A stretch of DNA of 55,324 bases from Saprospiraceae bacterium (GTDB taxonomy: Bacteria; Bacteroidota; Bacteroidia; Chitinophagales; Saprospiraceae): NCBI GenBank assembly GCA_020630775.1, contig JAHDIN010000012.1, forward strand, positions 1 through 55,324, in the 5' to 3' direction. Positions 1-55,324 of this stretch are shown in pieces; position 1 is the stretch's first letter; every line of letters starts with the position of its first letter. The notes under the pieces are model-generated. The model made no database searches and had not been told where the DNA came from. It saw only the letters and a list, made by a program, of their open reading frames with translations. The position numbers and the translations under genes were made by a program.

Positions 1-28
1 TTTTAAGCAAGTAATTATCTATATCGCA

Positions 29-47
29 TCGAGGTTACAAACCTCGA
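29..47. repeat. Perfect 8-bp inverted repeat, REP-like
   Basis: TCGAGGTT, spacer ACA, then AACCTCGA: an 8-bp perfect stem. It is followed by G+C-richer sequence with a directly repeated AGCGAG. The composition differs from the surrounding A/T-rich DNA and resembles dispersed palindromic elements of Bacteroidota. No T-run follows, so it is not a convincing terminator. That it recurs elsewhere in the genome is an inference. Confidence 0.5.
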
Positions 48-253
48 CGATCGGGCTGCGAGCCAAGCAAAAGCATCTTAGAAAGGACTAGCGCTTTTGG
101 AAATGCCTGTACTGAGCGAGCACAGCGAGTCGAACGTATTGCCGCAATGGGAAAAGTATCAATTATGGTTTATAATCGTGAATTCATTATGAATAAGGAA
201 ACTGTGTAATTAATCTAAAAATCCGCAACCTTACAAATAAACAGAAAATTGAA

Positions 254-309
254 CCTAGAAACCTAGAAACCTAGAAACCTAGAAACCTAGAAACCTAGAA
301 ACCTAGAAA
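254..309. repeat. Octamer tandem repeat (CCTAGAAA)x7
   Basis: Seven uninterrupted copies of CCTAGAAA run from 254 to 309 and then degenerate. The array lies about 135 bp before the MFS permease start. A unit of eight is not a multiple of three and the copies are perfect, as in slippage-prone simple repeats. An unrelated octamer array of similar copy number closes the window at 55263. Confidence 0.95.
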
Positions 310-443
310 CCATACAATCCCTAAGCCAAAATCGACAACTGAAGTTCCAAGTAATAACATCAGATTATAAAGCAACTCACGAGTTTCTAATTTCCAATTA
401 CGAAATTCCAATCACCATTCACTATTTTGAGTAAAATTCCTAC

Positions 444-1682
444 ATGAAGCATCTCGGTATAAAATTGTCTCTATTTATTAATTATTTCGTTTTCGCCATT
501 CTATTAAATAGTGTGGGTGCTATATTGCTTCAATTGCAGCGAAATTTTGATATGACGAAAGCTGAAGTTTCAGTTTTAGAGGGATTTAAAGATTTACCTA
601 TAGCAATTGCATCCTTTTTTGTTGCTTCTTTTTTACCAAAGTTTGGAATTCGAAAAGGTATGATGTTAGGATTGCTAGCAGTCACAGTGATGTCGTTTGC
701 AATGCCATTGATTACAGATGATTTTTGGCAGTTTAAATTGCTTTATGTTATTGTAGGCGTTTCATTTGCAATAATCAAAATAAGTGTATTTGCGACCATC
801 GGTTTGATTACAGAAGGAGAGAAAGAACACAGTAGTTTAATGAGTTGGTTAGAAGGATTTTTTATGGTAGGTGTATTAATAGGAAATTTGATCTTTAGCT
901 TCTTTATAGATGACGATAACCAAAAGTCATTGGAGTGGTTGAATGTGTATTACTTTTTAGGCGCTTTGTGTATGGTGGCTTTTCTATTGGTGTTCTTTTC
1001 TAAGTTAGACGAAACAAAAGCAAAAAATGAATCCAGCGATTTAAAGGAAGACTTCCTAGGTATGCTAAAATTGGTTATCAAACCTCTAATCCTTGTTTTT
1101 GTAGTAAGTGCTTTTTTATTTGTTTTACTAGAACAAAGTTTTCAAACTTGGTTTCCTACTTTTTATGAAGATACCTTAAAGTTACCAGCCTCAATGAGTG
1201 TGCAAGCCGGTTCCGTTTTAGCTGGTGCTTTTGCAATAGGAAGAATTTTAGCAGGCTTTGTTTTACGAAAGGTCAATTGGTTAGTATTTCTGCTAAGCTG
1301 TTTGGGTTTAGTCGCCGCATCTATTCTAATCAATTTACCCATGGCCAAAGATGCCGTCATGCCTGATCATGTTAATTGGTCCAACGCCCCTATTATTGTC
1401 TGGGCGATACCTGTAATGGGATTATTTTTAGCACCTATCTATCCTACAATAAATTCAATGATTCTTTCTGCTATTCCAAAGTATTTACACAGCACCATGT
1501 CAGGTTTAATTGTTGTCTTCTCCGCCTTAGGAGGTACTTTGGGTTCACGAATTACAGGCGAAGTATTTGAAAGATATGATGGCACAACTGCTTTTTATAT
1601 GGCATTGATTCCCTTAGCATTATTGGCAATGTCTTTAATTACTTTCAATTTTTTAAAGAAAAAAGAACATAGCTTTTCTTAA
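444..1682 (+). CDS. MFS permease, likely sugar (trehalose) importer
   Basis: A 412-aa protein with about twelve hydrophobic segments, the length and layout of the Major Facilitator Superfamily. The cytoplasmic loop after TM2 carries KFGIRKGMMLG, a version of the MFS A-motif, and a long hydrophilic loop (about residues 190-210) separates the two six-helix halves. The stop is immediately followed, without a spare base, by the ATG of a trehalase, so the two are surely co-transcribed. A cytosolic trehalase needs an importer, and trehalose is therefore the likely substrate; this is inferred from context only. Family assignment is firm and substrate is not. Related sugar permeases of the FucP type are an alternative. 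The ATG has an A/T-rich leader and no strong promoter motif. Confidence 0.85.
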   Translation: MKHLGIKLSLFINYFVFAILLNSVGAILLQLQRNFDMTKAEVSVLEGFKDLPIAIASFFVASFLPKFGIRKGMMLGLLAVTVMSFAMPLITDDFWQFKLLYVIVGVSFAIIKISVFATIGLITEGEKEHSSLMSWLEGFFMVGVLIGNLIFSFFIDDDNQKSLEWLNVYYFLGALCMVAFLLVFFSKLDETKAKNESSDLKEDFLGMLKLVIKPLILVFVVSAFLFVLLEQSFQTWFPTFYEDTLKLPASMSVQAGSVLAGAFAIGRILAGFVLRKVNWLVFLLSCLGLVAASILINLPMAKDAVMPDHVNWSNAPIIVWAIPVMGLFLAPIYPTINSMILSAIPKYLHSTMSGLIVVFSALGGTLGSRITGEVFERYDGTTAFYMALIPLALLAMSLITFNFLKKKEHSFS

Positions 1683-3179
1683 ATGCAATCACCAGATTTA
1701 ATTTTTCAAGAATTATTCAAGGACTTACACCAAAGTAAGCTTTGGAATGATCAGAAAATAATTAGCGATGCTATACCACTTCTTGATCCAGAAATAATTT
1801 TAACGAATTATAGATCCCAGAAGCAGAAGCCGAATTTTGATCTCAAACATTTCTTTGATGAACACTTTAAAATCCAGCAAGATAAGATAGCTGAATTCGA
1901 AAGTGATACGTCTATAAGTACTGAAGAACACATTAAACGGATTTGGCCGTTATTAAAAAGAGAAGCGGATGATGCCACTTTAAAGAATGGAAGTTCTTTG
2001 ATCCCGTTACCTTTTCCTTATATAGTACCTGGAGGTAGATTCAATGAAATATATTATTGGGATAGTTATTTCACGATGCTGGGCCTACAAGTACATGGCA
2101 GAATTTCTGAGATAGAGGGTATGGTGAAAAACTTTGCTTACCTCATTGATACATATGGCTTTATTCCTAATGGCAATCGATCTTACTTTTTAGGAAGATC
2201 TCAACCGCCATTTTTTGCATTGATGGTAGAGCTGTTGGCTGAATCTTTAGGTGATCAGATCTTGAAAAATTTCTATCCTCAGCTTGAAAAGGAGTATCAT
2301 TTCTGGATGGATCAGCATCTTCAAAATGATTCGACATTACAAAAACGAAAAATCAATTTAGAAGAGCAAGTTGTTTTAAATAGATACCATGATGCATATC
2401 CTCAAGCAAGGCAAGAAATGTATCAACACGATTTAGATGCATTTAGTCAAACACAAAGGATCGAGAAAGAGTTTTTTCTTGATGTAAGAAGTGCTTGCGA
2501 ATCAGGCTGGGATTTTTCTTGTCGTTGGTTTAAAAATAGAAATGACTTTGATTCTATTCAAACCAGCCAAATTCTACCGGTCGATTTAAATTGTTTACTC
2601 TATCAATTAGAATTGACATTATCTAAAGCATCAGCGGCAATAAATGATCATGCAAAGCATGAATTTTATCGACTGCAAGCGGCGAATAGAAAAAGCCTAA
2701 TTAATAAATACTTTTGGAGCGATTCGATAAATTTTTATTCTGATTATAATTTCATAGAAAAGCATTCTACGGATATTTTTAGTTTGGCTGGGGTTTATCC
2801 TTTATTTTTTAAAATCGCTTCTCAAGAACAAGCATCGAATTGTTCTCAAATTATTAAATCTCAATTTCTAAGGGATGGGGGTTTAGTATCCACGATTTAC
2901 AATACGGGTCAGCAATGGGATGCACCCAATGGTTGGGCGCCATTACAATGGATGACAATAAAGGGCTTAATGAATTATGGCTTTAATGAATTGGCTGAAG
3001 ATATTGCTCAAAGATGGACGGATTTGAATACTTCAGTATTTAAACGTACAGGAAAAATGATGGAAAAGTATAATGTAGAAGATACTTCATTGTTAGCTGG
3101 AGGCGGCGAATATGAAGGTCAAGCAGGCTTCGGCTGGACGAATGGCGTTTTTGTCAAGTTGATGCAAATCTTGTCTTGA
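1683..3179 (+). CDS. treF: Cytosolic alpha,alpha-trehalase, GH37
   Basis: Hydrolyses trehalose to two glucose molecules. The 498-aa sequence shows both GH37 signatures: PGGRFNEIYYWDSY (about residues 116-129) and QWDAPNGWAPLQW (about 411-423), plus the glycine-rich C-terminal block GGGEYEGQAGFGWTNG (about 473-488). By analogy with E. coli TreA, the catalytic acid should be the Asp in ESGWDF (about 276) and the base the Glu in MEKYNVED (about 461). No signal peptide is present, so the enzyme is cytoplasmic, like TreF rather than TreA. It abuts the upstream MFS permease gene (stop and start adjacent). A permease-trehalase pair implies uptake and use of trehalose as carbon source or compatible solute. 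The symbol reflects the cytosolic type, not strict orthology. Confidence 0.93.
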   Translation: MQSPDLIFQELFKDLHQSKLWNDQKIISDAIPLLDPEIILTNYRSQKQKPNFDLKHFFDEHFKIQQDKIAEFESDTSISTEEHIKRIWPLLKREADDATLKNGSSLIPLPFPYIVPGGRFNEIYYWDSYFTMLGLQVHGRISEIEGMVKNFAYLIDTYGFIPNGNRSYFLGRSQPPFFALMVELLAESLGDQILKNFYPQLEKEYHFWMDQHLQNDSTLQKRKINLEEQVVLNRYHDAYPQARQEMYQHDLDAFSQTQRIEKEFFLDVRSACESGWDFSCRWFKNRNDFDSIQTSQILPVDLNCLLYQLELTLSKASAAINDHAKHEFYRLQAANRKSLINKYFWSDSINFYSDYNFIEKHSTDIFSLAGVYPLFFKIASQEQASNCSQIIKSQFLRDGGLVSTIYNTGQQWDAPNGWAPLQWMTIKGLMNYGFNELAEDIAQRWTDLNTSVFKRTGKMMEKYNVEDTSLLAGGGEYEGQAGFGWTNGVFVKLMQILS

Positions 3180-3236
3180 GTAAGATTTTTATTAAAAATG
3201 GATCCATAGGAAAAATTGTCAAAATCTAAGGAAATC

Positions 3237-3273
3237 TTGACTATAGTCCCCTTCGATGTATAATATAAGTTTG
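3237..3273 (+). promoter_or_regulatory. Putative promoter of the Ig-like lipoprotein gene
   Basis: An exact Bacteroidota -7 box TAAGTTTG (TAnnTTTG) lies at 3266-3273, 18 bases before the ATG. Overlapping it is an enterobacterial-looking pair: TTGACT (3237-3242), 16-bp spacer, TATAAT (3259-3264). No Bacteroidota -33 TTTG stands at the usual spacing. Confidence 0.5.
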
Positions 3274-3291
3274 TAGTGTAATAATTGAGAC

Positions 3292-3969
3292 ATGAAAAAT
3301 TTATATTTCCTATCAACACTGTTTATTCTTCTCCTTGCGAGCTGTATCGGCGATGATTTTATTGATGACTTTGTAGAACCTGAGATTCGGATTTTAAATC
3401 CTATTCAATCTCTAGAAACAGGATCAACATATCAAATTGAGGTACTTTATTTAAATAATGTTGGCGAACAAGAAGCAACAGAATTTATTTGGTCGAGTTC
3501 TGATAGCAATATTGCTTCCGTCGACGCAAATGGAATCCTCACAGCAGTTAGTCCAGGAGTTGTTAATATCACGATACAAACGCAATTAGATTTAGATATA
3601 CTTGATACTTCTTTTGAACTTGAGGTAGGGGAGTCTACCATTGAAGCAGTGACTTCAATACAAGGTATTATAGAAACTACCACATTTTATACACTTGAAG
3701 GAAATTTCGAAATTAACGAAACAGCTAACGGTATTGTAATAGACATTGATGAAACCTACCGAGCTTCTTCAAATTTACCCGGACTTTACGTTTACCTTTC
3801 AAATAATAGGAACAATGTTTCAAATGCACATGAAATATCTAGGGTAGATGTTTTTAGTGGTGCCCATAGTTACGAAATAGAAGATGTGAGCATTAACGAT
3901 TACAATTTTATAGTCTACTTCTGTAAGCCATTCAATGTAAAAGTTGGAGAGGCAGAAATCAAAAACTAA
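3292..3969 (+). CDS. Lipoprotein with bacterial Ig-like (BIG2) domain
   Basis: A 225-aa exported lipoprotein. The N-terminus is a short hydrophobic signal with the lipobox LASC (Cys about residue 18), followed by acidic residues (IGDDFIDDF), typical of a surface-routing signal in Bacteroidota lipoproteins. Residues about 32-115 fit a bacterial Ig-like domain of group 2: a WSSSD strand, then SNIASVDANGILTAVSPG, the hallmark of this fold. The C-terminal 100 residues are not recognised; they look beta-rich. The gene stands five bases before a predicted outer-membrane protein gene and is probably co-transcribed with it. A role in binding or surface display is possible, but nothing in the sequence names the ligand. 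Confidence 0.7.
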   Translation: MKNLYFLSTLFILLLASCIGDDFIDDFVEPEIRILNPIQSLETGSTYQIEVLYLNNVGEQEATEFIWSSSDSNIASVDANGILTAVSPGVVNITIQTQLDLDILDTSFELEVGESTIEAVTSIQGIIETTTFYTLEGNFEINETANGIVIDIDETYRASSNLPGLYVYLSNNRNNVSNAHEISRVDVFSGAHSYEIEDVSINDYNFIVYFCKPFNVKVGEAEIKN

Positions 3970-3973
3970 AACA

Positions 3974-4834
3974 ATGAAAAATTCAATTTTAATAGTTCTA
4001 TTAGGTCTAAGCATTAATTTATTCGGAGGAGGACCTTGGCCACAACCTAAAGGCGCCGGATATATCAAGTTATCAGAATGGTGGACTGTATTTGATCAGC
4101 ACTATACCGATTCTGGTTTGATTGACCCAAATTTAACTACTGGCGTATTCAATACTAATTTGTATGCTGAGTATGGCTTTACAAATAGATTTACAGGAAT
4201 CGTTAATGCCAATTTGTTTTCAAGAAACTTCATGAATAATTTAAAGTCAAATACTACCGGAAATACTATTGTACCTGGCGAAGCTCTAAATTCCGTTGGA
4301 GATATCGATGTGGTATTTAAATATGGTTTGAATCAACCTAGTTCGAAGATCCCGGTTGCTGTAAGTTTGACCCTAGGATTGCCAACAGGTACTTTAGGTG
4401 GCGGTGCACAAGGAAACCTTCAAACAGGAGATGGAGAATTTAACCAAATGATTCAAATTGATGCGGGAACAGGTTTTAAATTAGGAAAATTTCCTGCATA
4501 CTTTAGCACCTATGTTGGTCTAAATAATCGAACTGAAAATTTCTCTGAAGAATTTAGATATGGTTTGGAATTAGGCATAAATATCATCCCCGAAAGATTG
4601 TGGTTGACCTCTAGATTAACAGCTGTAGAATCATTTAAAAACGGTTTGCAAAGTGGTGCGATAAATAGTACAAGCATATTTGCAAATAACACAGAATTTA
4701 CTTCCATCGGTCTTGAAGCAAATTTAGAAATTGCTAATGGTTTTGGTTTATCAGCTGGTTTTGCTGGTGCTATTCGAGGAGAAATTATAGCTGCAGCCCC
4801 ATCTTATTCTGTAGGTGTTTACAAGAAATTCTAA
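3974..4834 (+). CDS. Predicted outer-membrane beta-barrel protein
   Basis: A 286-aa exported protein of unknown function. I place the start at 3974 (MKNSILIVLLGLSINLFGGG), because this begins a proper signal peptide four bases after the preceding stop; an in-frame upstream ATG at 3944 would add ten hydrophilic residues inside the previous gene. The mature protein begins GPWPQPKGAGYIKLSEWW and is made of alternating hydrophobic/polar stretches with many aromatic and glycine residues, ending in SYSVGVYKKF, a typical terminal beta-strand with aromatic last residue. It resembles small Bacteroidota barrels distantly related to the Phenol_MetA_deg transporter family, but that link is from memory of the pattern. 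A terminator follows at 4895. Confidence 0.6.
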   Translation: MKNSILIVLLGLSINLFGGGPWPQPKGAGYIKLSEWWTVFDQHYTDSGLIDPNLTTGVFNTNLYAEYGFTNRFTGIVNANLFSRNFMNNLKSNTTGNTIVPGEALNSVGDIDVVFKYGLNQPSSKIPVAVSLTLGLPTGTLGGGAQGNLQTGDGEFNQMIQIDAGTGFKLGKFPAYFSTYVGLNNRTENFSEEFRYGLELGINIIPERLWLTSRLTAVESFKNGLQSGAINSTSIFANNTEFTSIGLEANLEIANGFGLSAGFAGAIRGEIIAAAPSYSVGVYKKF

Positions 4835-4894
4835 TGTTAAAGAATAATATGATACGCTAACGAATTTTATAGTGTTATTTAAAAACGTTATCTA

Positions 4895-4938
4895 AGAGAA
4901 TCGAATCGACATATGTGGGTTCGATTTTTCTCTTTTTT
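4895..4938 (+). terminator. Rho-independent terminator
   Basis: AGAGAATCGAA (4895-4905) pairs with TTCGATTTTTCTCT (4920-4933), with seven perfect inner pairs and bulges outside, followed by a six-T run (4933-4938). It ends the transcript of the barrel gene and argues against starting the next gene at the GTG at 4915, which lies in the loop. Confidence 0.75.
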
Positions 4939-4992
4939 AGAAGAGCTACAATATATTTTGTAATTTTTAGCTTGTTTAGTAAAGATTACATT

Positions 4993-5751
4993 TTGAACGT
5001 TAAAGCTTTAGTTTTTACTGCTTTTCTATGCTTTATGTTAAATGGGGTAGATGGCTATTCTCAAGATTTAAGTCAACTACAATTCTCGCCGAGTTTTAGC
5101 CATACAGCGATACAGCATTCAGGCTTCTCACCTTTTGTTAAATCAGGAAATTTATGGGGTATCAATATCGCTTATACTAAATTGACTAAGAATCCATGGT
5201 TTTTACAAATGGAGTTTCACAGTGGAAATTTAAATAGCGATATCGACGGGGACATAAATTTCTTCAATTTCTTAGATTTTGAAATGCGTTTTGCAAAGTT
5301 ATTCGGGATATCGGAAAAGTTGGCTATTGGTCCTTCATTTTCACTGTTGGATGGATTTGTAGGAAAGAGCAGATTTTCAAACAATACCTATCTCCATGAT
5401 GCTACAATTCCTTCCATAGCTTTTGTTGCAAGATATGCTAGTGATATTTCTGAAAAGTTGACTCTAGAAAATCAATTTATAGTAGATGCATTATTCATAA
5501 ATTCAAGAAATGAATTCTCGGGAAGACCAAGTATTAAGTTTAGATTTTCAAGCCCTTCGGATCGCCTTAATTTGTCAAATAAATTAACCTTTTTACTTAA
5601 GACCCCCAAAAGCAATCTTTTATTTACTTATCGCTTCGCCTATATGCGAAATAATCCTGTTGACGCTACGTTGTTTCAGCACGGTTTTGAGTTTGGGGTC
5701 AGATATTATTATAACAACGTAGAAGAAGAAACAGATGAAAGGGATAATTAA
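4993..5751 (+). CDS. Exported protein, probable beta-barrel, function unknown
   Basis: The open frame extends upstream to a GTG at 4915, but that codon lies inside the terminator hairpin. The TTG at 4993 gives MNVKALVFTAFLCFMLNGVDGYSQ, a good signal peptide, and I prefer it (252 aa). The remainder alternates aromatic/hydrophobic and polar residues (NLWGINIAYTKL, FLQMEFHSGNL, FRFSSPSDRL) and ends with HGFEFGVRYYYNN, consistent with an outer-membrane barrel. A weak -7-like TATATTTTG is at about 4952. The last 17 bases overlap the start of the following S41 protease gene, indicating translational coupling. The protein may belong to the same envelope function as the two proteases. Family not recognised. 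Confidence 0.55.
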   Translation: MNVKALVFTAFLCFMLNGVDGYSQDLSQLQFSPSFSHTAIQHSGFSPFVKSGNLWGINIAYTKLTKNPWFLQMEFHSGNLNSDIDGDINFFNFLDFEMRFAKLFGISEKLAIGPSFSLLDGFVGKSRFSNNTYLHDATIPSIAFVARYASDISEKLTLENQFIVDALFINSRNEFSGRPSIKFRFSSPSDRLNLSNKLTFLLKTPKSNLLFTYRFAYMRNNPVDATLFQHGFEFGVRYYYNNVEEETDERDN

Positions 5752-6715
5752 TTTTTTGTTATTCATATTATTGTTCTCCGGTTGTGCTTCGCAGTTGGAT
5801 GAAATTGAAAATACGCAACAATCAAATTTTGATTTCGTTTGGCACACACTTAATGAAAAGTTTAGTCTTTTTGATGTCAATGACATTAGAGATTGGAATC
5901 TTATTTATCAGGAATATGAAAATGAGATTTCAGATAATATTTCAGATGATTCCTTGCATAATGTTCTTAATAGAATGGTCTTGGAATTAAAAGATCGTCA
6001 TTCAAGTATAGCAAGTCCATTTCAATATCAAAGGGAATTTTTTCCAGGAAATATTGACGAACAGGTTGTTCAAAATAATTATCTCTCTAATGCAATAACA
6101 GAAGGTGGCATGCAATATAGTTTACAAAGAGATAATGTATCTTATTTATATATTGAATCCTTTAGAGACTTTATAGGCATAGATAATGTCAGAACTTTAA
6201 TTGCAGATATTAGTTCTACTAACGGACTAGTTATAGACATAAGAGGCAATCAAGGAGGCAGTGAAGAAAATGCCTTAACCCTTGCTCAAGCTTTATATGA
6301 TGAGAAACGATTTGTAAAAACTTCGTTTACAAAAAATGGCCCCGATAGAGACGATTTTATTGAGTTTTATAGATCTGAAGTATCGCCTTGGGACTTTGAT
6401 ACATTTACTAAACCAATCGTTTTGTTGGTCGATCAAAATACATATAGCGCATCTTCTGATATGGTGCTCATGATGCGCGTATTGCCTCATGTTACTATTA
6501 TGGGTGATAGAACAGGAGGAGGACACGGTACACCTGTAATGGAGCAAATGCCCAATGGTTGGATTTTAAGATACTCAAGTTCTTATGTTTTGGATCCTAA
6601 TGGCGTTAATGTAGAAAATGGCATTGATCCTGACCAATTTGTTTTACTTGATAATAACCTAGCTGCTCAAGGTGTAGATAGCGTCATAGAAACAGCTATT
6701 GATTTTTTAAAGTGA
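5735..6715 (+). CDS. S41 family peptidase lipoprotein
   Basis: A 326-aa lipoprotein (lipobox FSGC, Cys about residue 17) with an S41 (C-terminal processing/tail-specific) protease core and no PDZ domain that I can see. An N-terminal helical region with MVLELKDRHSSI precedes the core. The core shows LVIDIRGNQGGSEENA (substrate-binding loop), NTYSASSDM, where the Ser of YSA is the expected nucleophile in this Bacteroidota subfamily, and GDRTGGGHGTPVMEQMPNGW. It acts in the periplasm or on the outer membrane. The start overlaps the preceding gene by 17 bases, and another S41 gene follows after 16 bases, so the three are one operon. The substrate is unknown; the family includes true proteases and binding homologues. 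Confidence 0.8.
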   Translation: MKGIINFLLFILLFSGCASQLDEIENTQQSNFDFVWHTLNEKFSLFDVNDIRDWNLIYQEYENEISDNISDDSLHNVLNRMVLELKDRHSSIASPFQYQREFFPGNIDEQVVQNNYLSNAITEGGMQYSLQRDNVSYLYIESFRDFIGIDNVRTLIADISSTNGLVIDIRGNQGGSEENALTLAQALYDEKRFVKTSFTKNGPDRDDFIEFYRSEVSPWDFDTFTKPIVLLVDQNTYSASSDMVLMMRVLPHVTIMGDRTGGGHGTPVMEQMPNGWILRYSSSYVLDPNGVNVENGIDPDQFVLLDNNLAAQGVDSVIETAIDFLK

Positions 6716-6731
6716 TCTTAATCCATATAGA

Positions 6732-7694
6732 ATGAACTTTAGGTTGTTAGCGTTAGGTATTTTATTTCTCTTAAGCTGTGGAAGTGAAGACACTTCTGAA
6801 CCTACCATCTCACCTGCAGCATTAAGTTATATGAATTCCATACTTAAGATTATGGAAGATAATTCAATTAATAAAGACGAGATTGACTGGGTTGCATTTA
6901 GGGCAGAAGTTTTAGCTCAAATTGAAAATGCCCAAACAATTGGAGAAACCTTTCTTGGGATCGAACGGGCACTAACACTACTTGGAGATAATCATAGTTT
7001 TTATATCAGTGCAGCAAATCAATTTGTGTCCGGAGAAGGCGATTTAGATTGTGTATTTAATTCATTCCAAGAACTAAATGTGCCTAATAATATTGGTTAT
7101 GTAAGAGTGGATGCTTTTTCTGATGGCGATCCAAGTGCAATTATAAACTTTGCAAACGCGATACATACAGATATTCGTATTCAAGATCAAAGTGATCTAA
7201 TTGGTTGGATTGTAGATTTAAGAGAAAACTCAGGAGGTAACATGTGGCCAATGTTGGCAGGTTTGGGTTCTTTATTGGGAGATGGAATTCATGGTTTCTT
7301 TATAGATCCTGATGGAAACCAAACACCTTGGAGTTACTCTAATGGCACATCTTTCAGTGGTACGTTTGGAATAACATCCGTTGATAATCCATATAATCTA
7401 CGCAATAGCGATCTCCCTATTGCGGTACTATTAAGTAATGGCGTGGCCAGTTCAGGGGAAGCTATTGCCATTTCATTTACTGAGTTAGAGAATGTAAAAA
7501 GTTTCGGTGCAGCTACCTGCGGATTATCAACTTCGAATAATACCTATACATTGAGTGATGGTGCTTTATTATTGGTAACCACAGCATATATGGCAGATAG
7601 AAATAAAGTGATGTATGGAGGCCCTATAGAACCAGATTCTATTGTCGGTACAAATCAAATTTTACAAGCTTCTATTGAATTTATTGAGGGTTAA
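6732..7694 (+). CDS. S41 family peptidase lipoprotein, second copy
   Basis: A 320-aa lipoprotein (LLSC, Cys about residue 16) of the same family as its upstream neighbour but clearly divergent. Motifs in order: LTLLGDNHSFYI in the N-terminal helical part, IGYVRVDAFSD, the loop WIVDLRENSGGNMWPM, then GVASSGEAIAISF, where the first Ser of SSGE is the probable nucleophile. Its organisation (short helical domain then core, no PDZ) suggests a secreted hydrolase. Tandem S41 lipoproteins may have different specificities or one may act on the other. The stop codon shares the TTAA sequence with the stop of the convergent gene on the minus strand. Confidence 0.78.
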   Translation: MNFRLLALGILFLLSCGSEDTSEPTISPAALSYMNSILKIMEDNSINKDEIDWVAFRAEVLAQIENAQTIGETFLGIERALTLLGDNHSFYISAANQFVSGEGDLDCVFNSFQELNVPNNIGYVRVDAFSDGDPSAIINFANAIHTDIRIQDQSDLIGWIVDLRENSGGNMWPMLAGLGSLLGDGIHGFFIDPDGNQTPWSYSNGTSFSGTFGITSVDNPYNLRNSDLPIAVLLSNGVASSGEAIAISFTELENVKSFGAATCGLSTSNNTYTLSDGALLLVTTAYMADRNKVMYGGPIEPDSIVGTNQILQASIEFIEG

Positions 7695-8146
7695 AATCGA
7701 ACTTGAATTTGTTTTCTATCCTTATGCATTCTAAAATCTCTAAAAGTGTCATTGATATCTAACATCACAATATTGGAATGTCCTTCAATGGTGAGTAGAA
7801 ACTGATTCCTAACATCAATATCTTTAATGCCTTCTCTAAATTGAATGGTTTTACAGATAGCTTTATAGTGGTCGTTTTCTTTGCTGATACTTTCTACTTC
7901 TAGCTCCAATTCTTTGCCATTAATTTGCCAGTTTGTCGATTCGTTTATATACTGACCTAAGTGTTCTGTCGTTATACTCGTTTTCTCTATGTTATGAACT
8001 GTATGGTAATCCTCAATGTCAAATACAATGCTTAATGACAAATCATTATCATGCTGTGATAAATTGAATACCGCTATGACCGCATCATGTCCAGTTGGGT
8101 AAATATGGAATGACAAAAGGCTTAAAATTAAAATCAATGTTTTCAT
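7691..8146 (-). CDS. Small exported protein, DUF6702-like
   Basis: A 151-aa exported protein with a signal peptide (MKTLILILSLLSFHIYPTG) and a beta-rich body: HDAVIAVFNLSQHDNDLSLSIVFDIED, then alternating strands to the end. The pattern recalls the Bacteroidota DUF6702 family of small periplasmic proteins; I am only moderately sure. Its ATG overlaps the TGA of the large sulfatase gene by four bases (ATGA), so it is translated after it and probably functions with it. It shares a TTAA stop with the convergent protease gene. No catalytic motif is visible. Confidence 0.55.
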   Translation of the reverse strand: MKTLILILSLLSFHIYPTGHDAVIAVFNLSQHDNDLSLSIVFDIEDYHTVHNIEKTSITTEHLGQYINESTNWQINGKELELEVESISKENDHYKAICKTIQFREGIKDIDVRNQFLLTIEGHSNIVMLDINDTFRDFRMHKDRKQIQVRF

Positions 8147-10710
8147 TGAACAACGATTTTAGTTGACCCAATAATCTGCTTCTTTAGACTTACACTTAAT
8201 GTGTACGTGCCAATAGGGATATTATTAAACTGTATAGATCCAGAGTCATTTAATTTCTGTAGAACAGTTTGTCCTTTTATATTGGAAATAGTAACAAGAA
8301 ATTGTTGTTGCCCTAATCCATTTACAATAAAGTTCCCAAAATTTGGATTTGGAGCAATTGTAATTCCAAGCGTATTTAAAGCACTTGTGCTAGTGAGAAT
8401 GCCATCACAATTTTCATCAATCGAATTACCAGGGACTTCTTCGGCGAGCGGATTGATATTGGGATCATTATCATCGCAATCAAATTCGTCTATGAAACCA
8501 TCTTGATCAAGATCTTCACCTTCGAGACTAGGAGCTGACGATCTAAAGTCTGGACTTACGTTTCCTAGCATACATCTAGGGATTTCTGGAAAGTCAGAAG
8601 TAATAACATAGTAAAAGTCAAACGACTGCAAGCCATTTACGGTCTCGATTTCGATAGCGGCTTCGATGCCGTTACATTCATTAAGATCTCCTTTGCCACA
8701 TATGTATTCAAAATCCTGAAAGTATTTTCCACTATAAGGTCCGCAAGGTTCTGAGATTCCATCTCCTGGTCGAAGTCCTCTCTTTAACTGAAAACTTGGT
8801 AATAACTCTTTCATATTACCGTCCTTGTCTGGTCCAAATCTATATACCACAGGGAAACCGTCAGACGCCCATCCTACATGAATGGGTTGGTCGGGAATCT
8901 CCATTGTCGTTGTGCTCCCTGGGTGCGTTGTTTCTAGGAATTCAAACATATTGCCGTGATAATGGTAACCGCTATTGTTTGTGTGCGCAGTGGCACAATC
9001 TAAAGATACTCTACCTTGTCCTTCACCTTGATTTGTCGTAGCTTCAAAAACCCAATCCCAATTATACTCTCCTGTAGCCGTGTTTTCAAATACAAATGGC
9101 AAGGCTGGAGTAGGCATCATAAATACACCATTGGTGGCGATTCCAAAATAATTCCCTGGCATATTATTATCTCGCGTTACTCTGGTTGTGTCTCCAGTAA
9201 ACTGTGGATTCGCATCTGTTCTATAAATTTTATAGTTCGGTTCAGGGACTCTGTTGTTAACATGGCAAAAATCATGATTAGGATAATTGTTACTATAGAT
9301 AATCCGCTGGTCTCCTTCAATGCGTTCCCAATAGACACTTGGAAATTGAGCTTGATCGCAACATCCAATATTTTCATCACTTAATTCATCTATGACACTA
9401 CAATCATTATCACAATCATCGATCGTTGTTTCGTCACCATTCCTAATCCCATCATTGCAAGACCAACCCGATCTGATGGCCTGTGCTTCTTCTTCAAGCA
9501 TCATTTTGATTTGTTCTTGTTCGGGAGTCAAATTATTGATTAAGTCATTGACCTCTCGTAAATCATCAATGACATCATAAAATTGTTGCGCTCCATTCTC
9601 ATCTTGAATCAATTTATATCTTGAGGTTCTAATTGCCCAAGTAAGATTACCGTCGATTAAAGCATCACTGTAATTATAAGATCTTAAGGTTAAGCCTTCA
9701 CACTCTAAATGAGGCTTGATGCTTAAGCTGTTGTTGACGCCACCAGCTTGTTGAACACCAATTAGCTCCAAGATTGTTGCATGCAGGTCTGCCACATGTA
9801 CCAAGGCTGTTTCGGTTTCACCCTTTCGAGTTACATTTTTACCTGATATAAATAACGGTACTCTTATACCACCTTCCTTTAAAGTTCCTTTTACTTGCCT
9901 GTTGGGGTAATAGGTGTTTATAGAGCTTGGTGTACCATTATCCCCCATAAAAATGATGATGGTATGCTCTCTTTCTTCTGGATCGATGCTTAGAATAAGT
10001 CTATTGATCTCATGGTCCATCGCTTCAACCATAGCTTTATAGATGGAAATGTCATCTTGACCAGTGGTAGTGTATAAGCCGTCCGGTGGCAATTGAAAGG
10101 GTGAATGTGGTGCAACATGTGCCATCCAAAGAAACCAAGGTTGAGATTGATCATCTAGCCAATCAATGGCTCTATCTGTAATATGAGTTGTTACATACTC
10201 GTCGACCTGAACTCTTTGTTCATTAGCTACTTTGTTCCATTGGTAATAATCCTGGACAGCTCCAGTAAACAATCCTTCGTAATAGTCGACCCCATGTTCT
10301 GCTGGGTGATCAAAATCATTATTATCGCCAATATGCCATTTGCCAACCACGGCCATATTGTAGTCTATAGGACTTTCTTCTTTTATTCTATTAAATAATG
10401 AAGTATGGTCAGTCGATAAAGCACCTGGCACAGACATCACGCCAGTCTTAATGCCATATTTTCCAGACATGATTGAGGACCTTGTAGGTGTACAAGATGG
10501 TGTAGCCCAACAATTTGTAAAATTTAAACCATTTTCTCGTAGTGAATCTAAAGTGGGTGTAATGGGCTTATCTCCGGGAATATCATACCCATTAATAGCA
10601 TCAATGCCTAAATCATCTGCAATGATTAGGAGGATGTTGGGACTTTGATTTTGAGCTTGAGTTATGTAATGTGTACATAAAATGAGACTAAGAAGGATGA
10701 TCCTTTTCAT
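8143..10710 (-). CDS. Secreted sulfatase fused to YHYH and MopE-like modules, T9SS cargo
   Basis: A multi-domain secreted protein (855 aa from my start). The frame extends to 10845, but the signal peptide MKRIILLSLILCTHYITQAQ begins at 10710, so I start there. Residues about 24-450 are a type I sulfatase: PNILLIIADD with metal Asp32/Asp33, SCTPTRSSIMSG with Cys73 of CxPxR as the formylglycine site, GKWHIGD, and MGDNGT. Next comes a cysteine-rich motif (CNDGIRNGDETTIDDC), then a YHYH domain (about 490-740, NSGYHYHG near 580), a MopE-like calcium motif (DQDGFIDEFDCDDNDPNINP) and a T9SS sorting domain at the C-terminus. It probably desulfates an algal or host polysaccharide at the surface. No maturase gene is in the window. 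The small downstream gene overlaps by four bases. Confidence 0.88.
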   Translation of the reverse strand: MKRIILLSLILCTHYITQAQNQSPNILLIIADDLGIDAINGYDIPGDKPITPTLDSLRENGLNFTNCWATPSCTPTRSSIMSGKYGIKTGVMSVPGALSTDHTSLFNRIKEESPIDYNMAVVGKWHIGDNNDFDHPAEHGVDYYEGLFTGAVQDYYQWNKVANEQRVQVDEYVTTHITDRAIDWLDDQSQPWFLWMAHVAPHSPFQLPPDGLYTTTGQDDISIYKAMVEAMDHEINRLILSIDPEEREHTIIIFMGDNGTPSSINTYYPNRQVKGTLKEGGIRVPLFISGKNVTRKGETETALVHVADLHATILELIGVQQAGGVNNSLSIKPHLECEGLTLRSYNYSDALIDGNLTWAIRTSRYKLIQDENGAQQFYDVIDDLREVNDLINNLTPEQEQIKMMLEEEAQAIRSGWSCNDGIRNGDETTIDDCDNDCSVIDELSDENIGCCDQAQFPSVYWERIEGDQRIIYSNNYPNHDFCHVNNRVPEPNYKIYRTDANPQFTGDTTRVTRDNNMPGNYFGIATNGVFMMPTPALPFVFENTATGEYNWDWVFEATTNQGEGQGRVSLDCATAHTNNSGYHYHGNMFEFLETTHPGSTTTMEIPDQPIHVGWASDGFPVVYRFGPDKDGNMKELLPSFQLKRGLRPGDGISEPCGPYSGKYFQDFEYICGKGDLNECNGIEAAIEIETVNGLQSFDFYYVITSDFPEIPRCMLGNVSPDFRSSAPSLEGEDLDQDGFIDEFDCDDNDPNINPLAEEVPGNSIDENCDGILTSTSALNTLGITIAPNPNFGNFIVNGLGQQQFLVTISNIKGQTVLQKLNDSGSIQFNNIPIGTYTLSVSLKKQIIGSTKIVVQ

Positions 10711-10828
10711 TGTATAATTTGTAGAGTCAAGTAAGAATGGAGTTGGTCTGAACAATTTAGACTCATTTAACTTATATAAGTTTAATGGTTTTAATAAAAT
10801 TTTCAAATTTGTATAACGTTCTTTAAAG

Positions 10829-11257
10829 ATGAAAAATACATTCAAACTATCCGCCTTTTCGATTGCTATTCTTGTAATGTCCCTTAACTACCTTTGTGCA
10901 CAAAGTCCGATTGGTGTATGGAAGACGATTGACGATGAAACAGGTGAAGCTAGATCTCACGTTGAGATTTTTGAAGAAGATGGCAAATTGCATGGAAAAA
11001 TTGTCCATTTAATTGATCCTTCTTCAGATGTATGTAATTCATGTACTGGCGAGAGGCATGGCCAAAAATTAGTTGGGATGGAAATTCTTTGGGATATGAA
11101 ACAAAAGAGTTCCGAATGGTCAGGAGGAAAAATATTTTCCCCCACTAAGGATAAAACCTACAAATGTAAACTTTGGCTTGAGGACGATAATACTTTAAAG
11201 GTGCGTGGTTATGTAGCATTATTTTATAGAACACAGACTTGGTATCGTGTCAAGTAA
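10829..11257 (+). CDS. DUF2147 exported protein
   Basis: A 142-aa protein with a signal peptide (MKNTFKLSAFSIAILVMSLNYLCAQ). The mature part matches DUF2147: SPIGVWKTIDDETGEARSHV, then DGKLHGKI, a CNSCTG turn, and the C-terminal RGYVALFYRTQTWYRV. The family forms a small lipocalin-like beta barrel in the periplasm and has no established reaction. The gene is divergent from the sulfatase with about 118 bases between starts and contains a near -7 match (CAAATTTG) in the leader. Its stop is directly followed by the stop of the convergent aldo/keto reductase gene. Confidence 0.85.
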   Translation: MKNTFKLSAFSIAILVMSLNYLCAQSPIGVWKTIDDETGEARSHVEIFEEDGKLHGKIVHLIDPSSDVCNSCTGERHGQKLVGMEILWDMKQKSSEWSGGKIFSPTKDKTYKCKLWLEDDNTLKVRGYVALFYRTQTWYRVK

Positions 11258-12148
11258 TTAAGGCACTCTTTGGCCTTCTGCAGCTTCTAACAGCATGTAC
11301 CATTCTTCATTGGTTAAGTTTATTTTAGTTGCTTTTAAAGCACTATCTACTCTTTCAGTTTTGGTCGTCCCTAAAATGGGTACAATTCCTGAAGGATGCT
11401 TCATTAACCAGGCTAGCAGAATTTGATCTGTTTTAGCGTCATATTTTTCAGATAGCTTTTTTGTTACCTTTCTTATCCTATTAAAATCTTCACGACCCTC
11501 TTCAGAAAATATAGCACCTCCTCCAAAAGGAGACCATGCTGTTGGTGTGATTCTATGTTTAATACATTGATCAAGCAATCCGTTTTTGAAAGGGGTTCTA
11601 TATGAAATAGAGATTTCAATTTGGTGATTATCTAGTTTAAAGTAATCGTTAAGCATTGAAAATTGCGAAGTTGAGAAGTTGGAAACACCAAAAAATTTGA
11701 CTTTGCCAGAAGACTTGAGTTGTGTAAAGGCTTCAGCTATTTCATCAGGTTCCATCAAGTAGTCTGGACGATGGATTAGAAGCAATTCTATTTGATCTAT
11801 GTTTAATTGCTTTAGTGAATTTTCAGCTGACCAAATGATATGTTCTTTGGTAGAATCATAACTTTTCAGTTGATGATCAGGTCTTCTCTCGCTGAGCATT
11901 TTTATGCCGCACTTTGTTGTGATTTTTAGCTTAGACTTTAGATCTGGCCTACGTGCAATTAACTCACCAAAATGTGCTTCTTCACTGTAGTCTCCATAAA
12001 TGTCAGCATGATCAAAGTCGACCAAACCATTTTCAAGACAATGATCTACAAAATTTTCTAGTTGTTGACTATCCATTTTAGCGCCCCATTCTCCTAAACG
12101 CATGGTACCTACGATGAGCGGTGAATCAAACATATTTGCTGTTTTCAA
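11258..12148 (-). CDS. Aldo/keto reductase, YdhF type
   Basis: A 296-aa cytosolic NADPH-dependent oxidoreductase of the AKR superfamily. The catalytic tetrad is visible: Asp46 and Tyr51 in FDHADIYG, Lys79 in ITTKCG and His126 in LLIHRPD. The C-terminal cofactor segment includes VPILGTTKTERV. Length and motifs fit the E. coli YdhF-like subgroup, broad-specificity aldehyde/ketone reductases. A second possible start (Met6) would shorten it by five residues. It is monocistronic between a convergent DUF2147 gene (stops adjacent, no gap) and the divergent giant adhesin gene. The physiological substrate cannot be told from the sequence. Confidence 0.9.
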   Translation of the reverse strand: MKTANMFDSPLIVGTMRLGEWGAKMDSQQLENFVDHCLENGLVDFDHADIYGDYSEEAHFGELIARRPDLKSKLKITTKCGIKMLSERRPDHQLKSYDSTKEHIIWSAENSLKQLNIDQIELLLIHRPDYLMEPDEIAEAFTQLKSSGKVKFFGVSNFSTSQFSMLNDYFKLDNHQIEISISYRTPFKNGLLDQCIKHRITPTAWSPFGGGAIFSEEGREDFNRIRKVTKKLSEKYDAKTDQILLAWLMKHPSGIVPILGTTKTERVDSALKATKINLTNEEWYMLLEAAEGQRVP

Positions 12149-12373
12149 TACTTCATGTTTTATGAGTCAAATATAGTGGGTAGCCTGATGATTCTTAAAT
12201 TCTATAACAACAGGAATGCTAAGAAAGCAAATTAGAAACCGACGATTTACAGGAATTCTAGAAGTTTAATATTGATATAAAGTTAAACTGTGGACAATGC
12301 CCAGAAACATAGACAGCTTATACATTTACATTTCATATATATATGTTAATTTTATGTATAATCATATCAAACA

Positions 12374-15300
12374 GTGACTAAAATACTTAATCATTTAATC
12401 GTATTCTTCCTTTTTACATGCATTTGGTCCAATCTTAATGCTGAAGGAACAAGAGAATTAGCGCCAAATCCAAACATAAATATTGATGGAACTATTATCA
12501 ATGATATAGCAGCTCTGCATTTAGATAATGCAGAATTTAACTTTTTTGGTTCTTTTGACAATCCTAATGAACAAGGAAGACTATTTATACATGTGGCGAA
12601 TCCAGATCAAGAAGGTATATTTCTAGGCTTTAGTAATCCGCATCTCAATTTAAATAATGCGAATCCAATAGATATAGAATTTATTTATAGAGTTCTAGAT
12701 CCTAATGGTAATGTAGTTTACGGACCAATTAGGGTTTTGCCTAATGAAGCAGGTCCGGGGATCATTGAAAGTTGGAACGAAGCTGTTAACGGTCCTACTC
12801 AATTAGGAAATGCAAATGGATACACTGCTTTAGAAATTACACCAGCAGATCTCACATCTCAAGGTTGGTCAGGAAAAGGCGATTACTATATTGAGTTTGA
12901 TGCTATAGATAACGATGAATTTTTGATTGATTATTGGGATATATCTGTAGCGGATGTATCTAATGCTGCACCTATCGAAAAAAAAGGAAGAGTTTGGTCA
13001 TTTAGTTGGGCGCTTTTTGCTATCAATGATTTTGGTTTTCCTAACCGACCATTTAATGGTTCGTTTTATGTGTGTGCGCCTGATGTTTCTGATCCAGATG
13101 CTGCCTACATCACTAAGATTGATTTTAATAACTCAGGATTTAGGCCTGCTGCATTCAATATTGCATTCAATAGTTTTGGTGTAACGGAGTCAGGAATTAT
13201 TTCTGAAGATCGAAAAAGTTTTGAAGGAGGAAATTTAACGAAAGCGGAATACCCCATATTTTTAAATGATCCTGTTGATATCTGTAAAACAGCCACGATC
13301 GGAGAATTGGATTTTAACGGTGTAGCTCGTTGTGATGCAGATAGTTTCTGCATCAATATTCAAAGTGATAAAGCAGGTCAAGTTGATATAATTTTAGATT
13401 TCGATGGTGAAGATGATGTCTATACACCAAATACACGGGATGTTTTGTTAAGTATTGATATTGATCAATCTCAAATTAATCAACCCATTTGTATTGATTG
13501 GGATGGTTTAGATGGTTTAGGCAATCGATTACCCGAAGATGCTTCTTCTAGAATTCCAGTTTTCCTTTCTTATTCACAAGGTATTTATCATTTTCCAGTG
13601 TATGATGCAGAATTGATGACCAATGGTTTTCAAATTGAATCAGTAAGACCTACTGGTCCCGAACCATTGCTTTATTATGATGATTCAAATATATCTGTAC
13701 CATCTGGTAGTGGCGAACCTGCAGTTCAATTAGCAGGATGTGTTTTACCTTGTCATCGTTGGACAAATTACACACAACCTAATACCGTTGGTTTTGGAAA
13801 CTTATGCACAATTAATTCTTGGTGGTTTTCACAACAAACTATTACTAAGGATGTATTTAACTTACCAGGATATTTTACTTGTGAAGTAGAAGGTCCAGAT
13901 GTGATTTGTGACAACCAAGAAGCTGTTTTAATGGCTTCTGTAGAGGTCACCCCATTTAATACGGTAGCTGGAGACTTGTTTCAAATTAATTGGTCTGGTC
14001 CTTCAATTACCTCTACGCCTTCCGGTGTTGAAGTTACTGTAGACGAACCAGGTGTTTATGAGGCAACCTTATTTGTAGTGAATCAAGTAAGAGATTCTTG
14101 TTTTTACACATGCACTAAATCGATAGAAGTATTACCAGCTAGTGAGAGTACTATTGATACAACTTTAGTAGCAGGAGATATTCTTGAGATTAATGGAGAG
14201 AGTTATAGCCAAGAAGGTGTGTTCATGCAAACCTTATTGGCAAGTAATGGTTGCGATAGTATTCTTACAATTAATTTGCAATTCGAAGCCATTCCTTTTG
14301 AAGCGAGTTGCAATATTACCGGTCCAAGAACGAATTGTTTAACTGATACTTCAGCACTTAATTTGACTTTCAGGGTAGAACCTCCAGAGGCTATATTTCC
14401 AGATATTGAAAGTATATCATGGACAGGACCTGGTATAGCTAGTGGACAAGATGATAATATTTTGTTCCATACTGGTGGAGGTGTTTATATGGCGACCTTT
14501 ACTTATTTTGATGTCGATGGTATTTTACAAGAACGATCTTGTGAATATGAAGTAGAAGAATTACCTATTTCCTTTTCACAAATTGATACCTCAATGTTTT
14601 TAGGCGAGACATTGACAATTAATGGTCAAACATTTAACCAAGAAGGTATTTTTAATCAAGTGCTAACCAACTCATTTGGTTGTGATAGTACTGTGACCAT
14701 CGTTTTAAATGTAAATGAGCCTTTGTATCAATGTGATATTTCTGGTCCAAATACTATTTGTGAAGATGCTACTGGTACCTTAAATCTTTCATCTTTTGTT
14801 TCTCCTCCAGGTGCACCAATACCTCCCGTATCTTCTGTAGAATGGACAGGACCTGGTTTAATTCAATCTCAAGGATTTAGTGTTAATGTTAATGAGCCTG
14901 GGGATTATACAGCTAATTTAAATTGGATAAATGCAATAGGAGAGGCTAGATCAACTACTTGTAGTTTTAGTGTTGGTCTTGAAACGGCAAGTGAAGAAAC
15001 AATTCAGTTGACCATCGTAGAAGGGGATGTGATTTTAGTAAATGGTCAAGCAATAGATGCTGAAGGTACTTATGTTCAGGAATTGGTTGCTTCAAATGGA
15101 TGTGATAGTATTTTGACTATAAATGTGACTGAAGAATTTTCGATCGTTAGTTATGATTTAGACGATTGTCAATCTGTGGATTATTCAAAATTTACGCCAG
15201 CATATCCTAATGAATTAAGTTGCGGGGTAGTTGTAGGCAATCACGTCTATAGAAATAATCCTTCTGTTAATGCGCATTCATGTACGCCTGGAGTTGACGG

Positions 15301-16939
15301 GGCTGCGGCATTGTGTATTGATGCTTCTGAAGACTGCACTTTCAATGCAGATGATGATAAAGCATTGAGATTTGATATTCATCTTTTTCCCCACCCTGGT
15401 GAAGAAATAAATATCACTGGTTTAAGATTTTTTGAGCAAGCGCCAAATGATTTTCAGTGGATAGTTGGTACTACTGGGCCGAACAATTTTCCAACTCGAT
15501 ATGGAATAAGAATATTAAGCAATGGTTCCGAAATATTCAGACAAGAAGATATTCCTACAGATTTTAACTGGTCGCAAGAGGATTTCAACTTTGTTGGCTT
15601 GTCAGGCTTTACTATAACTGAAGAAACAATTCTATCATTTGAATTACTGCCTTATTGTTTGGTAGGGAAGGACGCAGATGTTTCAGTTTGGGATGTAGAT
15701 AATATATCATTAAGAGGTACATGCATAAATGGTGCATCTAGGTCTTTACTTAGTGGTACATTATTTAATGCGGATAATATGCATATACCGTTCGCGGAGG
15801 TTGAGTTACGCTTTGGGACGTTATCTCATCAGGTCAGTACAGTTGAGTCTGATATCGATGGTAACTATGCATTTGTAAATCTCCCTTCAAATAAAGATTA
15901 TATTTTAAGTGCATCTAAACGTGATGATTATTTGAATGGTGTTTCGACATTGGATTTGGTTATGATTCAACGCCATATTTTGAATTCTGATCGTTTTGAA
16001 AATCCTTATGATTACCTAGCAGCGGATATTAATAATGATCAGAAAATATCTGTTATCGATTTAATTGAGCTAAGGAAGTTGATATTAGGCATTTATGATG
16101 CGTTACCAAATAATGACAGTTGGAAATTTGGTGCACCATATCAAGAGTTGGGTATCGATAATCCTTGGAGGTTTAAAGAGGATGTATGGGCTAGAGATGT
16201 TGCTCAAGAGGAAAGAAAAGATTTAATGGGTATTAAGATTGGAGACGTGTCTCACAACGCTTCTTTTGAAGATGTTCAAAAGAGGTCTACTGATAAAGCG
16301 AAAGTGGATGTCATAAAACATGTGCTTCCTAATGGGAACTTTGAGTATAAATTTATTTTCGAGGAGTTGTCCGAATGTGCTGGCGTTCAGTTGAATTTAC
16401 CAGTTGCTAAAGGGTCGCAAATCTACAGTGAAATCTTAGATTTAGATGCAGATGTATTTATCGATAATGAAGATGATTTGCTTAATATAAGCTGGCTAAG
16501 GACTAGTGATTTAGAATTGTCTTCAAACCAGCCCTTATTTTCGATAGTTACAAATTCAAATATCGATTTAGAATCAACTATTGTATCTGGAAACTACAAC
16601 TCTGAATTCGTCTATGAATCCTTAGATACAAAGAATTTAGATCTCAATTTATTTGATGTATCTAATGGGTTTAGTGAATTGAAATTGTTGCAAAACAAAC
16701 CTAATCCATTTACCGATATTACCGATGTTGAGTTTTTTATTCCTAATCAAACAAATGTGGAATTGAATATTACAAATATCAATGGACAAGTAGTGTATTC
16801 TAAATCATTTGGGGCACATGCTGGTTATAACAAATTACAGCTTTCGAAGCAGGACTTGATAACGGATTCGGGTATTCTGATTTTGAAATTAAAAACGCCT
16901 GATCAAGAATCCAGGATTAAAATGATAATGATAAAATGA
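12374..16939 (+). CDS. Giant T9SS-secreted repeat protein with dockerin-like module
   Basis: A 1521-aa surface or secreted protein. A GTG at 12374 starts a clear signal peptide (MTKILNHLIVFFLFTCIWSNLNAEG); no ATG is better placed. Residues about 500-915 hold three repeats of roughly 140 aa, each an Ig/PKD-like part (WTGPxI ... Cys) followed by a segment ending NGCDSILTIN (near 629, 769 and 909). After a unique region come a carboxypeptidase-regulatory-like beta module (about 1120-1190), a dockerin-like EF-hand pair (YDYLAADINNDQKISVIDL, about 1210-1240) with NNDSWKFG, and a C-terminal T9SS sorting domain (LLQNKPNPFTD, from about 1437). This layout is typical of Saprospiraceae adhesins. A strong terminator follows. 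Ligand unknown. Confidence 0.85.
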   Translation: MTKILNHLIVFFLFTCIWSNLNAEGTRELAPNPNINIDGTIINDIAALHLDNAEFNFFGSFDNPNEQGRLFIHVANPDQEGIFLGFSNPHLNLNNANPIDIEFIYRVLDPNGNVVYGPIRVLPNEAGPGIIESWNEAVNGPTQLGNANGYTALEITPADLTSQGWSGKGDYYIEFDAIDNDEFLIDYWDISVADVSNAAPIEKKGRVWSFSWALFAINDFGFPNRPFNGSFYVCAPDVSDPDAAYITKIDFNNSGFRPAAFNIAFNSFGVTESGIISEDRKSFEGGNLTKAEYPIFLNDPVDICKTATIGELDFNGVARCDADSFCINIQSDKAGQVDIILDFDGEDDVYTPNTRDVLLSIDIDQSQINQPICIDWDGLDGLGNRLPEDASSRIPVFLSYSQGIYHFPVYDAELMTNGFQIESVRPTGPEPLLYYDDSNISVPSGSGEPAVQLAGCVLPCHRWTNYTQPNTVGFGNLCTINSWWFSQQTITKDVFNLPGYFTCEVEGPDVICDNQEAVLMASVEVTPFNTVAGDLFQINWSGPSITSTPSGVEVTVDEPGVYEATLFVVNQVRDSCFYTCTKSIEVLPASESTIDTTLVAGDILEINGESYSQEGVFMQTLLASNGCDSILTINLQFEAIPFEASCNITGPRTNCLTDTSALNLTFRVEPPEAIFPDIESISWTGPGIASGQDDNILFHTGGGVYMATFTYFDVDGILQERSCEYEVEELPISFSQIDTSMFLGETLTINGQTFNQEGIFNQVLTNSFGCDSTVTIVLNVNEPLYQCDISGPNTICEDATGTLNLSSFVSPPGAPIPPVSSVEWTGPGLIQSQGFSVNVNEPGDYTANLNWINAIGEARSTTCSFSVGLETASEETIQLTIVEGDVILVNGQAIDAEGTYVQELVASNGCDSILTINVTEEFSIVSYDLDDCQSVDYSKFTPAYPNELSCGVVVGNHVYRNNPSVNAHSCTPGVDGAAALCIDASEDCTFNADDDKALRFDIHLFPHPGEEINITGLRFFEQAPNDFQWIVGTTGPNNFPTRYGIRILSNGSEIFRQEDIPTDFNWSQEDFNFVGLSGFTITEETILSFELLPYCLVGKDADVSVWDVDNISLRGTCINGASRSLLSGTLFNADNMHIPFAEVELRFGTLSHQVSTVESDIDGNYAFVNLPSNKDYILSASKRDDYLNGVSTLDLVMIQRHILNSDRFENPYDYLAADINNDQKISVIDLIELRKLILGIYDALPNNDSWKFGAPYQELGIDNPWRFKEDVWARDVAQEERKDLMGIKIGDVSHNASFEDVQKRSTDKAKVDVIKHVLPNGNFEYKFIFEELSECAGVQLNLPVAKGSQIYSEILDLDADVFIDNEDDLLNISWLRTSDLELSSNQPLFSIVTNSNIDLESTIVSGNYNSEFVYESLDTKNLDLNLFDVSNGFSELKLLQNKPNPFTDITDVEFFIPNQTNVELNITNINGQVVYSKSFGAHAGYNKLQLSKQDLITDSGILILKLKTPDQESRIKMIMIK

Positions 16940-16941
16940 TT

Positions 16942-17547
16942 TTAAATGGCTGCAGTTTCGGTTGCAGCCATTTCTTTTTTCCAGCTATACCAACCGTAAG
17001 TACAGAGAATAAGGTAGACGAAAAATAAGAAGGAAACAAAGTATAAATCCTTGTAGAAATAAACGCCTATACAGATAATATCTACAACTATCCAAAATAT
17101 CCAATTCTCGATTACTTTCTGAGCAAGAAGATACTGTGCCACTAAACTGCCAACAGTAGTAAAAGCATCTATATAAGCCAAAGAAGCATCAAAATATTTA
17201 TTCATAAGCCAACCCCAAATAGGGAATAGGAAAGCAACAGTCGCCATCCATTTAATTAAGTTTTTATGATTTAAAGTACTTGTTGCTTTTACATTATTGT
17301 TGGTTGAGTCTCTATTGCTCCAAGACCACCAACCATAAATATTTAGTATTAGAAATATTATATGTAGTATAAAGTCTGAGAGAAGTTTATTGTTATAAAA
17401 TATAATTGATAACAATGAAACACTGACGATGCCAAAAGGCCAAGCCCAACTTTTTTCTTTGGTTTGAAGATAAACGCATATGATGCCCGTTATTGTAGCA
17501 ACGAATTCAAACCATTTTTGCCAATCCCATTCAATTAAGAATTCCAA
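16942..17547 (-). CDS. pnuC: PnuC-family nicotinamide riboside transporter
   Basis: A 201-aa integral membrane protein with about seven hydrophobic segments rich in Trp, the PnuC pattern: TKEKSWAWPFGIV near the N-terminus, IYGWWSW in the middle and ENWIFWIVVDIICIGVYFYK then YGWYSWKK at the end. PnuC carries nicotinamide riboside into the cell by facilitated diffusion for NAD salvage. Translation starts at a TTG directly after the stop of nhaC (TAA then TTG), with no ATG available, so it is coupled to nhaC. The last codons are formed by the terminator hairpin of the convergent gene. Some PnuC homologues carry thiamine or riboflavin instead (PnuT, PnuX); no riboswitch or NadR gene is nearby to settle this. 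Confidence 0.88.
   Translation of the reverse strand: MEFLIEWDWQKWFEFVATITGIICVYLQTKEKSWAWPFGIVSVSLLSIIFYNNKLLSDFILHIIFLILNIYGWWSWSNRDSTNNNVKATSTLNHKNLIKWMATVAFLFPIWGWLMNKYFDASLAYIDAFTTVGSLVAQYLLAQKVIENWIFWIVVDIICIGVYFYKDLYFVSFLFFVYLILCTYGWYSWKKEMAATETAAI
16944..16980 (+). terminator. Strong terminator embedded in the 3' end of pnuC
   Basis: AAATGGCTGCA (16944-16954), loop GTTTCGGT, TGCAGCCATTT (16963-16973): a perfect 11-bp stem, then C and six T. It terminates the giant adhesin transcript. The same bases encode the last residues of the convergent pnuC gene, whose stop codon touches the stem. Confidence 0.9.
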
Positions 17548-19032
17548 TTATTGAGCCAGTTGTTTTATTTTAATGCCGAATGCAGCAACGAGTAAGGTCA
17601 TAATTGGACTTATCCAGTTGAAGAAGGCAAATGCAAAGTATTCCATAACACTGACGCCTAGAACGCCTGATTGATAGGCGCCGCATGTATTCCAGGGGAT
17701 GAGTACAGAAGTAACAGTCCCTGCATCTTCCAAGGTCCTACTGAGATTTTCAGGAGCCAGACCTCTATCTTCGTATGCTTGCGCAAACATTTTACCTGGT
17801 ACAACAATAGCTAAATATTGATCTGATGCGGTTATGTTTAAAGCTAAGGCACTGGCCACCGTGCTAGCAAAAAGGCCAAATACTGACTTTGCGAGACCTA
17901 ATAAAGCACTGCTAATTCTAGCTAGTGCACCAATCCCATCCATTGCTCCACCAAATATCATTGCGCTTACAATAAGTAAAATAGTCCACATCATTCCAAA
18001 CATACCTTTACTTACGAATAGATCCGCTAGCTGCTTATTATCTGTATCTATGGTTGTTTCAAAAAATAGTGCATTAAGTACAATAGAAAATGAAGAGGCA
18101 TATTTGTCTGAACTAGAAACGATTCTAGACATAAGATCACCTTGGAAAATAAAGGCGAATATTATAGCTGCTATGACACCTGCCAGCAAGGCAATTAAAG
18201 GTTTTGTTTTCCTAATAATTAGTCCAACAACTATTAATGGAACGATAAAAAGCGCTGGATGTATATTAAAACTTTGATCTAAGGAAGTCAAAAGACTACT
18301 GACGTCAGCTTGCCCACTGGTGTCTCTCGTTAGAGTGAGAATAATGAAAATTATCAGCGTTATTATAATCGATGGAACAGTCGTAATAGTCATGTATCTG
18401 ATATGCGTGAATAAATCCGTTCCTGCCATTGCAGGAGCTAGATTTGTAGTATCAGAAAGTGGAGACATTTTATCTCCGAAATAGGCACCAGATATTACTG
18501 CACCTGCAATCATGCCATCTGGAATACCAATAGCTTTACCAATACCAATTAGTGCTATACCAACAGTTGCCGCTGTTGTCCAAGAGCTTCCAGTTGCTAA
18601 AGAAATCAAAGATGCAATTATGACTGTAGCCGGTAAAAATATTTCAGGCGTAAGAATTTTAAGTCCATAATAAATCATTGTAGGTATGATGCCGCTAACC
18701 AACCAAGTTCCTGCTAGCATTCCTACCAGTAATAAGATTGTTATGGGTACGGCAACACTTTTTAAGTTGGCGAATATTTCATTTATAACAGTTGACAAAC
18801 CAGTATTATTAAACTGGCCAATAACAACTGCTACTAGAGCCCCTATGATCAATATAATATGATTGGAGTATCCTCCTAGACTATCGTGCAGAAAGCCAAA
18901 TAATTCTCCTCCTTTAAAGAAAATATTAAACGCTAAGAGACCGACTACAACAAGCACAGGAATCATTGCTTCTAATAAACTGAGTGCTTTATTCTCTACA
19001 ATATTGTCGTCAAAAGGGATTTTTTCTTTCAT
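17548..19032 (-). CDS. nhaC: Na+/H+ antiporter, NhaC family
   Basis: A 494-aa inner-membrane protein with about eleven or twelve hydrophobic segments. The diagnostic NhaC block SGAYFGDKMSPLSDTTNLAP is intact, preceded by LATGSSWTTAATVG, and a second related block (NTCGAYQSGVLGV) is near the C-terminus. It exchanges external protons for internal sodium, maintaining pH and sodium balance, which fits a marine lifestyle. It is followed without a gap by pnuC. Coupling to nicotinamide riboside uptake is curious but may only be shared transcription. NhaC-like proteins in some bacteria transport other exchange pairs (malate/lactate, tyrosine), which cannot be excluded from sequence. Confidence 0.9.
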   Translation of the reverse strand: MKEKIPFDDNIVENKALSLLEAMIPVLVVVGLLAFNIFFKGGELFGFLHDSLGGYSNHIILIIGALVAVVIGQFNNTGLSTVINEIFANLKSVAVPITILLLVGMLAGTWLVSGIIPTMIYYGLKILTPEIFLPATVIIASLISLATGSSWTTAATVGIALIGIGKAIGIPDGMIAGAVISGAYFGDKMSPLSDTTNLAPAMAGTDLFTHIRYMTITTVPSIIITLIIFIILTLTRDTSGQADVSSLLTSLDQSFNIHPALFIVPLIVVGLIIRKTKPLIALLAGVIAAIIFAFIFQGDLMSRIVSSSDKYASSFSIVLNALFFETTIDTDNKQLADLFVSKGMFGMMWTILLIVSAMIFGGAMDGIGALARISSALLGLAKSVFGLFASTVASALALNITASDQYLAIVVPGKMFAQAYEDRGLAPENLSRTLEDAGTVTSVLIPWNTCGAYQSGVLGVSVMEYFAFAFFNWISPIMTLLVAAFGIKIKQLAQ

Positions 19033-19069
19033 GCTTTGGTCTTATAATACCAAGCTAATTAAAATTGTG

Positions 19070-20071
19070 TTACCATTCTAAAACAATTTTGCCAAATTGC
19101 TTCCCACCCATTTGATATTCGAATGCTGATTCTAATTCTTCAAATCCAAAAGATTTATCAATTATTGGTTTGACTCCATATTTATCGCAATAGGCAATCA
19201 TTCTATTTTGCATGGCTTTGTTTCCAACAGCAAGTCCAGTAATATTTATAAACTTAAAGAAAATCTTAGGCCAAGTAATGCTTCCTTTTCTGCCATTAGA
19301 TAAAATCCCTATTGAAATTATCTTACCGTTCATTTTTGAAGATTCGATGGATTGCACCATTGTACTTCCTCCTCCTACATCTAATACATAATCAACGCCC
19401 CCTTCGGTTAACTTAAAAATACTTTTTCCCCATTTCTCATCTTCTTTGTAATTCAATACGGCTTCGCATCCTAGGTCTAAAAGTTTCGTTGCCTTTGTTG
19501 GCGAAGAACTAGTCATGTAAATATCCATTGCAGCGGATCTACATAGGTTTAGTGCAAAAGTTGAAACACCGCCAGTTCCTTGCAGTAATACTGTTTCTCC
19601 TGGTGCTATGTTATGAAGTTCCTTTAAGCCATTCCAAGCTGTCAATCCAGCAGTAGGGAGGCATGCTGCTTCAGCATAAGAATAGGTGTCAGGAATTTTG
19701 GTGATTGCATTCGCAGAAACCACAGAATATTCACACATACATCCGTCAGTAGTCTCTCCAGTTATGTTTTTTATTGTTTCCTTTGTTGGTAGCTTGTCTT
19801 GCCAGTCAGGAAAAAAAAGAGACATTACACGATCGCCAACTTTCCATTCATGAATGCTAGATCCTAACTTTACAATTTCTCCGGCTCCATCTGACATAGG
19901 AATTCTACCTGGAGTAACGGGAATTGATCCATTTGCTACTAGAAAGTCATGAAAATTAAGCGTAGTAGCATGCCACTTAATTAAGACCTCTCTGTTGCCA
20001 GGGATCGGCATTTCTCTTTCGACATACTTAATCTTACTTTCTGCTTCGGAATGTATTTCTACGACTTTCAT
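19070..20071 (-). CDS. Zinc-free medium-chain alcohol dehydrogenase/quinone reductase
   Basis: A 333-aa cytosolic oxidoreductase of the MDR superfamily. The N-terminal GroES-like domain has LNFHDFLVANG and PMSDGAGEIVKLG; the Rossmann domain has LLQGTGGVSTFALNL and DYVLDVGGG. The cysteines and histidine that bind zinc in alcohol dehydrogenases are absent at the expected places, so it should act as an NADPH-dependent quinone or enal reductase. It ends with GGKQFGKIVLEW, the usual terminus. It lies 37 bases before nhaC in the same direction. The true substrate is not evident. Confidence 0.85.
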   Translation of the reverse strand: MKVVEIHSEAESKIKYVEREMPIPGNREVLIKWHATTLNFHDFLVANGSIPVTPGRIPMSDGAGEIVKLGSSIHEWKVGDRVMSLFFPDWQDKLPTKETIKNITGETTDGCMCEYSVVSANAITKIPDTYSYAEAACLPTAGLTAWNGLKELHNIAPGETVLLQGTGGVSTFALNLCRSAAMDIYMTSSSPTKATKLLDLGCEAVLNYKEDEKWGKSIFKLTEGGVDYVLDVGGGSTMVQSIESSKMNGKIISIGILSNGRKGSITWPKIFFKFINITGLAVGNKAMQNRMIAYCDKYGVKPIIDKSFGFEELESAFEYQMGGKQFGKIVLEW

Positions 20072-20213
20072 ATTTCCTTTTGGAAGGGAAAGATAGTTAA
20101 TTGATTATAATAGTTTGCTAGTCGTAATTTATAATTGACGTTCAAATTCCTCTACTGTGCCAGGATCAGGATTTTAGGATGACTTGATTTTGTTTGAAGG
20201 ACAACCAGGTATT

Positions 20214-20576
20214 TTATCGAAATACTTTTTTGAATTGTAGGCTTTTAGCGCCAAAATTTATAAGAAGTCCGACTGGAAGATCATATGCTACAACATAATT
20301 TTTTGCTTGAGCTAAATGCGCATCTTGTAAATTTATTACTGCTTTTAATTCTACCATTATTTTATTTTCTACAACAAAGTCTGCTCTTCTTTTACCAACA
20401 TGTATTCCATTGTAATAGATGGAATGTGATTTTTCTCTGACAAAATCTAGTCCTATTTTATTAAGCTCAATAGCAAGGCAACGTTGATAAATAACTTCTT
20501 GAAATCCATTTCCCAATGTGTTGTGAATCACCATGGCACAACCATTAATAGCATAAGTAATATCATCAAAATACAC
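20214..20576 (-). CDS. GxxExxY protein (PD-(D/E)XK-like fold)
   Basis: A 120-aa protein with the name-giving motif GFQEVIY (Gly24, Glu27, Tyr30) and the rest of the family pattern: REKSHSIYYNGIHVGKRRADFVV, MVELKAV, AQAKNYVVAYDLPVGLLINFG. The ADF and ELK residues suggest a PD-(D/E)XK nuclease-like core, but no activity has been firmly established for the family. The gene is isolated. On both sides lie short A/T-rich runs of the type AATCCT / GGATTTTAGGAT (about 20165-20180 and 20633-20660), which I associate with this gene family in Bacteroidota. It may be a dispersible cassette. Confidence 0.88.
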   Translation of the reverse strand: MYFDDITYAINGCAMVIHNTLGNGFQEVIYQRCLAIELNKIGLDFVREKSHSIYYNGIHVGKRRADFVVENKIMVELKAVINLQDAHLAQAKNYVVAYDLPVGLLINFGAKSLQFKKVFR

Positions 20577-20662
20577 ATTTATAGATGAGGACTTAAATTA
20601 AATGTAAACAGATAGACTTTGACTAAAGTCTAGAAATCCTATAAATCCGGAGAATCTTGGAT

Positions 20663-20707
20663 AAAAAAAGCGCCATAGAAAATTTGAGTAGTAAAAATCT
20701 ATGGCGC
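20663..20707 (-). terminator. Terminator of the thiolase/FadN operon
   Basis: GCGCCATAGA (20670-20679) and TCTATGGCGC (20698-20707) form a perfect 10-bp stem with an 18-base loop. Read on the minus strand the stem is followed by a run of seven T (complement of 20663-20669). It lies about 200 bases beyond the thiolase stop. Confidence 0.85.
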
Positions 20708-20776
20708 ATCATGATATATTTTAATTGAAATATCTAAAGAGTAAACTTCATATGCATTTTCTTGATATTTAATTGT

Positions 20777-20804
20777 GGACCCCAACCCCTTGAAAGGGGC
20801 TTAA
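20777..20804. repeat. CCCCTT..AAGGGG palindromic repeat element
   Basis: GGACCCCAACCCCTTGAAAG then GGGCTTAA: CCCCTT and AAGGGG pair around a two-base centre. It is G+C-rich in an A/T-rich setting and matches a palindrome type seen between genes in many Bacteroidota. A T-run follows on the plus strand, so it could also act as a weak terminator. Confidence 0.6.
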
Positions 20805-20860
20805 CTTTTTATTAGTTTTTGGTTATTAGCTTAAACTGATCTTCAGTATCTAGCTTCTAC

Positions 20861-20890
20861 TCAACCACTCACTATTCAACCACTCACTAC
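20861..20890. repeat. 15-bp direct repeat, two copies
   Basis: TCAACCACTCACTAT (20861-20875) is followed directly by TCAACCACTCACTAC (20876-20890), 14 of 15 identical. Related text (CACCATTCACTATT) occurs near 412-425 before the first gene. Confidence 0.85.
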
Positions 20891-20908
20891 TTTCCAATTT
20901 CCAAAAAA

Positions 20909-22081
20909 CTAGTTCAATCTTTCAAAAATTCCTGCAATTCCTTGACCTCCTCCAACACATGCTGTTACCATACCGTATCTCTGGTCGCGTCGTCTCATTT
21001 CATTTAAAAGTTGGATTGTTAGTTTTGCTCCAGTGCAACCTAATGGATGACCTAAAGCAATGGCCCCTCCGTTGACATTAACGATATCTGGATTTAATCC
21101 TGATTCTTTTATTACCGATAAGGCTTGCGTAGCAAAAGCTTCATTTAATTCAATTTGCTCAATATCTGATAAAGATAAACCCGCTCTCTTCAGAGCTTTT
21201 GGAATAGCCACACAAGGGCCTATACCCATATAGAGAGGATCTACACCGCCCACTGTACAAGAAGTCAATCTCGCAACGGGTTCTAAGTTTAATCTCTTAA
21301 CGACATCCTCACTTACGACTAAAGTGAATGCTGCACCATCAGAAGTTTGAGATGAGTTTCCTGCGGTAACAACACCACCCATTTTGAATACGGCTCTTAA
21401 TTTAGCCAAGCCTTCAATGCTTGTGGTTCTTCTTACGCCTTCATCAGTATCAACAACATGTGAAGTCTCAACACGCTTACCATCTTTTACAAAAACATTT
21501 TCTACAGTTACTGGCACAATTTCTGATTTAAAGTGACCACCATCGATTGCAGCAGCAGCTTTTACATGAGAGTTGTAAGAAAATTCATCTGCTTGTTCTC
21601 TCGTGATTTCGTATTTCTGTGCAACAGCTTCTGCTGTATGCCCCATACTAACGTGATAGTTGATGTTTTCAACATTAGCCTTATAACTAGGCGCTAGCTT
21701 ATAACCAGTCATGGGAATCATACTCATGCTCTCTACGCCACCCGCAATATATATGTCACCATATCCTGCTTTAATTTTTCCAACCGCCAATGAGATAGCT
21801 TCTAATCCAGAAGCACAATATCTATTTATGGTCATCCCTGGTACTTCTTTCCCTAAAGCTCTAGCACCAATCAGTCTTCCAATTTGAAGTCCTTGTTCAC
21901 CTTCAGGGTTAGCGCAACCAACAATGACATCGTCAACCGTTTTAGGATCTATTTCTGGAACTTGAGACATGAGATATTTGATGACATCTACACCTAAATC
22001 GTCAGATCTATAATTTCTGAATCCACCTTTCTTGGCTTTGCCTACGGCAGATCTAAATCCTTTTATTATATATGCTTCCAT
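20909..22081 (-). CDS. fadA: Acetyl-CoA C-acyltransferase (3-ketoacyl-CoA thiolase)
   Basis: A 390-aa cytosolic thiolase catalysing the last step of beta-oxidation, cleavage of 3-ketoacyl-CoA by CoA. The nucleophilic Cys89 is in NRYCASGLEA; His345 is in GHPLGCTGA and the acid/base Cys375 in CVGGGQG. Length is typical. The gene lies four bases after the bifunctional hydratase/dehydrogenase gene in the same direction, the classical FadBA partnership. A biosynthetic acetoacetyl-CoA role is possible in principle but context favours degradation. Transcription of the pair ends at the hairpin at 20663-20707. Confidence 0.93.
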   Translation of the reverse strand: MEAYIIKGFRSAVGKAKKGGFRNYRSDDLGVDVIKYLMSQVPEIDPKTVDDVIVGCANPEGEQGLQIGRLIGARALGKEVPGMTINRYCASGLEAISLAVGKIKAGYGDIYIAGGVESMSMIPMTGYKLAPSYKANVENINYHVSMGHTAEAVAQKYEITREQADEFSYNSHVKAAAAIDGGHFKSEIVPVTVENVFVKDGKRVETSHVVDTDEGVRRTTSIEGLAKLRAVFKMGGVVTAGNSSQTSDGAAFTLVVSEDVVKRLNLEPVARLTSCTVGGVDPLYMGIGPCVAIPKALKRAGLSLSDIEQIELNEAFATQALSVIKESGLNPDIVNVNGGAIALGHPLGCTGAKLTIQLLNEMRRRDQRYGMVTACVGGGQGIAGIFERLN

Positions 22082-22085
22082 TTGT

Positions 22086-24488
22086 CTAGTTTCTTAATGG
22101 TTTATTATACATTAAAATATGTTGGATTCTATCCAATGTTTTTTGATTTCCAAGTAAGCTTAAAAATGCTTCTCTTTCAATGTCCAATAAATATTGCTCG
22201 CTTACTTTTTGAGTTCCTGTTAAATCACCTCCTGCAATGACATAGGCTACTTTCTTCGCGATTTCGACATCATAATCAGACATGTAGTTACCTAATCTGA
22301 ATTCATTAATTGCGGAGTATAAGGCTGATAGTCCTGTTCTTCCTAAAACTGTTACATCATGTCTTGGTACAGGGGGCACATAATTTTTTGCTAATTCTAA
22401 AACTTTGGCTTTTGCTGTAGCTATGTTCTTAGGTTTGTTGATGCAAACCTCATCTTTAGTAGGTAACAATAAGTTGTGCGAATAAGCTTCATTTGCTGAA
22501 GTAGCCACAGTTGCTGTTGCTATAGGCTTAAAGTGTTCTATCAAGGTAGGAATCTGGACATCCCCTTCAAAATATTTATCAGAAGCTCTTAAGGCCATCT
22601 CTTTGGTTCCACCTCCACCAGGTATCAATCCTACACCTACTTCTACCAAACCTATGTATGATTCTGCAGCGAAAACTCCAGCATCGCAATGCATAGATAA
22701 TTCACAACCTCCTCCAAAAACGTATCCTTGTGTTGCAGCAACAACTGGAATCTTAGATGTTCTGCACAACATTGTTAATTGCTGAAAGTCATTCACCATT
22801 TCATTGAGTTTGTCAAACTCTTTTTGCATGGCCATCATGCCCACTGGCATAAGATTCGCGCCGACGGTAAAGTTGGTCGCATTATTACCGATAACAAGAC
22901 CATTCCAACCTTCTTCTTCTGCCTTAACAATGGCTTCATGTAATCCTTGTCCAATACCTTCTCCGATGGCATTACTCTTGCTGGTAAACTCTAAGCACAT
23001 AACACCATCTCCAATATCATGCACCGTGCACTCGCTATTTTTAACAATAGGTGCCTTGTCTCTGATCGAATCAAGAATGATAATCCCTTCCATTCCTGGA
23101 ACAGCTTCAAAGTTCTTGGATTCTATATTGTAGTATTGCTTAACACCATTGACAAACTTGTAGAATGTATTGTGGCCGCTTGAATGCATTTCCTTAATCC
23201 ATGCAGGTACTGTTTCTCCACATTCTTCAACTAATTTAATGGCTTCATCAATGCCAAATAAATCCCAGTATTCAAATGGACCGTATTCCCACATATATCC
23301 AGCACGCATGGCGTCATCAACACTGTAGTATTGATCAGAAATTTCTGGAATTCTATTAGCTGTGTATGATAGGAGGAAACCAAAGTATTCCTTTAAGAAT
23401 TTATTCTCTTTATGCTCACCAGCTATAAGTTGCTTGATTCTCTTTTCCGCAATTTCTATTTTTTTGGCTGCACCTACTGATTCAAGCTTTGGCTTTTGTG
23501 AAGGTGCATATTCAAGTGTCTTTAGATTTAGAGCATTGATTATTTTTTTACCCTTTTCATCTTTTTTTCCAGTTTTCTCGTAAAATCCCTTTTTAGTTTT
23601 ATTACCTAACCACTTGTTCTCGACAAGGTAGGTCATATACTTTGGCGTTTCTTTGGCTTTGAAATAATCTACATGAGGATCGCCATCTACGTTATTAAGC
23701 AAAAACTCAGTTACCTTCACACCAGTATCGATACCAACTAAATCCTGAAGTCTAAAATGTCCAGTCTTTGGTCTTCCAATTAAAGGCCCGGTGATTGAAT
23801 CTACCTCTTCAATTGTTAGATCATATTTCTCTGTGAGTTCACCTAATTTAGCACCACTCATTACACCAATTCTATTGGCTATAAATCCTGGAGTGTCTTT
23901 GCAGAGTACGGTTTTCTTACCCAAATAAACATCTCCATAATGCATGAAGAAATCTATAACACTTTGATCAGAGTCTTCATGAGGAATTACCTCGAATAAA
24001 GGCATGTATCTTGGCGGATTAAAGAAGTGGGTTCCGCAAAAGTTCTTTTTGAAGTCATCGCTCCTGCCTTCAGCCAATAATTTGATTGGAATACTCGAAG
24101 TATTGGAGGTGACCAATGAACCAGGCTTTCGATACTTTTCAACTTTTTCGTAAATAGTTCTTTTGATATCGAGTTTTTCAACAACAACTTCTATGATCCA
24201 ATCGGCATCTTTTATTTTTTCAAAGTCATCTTCGAAGTTTCCGGTCTTAATTCGACCAGCAAAAGATTTGTCAAATAATGCTGCAGGCTTTGATTTGATG
24301 GCTGCTTTTAAAGCACCATTAACGATGCTGTTCCGAATGGTTGGATTCTTAGAATCCTCCTCAGACATGTTAAAAGGAGGAATGTCCAACATTAATACGT
24401 CAAGTCCGATATTTGCGAAATGACATGCTATTCCTGATCCCATAACACCAGATCCCAGGACAGCGACTTTTTGAATTCTATATTTCAT
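22086..24488 (-). CDS. fadN: Bifunctional 3-hydroxyacyl-CoA dehydrogenase/enoyl-CoA hydratase, FadN type
   Basis: An 800-aa enzyme carrying the second and third steps of beta-oxidation. The N-terminal domain is the dehydrogenase: the NAD loop VAVLGSGVMGSGIA (about 8-21), then SNTSSIP, FCGTHFFNPPRYMPLFEV with the catalytic His, and KDTPGFIANRIG. The crotonase domain is C-terminal (about 490-720), with VFGGGCELSMHCD and EVGVGLIPGGGGTKEM, both oxyanion and catalytic segments present. This dehydrogenase-first order is that of Bacillus FadN, opposite to E. coli FadB. It is followed after four bases by the thiolase. The start lies 140 bases from a divergent crotonase gene; the shared region holds a palindromic element (24538-24561). 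Confidence 0.92.
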   Translation of the reverse strand: MKYRIQKVAVLGSGVMGSGIACHFANIGLDVLMLDIPPFNMSEEDSKNPTIRNSIVNGALKAAIKSKPAALFDKSFAGRIKTGNFEDDFEKIKDADWIIEVVVEKLDIKRTIYEKVEKYRKPGSLVTSNTSSIPIKLLAEGRSDDFKKNFCGTHFFNPPRYMPLFEVIPHEDSDQSVIDFFMHYGDVYLGKKTVLCKDTPGFIANRIGVMSGAKLGELTEKYDLTIEEVDSITGPLIGRPKTGHFRLQDLVGIDTGVKVTEFLLNNVDGDPHVDYFKAKETPKYMTYLVENKWLGNKTKKGFYEKTGKKDEKGKKIINALNLKTLEYAPSQKPKLESVGAAKKIEIAEKRIKQLIAGEHKENKFLKEYFGFLLSYTANRIPEISDQYYSVDDAMRAGYMWEYGPFEYWDLFGIDEAIKLVEECGETVPAWIKEMHSSGHNTFYKFVNGVKQYYNIESKNFEAVPGMEGIIILDSIRDKAPIVKNSECTVHDIGDGVMCLEFTSKSNAIGEGIGQGLHEAIVKAEEEGWNGLVIGNNATNFTVGANLMPVGMMAMQKEFDKLNEMVNDFQQLTMLCRTSKIPVVAATQGYVFGGGCELSMHCDAGVFAAESYIGLVEVGVGLIPGGGGTKEMALRASDKYFEGDVQIPTLIEHFKPIATATVATSANEAYSHNLLLPTKDEVCINKPKNIATAKAKVLELAKNYVPPVPRHDVTVLGRTGLSALYSAINEFRLGNYMSDYDVEIAKKVAYVIAGGDLTGTQKVSEQYLLDIEREAFLSLLGNQKTLDRIQHILMYNKPLRN

Positions 24489-24537
24489 TGATTAGTAGAT
24501 ACAATAAGGTAATGAAATTGCAAGGGCTAAAGTTTAA

Positions 24538-24561
24538 AAATTTAACTTAGAGTTAAAAAAA
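24538..24561 (+). promoter_or_regulatory. Candidate operator, copy 1 (palindromic core)
   Basis: Core palindrome TTTAACTTAGAGTTAAA (24541-24557): two 7-bp arms, 3-bp centre. Including flanks, 22 of 24 bases match the element upstream of etfB (30521-30544) when that is read in the etfB direction. It lies between fadN and the crotonase gene, 67 bases before the latter. A second small inverted repeat, TTGGCG-CTTCA-CGCCAA, is at about 24576-24592. Confidence 0.65.
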
Positions 24562-24628
24562 CTAAATTAAGGATATTTGGCGCTTCACGCCAATATACTT
24601 TCATATTATTGCCAAAATAATCTAAATC

Positions 24629-25435
24629 ATGTCGAATCGTATAGAATTAGAAATAAAAGATCATATCGCTCACGTCCAATTCAATCGTCCGGAAAAGATG
24701 AATGCTTTGGATTTAGATTTTTTTCATTCAATTATAGAATGTTGCGAGCAAATTGAGGCGAATACTGCTATAAGGGTTGTCGTTGTTAGCGGAAAAGGCA
24801 AGGCATTTTGTGCTGGAATAGATTTGTCAATGTTTGCTCCTGGTTCGCCAATGGATAAGCTTTCTGAAAATCTAAATGATAGAACTCATGGGATTTCAAA
24901 TATGTGGCAAAAGGCGGTTTGGGCTTGGAGAGAATTATCAGTGCCAGTCATTGCAGCGGCCCATGGGACAGTTTTTGGAGGAGGGCTCCAAATCATGCTG
25001 GCTGCAGATATTAAATATATTCATCCTGAAACTCGATTATCTATTCTAGAATCGAAATGGGGGATCATACCAGATATGGGTGGGACACAATTAATGAGAC
25101 ATAACGTAAGAGATGATATGATCAGAGAGTTAACATATACGCATAGAATTTTTACAGGCGTGGAAGCGGTTGATTACGGATTCGCTACGCATACCTCTGA
25201 GGATCCTGTTTCAGAAGCATTAAAGCTGGCAACTGAGATTTGTACTAAGAGTCCAAGTGCCATTGTTTTGGCAAAAGAATTATATAATCAAGCCCCTTAT
25301 TTGAACGAGGCGGAAGGTTTAGCGTTAGAATCTAAATTGCAACATCAACTTTTAAAGAAGCATAATCAGTTGGAATCCATTTTTTCTAATCTTCAGAAAA
25401 GGGAAGCCAATTTTAAAGATTATAGAAAATCATAA
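24629..25435 (+). CDS. Enoyl-CoA hydratase/isomerase (crotonase) family protein
   Basis: A 268-aa cytosolic crotonase. The oxyanion-hole segments are GKAFCAGIDLSMF (about 56-68) and GTVFGGGLQIMLAADI (about 112-127). The active-site block reads ILESKWGIIPDMGGTQ: the Glu of ESKWG and the Asp of PDMGG occupy positions that in dienoyl-CoA isomerase (ECH1) are both acidic, whereas true hydratases have Gly or Pro at the second site. It may therefore isomerise double bonds of unsaturated acyl-CoAs rather than hydrate them. It is two bases upstream of tesB and divergent from fadN. Family certain, reaction tentative. Confidence 0.88.
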   Translation: MSNRIELEIKDHIAHVQFNRPEKMNALDLDFFHSIIECCEQIEANTAIRVVVVSGKGKAFCAGIDLSMFAPGSPMDKLSENLNDRTHGISNMWQKAVWAWRELSVPVIAAAHGTVFGGGLQIMLAADIKYIHPETRLSILESKWGIIPDMGGTQLMRHNVRDDMIRELTYTHRIFTGVEAVDYGFATHTSEDPVSEALKLATEICTKSPSAIVLAKELYNQAPYLNEAEGLALESKLQHQLLKKHNQLESIFSNLQKREANFKDYRKS

Positions 25436-25437
25436 AT

Positions 25438-26304
25438 ATGAAATCAGCCTCGGAGCTTATAGATTTATTGACACTTGAAAGGATAGAAGACAAAATATTT
25501 AGGGGTCAAAATTATGTTACACCTTGGAAGAGGATTTTTGGAGGTCAAGTTTTGGCTCAATCTTTATCTGCGGCTTATCAAACAGTTCCGGAAGATCGGT
25601 TCGTCCACTCTATGCATGGCTACTTTATTTTAACTGGTGATGTAAATGTGCCAGTCATATATTCTGTAGAGACGATTAGAGATGGTGGAAGTTTTACGAC
25701 AAGAAGAGTGACAGCTATTCAAAAGGGTAGACCCATTTTTGTAATGGCTTGTTCTTTCCAACTAAAACAGGAAGGCTTTGATCATCAAAATGAAATGCCT
25801 GATGTAGATGGTCCTGAAGGTCTTTTAACTGATATAGAACAAGGTGAACAAATTCAAAAATTTATGCCTGATGTAGCAAAGAAAATCTTTGCAAGAAAAC
25901 AAGGTGCTTTAGAATTTAGGCCTGTAGAAAAAACAGTCTTTGAAAATGCATTTGCAGGAAAGAAGCACCGACATGTTTGGATGAAATTAAAATCGGAAGA
26001 AAAATTGTCAATTGCGCAACAGCATGTATTATTGGCCTATGCCTCAGATTATGATTTGTTGCTGACCTCTGTTTATCCCCACCATTCAAAAGTCAATGTT
26101 AATGAATTATTTATTGCAAGTTTGGATCATGCGATGTGGTTTCATCGAGATTTAGACTTTACAGATTGGATGCTGTATTCAATTGACAGTCCTTCTGCTT
26201 CTAACTCAAGAGGAATGGGCTATGGGCGTATTTTTGATAGGCAAGGCAGGTTGGTTTCCACAGTTATGCAGGAAGGATTAATTCGAAATAGTCGAAAGGT
26301 TTAA
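25438..26304 (+). CDS. tesB: Acyl-CoA thioesterase II
   Basis: A 288-aa double-hotdog thioesterase that releases CoA from acyl-CoAs. The N-terminal hotdog has RIFGGQVLAQSL and VHSMHGYFILTGD; the C-terminal half has LAYASDYDLLLTSV with the catalytic Asp, SLDHAMWFHRD, and RQGRLVSTVMQEGLIR with the catalytic Gln, matching E. coli TesB. It starts two bases after the crotonase stop, so both are expressed together, opposite to the main fatty-acid operon but from the same control region. It may protect against CoA trapping when oxidation stalls. Its stop overlaps the stop of a convergent small gene by four bases. Confidence 0.93.
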   Translation: MKSASELIDLLTLERIEDKIFRGQNYVTPWKRIFGGQVLAQSLSAAYQTVPEDRFVHSMHGYFILTGDVNVPVIYSVETIRDGGSFTTRRVTAIQKGRPIFVMACSFQLKQEGFDHQNEMPDVDGPEGLLTDIEQGEQIQKFMPDVAKKIFARKQGALEFRPVEKTVFENAFAGKKHRHVWMKLKSEEKLSIAQQHVLLAYASDYDLLLTSVYPHHSKVNVNELFIASLDHAMWFHRDLDFTDWMLYSIDSPSASNSRGMGYGRIFDRQGRLVSTVMQEGLIRNSRKV

Positions 26305-26651
26305 TCTAATTTTTCGTAGTCAACTCTAGCTTTAGTTTTGCCACCTGGATTGGGATCAAGATATAATTCCTGGTCTTTCAAAAGTTTAATCTTCTTAGTT
26401 TGATTCTTGAAGATGGTTATGGTGTCAATAATGTTTCCCTCTTTTTGAATTCTAATAGAAAATTTTCTACTTCCCAAGTTTTCTATAATAGCATTGCAAT
26501 CTTCTCCATTGAAAGGATTGATAGTGCCGTCTTGTCCTGTACCCTTTCCAGTCATCAACATGCTTTGTGAAGGATCTAAATCAAATTCTGTTTGGGCTTG
26601 GGTTAAGATGGGAAGACTTAATAAGAAGCATATGAAAATTAAATGTTCCAT
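26301..26651 (-). CDS. Small exported protein of unknown function
   Basis: A 116-aa protein with a signal peptide (MEHLIFICFLLSLPILTQAQ). The mature 96 residues read as a small beta domain: SMLMTGKGTGQDGTINPFNGEDC, then NLGSRKFSIRIQKEGNIIDTITI and a C-terminal DPNPGGKTKARVDYEKLD. I do not recognise a named family. The gene lies 48 bases downstream of where a minus-strand TonB receptor would begin reading past it, i.e. after the receptor stop, so it might share that transcript. Its stop overlaps tesB's by four bases (TTAA-type overlap). Confidence 0.6.
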   Translation of the reverse strand: MEHLIFICFLLSLPILTQAQTEFDLDPSQSMLMTGKGTGQDGTINPFNGEDCNAIIENLGSRKFSIRIQKEGNIIDTITIFKNQTKKIKLLKDQELYLDPNPGGKTKARVDYEKLD

Positions 26652-26699
26652 AGGTATAAAATATAAGATCTGTAATTATGTTCACGAATAGTGAATAAA

Positions 26700-28736
26700 T
26701 TAAAACTTTATGGATATACCTAAATAGAAATTTCTCGGAGCCGCAGCTTCAAAATATCTAGATCCAAAAGCATTGATTCTGATATTATCGAAATACGTCG
26801 CATCAAATAAATTATTAATCCCGAAGAATGGACGTATCGATAAATTAGGCCTGGCTATTAAATAAGACATCGAAAAATTGGTTAGCCAAAATGGATCTGT
26901 TGCATTAGTGTTTGAGTCATTTAGAAATAGCTGGTCATTCCACTGGTTTTGAAGGAGAATATTCCACTTTGGAGATGTGTAAATGAATCCCAATTGTAAT
27001 TGCTGTTTGAATATTCCTGGTAAGGTATTCCTAGTCAAATTTATATTGCCCAAATTGTATTCATCAAATTCAAAATTTGAATAGTTGTAACTGACATTAA
27101 TATTCCAATTGTTTATGAATCTAATAGAAGATTCTAACTCAATACCTTGTCTTTTTGTTCGTCCTGCATTTCTAAAGAAACTTCTTCCTGGAGAATTTTC
27201 ATCCTCGAAAGGAATGAGTTCATTAGTTGTGACAATATTGAAAATTGTGAAATAAAGAAAGGACTGATTAGGAAAATTTCTTTTGTATCCTAATTCGAAA
27301 TTTTTAGCTAGAATAGGTTGGAGTCCTTGATTAAAGCCACCTGAATTTTCCGGGTTGGAAGACAATTCACTTAAAGTCGGGGTTTCGAAACTTGTGGAAT
27401 AGTGCCCAAATAATGCATTCTGTTTTGACAGATTATAGTTTAAACCAAAGCTATAATTAAAAGAGCTGTAGTTAATTTCTCCTGAGTCGTCTCCATTGTC
27501 TAGAAAATTATCAGACGCTTGGAGTGTATTATTGTCATACCTAAATTCTAGCCTCGTAGTTAGATCTTTTGAAATACTTTTTTCAGTGATCAAGTAAACG
27601 GCACTATTAAAAAATGACTCATCTTGATCGAAAACTATTGCTGATTTTAATCCTTCATCGTTTATTGATCTAACTCTATTGTCTTTTTGATAAAGGAGGT
27701 CCATGCCAAGCGTCAAGCTTGAGTTCCAGATATCAGTGAAATTTATATAGTTACTAGTGCCTAAATAAATTCTATTGAGATCAATCCATCCGCCATTACT
27801 AAATGGTAATCTGCCTTCGAAGTTTCTCCATTGGCCAAAAACTGTAGACTGGATTTTTAGAGAATCTGATAGATAGTGATCTAAGGTATGTCCTAGTTTA
27901 AGATGTGATATGGACTCTCCAGCATTGAAAAGGATGTTTCGATCTCGCGCTAGCTGCGGTGCATCTGTAAAAAGGGTAGAGTCGACGCCACCAGGATCTT
28001 GGGCTTCAGGGCTATTCGAATAACTAAAAATTATTTTGGATTGTGTATTATTCGTTAAACGCGAGAGGTTGCCCGAAATCAATGCGTGTTTTACAGAAGC
28101 ATGTGTTCTGTACCCTGAAGATTGGAAGTAACTTCCATTCAGTATCATATCAAACCCGCCAATCTTCCTTCCGACCTGAATTTGATTTTTTGTTGTGCCA
28201 AAGGATCCGATTGATGATCTTAATTCAATGTAGTTTTTGCTAACCTTTGATATCGTATTCATTTGGATTACTCCTCCTGAAGCATTTCCATATAAGCCTG
28301 ATGCAGGTCCTTTAATGACTTCAATGCGTTCAAGTAAATTCAAATCCAAGTTATCAATTTGCGCTTGTCCATCGGGAGTTGTTTCAGGTATACCATCTAC
28401 TAGAATCTTAATGCCTCTAATTCCAAAAGCTGAACGCGCACCAAATCCTCTGATAGAAATTCCAAGATCCTGAGCGAAGTTGGATGCATTTAAACTTTGA
28501 AGTCCAGCAATATTGTTAAGGTAATTTTGAACTGAATTTTGTAGCGTATTAGCTTTGTAAATATCAGGATTTTTTGAAAGTATAGATTTGGGTGTTTTTA
28601 TGCCTTTTGAACTGGTTTTCAGAGCAGTTATAACAATACTGTCACCTTCGTATATGGATTGAGTAGTCTGAGATTGACCATAAATAAAAAAGAGCAATAA
28701 ACAGCTCATAGTATTTATTGCTCTTCTGAAAATCAT
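26700..28736 (-). CDS. TonB-dependent outer-membrane receptor
   Basis: A 678-aa outer-membrane transporter. After the signal peptide (ending near GQSQ, residue 22) a plug domain spans about 50-165: LQNSVQNYLNNIAGLQ, GISIRGFGARSAFGIRGIKILVDG, IEVIKGPASGLYGNASGGVI. The barrel follows and ends FYLGISIKF, a proper last strand. The N-terminal carboxypeptidase-like domain of SusC proteins is absent, so it is of the siderophore/cobalamin receptor size class. The gene begins 12 bases after etfA and is probably co-transcribed with etfBA, suggesting a cargo needed with fatty-acid oxidation (a lipid, haem, iron or flavin); this is inference. No TonB box can be pinned down with certainty. Confidence 0.9.
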   Translation of the reverse strand: MIFRRAINTMSCLLLFFIYGQSQTTQSIYEGDSIVITALKTSSKGIKTPKSILSKNPDIYKANTLQNSVQNYLNNIAGLQSLNASNFAQDLGISIRGFGARSAFGIRGIKILVDGIPETTPDGQAQIDNLDLNLLERIEVIKGPASGLYGNASGGVIQMNTISKVSKNYIELRSSIGSFGTTKNQIQVGRKIGGFDMILNGSYFQSSGYRTHASVKHALISGNLSRLTNNTQSKIIFSYSNSPEAQDPGGVDSTLFTDAPQLARDRNILFNAGESISHLKLGHTLDHYLSDSLKIQSTVFGQWRNFEGRLPFSNGGWIDLNRIYLGTSNYINFTDIWNSSLTLGMDLLYQKDNRVRSINDEGLKSAIVFDQDESFFNSAVYLITEKSISKDLTTRLEFRYDNNTLQASDNFLDNGDDSGEINYSSFNYSFGLNYNLSKQNALFGHYSTSFETPTLSELSSNPENSGGFNQGLQPILAKNFELGYKRNFPNQSFLYFTIFNIVTTNELIPFEDENSPGRSFFRNAGRTKRQGIELESSIRFINNWNINVSYNYSNFEFDEYNLGNINLTRNTLPGIFKQQLQLGFIYTSPKWNILLQNQWNDQLFLNDSNTNATDPFWLTNFSMSYLIARPNLSIRPFFGINNLFDATYFDNIRINAFGSRYFEAAAPRNFYLGISIKF

Positions 28737-28748
28737 ATATGTTTTAAA

Positions 28749-29708
28749 TTAAGCTTTCGCTTTTTTAATAGCTTCTGTCAATTTAGGTACAACATCAAAA
28801 AGGTCTGCACATACACCATAGTCAGCGGCTTTAAAAAATGGTGCTTCAGGATCTTTGTTGATGACAACAATACATTTACTTTGGTTAACACCAGCTAAAT
28901 GTTGAATAGCTCCCGAGATACCTGCAGCGATGTATAAGTTAGGTCTGATAGCGACACCAGTCTGACCTACATGCTCATGGTGCGGTCTCCAACCTGTATC
29001 TGCTACAGGTCTTGAGCAAGCAGTAGTAGCACCAATAATATTAGCTAGGTCTTCTATGATACCCCAGTTTTCAGGCCCCTTCATTCCTCTTCCAGCGCTC
29101 ACTACAAGCTCTGCTTCAGGTAAAGGCGCAGGTCCACCAGTTTGTTTATCTTGAGAAATAACTTTTGATTTAGGCGCTGAGACATCTACGCTCACAGCTT
29201 CAACCTCACAAGGGGAGCCTATGGTTTCTGGTTTCAAAGAATTACCTGTAACAGATATAACTTTCTTTTCTCCAGTTAATGTCATTTCAGAAATAGCTTT
29301 ACCAGAAAAGATGTTCTTCTTAATCCTAAGGTTAGAACCATCTAAAGTAGGCAGTGCATTGGCTCCAGAAACGCAAGCAGCGTCTAGCCTTGCTGCTAAT
29401 CTACCAGTCAATGCCATTCCAGAAGCATTATTGCTTAAAATGATGGTTGAAGCACCTTTATCATTTGCAACGCCAGAGATCGCTTGTGTGTATGTTTGAC
29501 TATCGAAACTGTTTAAGTTGTCGTTAGATAATTGATATACTTTCGTGGCGCCATAGTTTCCTAATTCACCAGCATTATCAGCAGCTCCAATGACTAAAGC
29601 ATGGCATTCTGATCCAAGTAAGTCAGCAGTTTTTCTGCCGTATGTCACAGCTTCTAAAGCTGCTTTTTTGAATTTTCCGTCTGAATTTTCTACAAATACT
29701 AAAACCAT
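28749..29708 (-). CDS. etfA: Electron transfer flavoprotein alpha subunit
   Basis: A 319-aa flavoprotein subunit that, with EtfB, passes electrons from acyl-CoA dehydrogenases to the quinone pool. The C-terminal FAD-binding domain is clear: SAGRGMKGPENWGIIEDLA (about 202-220), SRPVADTGW, HEHVGQTGVAIRPNLYIAAGISGAIQH and VINKDPEAPFFKAADYG. Length is standard. It lies 11 bases after etfB. No acyl-CoA dehydrogenase or ETF:quinone oxidoreductase is in this window, so the electron donor and acceptor are encoded elsewhere. Confidence 0.95.
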   Translation of the reverse strand: MVLVFVENSDGKFKKAALEAVTYGRKTADLLGSECHALVIGAADNAGELGNYGATKVYQLSNDNLNSFDSQTYTQAISGVANDKGASTIILSNNASGMALTGRLAARLDAACVSGANALPTLDGSNLRIKKNIFSGKAISEMTLTGEKKVISVTGNSLKPETIGSPCEVEAVSVDVSAPKSKVISQDKQTGGPAPLPEAELVVSAGRGMKGPENWGIIEDLANIIGATTACSRPVADTGWRPHHEHVGQTGVAIRPNLYIAAGISGAIQHLAGVNQSKCIVVINKDPEAPFFKAADYGVCADLFDVVPKLTEAIKKAKA

Positions 29709-29719
29709 AATTTTTGCTT

Positions 29720-30460
29720 TTAAAGTACTTTAGCTTCTTCTTGAAGCAATCTAACTAATTCATCCATATTTTCTGGGTCAATCATTTTAACCTCACTCTT
29801 TCCAGAAGGTAAGGCATACCCTGAAATTTGAGTTTTTGCATCATTAACATCAGAGCTAACGACATTCAAAGGTTTTCTTTTTGATTGCATGATTCCACGC
29901 ATGTTAGGAATACGTTGTTCAGCCAATCCTTTGGCTGCTGACAATACAAATGGTGTCTGTACTTCTACCGTTTCAGAACCACCTTCTATATCTCTTTTAA
30001 TCGTAGCAGTTTGTCCATCAACTTTCATATCGGTAGCCAAAGCGACAAATGGTAGATCTAATAATTCTGCTAACATTGCTGGGACTTGCGAACCATTGTA
30101 ATCGATAGATTCTTTGCCACAATAAATGATATCATATCCAGCCTCTTTAACGTTATTAGCTATTGACTTAGCCACGCCTAATGCGTTTGATGGATCAGCA
30201 TCTACTCTAATCGCATCATCTGCGCCAATGGCTAATGCTTTTCTAATAACCACATCGTTAGAGGCATCGCCAACATTGATAACTGTAACCGTTCCGCCAA
30301 CTGCTTCTTTTAATTCTATTGCTCTCACTAAGGCATACCACTCATCATAAGGATTAAGTATATAATTGACTCCATTAGAATCAATTTGAGAACCATCACC
30401 AGTCAATTTGATCTGGGTAGTAGTTTCGGGAGTTTTGCTTAAGCAAACCAATTGCTTCAT
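29720..30460 (-). CDS. etfB: Electron transfer flavoprotein beta subunit
   Basis: A 246-aa partner of EtfA that binds AMP and contacts the dehydrogenase. Visible features are NPYDEWYALVRAIELKE, the adenine-nucleotide region VINVGDASNDVVIRKALAIGADDAIRVD and DIIYCGKESIDYNGSQVPAMLAELLDLP, then the recognition-loop area PFVLSAAKGLAEQRIPNMRG near residues 175-195. It is the first gene of etfB-etfA-TonB receptor. The leader holds an exact TAnnTTTG -7 box (30477-30484) and, further up, a near copy of the element found between the fad genes (30521-30544). Confidence 0.95.
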   Translation of the reverse strand: MKQLVCLSKTPETTTQIKLTGDGSQIDSNGVNYILNPYDEWYALVRAIELKEAVGGTVTVINVGDASNDVVIRKALAIGADDAIRVDADPSNALGVAKSIANNVKEAGYDIIYCGKESIDYNGSQVPAMLAELLDLPFVALATDMKVDGQTATIKRDIEGGSETVEVQTPFVLSAAKGLAEQRIPNMRGIMQSKRKPLNVVSSDVNDAKTQISGYALPSGKSEVKMIDPENMDELVRLLQEEAKVL

Positions 30461-30476
30461 TAGCTTAAATTTTTGA

Positions 30477-30484
30477 CAAATGTA
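30477..30484 (-). promoter_or_regulatory. -7 promoter box of etfB
   Basis: On the minus strand TACATTTG, an exact TAnnTTTG, lies 16 bases upstream of the etfB ATG. No clear -33 TTTG is at the usual spacing, so activation through the upstream palindromic element is plausible. Confidence 0.6.
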
Positions 30485-30520
30485 CTGTAAATGAAATTTC
30501 TATGCTTGAAATGACAATGA

Positions 30521-30544
30521 TTTTTTTAACTCTGAGTTTAATTT
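30521..30544 (-). promoter_or_regulatory. Candidate operator, copy 2 (palindromic core)
   Basis: Plus-strand core TTTAACTCTGAGTTTAA (30525-30541). Read in the etfB direction, 22 of 24 bases equal the element at 24538-24561, including a 13-base identical block AGAGTTAAAAAAA. It ends 60 bases before the etfB ATG; copy 1 ends 67 bases before the crotonase ATG. The A-run rather than T-run after the stem in the direction of transcription argues against a terminator of the upstream gene. Confidence 0.65.
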
Positions 30545-30545
30545 T

Positions 30546-31082
30546 CTAGATTTTAACCAAAGCCCTTATTTCATCGAGGGTTTCTTCAATATCATTGGTT
30601 AAAATTGCGCCATTTTCACCAAAATTTATGTCACTATGGTGTAACAATTCAGATAGCAACATGTTTGATTTGAGTGCCCTCATTACTTCTTCGAGATGAG
30701 ATTTGGCAAATTGTCCTCTGGGAGCATTAGGTGTGTAGACAAATAACAAACAATCTTTTTCATAGAAAGCGTCCGATTTTGTAAGCCATTCGAACATGTT
30801 TTTTAATACTGCTGGAAAAGAATGGGTATATTCTGGTGTGGCAATAACAATTAAGTCTGCTGATTTAATTTTATCTCTAATGAGCTTTACATCTGTAACA
30901 ATGTCCTCTTCGTTGAGATTAGGATTAAAGACAGGTAGGTTTTGAATTTGTAAATCTATGAATGAAAGCTCGTAATTACTTTTTTCAGTATAGTTTTTAA
31001 AAAAGTGTTTTAGCAAATACTTATTGGACGAATTTATTCTCGTAGATCCTGAAATTGCAACTATTGATTTGTACGCTTTCAT
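30546..31082 (-). CDS. NAD(P)H-dependent FMN reductase
   Basis: A 178-aa flavodoxin-like oxidoreductase. The phosphate loop of FMN is ISGSTRINSSNKYLLKHF (about 10-27), followed by LPVFNPNL and IVIATPEYTHSFPAVLKNMFEWL, the characteristic TPEY segment. Members reduce FMN, quinones, chromate or azo dyes with NAD(P)H. It follows cysQ by 15 bases in the same direction. Because assimilatory sulfur genes need reduced flavin or quinone balance, the co-transcription may be meaningful, but it may also be a general quinone reductase. Confidence 0.88.
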   Translation of the reverse strand: MKAYKSIVAISGSTRINSSNKYLLKHFFKNYTEKSNYELSFIDLQIQNLPVFNPNLNEEDIVTDVKLIRDKIKSADLIVIATPEYTHSFPAVLKNMFEWLTKSDAFYEKDCLLFVYTPNAPRGQFAKSHLEEVMRALKSNMLLSELLHHSDINFGENGAILTNDIEETLDEIRALVKI

Positions 31083-31097
31083 CCTACATGCTTTAAA

Positions 31098-31883
31098 TCA
31101 ATCTGTAGTCAAATTTGCTAAGGCTAAAAAGTGAGGATTCCTTAAATTTTCTTTGTTGTATCTCAGTGGTTCTTTGGTTTCAAAGTTTAAAACTTGACCT
31201 CCTGCTTCTTCTAAAATTATCTGAGCTGCTGCTGTGTCCCATTCCATAGTAGGTGCTAGTCTAGGATAGAGATGTGCTTGCCCTTGAGCCAAGATTAAAA
31301 ATTTTAAAGAGCTTCCTTTAGATACCTTTTCTGGGGCATTCAAATCTTCAATAAAAGCACTTGTTTCTTCATTTAAATGCGATCTTGAACAAACAACGCC
31401 CAATCCTTGATCTGTAATTTTAAATGATTGACTGTTTAATTGATTACGTTCGTTATTGGCTGAGTAAAATGCGCCTGCGTTTTCTAAAGCCCAAAATAAT
31501 TCTTCCGTTGCGGGTACGTACACAACGCCCATTATTGATTTTCCATTTTTCAACAAAGCGATGTTTACAGTAAATTCTCCATTTCTTTTTATAAATTCCT
31601 TAGTTCCGTCAACAGGATCAACCAGCCAAGCATATTCATAATTCGCTCTTTCTTCGTATGGGATTTCTTTATTTTCCTCAGAAATAATAGGAATGTTCGG
31701 CGCCATTTCTGCCAATCCTTTACAGATGATTTCATTTGATTTCTTATCTGCCAATGTTAAAGGACTGTCATCACTTTTTAGAGTGACATTAAAACGAGAT
31801 TCATCTTGATAGATGTCCATTATGGCTTTGCCGGCTTCAAGAGAAAGGTCTTTTATTTTCTCAATTAAACTATTTAATTCCAT
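31098..31883 (-). CDS. cysQ: 3'(2'),5'-bisphosphate nucleotidase
   Basis: A 261-aa Mg-dependent phosphatase of the inositol monophosphatase superfamily that degrades PAP, the by-product of PAPS use. Metal-binding motifs are IISEENKEIPYEER with the EE pair, WLVDPVDGTKEFIKRNGEFTVNIAL (DPVDGT) and the C-terminal MEWDTAAAQIILEEAGG. GVVYVPATEELFWA is typical of CysQ. It lies five bases after cysN. Its presence implies that PAPS is made and used (by PAPS reductase or sulfotransferases), although no cysC or cysH is visible nearby. Confidence 0.93.
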   Translation of the reverse strand: MELNSLIEKIKDLSLEAGKAIMDIYQDESRFNVTLKSDDSPLTLADKKSNEIICKGLAEMAPNIPIISEENKEIPYEERANYEYAWLVDPVDGTKEFIKRNGEFTVNIALLKNGKSIMGVVYVPATEELFWALENAGAFYSANNERNQLNSQSFKITDQGLGVVCSRSHLNEETSAFIEDLNAPEKVSKGSSLKFLILAQGQAHLYPRLAPTMEWDTAAAQIILEEAGGQVLNFETKEPLRYNKENLRNPHFLALANLTTD

Positions 31884-31888
31884 TAAAA

Positions 31889-33154
31889 TTAAATTATCAT
31901 TCCAGCAGCCACAGTATTGTTGGTGCCTTCATCAATTAAAATAAAACTTCCTGTTATTCTATTCTTGCGATATTCATCGATAAACAATGGTGCGGTAGTC
32001 CTTAAAGCGACTCTTGCGATATCGTTCATGTCCACGCTTTTGTCTTCTTGATTTCTGCTTAGCGTATTGATGTCTAAGACATATCTTAATTCTTTGACGA
32101 TACATCGCACTTCTTGAGTGGTATGTTTTAATTTGTATTTGCCTCGAGGGAATTGCATTGGTTTTTCATTAAACCAGCATATCATTGCTTCAATATCTTG
32201 AGTAACATCAGGTTGATTGTTAGGTCTCACAATCATATTGCCTCTGCTCAAATCAAAATCATCTTCTAGCAACATGGTTACCGACATAGGTGGAAAGGCT
32301 TCACTGAGTTCTCCATCGTAACTATCGATCTTCGCAATTTTACTTTTGAAGCCAGATGGTAATAGCATGATCTCATCACCTTTTTTGAATGTACCACCTG
32401 CCACTCTGCCTGCATACCCTCGATAGTCATGAAATTCATCTGTGTATGGTCTGATGACATGCTGTACTGGAAACCTACAGTCTATAAAATTATGGTCACT
32501 GCCAATATGTACATTTTCTAGATAATGCATTAACGTTTGGCCATCGTACCATTCCATATTCTTTGACCTATCCACAACATTGTCTCCTTTTAAAGCAGAG
32601 ATTGGTATGAAGTGAATATCCTTTACATCTAGCTTGTTGGAAAAGTTTGAAAACTCATCTTTTATGTTTTCGTATACTTCTTCACTATAATCCACCAAGT
32701 CCATTTTGTTAACACAAACTACCAGATGAGGAATTTGAAGTAGAGATGAAATAAACGAGTGTCTTCTTGTTTGCTCTACTATACCATTTCTAGCATCAAT
32801 TAGTATGAGCGCAACGTTGGCAGTGGATGCTCCAGTAACCATATTTCTCGTGTACTGAATATGGCCAGGGGTATCTGCAATAATGAATTTTCGCTTTGGT
32901 GTCGCGAAATATCTATAGGCAACATCAATAGTAATACCTTGTTCTCTTTCCGATTTCAGTCCATCGGTTAAGAGCGCTAGATTAACACCTTCTTCGCCTC
33001 TCTTTTCGGATGTCGCTTTTATTTGTTCGTATTGATCTTCGAAAATAGATTTACTATCGTACAGTAATCTACCGATTAAAGTACTCTTTCCATCATCAAC
33101 GCTTCCGGCAGTAGTAAATCTTAGGAGCTCTGTATCTTGATTAAGATTCGTCAT
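31889..33154 (-). CDS. cysN: Sulfate adenylyltransferase GTPase subunit
   Basis: A 421-aa translation-factor-like GTPase that drives ATP sulfurylase (CysD). The G1 loop GSVDDGKS (17-24), G3 DTPGH, G4 NKMD and the EREQGITIDVAYRYF switch are intact, followed by beta-barrel domains (PVQHVIRP, GTFKKGDEIMLLPSG). The C-terminus ends soon after the third domain (NNTVAAGMII), so no APS kinase domain is fused, unlike many NodQ-type proteins. It lies 31 bases after cysD and five before cysQ. Confidence 0.95.
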   Translation of the reverse strand: MTNLNQDTELLRFTTAGSVDDGKSTLIGRLLYDSKSIFEDQYEQIKATSEKRGEEGVNLALLTDGLKSEREQGITIDVAYRYFATPKRKFIIADTPGHIQYTRNMVTGASTANVALILIDARNGIVEQTRRHSFISSLLQIPHLVVCVNKMDLVDYSEEVYENIKDEFSNFSNKLDVKDIHFIPISALKGDNVVDRSKNMEWYDGQTLMHYLENVHIGSDHNFIDCRFPVQHVIRPYTDEFHDYRGYAGRVAGGTFKKGDEIMLLPSGFKSKIAKIDSYDGELSEAFPPMSVTMLLEDDFDLSRGNMIVRPNNQPDVTQDIEAMICWFNEKPMQFPRGKYKLKHTTQEVRCIVKELRYVLDINTLSRNQEDKSVDMNDIARVALRTTAPLFIDEYRKNRITGSFILIDEGTNNTVAAGMII

Positions 33155-33185
33155 GATTTGTTTTTAAGCAATCGCTAATTTGATT

Positions 33186-34091
33186 CTAGAAGTAACCTTG
33201 TTTTTTACGATCTTCCATTGAAGTTTCAGATCTTTTGTCATCCGTTCTTCCGCCTCTTTCTGTCATTCTTGTTGTAGATACTTCTTGGATGATTTTTTCG
33301 ATAGTGTCTGCATCTGATTCCCAAACACCCGTGCAGGTCATATCTCCGATTGTTCTACAGCGTACATTCTTTTCAATGACTTGTTCTGTATCTCTTCTTT
33401 GAATGATGGGTGTTTCGGCTAATAGCACACCATCTCTTTCGAATACATTACGTTTATGCGCGTAATACAAACTTGGTAATTCCACTTTTTCATATGCTAG
33501 ATATTGCCAAACATCTAATTCTGTCCAGTTACTTATCGGGAATACTCTGAAGTGCTCTCCAAAATGTTTTTGACCATTGAAAAGATTCCAAAGTTCTGGT
33601 CTTTGATTTTTAGGATCCCATTGTCCGAATTCGTCTCTATGTGAGAAAAATCTTTCTTTAGCTCTAGCTTTTTCCTCATCTCTTCTTGCGCCTCCTAGTG
33701 CAGCATCGTATTTTCCTTTTTCTAGAGAATCCAAAAGAACGGCTGTTTGTAAGCCATTTCGACTAGCATTAAATCCTTTTTCTTCATGAACCATACCGTT
33801 GTCGATGGCTTCTTGAACGGAACCAACGATTAATTTTGCGCCTATTCTATTGACCAGGTTATCTCTAAATTCGATGGTTTCAGGAAAATTGTGACCTGTG
33901 TCAACATGTAGTAGAGGAAATGGAATTTTAGCGGGGTAAAAAGCCTTCACTGCCAGGTGTACCATCAAGATGGAATCTTTTCCGCCAGAAAACATGAGGA
34001 CAGGGTTTTCAAATTGATTGGCCACTTCTCTGAGTACATAAATGGACTCGGCTTCTAATTCTTTAAGATGACTAATGTTGTAATTCATCAT
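33186..34091 (-). CDS. cysD: Sulfate adenylyltransferase small subunit
   Basis: A 301-aa enzyme forming adenosine 5'-phosphosulfate from ATP and sulfate with CysN. I start at the first of two adjacent ATGs (34091), giving MMNYNISHLKELEAES, which aligns with the known N-terminus (HLxxLEAES); the open frame up to 34124 adds an unlikely leader. The PP-loop SGGKDS is at 35-40. FPLLHVDTGHNFPETIEFRD, GGARRDEEKARAKERFFS and MTCTGVWESDA are also family hallmarks, as is the C-terminal MTERGGRTDD...KKQGYF. First gene of cysD-cysN-cysQ-FMN reductase. Confidence 0.95.
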   Translation of the reverse strand: MMNYNISHLKELEAESIYVLREVANQFENPVLMFSGGKDSILMVHLAVKAFYPAKIPFPLLHVDTGHNFPETIEFRDNLVNRIGAKLIVGSVQEAIDNGMVHEEKGFNASRNGLQTAVLLDSLEKGKYDAALGGARRDEEKARAKERFFSHRDEFGQWDPKNQRPELWNLFNGQKHFGEHFRVFPISNWTELDVWQYLAYEKVELPSLYYAHKRNVFERDGVLLAETPIIQRRDTEQVIEKNVRCRTIGDMTCTGVWESDADTIEKIIQEVSTTRMTERGGRTDDKRSETSMEDRKKQGYF

Positions 34092-34300
34092 ATTCGACAC
34101 AAATAAATCAAAAAATGAATGCAAAGATTACATTAAAATATCTTGAAAGCTATATATAAGAGGCAATATTCATGACTCTTTTTGATAAAAAGCTATTTTC
34201 AATTGGGGTTTGCAATTTTTGATATATATCAATTCAGTGTTATAGTTAAGATGGCATACAAGAATTTAGTCAGCGGTGCTTTTTGTGAAGATTAATTAAG

Positions 34301-34687
34301 CTATTCTGAACCACTTATAGTATCTACAAATCTTTTTATTTGCATACTAATAATCCTCTTATTCAGTTTAGAAGTGTTTTTAAGGTAAAAGTCAAATTCT
34401 GTCTTTGTCATCATTCCTATAACGATCCCAATAATCTGATGTCTTAAAGATTTGTTGTTGCTGACTTGTGTTTTTACGAATTCAATGAGAATTTTTAGAT
34501 CACTTTTGTCGATCGAATTTAATTTTTTTTCAAAGTATTTTGAATGAACCAAAAGGTCTAATGTAATTGGATGTTGGAATTTTAATATCTGCCTTAAGGT
34601 TTTATTTTGAAAGGTTTCTATTGGGGAGGAATGTTTTGTCGAAATAATTAATTTATCACGTACTTCCGTGAGTTTTGTGTCTCTCAT
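34301..34687 (-). CDS. Conserved Bacteroidota protein of unknown function
   Basis: A 128-aa helical cytosolic protein. Features: SPIETFQNKTLRQILKFQHPITLDLLV, then a charged middle, and LRHQIIGIVIGMMTKTEFDFYLKNTSKLNKRIISMQIKRF near the end. I recognise this pattern (FQNxTLRxILKFQ, GxxxGMxTxxEF) from short Bacteroidota proteins sometimes mislabelled glyoxalase; nothing in it fits a glyoxalase fold. It is transcribed away from the tRNA gene. The 209 bases between it and cysD hold no gene that I can see. Confidence 0.7.
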   Translation of the reverse strand: MRDTKLTEVRDKLIISTKHSSPIETFQNKTLRQILKFQHPITLDLLVHSKYFEKKLNSIDKSDLKILIEFVKTQVSNNKSLRHQIIGIVIGMMTKTEFDFYLKNTSKLNKRIISMQIKRFVDTISGSE

Positions 34688-34789
34688 TAGGAAAAAACAA
34701 ATTCTGTTGCATTATGTTTTCTCTTTTTACACTTCTTATATATAGTGATGTTAGTCTCCGAAGAGATTAATTGTTTTATTTAAAAGAAT

Positions 34790-34797
34790 TACATTTG
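34790..34797 (+). promoter_or_regulatory. -7 promoter box of the tRNA-Val gene
   Basis: Exact TACATTTG (TAnnTTTG) ends 19 bases before the tRNA 5' end. A TTG lies 16 bases upstream (34771-34773), slightly short of the usual -33 spacing. Confidence 0.7.
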
Positions 34798-34816
34798 CAA
34801 TCGATTAAAAGCAAAA

Positions 34817-34891
34817 GGGTTATTAGCTCAGTTGGTTTAGAGTACTGCCTTGACAGGGCAGGGGTCACTGGTTCGAGTCCAGTATAACCCA
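34817..34891 (+). tRNA. tRNA-Val(GAC)
   Basis: A 75-base cloverleaf folds fully. Acceptor arms GGGTTAT and ATAACCC pair; D-stem GCTC/GAGT with one wobble; anticodon stem CTGCC/GGCAG around loop TTGACAG, giving anticodon GAC at 34852-34854; T-arm ACTGG-TTCGAGT-CCAGT. The discriminator base is A (34891). The 3' CCA is not encoded. It reads GUC and GUU valine codons. Confidence 0.97.
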
Positions 34892-34894
34892 CAA

Positions 34895-34922
34895 AGACTC
34901 ATACAAAGTATGGGTCTTTTTT
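34895..34922 (+). terminator. Terminator of the tRNA-Val gene
   Basis: AGACTCATAC (34895-34904), loop AAA, GTATGGGTCT (34908-34917), a ten-pair stem with one G-U, then a run of T. It starts four bases after the tRNA. Confidence 0.92.
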
Positions 34923-34991
34923 ATTTTGATATTTAGAATAAGCGCATACCAAGTTTTTGTCCTGAAGATCAAATTCTTGATAATCAAATAA

Positions 34992-35030
34992 AAAAGAGCC
35001 CCTGATTTACCAGATCAGAGGCGTCTTTTT
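34992..35030. terminator. Bidirectional terminator between tRNA-Val and amtB
   Basis: GCCCCTGAT (34998-35006) and ATCAGAGGC (35014-35022) form a nine-position stem with one mismatch. T-runs lie on the plus side (35026-35030) and, on the minus strand, beyond the left arm (complement of 34987-34995), so it can end the amtB transcript. Confidence 0.82.
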
Positions 35031-35076
35031 AATCCCAACCAACAGGGACCTATAACAAATGAAAAAACTTTCGAAA

Positions 35077-36363
35077 TTAATTGTAAGCAGCAAGTCGGTG
35101 TTCTTCAATATCTAACCCCTTTTCTTGTTCTACATCTGAAACTCTCAAGCCGATAGTTGCCTTTAATATGAAGAATATCAGAAAAGAAAAAAGGAAGGTA
35201 AAAGCTCCACAGGCAAAAATGCCGGTTAACTGATCCGTGAGAGTGCCAATACCTTCCTCATCAAACTTTCCAAATATTGCTACTGCAATGGTGCCCCATA
35301 TGCCGCATACTAAATGCACTGATGTAGCACCTACAGGGTCATCTAATTTTAATTTGTCAAAAAATGTAACTGACAATGGAATTAGAATGCCTGCGATAAA
35401 ACCAATAATAACTGAACTAGAAACTGTAATAACATCTGCGCTAGCAGTGATGCCTACCAGTCCTCCAAGTATGCCATTCATAACCATTGGAAGGTCATAA
35501 TTTTTAAATAGTAGCATACTTGTTAAATAAGAACCGATTGCACCAGCTGCAGCACCTAAACTGGTTGTTACAAAAACCAATGATACAGATTCAGGATCCG
35601 CACTTAATACTGAACCTCCATTGAATCCAAACCAACCAAACCATAATAAGAAAACACCTATAGCTGCTAAAGGCATACTGTGTCCTGTAATTGGACGGAT
35701 ACCCTTTTTTGTATACTTTCCTTTTCTAGGACCTACTAATATTATTCCTGCTAATGCCGCCCATCCTCCTACGGAATGAACAATGGTCGAGCCTGCGAAA
35801 TCATAGAAACCTAATGCGTCTAACCATCCTAAACCCCACTTCCACATCCCAGTGATCGGGTAAATGACCGCTACAAAGATGGTCGCAAAAATTAAAAATG
35901 CGTTCAATTTAATTCTTTCAGCAACAGCACCTGAAACTATGGTTGCACCTGTCGCGGCAAACATCCCTTGAAAAATAAAATCACTCCAATAGGTATAGTT
36001 GCCATATGCTGAAGTCATATCTTCGGGTGAAGGATTTAAGAAAAATCCAGAAAATCCAAACCAACCTCCTTCATTGAGTCCAGGGTACATTAAATTAAAA
36101 CCACAAATGCAATATGTTAATAAACCGATTGCAATGATCATGGCATTTTTAAATAAAATATTGGTTACATTTTTTTTCTGAACAAAACCTGCCTCTAAGC
36201 AAGAAAAACCTAAATGCATTATAAAGACTAAAACAGTAGCTATTAGAATCCATAGATTATTAGTTAGGAACTGAGCGTGTTCTGCTGCACTCAAAGCCTC
36301 ATTGGCTTTTTGTAAAATTTCATTTTCTAATGCAATACTGTTATCGTTCATTCTGTTTCCCAT
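35077..36363 (-). CDS. amtB: Ammonium transporter
   Basis: A 428-aa inner-membrane channel for ammonium with eleven predicted helices. Signatures: FLTNNLWILIATVLVFIMHLGFSCLEAGFVQ at the first helix (seen as LEAGFVQKKN), GLGWLDALGFYDFAGSTIVH (ASP and pore His region), GFNGGS and VHLVCGIWGTIAVAIFG with the second His. The tail after helix eleven is short. Its start overlaps the glnK stop by one base (TAATG). Two starts, Met1 and Met5, are possible; Met1 overlaps glnK. Uptake of ammonium is gated by the P-II protein encoded upstream. Confidence 0.95.
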   Translation of the reverse strand: MGNRMNDNSIALENEILQKANEALSAAEHAQFLTNNLWILIATVLVFIMHLGFSCLEAGFVQKKNVTNILFKNAMIIAIGLLTYCICGFNLMYPGLNEGGWFGFSGFFLNPSPEDMTSAYGNYTYWSDFIFQGMFAATGATIVSGAVAERIKLNAFLIFATIFVAVIYPITGMWKWGLGWLDALGFYDFAGSTIVHSVGGWAALAGIILVGPRKGKYTKKGIRPITGHSMPLAAIGVFLLWFGWFGFNGGSVLSADPESVSLVFVTTSLGAAAGAIGSYLTSMLLFKNYDLPMVMNGILGGLVGITASADVITVSSSVIIGFIAGILIPLSVTFFDKLKLDDPVGATSVHLVCGIWGTIAVAIFGKFDEEGIGTLTDQLTGIFACGAFTFLFSFLIFFILKATIGLRVSDVEQEKGLDIEEHRLAAYN

Positions 36364-36707
36364 TATTTATTAATGGCTTCAGAGCCCTTTAATCCAGTCC
36401 TGATATTTATAATATTATCTACGTCAGATACCATAATTAAACCATCTCCATTTTCTCCTGTATAAGCTGCTTTTTGAATAGCCTCTAATGCAGAATTGAC
36501 ATAAGGCTCAGAGAGAATAATGATCAACTGAATTCTTGGAATATAGCCCATGTCATAGGCTGTCCCACGATACGATAAGGATTCTCCCTTTTGATGACCA
36601 TAGCCTTTCACCTCATAAAAAGTAAAGAAGTTGATCTCCTTAGAAGAAAGGGCATCTTTTACATCTTCAAATTTTGAAGCTCTTACTATGGCTTGAATTT
36701 TTTTCAT
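36363..36707 (-). CDS. glnK: Nitrogen regulatory protein P-II
   Basis: A 114-aa trimeric sensor of ATP, ADP and 2-oxoglutarate that blocks AmtB when nitrogen is plentiful. MKKIQAIVRASKFEDVKDAL is the canonical start; the T-loop VKGYGHQKGESLSYRGTAYD includes Tyr51, the uridylylation residue in other bacteria, and GENGDGLIMVSDVDNIINIRTG is the B/C-loop region. It precedes amtB with a one-base overlap, the classical glnK-amtB pair. Whether modified by GlnD here is unknown. Confidence 0.94.
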   Translation of the reverse strand: MKKIQAIVRASKFEDVKDALSSKEINFFTFYEVKGYGHQKGESLSYRGTAYDMGYIPRIQLIIILSEPYVNSALEAIQKAAYTGENGDGLIMVSDVDNIINIRTGLKGSEAINK

Positions 36708-36843
36708 TTTTATTTAAGCTCGTTCTAAAATCGATATGTTGACAGATTAATTATGAACAATTCTCATGGATCTTGTTATCTTTATTAGGCGCGTATTTTG
36801 TTTAAAATACTGATAGTCAATAAATTATAATTCAATAAATTTC

Positions 36844-38331
36844 ATGGCTATATCAAAATCTGAAGATCTTTTTTTACTCATAAAGTCTATGAGTAAGTCT
36901 GAAAAACGCAGCTTTAGGCTATATGCAGAGCGAATTCAAGATTCAAAGGAGTTAGAATATATGAGGCTTTTTGATGTCATTGATAAATCTAAAAAGCCTT
37001 CTGATACTCTTGTTTTGAATGCCTTAGGCTTTAAAGACAAAGCCAAATACAGTAATTATAAGCGCCATCTGTATGAACAAATATTGATAAGTCTGCGGAT
37101 GACTAAGAAAACAGGTTTTAAAAATTTCAGAGTAAGAGAATTAATTGATTTTGCATACGTCCTATATGGAAAAGGGTTGCATATGCAATCACTTAAAGTA
37201 TTGGCCAAGGCGAAAACTATTGCACAAAAAGAGGGGCTTGAATTTGGGCTACTCACCATATTGGAATTTGAAAAACTAATTCAATCTAGGCACATTACAC
37301 GTACAAAGTTGGAGACAATGAATGATCTACTGATTGAATCTTCAAGCCTAGCTGAGTCGATTAATAATAGAGTGCTTCTAAGCAATCTACGTCTAACTAT
37401 GCATAGGTATTATATCGAACTCGGCTATGCAAAAAATCAAAAACAAGAACGAGAGGTTAAGGTTTTATTTCAAGAGCAGTTGAAAAATATAAAAGAAGAT
37501 AGCCTAAGTAGATCTGAAAAAATTCACCTTAATCAAGCATATGTTTGGTACCACTATATTCTAAATGAATTTGAAAAATGTTTTGAATATTCTGAAAGAT
37601 GGATAAGCTTATTTGAGCCGCACAAATTGGATAAGTTAGATGTCAATCTTTATTTCAGAGCTAATCATTATTTATTAGTTTGTTTATTTTATTTAAATGA
37701 TAAAAAGAAGTTTAATAAGTACCTCGAGTCTTTAAGTCAATTTAGAGATTCGAATTATTCAAAATTTGATGAAAATTCGAAAATAGTTTCCTTCTTATAT
37801 GTGCATCAGGCAAGATTAAATGCGTACATCATTTCAAAAAATTTTGAGGAAGGCATTTTGAATATTCCAAGGACGCTAAAGCGATTAAATAGATATAAGA
37901 ATAAGCTAGATGAGCATAAGGTTATGATCTTTTACTTTAAGATTGCTTGGATCTATTTAATGGGTGGAGCTCCTCAAAAATCAGTTAGTTATCTCACCGA
38001 TATTATAAACTTTTCTAATCGTTCATTAAGAGTAGATATTCAAGTGTATTCTAGATTGATGCATCTTATGGTGCAACTTAACTTAGGTAACTTTAATCTG
38101 ATTAATTCTTTATCAAGAAATTACAAACGATTCATAGTAAGTAATGACGCTTTACAAAGAACTGAAAGTAGTTTTTTGGAATTCATAAATCAATATTCAA
38201 AAGCTCCTTTACTTGACCGTAAAACTATAGTTAAAAAGTATATCCAAGAACTTAACGGATTAAAGAAGAACAAATATGAGAAAAGGGCTCTCATTTATTT
38301 AGATATCGTTAGTTGGATGAAAACCATTTAA
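36844..38331 (+). CDS. Conserved helical (TPR/solenoid-like) Bacteroidota protein
   Basis: A 495-aa cytosolic protein with no signal peptide or membrane segment. The start MAISKSEDLFLLIKSMSKSEKRSFRLYAERIQ contains an LIKSMSKSEKRxFxLY pattern that I have seen at the head of many Bacteroidota proteins of unknown function. The remainder is a regular series of helix pairs with large hydrophobics (for example YGKGLHMQSLKVLAKAKTIAQKEGL, AYVWYHYILNEFEKCFEYSERWI, FKIAWIYLMGGAPQKSVSYL), suggesting degenerate tetratricopeptide repeats and a scaffold role. It is 74 bases before a beta-barrel gene, which may share its transcript. Divergent from glnK. Confidence 0.65.
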   Translation: MAISKSEDLFLLIKSMSKSEKRSFRLYAERIQDSKELEYMRLFDVIDKSKKPSDTLVLNALGFKDKAKYSNYKRHLYEQILISLRMTKKTGFKNFRVRELIDFAYVLYGKGLHMQSLKVLAKAKTIAQKEGLEFGLLTILEFEKLIQSRHITRTKLETMNDLLIESSSLAESINNRVLLSNLRLTMHRYYIELGYAKNQKQEREVKVLFQEQLKNIKEDSLSRSEKIHLNQAYVWYHYILNEFEKCFEYSERWISLFEPHKLDKLDVNLYFRANHYLLVCLFYLNDKKKFNKYLESLSQFRDSNYSKFDENSKIVSFLYVHQARLNAYIISKNFEEGILNIPRTLKRLNRYKNKLDEHKVMIFYFKIAWIYLMGGAPQKSVSYLTDIINFSNRSLRVDIQVYSRLMHLMVQLNLGNFNLINSLSRNYKRFIVSNDALQRTESSFLEFINQYSKAPLLDRKTIVKKYIQELNGLKKNKYEKRALIYLDIVSWMKTI

Positions 38332-38405
38332 ATTATTACACTTATTGTCGTCTTTTTTCTATGACATTGGCGACCAATCCTTATATTCAGATATATTTCT
38401 AAACT

Positions 38406-39623
38406 ATGTATCTAAGATTGTGCTTGATGGTTGTTGTGTGCTATTGCTTTAGTAAGCTATCTGCACAAGAAGTGAATGTTTTTATACCTCAGCAGTATGA
38501 AGGTGCACTAAAAGGTAAAAGTATCTCTAAAGGTATTGAATTCTTTAGTTATGAATATCAATCATCTAAAGTAGATGTAAGGGATATGAAGAAGAAATAT
38601 CCTAATTTAAAAGCTGAAGATTTTGTAGATATTATCCCACCTTCTTTAAAAGACTATAGCAATGTCTCAATTTTAATGGCTGCTATAGGTGGCAACCCTA
38701 ATGGTGAAAAAGAACTTTTAATTTGGTTTATTGAGAATTACTACTCAAATATTGTCACCTTTTATATAGATAAAAATTTCGACAGAAATTTTTTAAATGA
38801 TGACCACCCCATAGTGTTGACGCCAAAAGATGGCGCGCAAGGCGTACAAGTTTTTCCTACATTATCTAATAAGAGTGGTATTACGCTTTACGTGCAAGTC
38901 CCTAAAAGAAACAAAGAAGAATTGCGACGTATATTGCCAAGACGAAAAATTCGATCGAAGTTATTTAATGATTTTGTTTTTGGAGCAAATCTTGGATTCG
39001 GGGTGGCTAAAGTTGAACATAGTTATTTAAGTACAATTACAAATTTCCCAGGATGGTATGACACTAACTTAACGGAAAAAAGTCTGGGGGTTAGTTTAGA
39101 AAAGTATTTTTCTTTTTTTAAAATAGGTGCTGAATTAACTTACCAGAGTGTTTTTCAATACACATCATATTTTAATTTACGAACGGATGAACCAAGGATT
39201 GAAATAAATAATGGCAATCGTAGAGTTATCGAAAATGTAACTACAGATATTAATAGAGATGAACATTCAACACAACGTTTAAGAGCGACACTAAATGCTA
39301 TGTTTAGATTGCATCTTTCTAGAAATTTCGAAGTTCAAGCAGGATATGGGTACGGTAATATCTACTATCTCAATAAACAATATATCGCCGATAAATTTGA
39401 AGAGCCCGAATTGGCATATGAACAAAAGAGCGATCAACTGCATCAGTTTAAGGTGTCAGCAGAATTTGCAGTAGGTAATAAGAAAGTAATTGGCCTAAAT
39501 TTTAACTATGATATTATTGATTGGAAACCAGTAGGATTTTTTGAATCAATAGAGGGTACTGGCCTCGAAAGAAATCATAATTCCATCAATTTTAACCTAT
39601 CTTATAAAACCTCGATATTTTAA
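38406..39623 (+). CDS. Exported protein with C-terminal beta-barrel character
   Basis: A 405-aa exported protein. Signal peptide MYLRLCLMVVVCYCFSKLSAQ. Residues about 22-180 form a hydrophilic domain (EVNVFIPQQYEGALKGKSISKG) that reads as soluble; from about 185 (NDFVFGANLGFGVAKVEHSY) the sequence alternates in barrel style and ends FNLSYKTSIF with a terminal aromatic. It is thus a possible outer-membrane protein with an N-terminal periplasmic domain. I do not recognise a family. It ends five bases from the stop of the convergent T9SS gene. Confidence 0.55.
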   Translation: MYLRLCLMVVVCYCFSKLSAQEVNVFIPQQYEGALKGKSISKGIEFFSYEYQSSKVDVRDMKKKYPNLKAEDFVDIIPPSLKDYSNVSILMAAIGGNPNGEKELLIWFIENYYSNIVTFYIDKNFDRNFLNDDHPIVLTPKDGAQGVQVFPTLSNKSGITLYVQVPKRNKEELRRILPRRKIRSKLFNDFVFGANLGFGVAKVEHSYLSTITNFPGWYDTNLTEKSLGVSLEKYFSFFKIGAELTYQSVFQYTSYFNLRTDEPRIEINNGNRRVIENVTTDINRDEHSTQRLRATLNAMFRLHLSRNFEVQAGYGYGNIYYLNKQYIADKFEEPELAYEQKSDQLHQFKVSAEFAVGNKKVIGLNFNYDIIDWKPVGFFESIEGTGLERNHNSINFNLSYKTSIF

Positions 39624-39628
39624 TCGAT

Positions 39629-40846
39629 TTAGAGCTTGAAGAATTTCTGAATACTTTGTGATTGCTCGTTTTTAATTAAGATAAAGTACATGCCTCTTTC
39701 TAAATTTGAAACGTCGATTTTCGTATCCTCATCTAAATTAATATCTAAAACCTCCTGCCCATTCATATTAAAAATAAGTCCTCTACCTGAAGTATTGATA
39801 TTTATAAAGCTTGAAGTAGGGTTTGGATAAATTGAAACAATGGTGTTTTGAAGATCGTTGTAGCTACTTAATATACGAGCATTTAATCGTCCATCTACGT
39901 TGAGTTGCAACACACCACTAGTATCGGGGATTCTATTTTCAGTAAACTCCAAAAGCACATGTTTTTCGTCAGCTTCGTAAAATCTATGATTGGTTAAATC
40001 TTGCGCTATCCCGAATCCACCAGGTAATTCAAAGCCGCCACCTAAGGTTTCTAATAATTCATTGACAGGTATCCAAAGTATTTGACCGAAAGCCATTGCT
40101 CCTATTTCAATATTAAAATCTGTAGATGTTGTTAATGTAGATTTTAGTACGTCGTGAGATTCTCCTAAGAGATTTAATGTTCCCCAAGCATCAGCTGTTT
40201 CTACAGTAGTTACTAAAGATGAAAATCGTAATGAATCAATCATTAGTCCAGGTATACCTGTATCGAACGAATCAATACCGGGTATGATTGATGCATCCAA
40301 TTGCACTTGAAAAAAAAGCGAGTCTCCAAAGGTGTCTTGGTAATTTAATGGACGCTTTATGTAAGTGAAATTATCATCGAGATTTGTACTTATATTTGCA
40401 CCTACACCACCAAACCCGCCAAAGCCATTAGCGTTAGCTGTACCAATAACATTTATAGCTGTATCACTTTTGATTGCAACAGCATTAAACAATCCCAAAT
40501 CTAGAATCATGTTAGCCTCAGGAAACGAATCTGCTATGGCAAAGGTGTCTATGCTCAAATAAACTTCTTCTGTAGTTCCACTGACTTCAAAAATATCATA
40601 AGTCCACTCTAAATCTCCGCCAGTAGCTCGATATGATAAAGTATCTTCAAAATTTTGAAAGGTGGTATAAATGAGAACATCTCCAGTGTCCGGAATGGTA
40701 TTGCCTTCAAGTGTAATTTGACAACTAATAGAATTTGCATTTACCACAATACAGATAAATAATACGGTAATCTTAATAATTTCTTTCAATTCAATTTTTT
40801 TATGCTTTTGAAGATATGCATTTTTATGAAATATAGTTTTTAGCAT
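39629..40846 (-). CDS. T9SS-secreted protein of unknown function
   Basis: A 405-aa exported protein. The signal sequence is preceded by a long basic stretch (about 25 residues rich in Lys) before the hydrophobic core ITVLFICIVVNANSISCQ; no closer Met exists, so the start is uncertain. The body holds a glycine-rich FGGFGGVGANI and repeated DTFAI/DSLRF strands. The last 75 residues are a T9SS sorting domain (VSIYPNPTSSFININTSG, GLIFNMNGQEVLDI, NLERGMYFILIKNEQSQSIQKFFKL). Its substrate or role is unknown; such proteins are usually surface-exposed or released. Confidence 0.75.
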   Translation of the reverse strand: MLKTIFHKNAYLQKHKKIELKEIIKITVLFICIVVNANSISCQITLEGNTIPDTGDVLIYTTFQNFEDTLSYRATGGDLEWTYDIFEVSGTTEEVYLSIDTFAIADSFPEANMILDLGLFNAVAIKSDTAINVIGTANANGFGGFGGVGANISTNLDDNFTYIKRPLNYQDTFGDSLFFQVQLDASIIPGIDSFDTGIPGLMIDSLRFSSLVTTVETADAWGTLNLLGESHDVLKSTLTTSTDFNIEIGAMAFGQILWIPVNELLETLGGGFELPGGFGIAQDLTNHRFYEADEKHVLLEFTENRIPDTSGVLQLNVDGRLNARILSSYNDLQNTIVSIYPNPTSSFININTSGRGLIFNMNGQEVLDINLDEDTKIDVSNLERGMYFILIKNEQSQSIQKFFKL

Positions 40847-40876
40847 TTGTAATTTGATACTTTAATTTTTGCAACT

Positions 40877-41665
40877 ATGTCAGTAAAAACAATTTGGGTA
40901 ACAGGCGCAAGCTCTGGAATAGGAGAGGCCATGGTCAAGCATTATGCTAAACAGGGCGTTAAATTGATCATATCTTCTAGAAGGAAGGAGGTGTTGAATA
41001 AACTTAAGAGTGAACTTCCTCAGCCTGAAAATGTAACTGTTGTTCCTTTGGACCTTGAGGATCACAGTGGTATGACCGAAGAGATTAATGCTGTTTTAAG
41101 TAACCATAAAGTTGATATCCTCATCAATAACGCTGGAATATCTCAACGATCTCAAGTCGTTGATTCTGATTTTAAAGTATTCAAAAGATTGGTCGATATT
41201 AATTACTTAGGAACGGTTCAAATTAGCCAGCTTGTCCTAAAGCATTTTTTAAAACACAAAGGTGGGCAGTTTGTGGTAATAAGTTCTGTTGCTGGCAAGA
41301 TTGGTGTCCCAGGTCGCGCAGGCTATTCGGGTTCTAAGTTTGCCCTTCATGGTTATTTTGACGCCTTACGAGCTGAAATGCATGGTAATAATATAGATGT
41401 CACAATGATTTGTCCAGGATACATTCAGACCAATATTTCGTTTAATGCTTTGACAAAAGATGGGAGTCCTCAAAATTCTATGGACGAGCTGACAAATAAT
41501 GGCATGGCTCTGCCTGCATTCATCAAGAAAGCAGTTAAGGCTATTGATAGCAAAAAGCCTGAAGTTTTAATCGGAGGATTTCGAGAAACAAAGATGGCGA
41601 TATGGGTATCTAAGTTTTTTCCATCTCTTTTCAGAAAAATGATAGTTAAGGCACAAACAACTTAA
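40877..41665 (+). CDS. Short-chain dehydrogenase/reductase
   Basis: A 262-aa classical SDR. Cofactor loop VTGASSGIGEAMV (8-20), NNAG (about 88-91), catalytic Ser in VISSVAGKIG and YxxxK as YSGSKFAL (about 150-157). The C-terminal PKMAIWVSKFFPSLFRKMIVKAQ-like tail is hydrophobic and basic (shown in pieces: MAIWVSKFFPSLFRKMI), suggesting peripheral membrane association as in DHRS7-like enzymes. Usual cofactor NADP(H) is suggested by SSRRKEVL after the first strand. Monocistronic, followed by a hairpin. Substrate unknown. Confidence 0.9.
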   Translation: MSVKTIWVTGASSGIGEAMVKHYAKQGVKLIISSRRKEVLNKLKSELPQPENVTVVPLDLEDHSGMTEEINAVLSNHKVDILINNAGISQRSQVVDSDFKVFKRLVDINYLGTVQISQLVLKHFLKHKGGQFVVISSVAGKIGVPGRAGYSGSKFALHGYFDALRAEMHGNNIDVTMICPGYIQTNISFNALTKDGSPQNSMDELTNNGMALPAFIKKAVKAIDSKKPEVLIGGFRETKMAIWVSKFFPSLFRKMIVKAQTT

Positions 41666-41674
41666 AAATTTAAC

Positions 41675-41708
41675 ACATATTAAATAAAAATTTAATATGT
41701 TTAGTTTT
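41675..41708 (+). terminator. A/T-rich hairpin after the SDR gene
   Basis: ACATATTAAAT (41675-41685), AAAA loop, ATTTAATATGT (41690-41700): a perfect 11-bp stem followed by TTAGTTTTT. G+C is very low but the form is that of a terminator. Confidence 0.65.
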
Positions 41709-41829
41709 TGGATCTCGATATAATGTTTGGAATTGTGAAACTTGAACATAATTTATTGAGGCAAATGTCATTTTCAGATTTTTTTAACAAATTTTATTCT
41801 GTGTGGCTATTTATTTAGGTCAACATTTG

Positions 41830-41849
41830 ATCTAACTTGCACGTTAGAT
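41830..41849. promoter_or_regulatory. Inverted repeat upstream of a small ORF
   Basis: ATCTAAC, six-base centre TTGCAC, GTTAGAT: a perfect 7-bp dyad ending seven bases before the ATG of the 38-codon ORF at 41856. Operator-like; no T-run. Confidence 0.4.
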
Positions 41850-41855
41850 AAATTC

Positions 41856-41972
41856 ATGAAACCGGATAATATGTTTAAGAAAAAGTCTTTAAATAGAATG
41901 TCCCTGAATTTTAGATCTCAGTGGAAAACGCTAATGGATAGGCTTGAAGAATTCTTTGTGAGCATGCATTAA
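41856..41972 (+). CDS. Possible 38-aa protein
   Basis: A short ORF, starting MKPDNMFKKKSLNRMSLNFR and ending DRLEEFFVSMH, in the otherwise gene-free 303 bases between the SDR gene and pxpC. It is basic at the N-terminus and has an amphipathic helix at the C-terminus. A dyad (41830-41849) sits just upstream. The stop shares TTAA with the pxpC stop on the other strand. There is no homology that I recognise, so it may be random; the tight fit to the gap and reasonable codon use are the only support. The rest of the 303-bp gap holds the SDR hairpin and A/T-rich sequence. Confidence 0.35.
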   Translation: MKPDNMFKKKSLNRMSLNFRSQWKTLMDRLEEFFVSMH

Positions 41973-42838
41973 GGATGCATTTGAAAATTAATGCGCGTAC
42001 CTATTTTCATTTGATTGAATCTCCAAGTTTCCTCTTCTGTCATATATGCTATTCTAGGGTAGCCACCAGTCGTTTGTCCATCTTGAAGAAGTAGTATTAA
42101 TTGGCCATTTGGTAACAATTGTATCGTGCCTGGAAAAGTAGGTGCACTTTTATCTAATTCAGTTTTAAATGCTTCAAGGGGCGTGTCACTTTTTAATTTT
42201 GATCCCATACGATTGGTCGCATTTGTAATCAGGTACTTGTTTTGAGTCAATAACAATTTTGAAGAATCAGATAGCCAATCGTATTCTGGTCCTTTAAAAA
42301 TATTAAGCTTAAACTGTTTGTTCCAGTTTTGAATTTCTATTTCTGTGAATGCATCAAACGCTTTGGTATCAGATACCCACTCCACTATGTCATTTTTTCT
42401 TAAGTACTGGCCATTTATTCCTCCCCATTTTGCTGGAAGATAAGTTGCCGTAGATCCTAAGTGATTTTGAGCTTTAATTTTTCCTTGAATACCAATATAG
42501 GATCTAAGACCATCAATCATCGGCCCACCTTTCAAAACATCACCTGACGAAACCTTGACTCTTTTATTAAGTGGCACCAAGTTGTTATCAATGCTCCATC
42601 TTGCATTTGCTCCTGTTAATGCAATTATCGCGTCGTCTATGAATTCCAACTGAGGTGCAATAGAGGTGCATTCAATGATAGGCCAATCTAAATCATTACT
42701 TAAGATTAATTGAGCCATTTGAGCAGCTTGCCCATCCATCACGCCGCTAATTGGACTTGCATAAAAAGCATACCCATTTCTTCCTGTATCTTGTATACTC
42801 AAAAGGATTCCGGGTTTTATGACTTTAAGCTTGCCCAT
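41969..42838 (-). CDS. pxpC: 5-oxoprolinase subunit C
   Basis: A 289-aa cytosolic subunit of the ATP-dependent 5-oxoprolinase PxpABC (biotin-dependent carboxyltransferase-like family, KipA type). Family patterns are KPGILLSIQDTGRNGYAF at the start, ALTGANARWSIDNN, GPEYDWL, the ATNRMGSKLKSD region and GTIQLLPNGQLILLLQDGQT then GGYPRIAYM. It overlaps pxpB by 14 bases and ends the operon. The enzyme returns 5-oxoproline, a damaged or cyclised glutamate product, to glutamate. Confidence 0.92.
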   Translation of the reverse strand: MGKLKVIKPGILLSIQDTGRNGYAFYASPISGVMDGQAAQMAQLILSNDLDWPIIECTSIAPQLEFIDDAIIALTGANARWSIDNNLVPLNKRVKVSSGDVLKGGPMIDGLRSYIGIQGKIKAQNHLGSTATYLPAKWGGINGQYLRKNDIVEWVSDTKAFDAFTEIEIQNWNKQFKLNIFKGPEYDWLSDSSKLLLTQNKYLITNATNRMGSKLKSDTPLEAFKTELDKSAPTFPGTIQLLPNGQLILLLQDGQTTGGYPRIAYMTEEETWRFNQMKIGTRINFQMHP

Positions 42839-43523
42839 TGTATTGGATAAGTGATATGTATTTGTTTCTCATAGATTGCATTTCCATATCATCAACAGCC
42901 GTAATTTTAATTTGATCAATTGATTTTATGAGTAAGAAATTTTCTTTATCCATATCAATAACTGGAAAGACTAATTCGCCAATCACTTGCCAGCCGCCCG
43001 GACTACTTAAGCTATAAATACCTGCATAGTCACCAGCAATAGCAAAACTATTAGCGGGTATGTGAATCTCAGGATTAGATTTTCTTTTAACCTTTAATTC
43101 TGGATCAAGGCCAGATAAATAGGTGAAGCCTGGAATAAAACCAAACATGGCGATTGTCAATTTGGAAGATTCAATTTTTTGAATAATCGCTTCTTTAGAA
43201 AGCTTTAATTGATTAACTACATCATGCCAATCTTTTCCATTCGAAAAGCAAACAGGTAAAGTGATGTCTCTCTTAAGATGATCTTCATTAATGTCTAACT
43301 CACTTAATATATGAATCGATCGATTATCAAATTTTTGATTTAGTTTCAAATAGATTTCTGCTTCGGAAGCTATGACTTCATCTATAAACTGAAAAGCGCT
43401 TTTGTAAATTGATTCGCCAACCAATTGATGGGCTTTTGGTTGGGCGCATTTTAATAATAAAAAATGATTATTAAAATTTCGGACAGTAAACTTAAATCTA
43501 TCTATTTGAACCGACTGCAACAC
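42825..43523 (-). CDS. pxpB: 5-oxoprolinase subunit B
   Basis: A 232-aa KipI-type subunit. Diagnostic text: LPVCFSNGKDWHDV, IAMFGFIPGFTYLSGLDPEL, and AIAGDYAGIYSLSSPGGWQVIGEL. It probably forms the PxpBC complex that phosphorylates or activates oxoproline. It overlaps pxpA by 26 bases and pxpC by 14, so translation of the three is coupled. The N-terminal 20 residues are not conserved in the family, and a slightly later start is possible. Confidence 0.9.
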   Translation of the reverse strand: MLQSVQIDRFKFTVRNFNNHFLLLKCAQPKAHQLVGESIYKSAFQFIDEVIASEAEIYLKLNQKFDNRSIHILSELDINEDHLKRDITLPVCFSNGKDWHDVVNQLKLSKEAIIQKIESSKLTIAMFGFIPGFTYLSGLDPELKVKRKSNPEIHIPANSFAIAGDYAGIYSLSSPGGWQVIGELVFPVIDMDKENFLLIKSIDQIKITAVDDMEMQSMRNKYISLIQYNGQA

Positions 43524-44262
43524 CTTGCTTTTTTATAAATTGAAAAATTTGTTTAGCCAGCACTCTTGCATGAGGCGTATCGCTATGAAGGCAGATAGTC
43601 TCGGCTTTTATGAGATGCTTATTTCCATATATATCAGTGAGTTCATTGTTTAAGAAACCAAAGACTTGTTCAATAACCTTGTCTGATTCTGAAATGACTG
43701 ACCCTTTAATAGATCGACTTTGTAGCTGATTACAATTAACGTAACGTCTGTCTGCGAATACCTCATGGGTTGAGGTCATATCTAATGTCATGGCAGCAGA
43801 TATAGTTTTAGAGTTAGCCAAGCCATAAATGTGACAATCACTTTTTATTGATTTTAATTTTGCAATAATAGCTAGTGCGAGATCTTCGTTTTTAGCCATG
43901 TCATTATATAAAGCACCATGTGGTTTTACATGATGAAGGGTCCTATTCTTTTTAGCACAAGCTTCCATTATTTTTAAAACTTGTCTTTCAATTTGATCTA
44001 CTAATATTTTTAATGGTGTGTTTAAGCTTAATCTTCCAAAGTTTTTAGGATCGTTATAAGATGGATGTGCGCCAATGGCTACATCGTGTTCAATTGCTAA
44101 TTCAATTGTTTCTTTTATTTTTTGATCTGAACCAGAATGTACGCCACATGCAATATTGCAGGATGATACATATGGCATAATGGCCGTATCGTAATCAGAG
44201 CCATCTATCGGCGAGTATTCTCCTACATCACTATTTAGATCAATTGATTTTATCATAGCCAA
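43498..44262 (-). CDS. pxpA: 5-oxoprolinase subunit A (LamB/YcsF family)
   Basis: A 254-aa metal-binding hydrolase-fold subunit. Typical motifs: SIDLNSDVGEYSPIDGSDYD, SCNIACGVHSGSD, AIGAHPSYNDPKNFGR, HHVKPHGALYNDM and FADRRYVN, with the C-terminal HSDTPHARVLA. The His and Asp residues of these motifs are those conserved in YcsF. It overlaps the upstream transporter gene by ten bases. Confidence 0.93.
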   Translation of the reverse strand: MAMIKSIDLNSDVGEYSPIDGSDYDTAIMPYVSSCNIACGVHSGSDQKIKETIELAIEHDVAIGAHPSYNDPKNFGRLSLNTPLKILVDQIERQVLKIMEACAKKNRTLHHVKPHGALYNDMAKNEDLALAIIAKLKSIKSDCHIYGLANSKTISAAMTLDMTSTHEVFADRRYVNCNQLQSRSIKGSVISESDKVIEQVFGFLNNELTDIYGNKHLIKAETICLHSDTPHARVLAKQIFQFIKKQGVAVGSNR

Positions 44263-45449
44263 TTGAAAATGCTATTAAAAGATTTGAATGAAATAATAAG
44301 GGTGATTATTATAACAATACCACCTAAGACATTACTCACTATACTATTTGTGAAATTGTGAAGAAGCTTTTTAGAGTTTGATATATACATTAAATAAATA
44401 GCAATAAACGGTAAAAGAATTGCATTCGTGATTTGAGCAAATTGAATAATCTTCACAGGTTTAAAGCCTGTCATTGACACGAAAACGCCAAAGATTAAAA
44501 TTATTATCCAAGTCAATCTAAAGTATTTATGGTCCTGGTTTTTTGGCCATCCAAATATACCTTGAGCTGCGAAGCCAGCTGCTAGCGGTGCAGTGATAGC
44601 ACTACTCAAACCAGCTGCTAAAAGTCCTAGACCCATAAGTACTTTAGCGTAATTTCCAAAAACAGGTTGAAGTTGGATGGCTAGATCTTTTGCATTCGAT
44701 ACTTCTTGTATTTGTTCGTTACTTGCAGCTGCAGTAATAACTATCAAGATCGATATGAGACCTCCTAAGAGTATTGAAAAAGTATTTTCAATACGGACAT
44801 CTTTAAGTGATGCATCCGAAGACCATTTTTTGGGAATAGTAGAAGCATGTAAAAATAAATTATAGGGCACCACTGTGGTTCCAATCAGACCAAGTATTAG
44901 CTTGTAAGATTCATTATTAAAATTTGATGGCCACAGACCTTTCAATATGGCAGTCAAATTAGGTTGTACCATAAAAGCGGTAATCAAAAAACTGATACTC
45001 ATAAGTAAGACGAGCGCAATTAAAAATTTCTCTATCAGTTTGTATTTGCCAAAATAAAGAAAACAAAAAGCGATCCCTCCCAAAACAATCGGCCAGAATT
45101 TGTATTCGCCGATGATTAAATCTGCACCAAGTACGCCTCCAGATAAATTGCCGGCTTCATAAGCTGCGTTCCCAATTATAATAGCACCTATGACAATGAA
45201 TAAAACTAGAATTCTTGAAAAGCCTTTTGGAAATTGATTATTGATAGCTTCGCCGAGTCCATTTCTTGTAACAAAACCTAGTCGGGCTGCCATTTCTTGT
45301 AAGACAATTGTAGCGAAAATTGAAAATACTAAAGCCCAGATTAATTCATAAGAAGTTTGTACACCTGCAATAGTACAGGTGGTAATGGTGCCAGGGCCTA
45401 TAAATGCTGCAGCTATTAACGTGCTAGGTCCAAAAAGCTTTTTAAGCAT
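44253..45449 (-). CDS. Nramp-family transporter lacking the metal motif
   Basis: A 398-aa membrane protein with about eleven helices and clear Nramp (SLC11) overall form. At the helix-1 break, where metal transporters have DPGN, it reads GPGT (AAFIGPGTITTCTIAG); at helix 6, where they have MPH, it reads VPYN (TTVVPYNLFLHAS). Both metal-coordinating sites are thus replaced. The gene sits inside a 5-oxoproline operon, overlapping pxpA by ten bases, as ycsG does in Bacillus. I infer import of 5-oxoproline or a related organic acid rather than manganese or iron. Five bases separate it from the upstream DUF2891 gene. Confidence 0.85.
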   Translation of the reverse strand: MLKKLFGPSTLIAAAFIGPGTITTCTIAGVQTSYELIWALVFSIFATIVLQEMAARLGFVTRNGLGEAINNQFPKGFSRILVLFIVIGAIIIGNAAYEAGNLSGGVLGADLIIGEYKFWPIVLGGIAFCFLYFGKYKLIEKFLIALVLLMSISFLITAFMVQPNLTAILKGLWPSNFNNESYKLILGLIGTTVVPYNLFLHASTIPKKWSSDASLKDVRIENTFSILLGGLISILIVITAAASNEQIQEVSNAKDLAIQLQPVFGNYAKVLMGLGLLAAGLSSAITAPLAAGFAAQGIFGWPKNQDHKYFRLTWIIILIFGVFVSMTGFKPVKIIQFAQITNAILLPFIAIYLMYISNSKKLLHNFTNSIVSNVLGGIVIIITLIISFKSFNSIFNWL

Positions 45450-45454
45450 GGCGT

Positions 45455-46561
45455 CTAGTTTGATTGTGTCTTAAAAGCATATAAGGCAAAGGATGCTAGC
45501 CAGTGTTGCCCGGCGTAATCTCCATCTGTAATTTTATTGAGTGAGTAAGTCAGATGATGATCAGCTAAGGATTGAGCCTTTGAATTATTTACAAGCGGAT
45601 ATAAACACCAAGCTCTCGAAAAGTTTAAGCCGTCTAAGTGTACAAGCTTTCCATCTGATCTATCAATAATTTTTCCTGGTTCTAATTCTAAATCAGAAGA
45701 TGCTAGCTCAGGCATGAAGTCATTTAGCCAAGCATCGAATTGTTCAGTGTTTAATATTTTGCGCATGATGTCAATTTCTTGAAGACATGGTGATAGAAAA
45801 TCATACCCACTTGGTTCCCATGTAATAGGACAACCTTTATCGTTGTTGTAGAATCGAATGGCATTTTTCCTAATACTGTTGGCAAGTGGAATATCGTTGC
45901 AATTGATCGCATAATCATAGGCAAAGCTTAAGCCAAAAGCAGTATTACTATGTTCGCCTACTCTGATAGGGTAGACCAGTTTAGGCAAATATTCTATATA
46001 GGCTTCAGATATATACTTGGTCAAAGGTTTTAAATTATTATACCACTTTTGCGCATCTGCGTCATCCCAGCTATGCAACTCTTCAGCTAATTTTAAAAGC
46101 CACGCCCATCCGTAAGTTCTTTCAAAAGATTTGGTATATCTATTCATTGAAAAATACTCAACTTCTTTTAAAATATTTTTAGCACTTAAGTTTTGATCGA
46201 GCATGATCTTTATTGAATCTCGATTTTCTAGTCCTGGAAATTTTTTCAATAAGTAAACTAAAGACCAATGTCCATGCACAGCTGAATGCCAGTCGAAGCA
46301 GCCATAGAATGCAGGGTGATGGTTTTGTGGTAAATCTAAATCTTCTTCTTTAGCAATAGTATGCCCTGCTTTATAAGGTAATGGATTTTTAATGCATGCT
46401 ATAGGAAGCTGCGCTAGACGATTGGCTTGATCTAAGTCTAGTTTGATTTTTGAGATTTTCTCTTCTGCAGGCTCAATGGTTTTGTTGATCTCAACATTAT
46501 TGTTCGTATTGGAGCAAGAAGCGAACACAAAAAATAATATGATGTAAGTGATCTTTTTCAT
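45455..46561 (-). CDS. DUF2891 lipoprotein
   Basis: A 368-aa lipoprotein. I start at 46561 (MKKITYIILFFVFASCSN, lipobox FASC); the frame extends to 46621 but that adds a poor leader. DUF2891 patterns: HHPAFYGCFDWHSAVHGHWSLVYLLKKFP near the N-terminus, YGWAWLLKLAEELH, RVGEHSNTAFGLSFAYDYA, WEPSGYDFLSPCLQE and GQHWLASFALYAF. The regular helix pairs with His/Trp/Asp suggest an alpha/alpha-toroid like many glycosidases and epimerases. It is first in the operon with the Nramp-like and pxp genes. Its reaction is not established; its place suggests generation of or access to an oxoproline-containing substrate (inference). Confidence 0.82.
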   Translation of the reverse strand: MKKITYIILFFVFASCSNTNNNVEINKTIEPAEEKISKIKLDLDQANRLAQLPIACIKNPLPYKAGHTIAKEEDLDLPQNHHPAFYGCFDWHSAVHGHWSLVYLLKKFPGLENRDSIKIMLDQNLSAKNILKEVEYFSMNRYTKSFERTYGWAWLLKLAEELHSWDDADAQKWYNNLKPLTKYISEAYIEYLPKLVYPIRVGEHSNTAFGLSFAYDYAINCNDIPLANSIRKNAIRFYNNDKGCPITWEPSGYDFLSPCLQEIDIMRKILNTEQFDAWLNDFMPELASSDLELEPGKIIDRSDGKLVHLDGLNFSRAWCLYPLVNNSKAQSLADHHLTYSLNKITDGDYAGQHWLASFALYAFKTQSN

Positions 46562-46686
46562 ATATGTATTTACACTAAAAATAAGCAAACAGATTTGGAT
46601 TAGATTTTGATCTTTTGTCAAGACCTAAAATATACTTTTTATTCTCTTTGAATTCAATTCTTATAACTTTATGTGAAAATTTGGCT

Positions 46687-47223
46687 ATGAAAATTCTAAA
46701 GTACATTCTTATAATTATTGCGGTTCTATTGGTTTTAATTATCATTAAAGTGCTCTTAACACCTCGAATTTCTTATGAAACACAAATCAAAGTAGATAAA
46801 CCTCAATCAGAAGCTTGGGCTGTAATGTCAGATGTAACTAAGGCACCAGAGTGGATTAAAGGATTTAAAAAGTCAGAATTAATAAGTGGTACAGCAAATA
46901 CTGTAGGCGCTGTTTCAAATATTTACTTTGATGAGGGAGGTAAAGAAATGGTCATGAAGGAGACTATTACTAAAATTGAACCTGACAAAATGATTGCTAT
47001 GAATTTTTCTATGGACTTTATGGATATGGATTACGAGATGTATCTATCTGAAGAAAACGGAAGCACATTAATCAAAACAAAAACAGAAACAAAAGGCAAT
47101 AGCTTTATGGCTCGTTGTATAGTTGCATTTATGGGTGGATCGATGAAAAAACAAGAGGATATAAATTTGAATAATTTAAAGGAGGTAATAGAGAAGAATA
47201 CGAAGGCGTATCCTCAAAATTAA
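46687..47223 (+). CDS. Membrane-anchored SRPBCC-domain protein
   Basis: A 178-aa protein, starting at 46687 (MKILKYILIIIAVLLVLIIIKVLL); an upstream in-frame TTG at 46615 is less likely. One N-terminal membrane helix is followed by a START/Bet v1-like (SRPBCC) domain: SYETQIKVDKPQSEAWAVMSD, APEWIKGFKKSELISG, and strands DKMIAMNFSMDFMDMDYEM with a Met-rich face, ending in a long helix. The fold binds hydrophobic ligands. With the helix as anchor, the domain probably faces the periplasm or cytosolic membrane surface; direction is unclear. Ligand unknown. Confidence 0.72.
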   Translation: MKILKYILIIIAVLLVLIIIKVLLTPRISYETQIKVDKPQSEAWAVMSDVTKAPEWIKGFKKSELISGTANTVGAVSNIYFDEGGKEMVMKETITKIEPDKMIAMNFSMDFMDMDYEMYLSEENGSTLIKTKTETKGNSFMARCIVAFMGGSMKKQEDINLNNLKEVIEKNTKAYPQN

Positions 47224-47295
47224 ATTATGAATTGAGGTGGTTAAATTTGATTGTCTTTCTGAATTTGTCTATAAGTATAGCTAAAGCAGGGTCTA

Positions 47296-48549
47296 ATGTC
47301 TGACGAAAAATTAAAAGCATTATTGATTGAAGTAAGTGATGACTTGTATCAGGCTTCGCGAAGTATAAGGATATTGCGATCTATAAATTGGCCTGCCCAG
47401 GTCATGTATGACTTTTTTAATAATAATGCTTCTAAAATACCTGTCGTCCAGTATCCTAGTTTTAATCCCAAGGATACGATCGAATTAATTTCTAAAATAA
47501 AAAAGAAGATTGAGCGACTAGGTCCATTTAAGTCTTGGGCCATGCGCATAGCCGATAAATTAGAGAATGGTGCTCGGCTATTATCTGTTTTGGGAACACC
47601 TGAATTTTACACATACTCTAGGGCCTTGTACGGTACTCCAAAAGATATTTTGCCAGATGGAAAAAGTAACTCCTTAGATTTAGCTTTGTTTTTTGAGGAG
47701 ATGTATGAAAATATTGATGAGTTGGGAATCGAAGACAACTATCCAGAAAATTATGATGCTCAGGATATTGCAGATCGGATGTTGGTAGAAGTGAATACTA
47801 TGTTCGGACCTGATGCGCCAGAGATTAAAATTGATGAAGAAGTTTCATCAAAGGTTATTGCCGGGCGTCGACGTATAAGAATTAGGAAGACAGCAAAATT
47901 TGATGATAACGATATTGAGCAGTTAATACATCATGAAGCTTTTGTTCATGTAGCTACTTCCATAAATGGCTTTTCACAAGATCATCTAAAGATTTTAAGA
48001 GCCAGTCATCCAGGTACCACAAAGACACAAGAGGGTTTGGCGGTTTTTGCTGAGTTTATAACAGGTCATATTGATTTAGAAAGGATAAGAAGATTGTCAG
48101 ATAGGGTTATTGCAATTCAAATGGCCGTAGATGGAGCTGATTTTATGGAGGTCTACAGATTTTATAATTCTAGAATTAAGAATCAAGAAAATGCTTTTGA
48201 GAGTGCACGGCGTGTATTCAGAGGAGGCGTTATGTCTGGAGGTGCACCTTTTACAAAAGACATGGTGTATTTAGATGGTCTATTGCGCGTGCATAATTTT
48301 CTTCGAGTTGTTGTGGCCGCAGGTAAAGCTAATCTTCTACCTTTATTATTTATTGGAAAAATTGCCTTAGACGATATTGGCGTTTTAATAAAAATGCAAA
48401 AATTAGGATTGATTAATCCGCCAGAATACTTACCTCCTTGGATGAAGGATATCAGATTTCTTCTAACCTATTTAGCTTACTCTTCTTTTTTAAATAGTGT
48501 CAAGCTAGAAAATCTTAAAAAGCATTATTCAGAATTGATAAAATCTTAA
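47296..48549 (+). CDS. QEGLA-motif metallopeptidase (MATCAP/DUF1704 family)
   Basis: A 417-aa cytosolic protein of the family once called flavohemoglobin expression-modulating QEGLA protein, now related to tyrosine carboxypeptidases. The zinc motif reads HHEAFVH (about 212-218), an HExxxH form, and is followed by TKTQEGLAVFAEF (about 243-255) with the second acidic ligand. A family-typical loop GRRRIRIRKTAKFDDNDIEQLIHHE precedes it (as GRRRIRIRKTA). Bacterial substrates are unknown. It may trim C-terminal residues from a specific protein. Its stop shares TTAA with the convergent membrane-protein gene. Confidence 0.85.
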   Translation: MSDEKLKALLIEVSDDLYQASRSIRILRSINWPAQVMYDFFNNNASKIPVVQYPSFNPKDTIELISKIKKKIERLGPFKSWAMRIADKLENGARLLSVLGTPEFYTYSRALYGTPKDILPDGKSNSLDLALFFEEMYENIDELGIEDNYPENYDAQDIADRMLVEVNTMFGPDAPEIKIDEEVSSKVIAGRRRIRIRKTAKFDDNDIEQLIHHEAFVHVATSINGFSQDHLKILRASHPGTTKTQEGLAVFAEFITGHIDLERIRRLSDRVIAIQMAVDGADFMEVYRFYNSRIKNQENAFESARRVFRGGVMSGGAPFTKDMVYLDGLLRVHNFLRVVVAAGKANLLPLLFIGKIALDDIGVLIKMQKLGLINPPEYLPPWMKDIRFLLTYLAYSSFLNSVKLENLKKHYSELIKS

Positions 48550-49178
48550 ACCATATCATCGTAATAGTCCTCCGTTGCCTCTTTAGGTCTAAAGAAACTT
48601 TTGTCAGATACTCCAATGACGATAAGACCAATTACATTCATAATCATTCCAAAAACAACATTGATATTCTCTCCCCAAACCATAAACTTGCCAGATTCAG
48701 CATCTGCATTCATTATAAACATTCTAAAAATACTATAGAATAACCCAATACTAATAGTAAGGTATAAAGCATTTAAAGGCACTTTATTAGTTATAACAAG
48801 CAAGAAGCCAACAATCAAGTAAACAATACAGACTATTAGACCTATCCAGCCCAATCGCTTTAACCAAGTAAGTCGATAGTCTGACATCTTTAAAGGAGAC
48901 ATCATGGTTTTTTTAAAGTCTATGTTTCCAGCACTGTCAGTGACGATACTGTCGCTAAACATTTCTATATTTTTAACAGCGTTGCTATCTAAGTCTTCTA
49001 TTTTTCTAGGAGGTCGGATAGAGTCTTTGTCCACATTCGCAGATGATTCATTTATTGACTGCTCTACAACTTTCATAAGTTTATCGGTATTGATATCGCT
49101 GACTCTATTCATAGCACCGCATCCTCCAATCAAAATTATTAAGACTCCAATGAAAGTAACCCAACCTGGTTTAGACAT
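48546..49178 (-). CDS. Multi-pass membrane protein, function unknown
   Basis: A 210-aa inner-membrane protein: TM1 (GWVTFIGVLIILIGGCGAM, residues 5-23), a hydrophilic loop of about 80 residues (Asp/Ser-rich), then about three more helices (WIGLIVCIVYLIVGFLLVI; ALYLTISIGLFYSIFRMFIM; VFGMIMNVIGLIVIGVSD) and an acidic tail EATEDYYDDMV. Three-plus-one topology with a large loop is found in several Bacteroidota proteins of unknown function. No motif is recognised. It is convergent with the peptidase gene (overlap of four bases) and divergent from the RidA-like gene. Confidence 0.6.
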   Translation of the reverse strand: MSKPGWVTFIGVLIILIGGCGAMNRVSDINTDKLMKVVEQSINESSANVDKDSIRPPRKIEDLDSNAVKNIEMFSDSIVTDSAGNIDFKKTMMSPLKMSDYRLTWLKRLGWIGLIVCIVYLIVGFLLVITNKVPLNALYLTISIGLFYSIFRMFIMNADAESGKFMVWGENINVVFGMIMNVIGLIVIGVSDKSFFRPKEATEDYYDDMV

Positions 49179-49285
49179 GTAGTGTATTTTTGAGAAAAAT
49201 ATGAAAAATTCGAGTTGGGTCGCAAAGAATTCGATAGTTATTCCTAAAATTGATACCGATTCATTGTTTATTCATACAAATTGTA

Positions 49286-49849
49286 ATGATTCAATTAATT
49301 TTTAAGCTATTCTTTGTTGCCACTTTCGTTCTGGTATCATGCAATATGCCAAAGCAAGATATGGTAAAACAAGCTCAAACGATTGAGTCCATAGATTTTG
49401 ATAAGAAGTTGGATTCTCTGGGTATCAATTTGCCTGAAGTGGCGCAACCAATTGCCAACTATGTAAATATTAGACAAGCTGGAAAAACGCTTTATCTCGC
49501 AGGTAAAGGACCGAAAGACGAAAATGATCAGTATATAAAAGGTAAGATAGGTCAAGATTTAACCATTGAGGAAGGATATGCTGCAGCAAGAAGAGTGGCG
49601 ATTTCACAAATAGCAGTACTTAAAGATCATCTAGGTGATCTAAATAAAGTAAAGCAAGTATTAAAGGTAACGGGTATGGTAAATGCAACGGATGATTTCG
49701 GAAATCAACCAGAAGTCATAAATGGCTTTTCTGATACTATGGTTGAAGTATTTGGTGAGAAAGGAAAACATGCGAGAGCAGCTGTAGGTATGGGTTCTCT
49801 TCCAAGAAATATTTGTGTAGAGATTGATATGATTGTTGAAATTTACTAA
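49286..49849 (+). CDS. RidA-like protein with lipoprotein signal
   Basis: A 187-aa protein starting at ATG 49286: MIQLIFKLFFVATFVLVSC is a signal with lipobox LVSC. An earlier TTG (49250) is not convincing. From about residue 45 it is a RidA/YjgF-family domain: LGINLPEVAQPIANYVN, AGKTLYLAGKGPKDEN, GYAAARRVAISQIAVLKDHLGDLNKV (as GYAAARRVAISQIAVLK), and NGFSDTMVEVFGEKGKHARAAVGMGSLPRNICVEIDM with the Arg-site segment. RidA deaminates reactive imines in the cytosol, so a lipoprotein version suggests a periplasmic or surface role, unusual for the family. It precedes a CBM9-like lipoprotein gene by nine bases. Confidence 0.78.
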   Translation: MIQLIFKLFFVATFVLVSCNMPKQDMVKQAQTIESIDFDKKLDSLGINLPEVAQPIANYVNIRQAGKTLYLAGKGPKDENDQYIKGKIGQDLTIEEGYAAARRVAISQIAVLKDHLGDLNKVKQVLKVTGMVNATDDFGNQPEVINGFSDTMVEVFGEKGKHARAAVGMGSLPRNICVEIDMIVEIY

Positions 49850-49858
49850 AGATCGATT

Positions 49859-50575
49859 ATGCGAAAGTTTATACTCATATCTATTGTATTTTGTTTTATG
49901 GCCTGTAAACAAGATCAAGTCATTCAGCCTATGGAGGGCAATTTTAAATTAGATGGGATTGGTAATGAAGAAGCATGGTCTTCGGTCGATTGGCAACCCA
50001 TGAATCATGTATGGCTTGGTGATCAACCTACTAGTGATGATTTTGAGGGTAGATATAAAGTCTTGTGGAAGAATGATGGCCTTTATGTGTTGTCTGAAAT
50101 AAAAGATGATATTCTAATGGATCAATATATCGATCCACTTGAAAAATATTGGGATGATGACTGTCTTGAAATTTTCGTAGATGTAGATGCTTCCGGCGGT
50201 AATCATCAATTTAACAACAATGCTTTTGCTTACCATATAAGTTTAGATAATAGAGTTGCTGATATGGGTAAGGATTCCCTGCCGCATCTATATAATCATA
50301 TTAGGTCGAGACGTACGACAAGTAATAATCTTTCCGTTTGGGAAGTATACATGCCCATGTATGGAGAAGATTTTCTCCATGGACAATCCAATAGGGCAGT
50401 GGAGTTAAAAGAAGGCCAACAAATTGGATTTGCTATTGCTTATTGTGACAACGATGAAAGCAAAGAGCGAGAAAACTTCATTGGATCAATGCCTATCCCT
50501 GGAGAAGATAAAAATAGAGCGTGGATTGACGCCAATTTATTTACCAAATATCATTTGGTCTCTAGTTCGAATTAG
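49859..50575 (+). CDS. CBM9-like carbohydrate-binding lipoprotein
   Basis: A 238-aa lipoprotein (FMAC lipobox near residue 16). The body is a CBM9-like (DOMON-type) domain: GNFKLDGIGNEEAWSSVDW (about 27-45), VLWKNDGLYVLSEIKDD, YWDDDCLEIFVDVDASGGNHQFNNNAFAY, WEVYMPM and GFAIAYCDND. The pattern DGIGNEEAW is the classical opening of secreted CBM9 modules. Nine bases separate it from the RidA-like gene upstream, so the two are one unit. It may bind glycans at the cell surface. A 275-bp region without a gene follows; I see only an imperfect repeat AAGAC/GTCTT near 50820-50835 there. Confidence 0.82.
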   Translation: MRKFILISIVFCFMACKQDQVIQPMEGNFKLDGIGNEEAWSSVDWQPMNHVWLGDQPTSDDFEGRYKVLWKNDGLYVLSEIKDDILMDQYIDPLEKYWDDDCLEIFVDVDASGGNHQFNNNAFAYHISLDNRVADMGKDSLPHLYNHIRSRRTTSNNLSVWEVYMPMYGEDFLHGQSNRAVELKEGQQIGFAIAYCDNDESKERENFIGSMPIPGEDKNRAWIDANLFTKYHLVSSSN

Positions 50576-50850
50576 GCCACTATTCCAAATATTATTTACT
50601 GCTCCTTTTGCAACTGATATTCAACTGTCGGGAATTAGTCTATTAAGGGACAAATCTGTTTACAAATTCACTTTTTACACATTATTAACAAAAGGGGAAG
50701 CAACCTTCAGGCGCTTAGTTACATATTACATATGAACAAACGTTAGAGACCTTGCAGCGAAAATTTGAGGGGTAACGTTTTAAAATTAAATGCCACTGAT
50801 TAAATAACCAATAACTTGACTAAGACATTAAGTCTTGAAAGTGTGTAGAA
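50576..50850. other. Gene-free stretch
   Basis: An open frame crosses the first 160 bases (to 50735) but reads as a shifted-frame continuation of the CBM9-like gene without coding character. A small dyad AAGAC-ATTAA-GTCTT precedes the 83-aa gene. No promoter motif of exact type is found. Confidence 0.5.
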
Positions 50851-51102
50851 ATGAATTTGATTAATAAAATAAGAACCAAAGCTCTAAACATTGTCACTGA
50901 TGCGACTACCAATCGTATCATCGTTAAAGACAATCCGTACCAGCAGCCATTTTCTTGGTTCATTACGAACGAAAACGGAAATTTTTTCCAAAGTGGACAT
51001 ATCTCTAATCAAGAGCAGATTATTACATTAAATAATTTAAAGAGTGGTCATTATTATTTCCGCGTTCAAGGAGAGGTATACGAATTTAATATAGCGTCAT
51101 AA
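50851..51102 (+). CDS. Free-standing small protein resembling a T9SS sorting domain
   Basis: An 83-aa protein without signal peptide. The N-terminus (MNLINKIRTKALNIVTDATT) is a basic helix. Residues about 25-83 have the strand order of type A sorting domains: NRIIVKDN, FSWFITNENGNFFQSGHI, EQIITLNNLKSGHYYFRVQG, EVYEFNIAS; compare LSNLPxGxYxLRV in normal C-terminal domains. No N-terminal cargo is attached. A strong terminator follows at 51142. The preceding region has a dyad (about 50820-50835). It may be a domain relic, a soluble regulator of secretion, or an independent beta protein. Not previously known to me as a family. Confidence 0.6.
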   Translation: MNLINKIRTKALNIVTDATTNRIIVKDNPYQQPFSWFITNENGNFFQSGHISNQEQIITLNNLKSGHYYFRVQGEVYEFNIAS

Positions 51103-51141
51103 AATAGATTAGTTAGATAAATTTAAGGTTTGATTCGAATG

Positions 51142-51176
51142 AACCGGTATTCAATAGGATACCGGTTTTTATTTTT
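51142..51176 (+). terminator. Terminator of the 83-aa gene
   Basis: AACCGGTAT (51142-51150), loop TCAATAGG, ATACCGGTT (51159-51167): a perfect 9-bp stem followed by TTTATTTTT. Strong rho-independent form. Confidence 0.93.
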
Positions 51177-51204
51177 CTATGCAACTGTGCATTAAAGATT
51201 AAAA

Positions 51205-51239
51205 CCATACTCCATAAACCTTATTCCCTAAACCCCTAA
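51205..51239. repeat. Degenerate CCTAAA/TTAGGG-like run
   Basis: Plus strand: CCATACTCCATAAACCTTATTC then CCTAAACCCCTAA; on the minus strand this is TTAGGGGTTTAGGGAATAAGG-like text overlapping the stop of the YitT gene. Low-complexity degenerate repeat of the kind seen elsewhere between these genes. Confidence 0.4.
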
Positions 51240-52120
51240 TGGTGTCCAACTTGCTTCACAACACCTCCGCTTACTTCATTGATACTTCCAATAGACATAA
51301 ACGCTTGGGGGTCTACTTTTAAAATATCGTTTTTGAGATGGAAAATTTCTAGTCGCGTGACGATGGTAACCACAATATCACAATCAGATTTTATATCAAA
51401 GCTGCCTGGCAAATAACCTCTTTCACCTTTGTATACAGTGATGCCTTTTTCATACTGGTTGACTATTAAGTCTTTAATTTGATCATGTTTGCCCGAAACG
51501 ATGCTCAGCTGCGTAAATTCCTCAACACCCTCAACAATATAGTTGGCAGTTTTAATCGCAGTATAAAACGTAATGATTGAATACATAGCCTTTTCGATAC
51601 CAAATTTATAAGCTGCAATAAGAAACAAAGTTGTATTGATGGCCAAGATGATTTCAGTGCTGCTAAAAACCAATTTTTTGTTGGTGTATTCAACGATAAC
51701 TTCTAATCCATCAATAACGCCTCCAGATCTAATAATTAATCCAATGGCTAGACCTATAAATATTCCTCCAAAGATGGATATCAAAAACTTATCTGTCGTG
51801 ATAGTAGGTACTTCAACAATTTGCAAACCAATAGCTAGGAGCAAGATTGAGATCAATGAATTGAAAGCAAAGTTCTTCCCGATCTTTTTATAGCCGATAT
51901 AGACAAAAGGGAGATTTAATACTAAAAGCAAAATAGAGATATCAATATCGAACAACTTATTAATCAATATAGATATTCCTGTTACGCCTCCATCTAGAAA
52001 TTTATTTGGAATCAAAAATCCTTTAAATGCGATTATGGCACAGGCTATACCTAGGATTCTTATAAGCATGGATTTGGGATTCAGAATCTGCCCCCAATCT
52101 AGTTGATCGTTTTTTGACAC
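51236..52120 (-). CDS. YitT-family membrane protein (DUF161/DUF2179)
   Basis: A 294-aa protein with five or six helices (about residues 15-190) and a C-terminal DUF2179 domain (about 200-285). Family features: GFLIPNKFLDGGVTGISILI, GLAIGLIIRSGGVIDGLEVI and, in the C-terminal domain, GITVYKGERGYLPGSFDIKSDCDIVVTIVTRLEI. Members are presumed transporters or regulators of unknown substrate. The gene is divergent from the adenylate cyclase locus with 135 bases between them. The stop overlaps a degenerate CCTAAA-type repeat. Function not known. Confidence 0.88.
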   Translation of the reverse strand: MSKNDQLDWGQILNPKSMLIRILGIACAIIAFKGFLIPNKFLDGGVTGISILINKLFDIDISILLLVLNLPFVYIGYKKIGKNFAFNSLISILLLAIGLQIVEVPTITTDKFLISIFGGIFIGLAIGLIIRSGGVIDGLEVIVEYTNKKLVFSSTEIILAINTTLFLIAAYKFGIEKAMYSIITFYTAIKTANYIVEGVEEFTQLSIVSGKHDQIKDLIVNQYEKGITVYKGERGYLPGSFDIKSDCDIVVTIVTRLEIFHLKNDILKVDPQAFMSIGSINEVSGGVVKQVGHH

Positions 52121-52231
52121 AATTGATATTTGATTAATGAGGTTGTGGTCATAAAGATAACATTCGAATTCAAAACATTCTTTAGGATGGATTAAGGGTT
52201 TAAAGCTTTTTTTCTTAATTCAGAAAAATAT

Positions 52232-52239
52232 TATATTTG
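52232..52239 (+). promoter_or_regulatory. -7 promoter box of the cyclase locus
   Basis: Exact TATATTTG (TAnnTTTG) 16 bases before the ATG at 52256. No clear -33 element at the usual distance. Confidence 0.6.
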
Positions 52240-52255
52240 GATATAACCCTAGAAA

Positions 52256-53008
52256 ATGCCCGAGACCACTGAATCAATTCAGCAGGATATCCGTCTGGAA
52301 GATATCCGCTTAGAATCTAATGTAGACATCACAAATCTCGATGTCATTAAATCAGACGTAGATCTAATGTTTAAGTTTGCCGTAAATACTGGTAAACACA
52401 TTCCTGGTAATCTAAAGTTCGATGAAGAGGATAACTATGAAAACCTCATAGCAGATTATAATACCTTGCTTAAAGTCATTGAGCCTGTCACACCGGAATC
52501 CATTTTATACCTCAACGCAGAGCTAACAAATATTGGAAAGGATGGAAAATGGTATTTGATACCCATTTATACCAAGTGTATCGTATTGGCATTGCTTGCT
52601 TTAGGTGTTTTAATTTTTGTGGCCATGCATCCTTTGGTCAATGAGGTTAATCAAAATTCTGGTTTGTTAGATTCAACAGGGTATACCTTATTGCTGAATC
52701 TTGTTTTTATTTGTGCGGCTTCATTATTAGGCGTGATGTTTTATTTGCTTAAAACTTTAGGCGATAAGATTAAGAGTACAACGTTATTGCCCTATGACTC
52801 CATACAATTAAACGCTTCGATCATTATAGGAATCATTTCTGGATTTGTAGTGACTGAGTTGTTTACCTTAAATGATAATACGATAGAAAATAATTTCTTA
52901 GTCATTCATAAAATGACCCTTGCATTATTGGGTGGATTTTCTTCTGATGCTATTTTCTCAATACTTCAAAGTATTGTCAATAAATTCAGAAGTATGTTCG
53001 CGAATTAG
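52256..53008 (+). CDS. Four-helix membrane protein, first gene of the cyclase locus
   Basis: A 250-aa protein. Residues 1-103 are hydrophilic and probably cytosolic, with a repeated IRLEDIRLES segment near the start and VIEPVTPESILYL before the first helix. Four membrane helices follow: about 106-124 (CIVLALLALGVLIFVAM), 143-167 (LLLNLVFICAASLLGVMFYLL), 186-203 (ASIIIGIISGFVVTELF) and 219-236 (MTLALLGGFSSDAIFSIL), then a basic tail. LLGGFSSDAIFSILQSIV resembles the last helix of other membrane proteins with a GFS(S/E) motif. Function unknown. It is 33 bases from the next small gene, and all three appear to be one transcript. Confidence 0.6.
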   Translation: MPETTESIQQDIRLEDIRLESNVDITNLDVIKSDVDLMFKFAVNTGKHIPGNLKFDEEDNYENLIADYNTLLKVIEPVTPESILYLNAELTNIGKDGKWYLIPIYTKCIVLALLALGVLIFVAMHPLVNEVNQNSGLLDSTGYTLLLNLVFICAASLLGVMFYLLKTLGDKIKSTTLLPYDSIQLNASIIIGIISGFVVTELFTLNDNTIENNFLVIHKMTLALLGGFSSDAIFSILQSIVNKFRSMFAN

Positions 53009-53041
53009 TATACTTATTATAAACCTCAAAAAATTTTAATT

Positions 53042-53419
53042 ATGGCTACTACACATAACATTTACGTTAGCATGGTCGGAGATGGCCCCCATTTGCATTT
53101 TCGAGAAGGCTCGAATGAAGCTGATGGTATTAACTTCGAAACAATTGTAGAACCTGGAGATACTTTAATTTTTCATAACGCTTCTGGTGGAAAGATCAAA
53201 TCATTTAAAGGGATAAAAATGTATACAGATGATCCCACAGGTACAGATATGCTTCGGAATGTAGAACCAGGAGCAGAAGTAATGTCTGTTAAAGTCTTTA
53301 CACCAGCTTCTATGAACCACGGTGAGTTACATGAGAATTACTTTGTGACTTATGAGAATCAAGCCGGAGGTATTATTGACGAAGATCCGAAGATTCGGAT
53401 GAAAGGCAAAGGCGCATAA
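53042..53419 (+). CDS. Small beta protein, cupredoxin-like pattern without copper ligands
   Basis: A 125-aa cytosolic protein without signal peptide. MATTHNIYVSMVGDGPHLHFREG is followed by TIVEPGDTLIFHNASGGKIKSF, a segment close in style to cupredoxins (VEPGDTLIFHN), but the Cys of the copper site is missing and the His are scattered. KVFTPASMNHGELHENYFVTYEN is a second beta block. The tail is basic (KIRMKGKGA). It is between a membrane-protein gene (33 bases upstream) and an adenylate cyclase gene (nine bases downstream). It may be a ligand-binding or partner subunit of one of them; no family recognised. Confidence 0.6.
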   Translation: MATTHNIYVSMVGDGPHLHFREGSNEADGINFETIVEPGDTLIFHNASGGKIKSFKGIKMYTDDPTGTDMLRNVEPGAEVMSVKVFTPASMNHGELHENYFVTYENQAGGIIDEDPKIRMKGKGA

Positions 53420-53428
53420 ATACTAAAC

Positions 53429-55213
53429 TTGAATCAGCATCTATTTTTTTTAATTAGCATAATACTTCTGTGTTCGACGGTACTTTTTTCTCAAGATCAA
53501 AGAATTGCAGATAGTTTGAAAAGACAAATAGTAGAAGATAAAGGCATTGATTCGAATTATTTAAGTCAATTATCTTTAATTGCTAGTTATGAGCAAAGTC
53601 CAGATAGTATTGAATACTATGCTAGTAAGTTAATAGTATTAGCATCTTCAATATCTAATTATTCTTTTTTAGAAGATGGATATTTACATATGGGTAATGC
53701 CAAGAAATTAAATGGAGACTTAGATTCTTCATTGATTTATTATTTTTTGGCATTAAAATCTCCAACTTCTATGGTATTTGAGGGACGTATTCTTTCTTCA
53801 ATAGCTGATGTTTATTCAATAAGTGGAAATTCTGAAAATGCATTATCTTATTATGATCAGGCAATACATACTTTACTACAAACAAATGATACTAGTGCAT
53901 TAGCTTCCGTTTACAGTAATAAAGGTGACGAATATTTGATTCAAGAAAAATATGACTCTTCCTTAATATATTTTTTACAATCAAAAGAATTGTTTGCAAG
54001 TGTAAAAGATGAATTAGGTGAAGCTTTTACATTAGGCAATGAAGGTATTGCTTATGCAGGTTTAGGTGAGGACAACTTAGCTGAATCCAAATTGAACGAA
54101 AGTATAAAACTGCTTGAAGCGTCTGAGAATTACTATTTTATCTCTGTATACTTGACCTATTTGTCCGATATATATGCTACTAAAAATCAATATAAAAAAT
54201 CCTTAAAGTACGCTAATAGAAGTTTAGAATTAGGTCAGAAGTATGGCTTGACAGAACAGATCAGTGACGCAAGTCTAGTGCTGTCTAATCTGTACACAGA
54301 TATGGGTGATGAAGTTAAAGCATTAAAGTATTACAAAGATCATATCACCTTTAGAGACAGTTTGATCAATCTAGAGACAGTAGAACAGCTGGCGAATCAA
54401 CGTACAGAATTCGAAGTTGCTGAAAAGCAATTTGAGGTAGATTTGCTAGAAGAACAAAAAAAGAACCAGCGTTTGACCATATACGGTACTTTGGCCGGGT
54501 TGGGAGCGATGGTTCTTTTTGCTATTGGCTTGTTTCGAAGAAATCGTTTTATCAAAGCAACCAATAAAATTATTGAAGCCGAAAAGCAAAAATCCGATAA
54601 TTTATTACTCAATATTCTACCTTCAGAAACAGCTGAAGAGTTAAAACAAAATGGTAAGGTGCTAGCTAAACGTCATGAAGGTGTATCTGTATTCTTTTCT
54701 GACTTCGTCGGATTTACAAAATTTTCAGAAAATTTATCCCCTAATGAGGTTGTTGATCAACTAGATTTTTACTTTTCAAAATTTGATACCATCGTAGAGA
54801 AGTATGGCTTAGAAAAAATTAAAACTATTGGAGATGCCTACATGTGTGTTAGTGGTTTGCATAAAGAAGAACCCAATCACGCCAAAAAAATAATCATTGT
54901 AGCTAAAGAAATTCAACAATTTGTGGCTGATATGAAAAAAGAAAAAGCGGAGGGTGTGCCGTTTGATATTCGTATCGGAATCAACTCTGGTCCTGTTGTA
55001 GCAGGAGTAGTAGGTCATAAAAAGTTTGCTTATGACATCTGGGGCGACACCGTCAATATGGCCTCAAGAATGGAGTCCAATTCTGAAGTAGGGCGCATAA
55101 ATATTTCCGAGTATACATTTGATTTGGTTAAAGATGAATATGATTGTTATTACCATAAAGATTTCGTAACCAAAAATGGAAGAGCAATAAAAATGTATTA
55201 TTTGAAAGACTAG
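53429..55213 (+). CDS. TPR-transmembrane class III adenylate cyclase
   Basis: A 594-aa signalling protein. TTG 53429 is the start of a signal peptide (MNQHLFFLISIILLCSTVLFSQ). The periplasmic part (about 30-330) is a run of tetratricopeptide repeats (SALASVYSNKGDEYLIQEKYDSSL, GNEGIAYAGLGEDNLAESKL). A short coiled coil (about 325-345), TM helix LTIYGTLAGLGAMVLFAIGLF (about 350-370) and a signalling helix ending NLLLNILPSETAEELK lead to the cyclase domain (410-590). Metal Asp are in FFSDFVGFTKFSE and IGDAYM; the adenine determinants are Lys in EKIKTIGD and Asp in YDIWGDTVNMASRM, both of the adenylate type, and the transition-state Asn and Arg of NMASR are present. It therefore should make cAMP from a homodimer in response to an external cue. 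Third gene of the locus. Confidence 0.9.
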   Translation: MNQHLFFLISIILLCSTVLFSQDQRIADSLKRQIVEDKGIDSNYLSQLSLIASYEQSPDSIEYYASKLIVLASSISNYSFLEDGYLHMGNAKKLNGDLDSSLIYYFLALKSPTSMVFEGRILSSIADVYSISGNSENALSYYDQAIHTLLQTNDTSALASVYSNKGDEYLIQEKYDSSLIYFLQSKELFASVKDELGEAFTLGNEGIAYAGLGEDNLAESKLNESIKLLEASENYYFISVYLTYLSDIYATKNQYKKSLKYANRSLELGQKYGLTEQISDASLVLSNLYTDMGDEVKALKYYKDHITFRDSLINLETVEQLANQRTEFEVAEKQFEVDLLEEQKKNQRLTIYGTLAGLGAMVLFAIGLFRRNRFIKATNKIIEAEKQKSDNLLLNILPSETAEELKQNGKVLAKRHEGVSVFFSDFVGFTKFSENLSPNEVVDQLDFYFSKFDTIVEKYGLEKIKTIGDAYMCVSGLHKEEPNHAKKIIIVAKEIQQFVADMKKEKAEGVPFDIRIGINSGPVVAGVVGHKKFAYDIWGDTVNMASRMESNSEVGRINISEYTFDLVKDEYDCYYHKDFVTKNGRAIKMYYLKD

Positions 55214-55262
55214 TTCTTTCTGGGCAAAAATTGAACGAAATTCAAAGAGATCAATTTCCTTA

Positions 55263-55324
55263 GCCACCGAGCCACCGAGCCACCGAGCCACCGAGCCACC
55301 GAGCCACCGAGCCACCGAGCCACC
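55263..55324. repeat. Octamer tandem repeat (GCCACCGA)x7+ at the window end
   Basis: Seven perfect copies of GCCACCGA run from 55263 to 55318 and a partial one reaches the last base, so the array probably continues beyond. G+C is far above that of the surroundings. It lies 50 bases after the cyclase stop. A different perfect octamer array is at 254-309. Confidence 0.95.

Follow-up and report, generated by a model that had tools for sequence, protein, structure and literature searches.

Predicted operators of a FadR-like TetR-family regulator at beta-oxidation and electron transfer flavoprotein genes of Saprospiraceae

Introduction

In Bacillus, FadR (YsiA) is an acyl-CoA-responsive member of the TetR family whose beta-oxidation targets include etf and whose operator, TGAATGANTANTCATTCA, is unlike the one described below. 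Saprospiraceae, the family considered here, occur commonly both in activated sludge and in the sea. For Thermus thermophilus, FadR (TTHA0101) is described as a TetR-family repressor of fatty-acid degradation with the operator TTRNACYNRGTNYAA, e.g., TTGGACTTAGTCCAA (PMC5597230), and the FadR of Sulfolobus acidocaldarius as a TetR repressor of beta-oxidation genes that is released by acyl-CoA (PMC6449355). In Proteobacteria, PsrA and FadP are TetR-family regulators of scattered beta-oxidation operons, and non-orthologous fatty-acid regulators replace one another between lineages (PMC5343134). The latter study covers Proteobacteria, and the word Bacteroidetes is absent from it; our own literature search turned up no description of the operator reported here, nor of any beta-oxidation regulator in Bacteroidota.

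Here, we analyze a stretch of 55,324 nucleotides from a Saprospiraceae bacterium (assembly GCA_020630775.1, contig JAHDIN010000012.1; "the window") that carries two near-identical palindromic elements next to fatty-acid genes. We read both as predicted operators of a TetR-family dimer acting as a lineage-specific, FadR-like regulator of beta-oxidation, and give this reading a probability of about 0.84. The candidate regulator resembles Thermus FadR in being a predicted TetR dimer with a fatty-acid degradation regulon, in the half-site TTxxACT (TTRNACY in Thermus, TTTAACT here; PMC5597230), and in a fold match to 3anp (E = 4.8e-6), whereas the half-sites are 1 bp apart in the 15-mer of Thermus and 3 bp apart in the 17-mer here, identity in the fold alignment is 18%, and Thermus belongs to another phylum. 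The Thermus operator type itself (15 bp, 1-bp spacer) was rejected for our sites, as the pattern that we searched has a 3-bp spacer and AACT-N3-AGTT came first among dyads of free spacer. Bacillus FadR shares the beta-oxidation targets and the fold (3whb, E = 3.4e-6, TM-score 0.75 by target length), and PsrA and FadP share the family and the scattered operons. However, a Bacillus-type FadR or a PsrA was rejected as identity of the protein, which scores 36.8 bits against a cut-off of 200 with the NCBIfam FadR model (NF053878) and 23.3 bits against a cut-off of 300 with the PsrA model (NF053516); none of the NCBIfam models run against the first member of our alignment reached its cut-off. Sulfolobus FadR, alike in function, is archaeal, and its four sites control one 30-kb gene cluster (PMC6449355) in place of the scattered operons seen here.

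Taken together, the TetR domain and fold, the failed FadR and PsrA cut-offs, the half-site likeness with its spacer difference, and the known replacement of regulators between lineages place the protein with the TetR regulators of beta-oxidation, and the feature that marks the FadR-like functional class, i.e., predicted operators before several beta-oxidation operons, is present. A FadR-like regulator new for the Saprospiraceae lineage is the best reading of these comparisons. It yields an operator, a regulator family, a list of target genes, and a helix–operator pairing, all directly testable, and would make the regulon predictable in uncultured members from sequence alone.

Results and discussion

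Two near-identical palindromes in the window

A first-pass annotation of the window had pointed to a 24-bp element at 24,538–24,561 that returns as its reverse complement at 30,521–30,544. All of its figures agreed on recomputation: 22 of the 24 bases are equal, including a 13-base identical block, and the element lies 67 bases from the ATG of a crotonase gene (24,629) and 60 bases from that of etfB (30,460). The 7-3-7 palindromic arms that it proposed are exact in the first element (TTTAACT-TAG-AGTTAAA), with one arm mismatch in the etfB copy (TTTAACT-CTG-AGTTTAA). Since the first element is also upstream of the divergent fadN, it sits between two divergent operons, fadN-thiolase and crotonase-tesB (Table 1). 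The 17-bp sites score 25.6 and 25.5 bits, respectively, with the site matrix described below, and the first scores 25.0 bits with a held-out matrix. Two further features were noted in the surroundings: a perfect 6-bp inverted repeat (TTGGCG-CTTCA-CGCCAA, 24,577–24,593) between operator 1 and the crotonase start, and a gene for a PDDEXK_3 protein of 120 aa (20,214–20,576) that adjoins the thiolase gene.

Table 1 Predicted operators and neighboring genes in the window
Feature	Position	Strand	Remarks
Thiolase	20909..22081	-	Pfam Thiolase_N/C; ORF coordinates; starts 4 bases after fadN, probably in one operon with it
fadN, 3-hydroxyacyl-CoA dehydrogenase with enoyl-CoA hydratase domain	22086..24488	-	Pfam 3HCDH_N, 3HCDH, ECH_1
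Operator 1 (predicted), TTTAACTTAGAGTTAAA	24541..24557	.	Between divergent fadN (52 bp) and crotonase (71 bp)
Crotonase (enoyl-CoA hydratase/isomerase)	24629..25435	+	Pfam ECH_1
tesB, acyl-CoA thioesterase	25438..26304	+	Pfam Acyl_CoA_thio, 4HBT_3; 2 bases after crotonase
etfA, electron transfer flavoprotein alpha subunit	28749..29708	-	Pfam ETF, ETF_alpha; probably in one operon with etfB
etfB, electron transfer flavoprotein beta subunit	29720..30460	-	Pfam ETF
Putative -7 box, TACATTTG	30477..30484	-	Weak match to TAnnTTTG, located between etfB and operator 2; TTG absent at -33 spacing
Operator 2 (predicted), TTTAACTCTGAGTTTAA on the + strand	30525..30541	.	64 bp upstream of etfB(-etfA)

The palindrome recurs at orthologous genes across the family

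A strict match to the palindrome was found in 46 of 199 family genomes, at 75 places in total. One of these (genome G064, locus L022) is found 36 bp ahead of a gene for a TetR-family protein, and it was through this site that the candidate regulator, hereafter TetR, was first found. Orthologues of TetR occur in 54 of the 199 family genomes at E < 1e-45, and presence was scored for these 54 and for 7 further congeners; G129, in which TetR is cut short by the end of a contig (59% identity over 90 residues), and G160 (E = 1.5e-28) were counted as lacking it.

Gene context was read for the 58 places with the centre YNR, 46 of them in TetR-bearing genomes (n = 25), 10 in TetR-lacking genomes (n = 9), and 2 in the genome of the window, with targets assigned by Pfam and some named from sequence alone. 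In the TetR-bearing genomes, 28 of the 46 TTWAACTYNRAGTTWAA palindromes immediately precede genes for acyl-CoA dehydrogenase, fadN, crotonase, or etfB. Nine others precede other lipid-related genes or TetR itself (TetR, an Fe-S electron-transfer protein, two thioesterase-like proteins, a short-chain dehydrogenase, two FabH-like synthases, an acyl carrier protein, and a fatty-acid hydroxylase), and the remaining 9 of 46 lie at unrelated places. None of the 10 palindromes in TetR-lacking genomes stands before such genes (Fisher 7e-4 vs 28/46), the context of one of them being half seen as its locus (L030) ends 52 bases past the site. Both palindromes of the window's own genome are at beta-oxidation or etfB genes, and a further etfB site with another centre occurs in G002 (L035). 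The site is flanked on both sides by five bases that are almost exclusively A or T.

As far as sequence comparison tells, genes for fadN, acyl-CoA dehydrogenase, crotonase, and etfB are repeatedly preceded by the 17-bp palindrome TTTAACTYNRAGTTAAA. The first-pass annotation had named random scatter through the genome, or a lack of conservation upstream of orthologous genes, as outcomes that would speak against its proposal; neither is what the relatives display, as the element returns at these genes and its presence follows one TetR-family protein. Its suggestion of a regulon joining beta-oxidation to its electron carrier gains support from the same recurrence, which includes both the enzymes and etfB.

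Identity and distribution of the TetR protein

By domain and fold, the latter taken from a predicted model, the protein belongs to the TetR family. TetR_N (PF00440) scores 56.8 bits against a cut-off of 24, and the AlphaFold2 model (pLDDT 88.9) is all-helical, with an N-terminal helix-turn-helix and a C-terminal ligand domain. A fold search returned 310 PDB matches at E ≤ 0.001, and the 50 of these that were listed are TetR-type as far as their titles tell. The FadR proteins of Bacillus and Thermus are among the best matches; DarR ranks higher, and a fold match to FadR is common to many TetR proteins. Across an alignment of 21 TetR rows, the stretch ITKVTLY in the recognition helix is invariant.

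The distribution of the protein is narrow in the collections searched. Among 298 genomes of the order, all 19 matches at E 1e-40 or better fall in the same family, the share of other families among the 298 not being shown. In a collection of named records, with 80 of 525 loci listed, 57 matches had at least 49% identity over at least 90 residues, and among the matches listed all 57 are labeled Saprospiraceae, Saprospirales, Lewinellaceae, Chitinophagales, Aureispira, or just Bacteroidetes/Bacteroidota. The other records among the matches listed reach 26–35% over at least 90 residues, or up to 51% over short helix-turn-helix stretches.

Site position and direction of control

In 41 target genes, the site lies 9–152 bp from the presumed start codon, a range at odds with one fixed promoter position, which we rejected. 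The -7 box of Bacteroidota has the consensus TAnnTTTG, and this box was detected in 24 of 47 target regions, against a mean of 6.9 in shuffles; in 10 regions it is formed by the site itself (offset -6), and 16 of 47 remain when those boxes are left out. In 11 regions, 8 of them upstream of etfB, the box starts 14–27 bp after the site centre (21–27 bp for the eight etfB promoters), which would place the site over the -33 region. Such a spread around the promoter and downstream of it, with the site of 9 of 41 targets within 20 bp of the start codon, suits a repressor.

In the mechanism that we favor, a TetR dimer would repress its targets by occupying the core promoter or the stretch just after it, site position being the one observation that speaks for repression. 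An acyl-CoA or another fatty-acid signal may release the dimer, by analogy with the FadR proteins of Bacillus, Thermus, and Sulfolobus and given a fold match that is common to many TetR proteins. Release would then induce the divergent fadN-thiolase and crotonase-tesB operons and etfBA together, i.e., the pathway along with its electron carrier. In the window, the repression step is less clear, since 49 bp separate the centre of the etfB site from the start of the TACATTTG box downstream of it and no TAnnTTTG box was found in the fadN and crotonase promoters.

That 49-bp distance is an activator-like place, and the regulator could instead be an activator, or act both ways, using sites upstream of the -33 region. 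Most -7 boxes were found without TTG at the tested spacings, and sites also occur before FabH-like, acyl carrier protein, and fatty-acid hydroxylase genes, both of which would fit activation. However, the sites no more than 20 bp from a presumed start codon leave little promoter room downstream, and the TetR regulators of beta-oxidation in Sulfolobus and Thermus are described as repressors (PMC6449355, PMC5597230). We thus regard an activating or dual role as rather unlikely and retain repression by a TetR dimer as the preferred reading.

Autoregulation as a general rule was rejected, as TetR genes seldom carry their own site. Among 30 TetR genes, only those of G064 and G157 reach 12 bits, in a scan where 14 of 73 rows were without a start or had a short upstream part, and sites of at least 12 bits within 50 bp before the TetR gene were seen in 4 of 55 named loci (L240, L241, L242, and L284).

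The site follows the TetR protein across genomes

In these genome comparisons, presence of the palindrome follows presence of one TetR protein. With the window's own genome left out, a palindrome with the centre YNR occurs in 25 of 54 TetR-bearing and 9 of 144 TetR-lacking family genomes (P = 5e-10). At fadN, a site of at least 6 bits within 260 bp upstream was detected in 33 of 43 genomes with TetR and 1 of 65 without (Fisher 9e-18), a contrast that omits 2 of 111 genomes for a short upstream region; in the other 10 of the 43, fadN is not preceded by such a site. Because the 37 sites of the matrix had been chosen for lying before lipid genes or TetR, its scores at those genes are partly circular, and the contrast was repeated in three other ways: with a held-out matrix of 21 sites, none of them in front of fadN, etfB, or crotonase, with congeners giving no matrix site, and with plain dyads. 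The held-out matrix returned 34/43 with TetR vs 1/65 without, compared to 6/43 and 7/65 for a reversed-matrix control and means of 3.0 and 2.6 for 200 column-shuffled palindromic matrices. These controls also answer the difference in G + C content of the fadN upstream regions (29% with TetR, 35% without). In a motif-free search of 3840 dyads, AACT-N3-AGTT separated the two groups best (16/40 vs 0/26).

The same pattern was observed within the genus, where the fadN site is present in 6/6 genomes with TetR and 0/4 without (p = 0.005; G205 is just over the threshold at 6.3 bits), and the etfB site in 3/7 and 0/5, respectively. Of the congeners in which TetR is lacking or was not found, G206 and G208 are 82% and 87% complete and could merely miss the gene; G032 and G204 are 96–98% complete. 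We counted 14 changes of the TetR label along the FadN tree, compared with 13 of the site label. Six supported independent pairs, an underpowered set, gave on average 3.6 differences in the same way, 0 in the opposite way, and 2.4 without a difference (median p = 0.125); in an earlier tree-pair run, 24 of 76 rows had fallen out.

Operator sequence varies with the recognition helix

In some TetR orthologues, the recognition helix reads SKGxxYFYF instead of TKVTLYSYF. We scanned 260 bp upstream of fadN and etfB for AACT-N3-AGTT and for GACT-N3-AGTC or a hybrid, and the operator sequence was seen to follow the recognition helix of the encoded protein in this comparison. Counting related genomes more than once, the AACT type was found in 30 of 63 regions of TKVTLY-type genomes and the GACT type or hybrid in none of 63, while SKG-type genomes displayed 0 of 19 and 8 of 19, respectively (Fisher between helix types, 2e-8). 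Genomes without TetR had the AACT type in 0 of 92 regions and the GACT type or hybrid in 1 of 92 (G043), both regions of the window's own genome are of the AACT type, and two SKVT-helix genomes (G014 and G121) had no site in their four regions. The SKG group is split over two or more parts of the FadN tree, with G038 apart from G080, G088, G112, and G189. A first count had dropped 14 of 147 rows and assumed the helix type of G052, G077, G198, and G130; in the final count given here, the former three were read as TKVTLY, G130 (a truncated gene) was set apart unread, 40 TetR-lacking fadN regions were added, and no rows were dropped.

We regard this covariation as the strongest sign that TetR would be the protein that reads the element. 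The first-pass annotation had proposed a dimeric reader of TetR or MarR type, and between the two a TetR reader is favored by the co-occurrence, the strict site before the TetR gene of G064, and the helix–operator covariation. The same results bear on whether the operator, while still belonging to a fatty-acid regulon, is read by another protein (another TetR, a MarR, or a Crp-type regulator) that shares the species distribution of TetR. Such a reader would fit the observation that the TetR gene is rarely beside the regulated genes and usually without a site of its own. Yet it would have to account for operator sequences that change together with the helix of this TetR, for site and TetR going together in presence and absence within a genus, and for the strict site 36 bp before this very gene. 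We consider it unlikely, and hold to the TetR protein as the predicted reader.

Two single loci were noted in this context. In G043 (L402), a genome that yielded no TetR of either helix type, the GACT-type TTTGACTTTAAGTCAAA stands 153 bp ahead of fadN; this site may be a relic, point to a missed gene, or serve another reader. In G037 (L377), two SKG-type TetR genes are neighbors, with ATTGACTAGGAGTCAAA 94 bp upstream of a TetR start.

Frequency and regulator in the genome of the window

The window's own assembly comprises 3,096,451 bases in 84 contigs and is 53.9% complete. A genome-wide scan with the strict pattern TTWAACTNNNAGTTWAA returned exactly two places, both of them the window sites. 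A reversed control pattern likewise gave two places, and with one mismatch allowed the pattern occurred at 14 places vs 44 for the control. As judged from translated neighbors, none of the other 12 one-mismatch places in this assembly precedes a recognizable beta-oxidation gene; one (C61) is directly before a gpsA-like gene. We thus rejected the count in this genome as evidence, there being no excess over the reversed control, and the case rests on position and conservation instead. Although the own-genome counts are equal and the control count exceeds that of the pattern in many family genomes, the chance that the two elements are merely accidental AT-rich palindromes is negligible given the conservation data, the return of the element at orthologous genes, and every contrast linked to TetR.

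The first-pass annotation had remarked that no such regulator gene, of TetR or MarR type, is in the window, and in agreement with this no orthologue of TetR was detected there, nor in the assembled contigs, with a congener protein, the 21-row profile, or an SKG-type protein as queries. The best matches in the assembly are at the helix-turn-helix level only (E = 3e-7 by sequence, 6e-13 by profile), so that operator and regulator are not seen together in one genome here. Because the assembly is 54% complete and 8 of the 13 other members of the genus carry a TetR orthologue, the gene is predicted to lie in the missing part of the genome. There, the organism would encode a TetR of the TKVTLY type, a step that forms the weakest link for the window.

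Targets beyond beta-oxidation

More tentatively, TetR could be a general regulator of lipid balance, acting on beta-oxidation, ETF, and the Fe-S electron-transfer protein as well as on synthesis genes (FabH-like, acyl carrier protein, fatty-acid hydroxylase) and perhaps on a small TPR protein; as yet encountered only in Saprospiraceae and their close relatives, it would offer, in its two natural helix types (TKVTLY and SKG) and the operators that match them, a ready-made series of specificity switches. This wider role is possible but doubtful on the present data. In five etfB regions of relatives (L111, L113, L123, L124, and L129), a gene for a small TPR-like protein (~105–109 aa; Pfam TPR in L113) is divergent from etfB, with the operator in between, and the window has an FMN reductase gene at that place. 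A photolyase-like gene follows the etfB-TPR region of L129 (G147), and in G064 a strict operator (L108, 1505–1521) is located 91 bp before a DNA photolyase gene.
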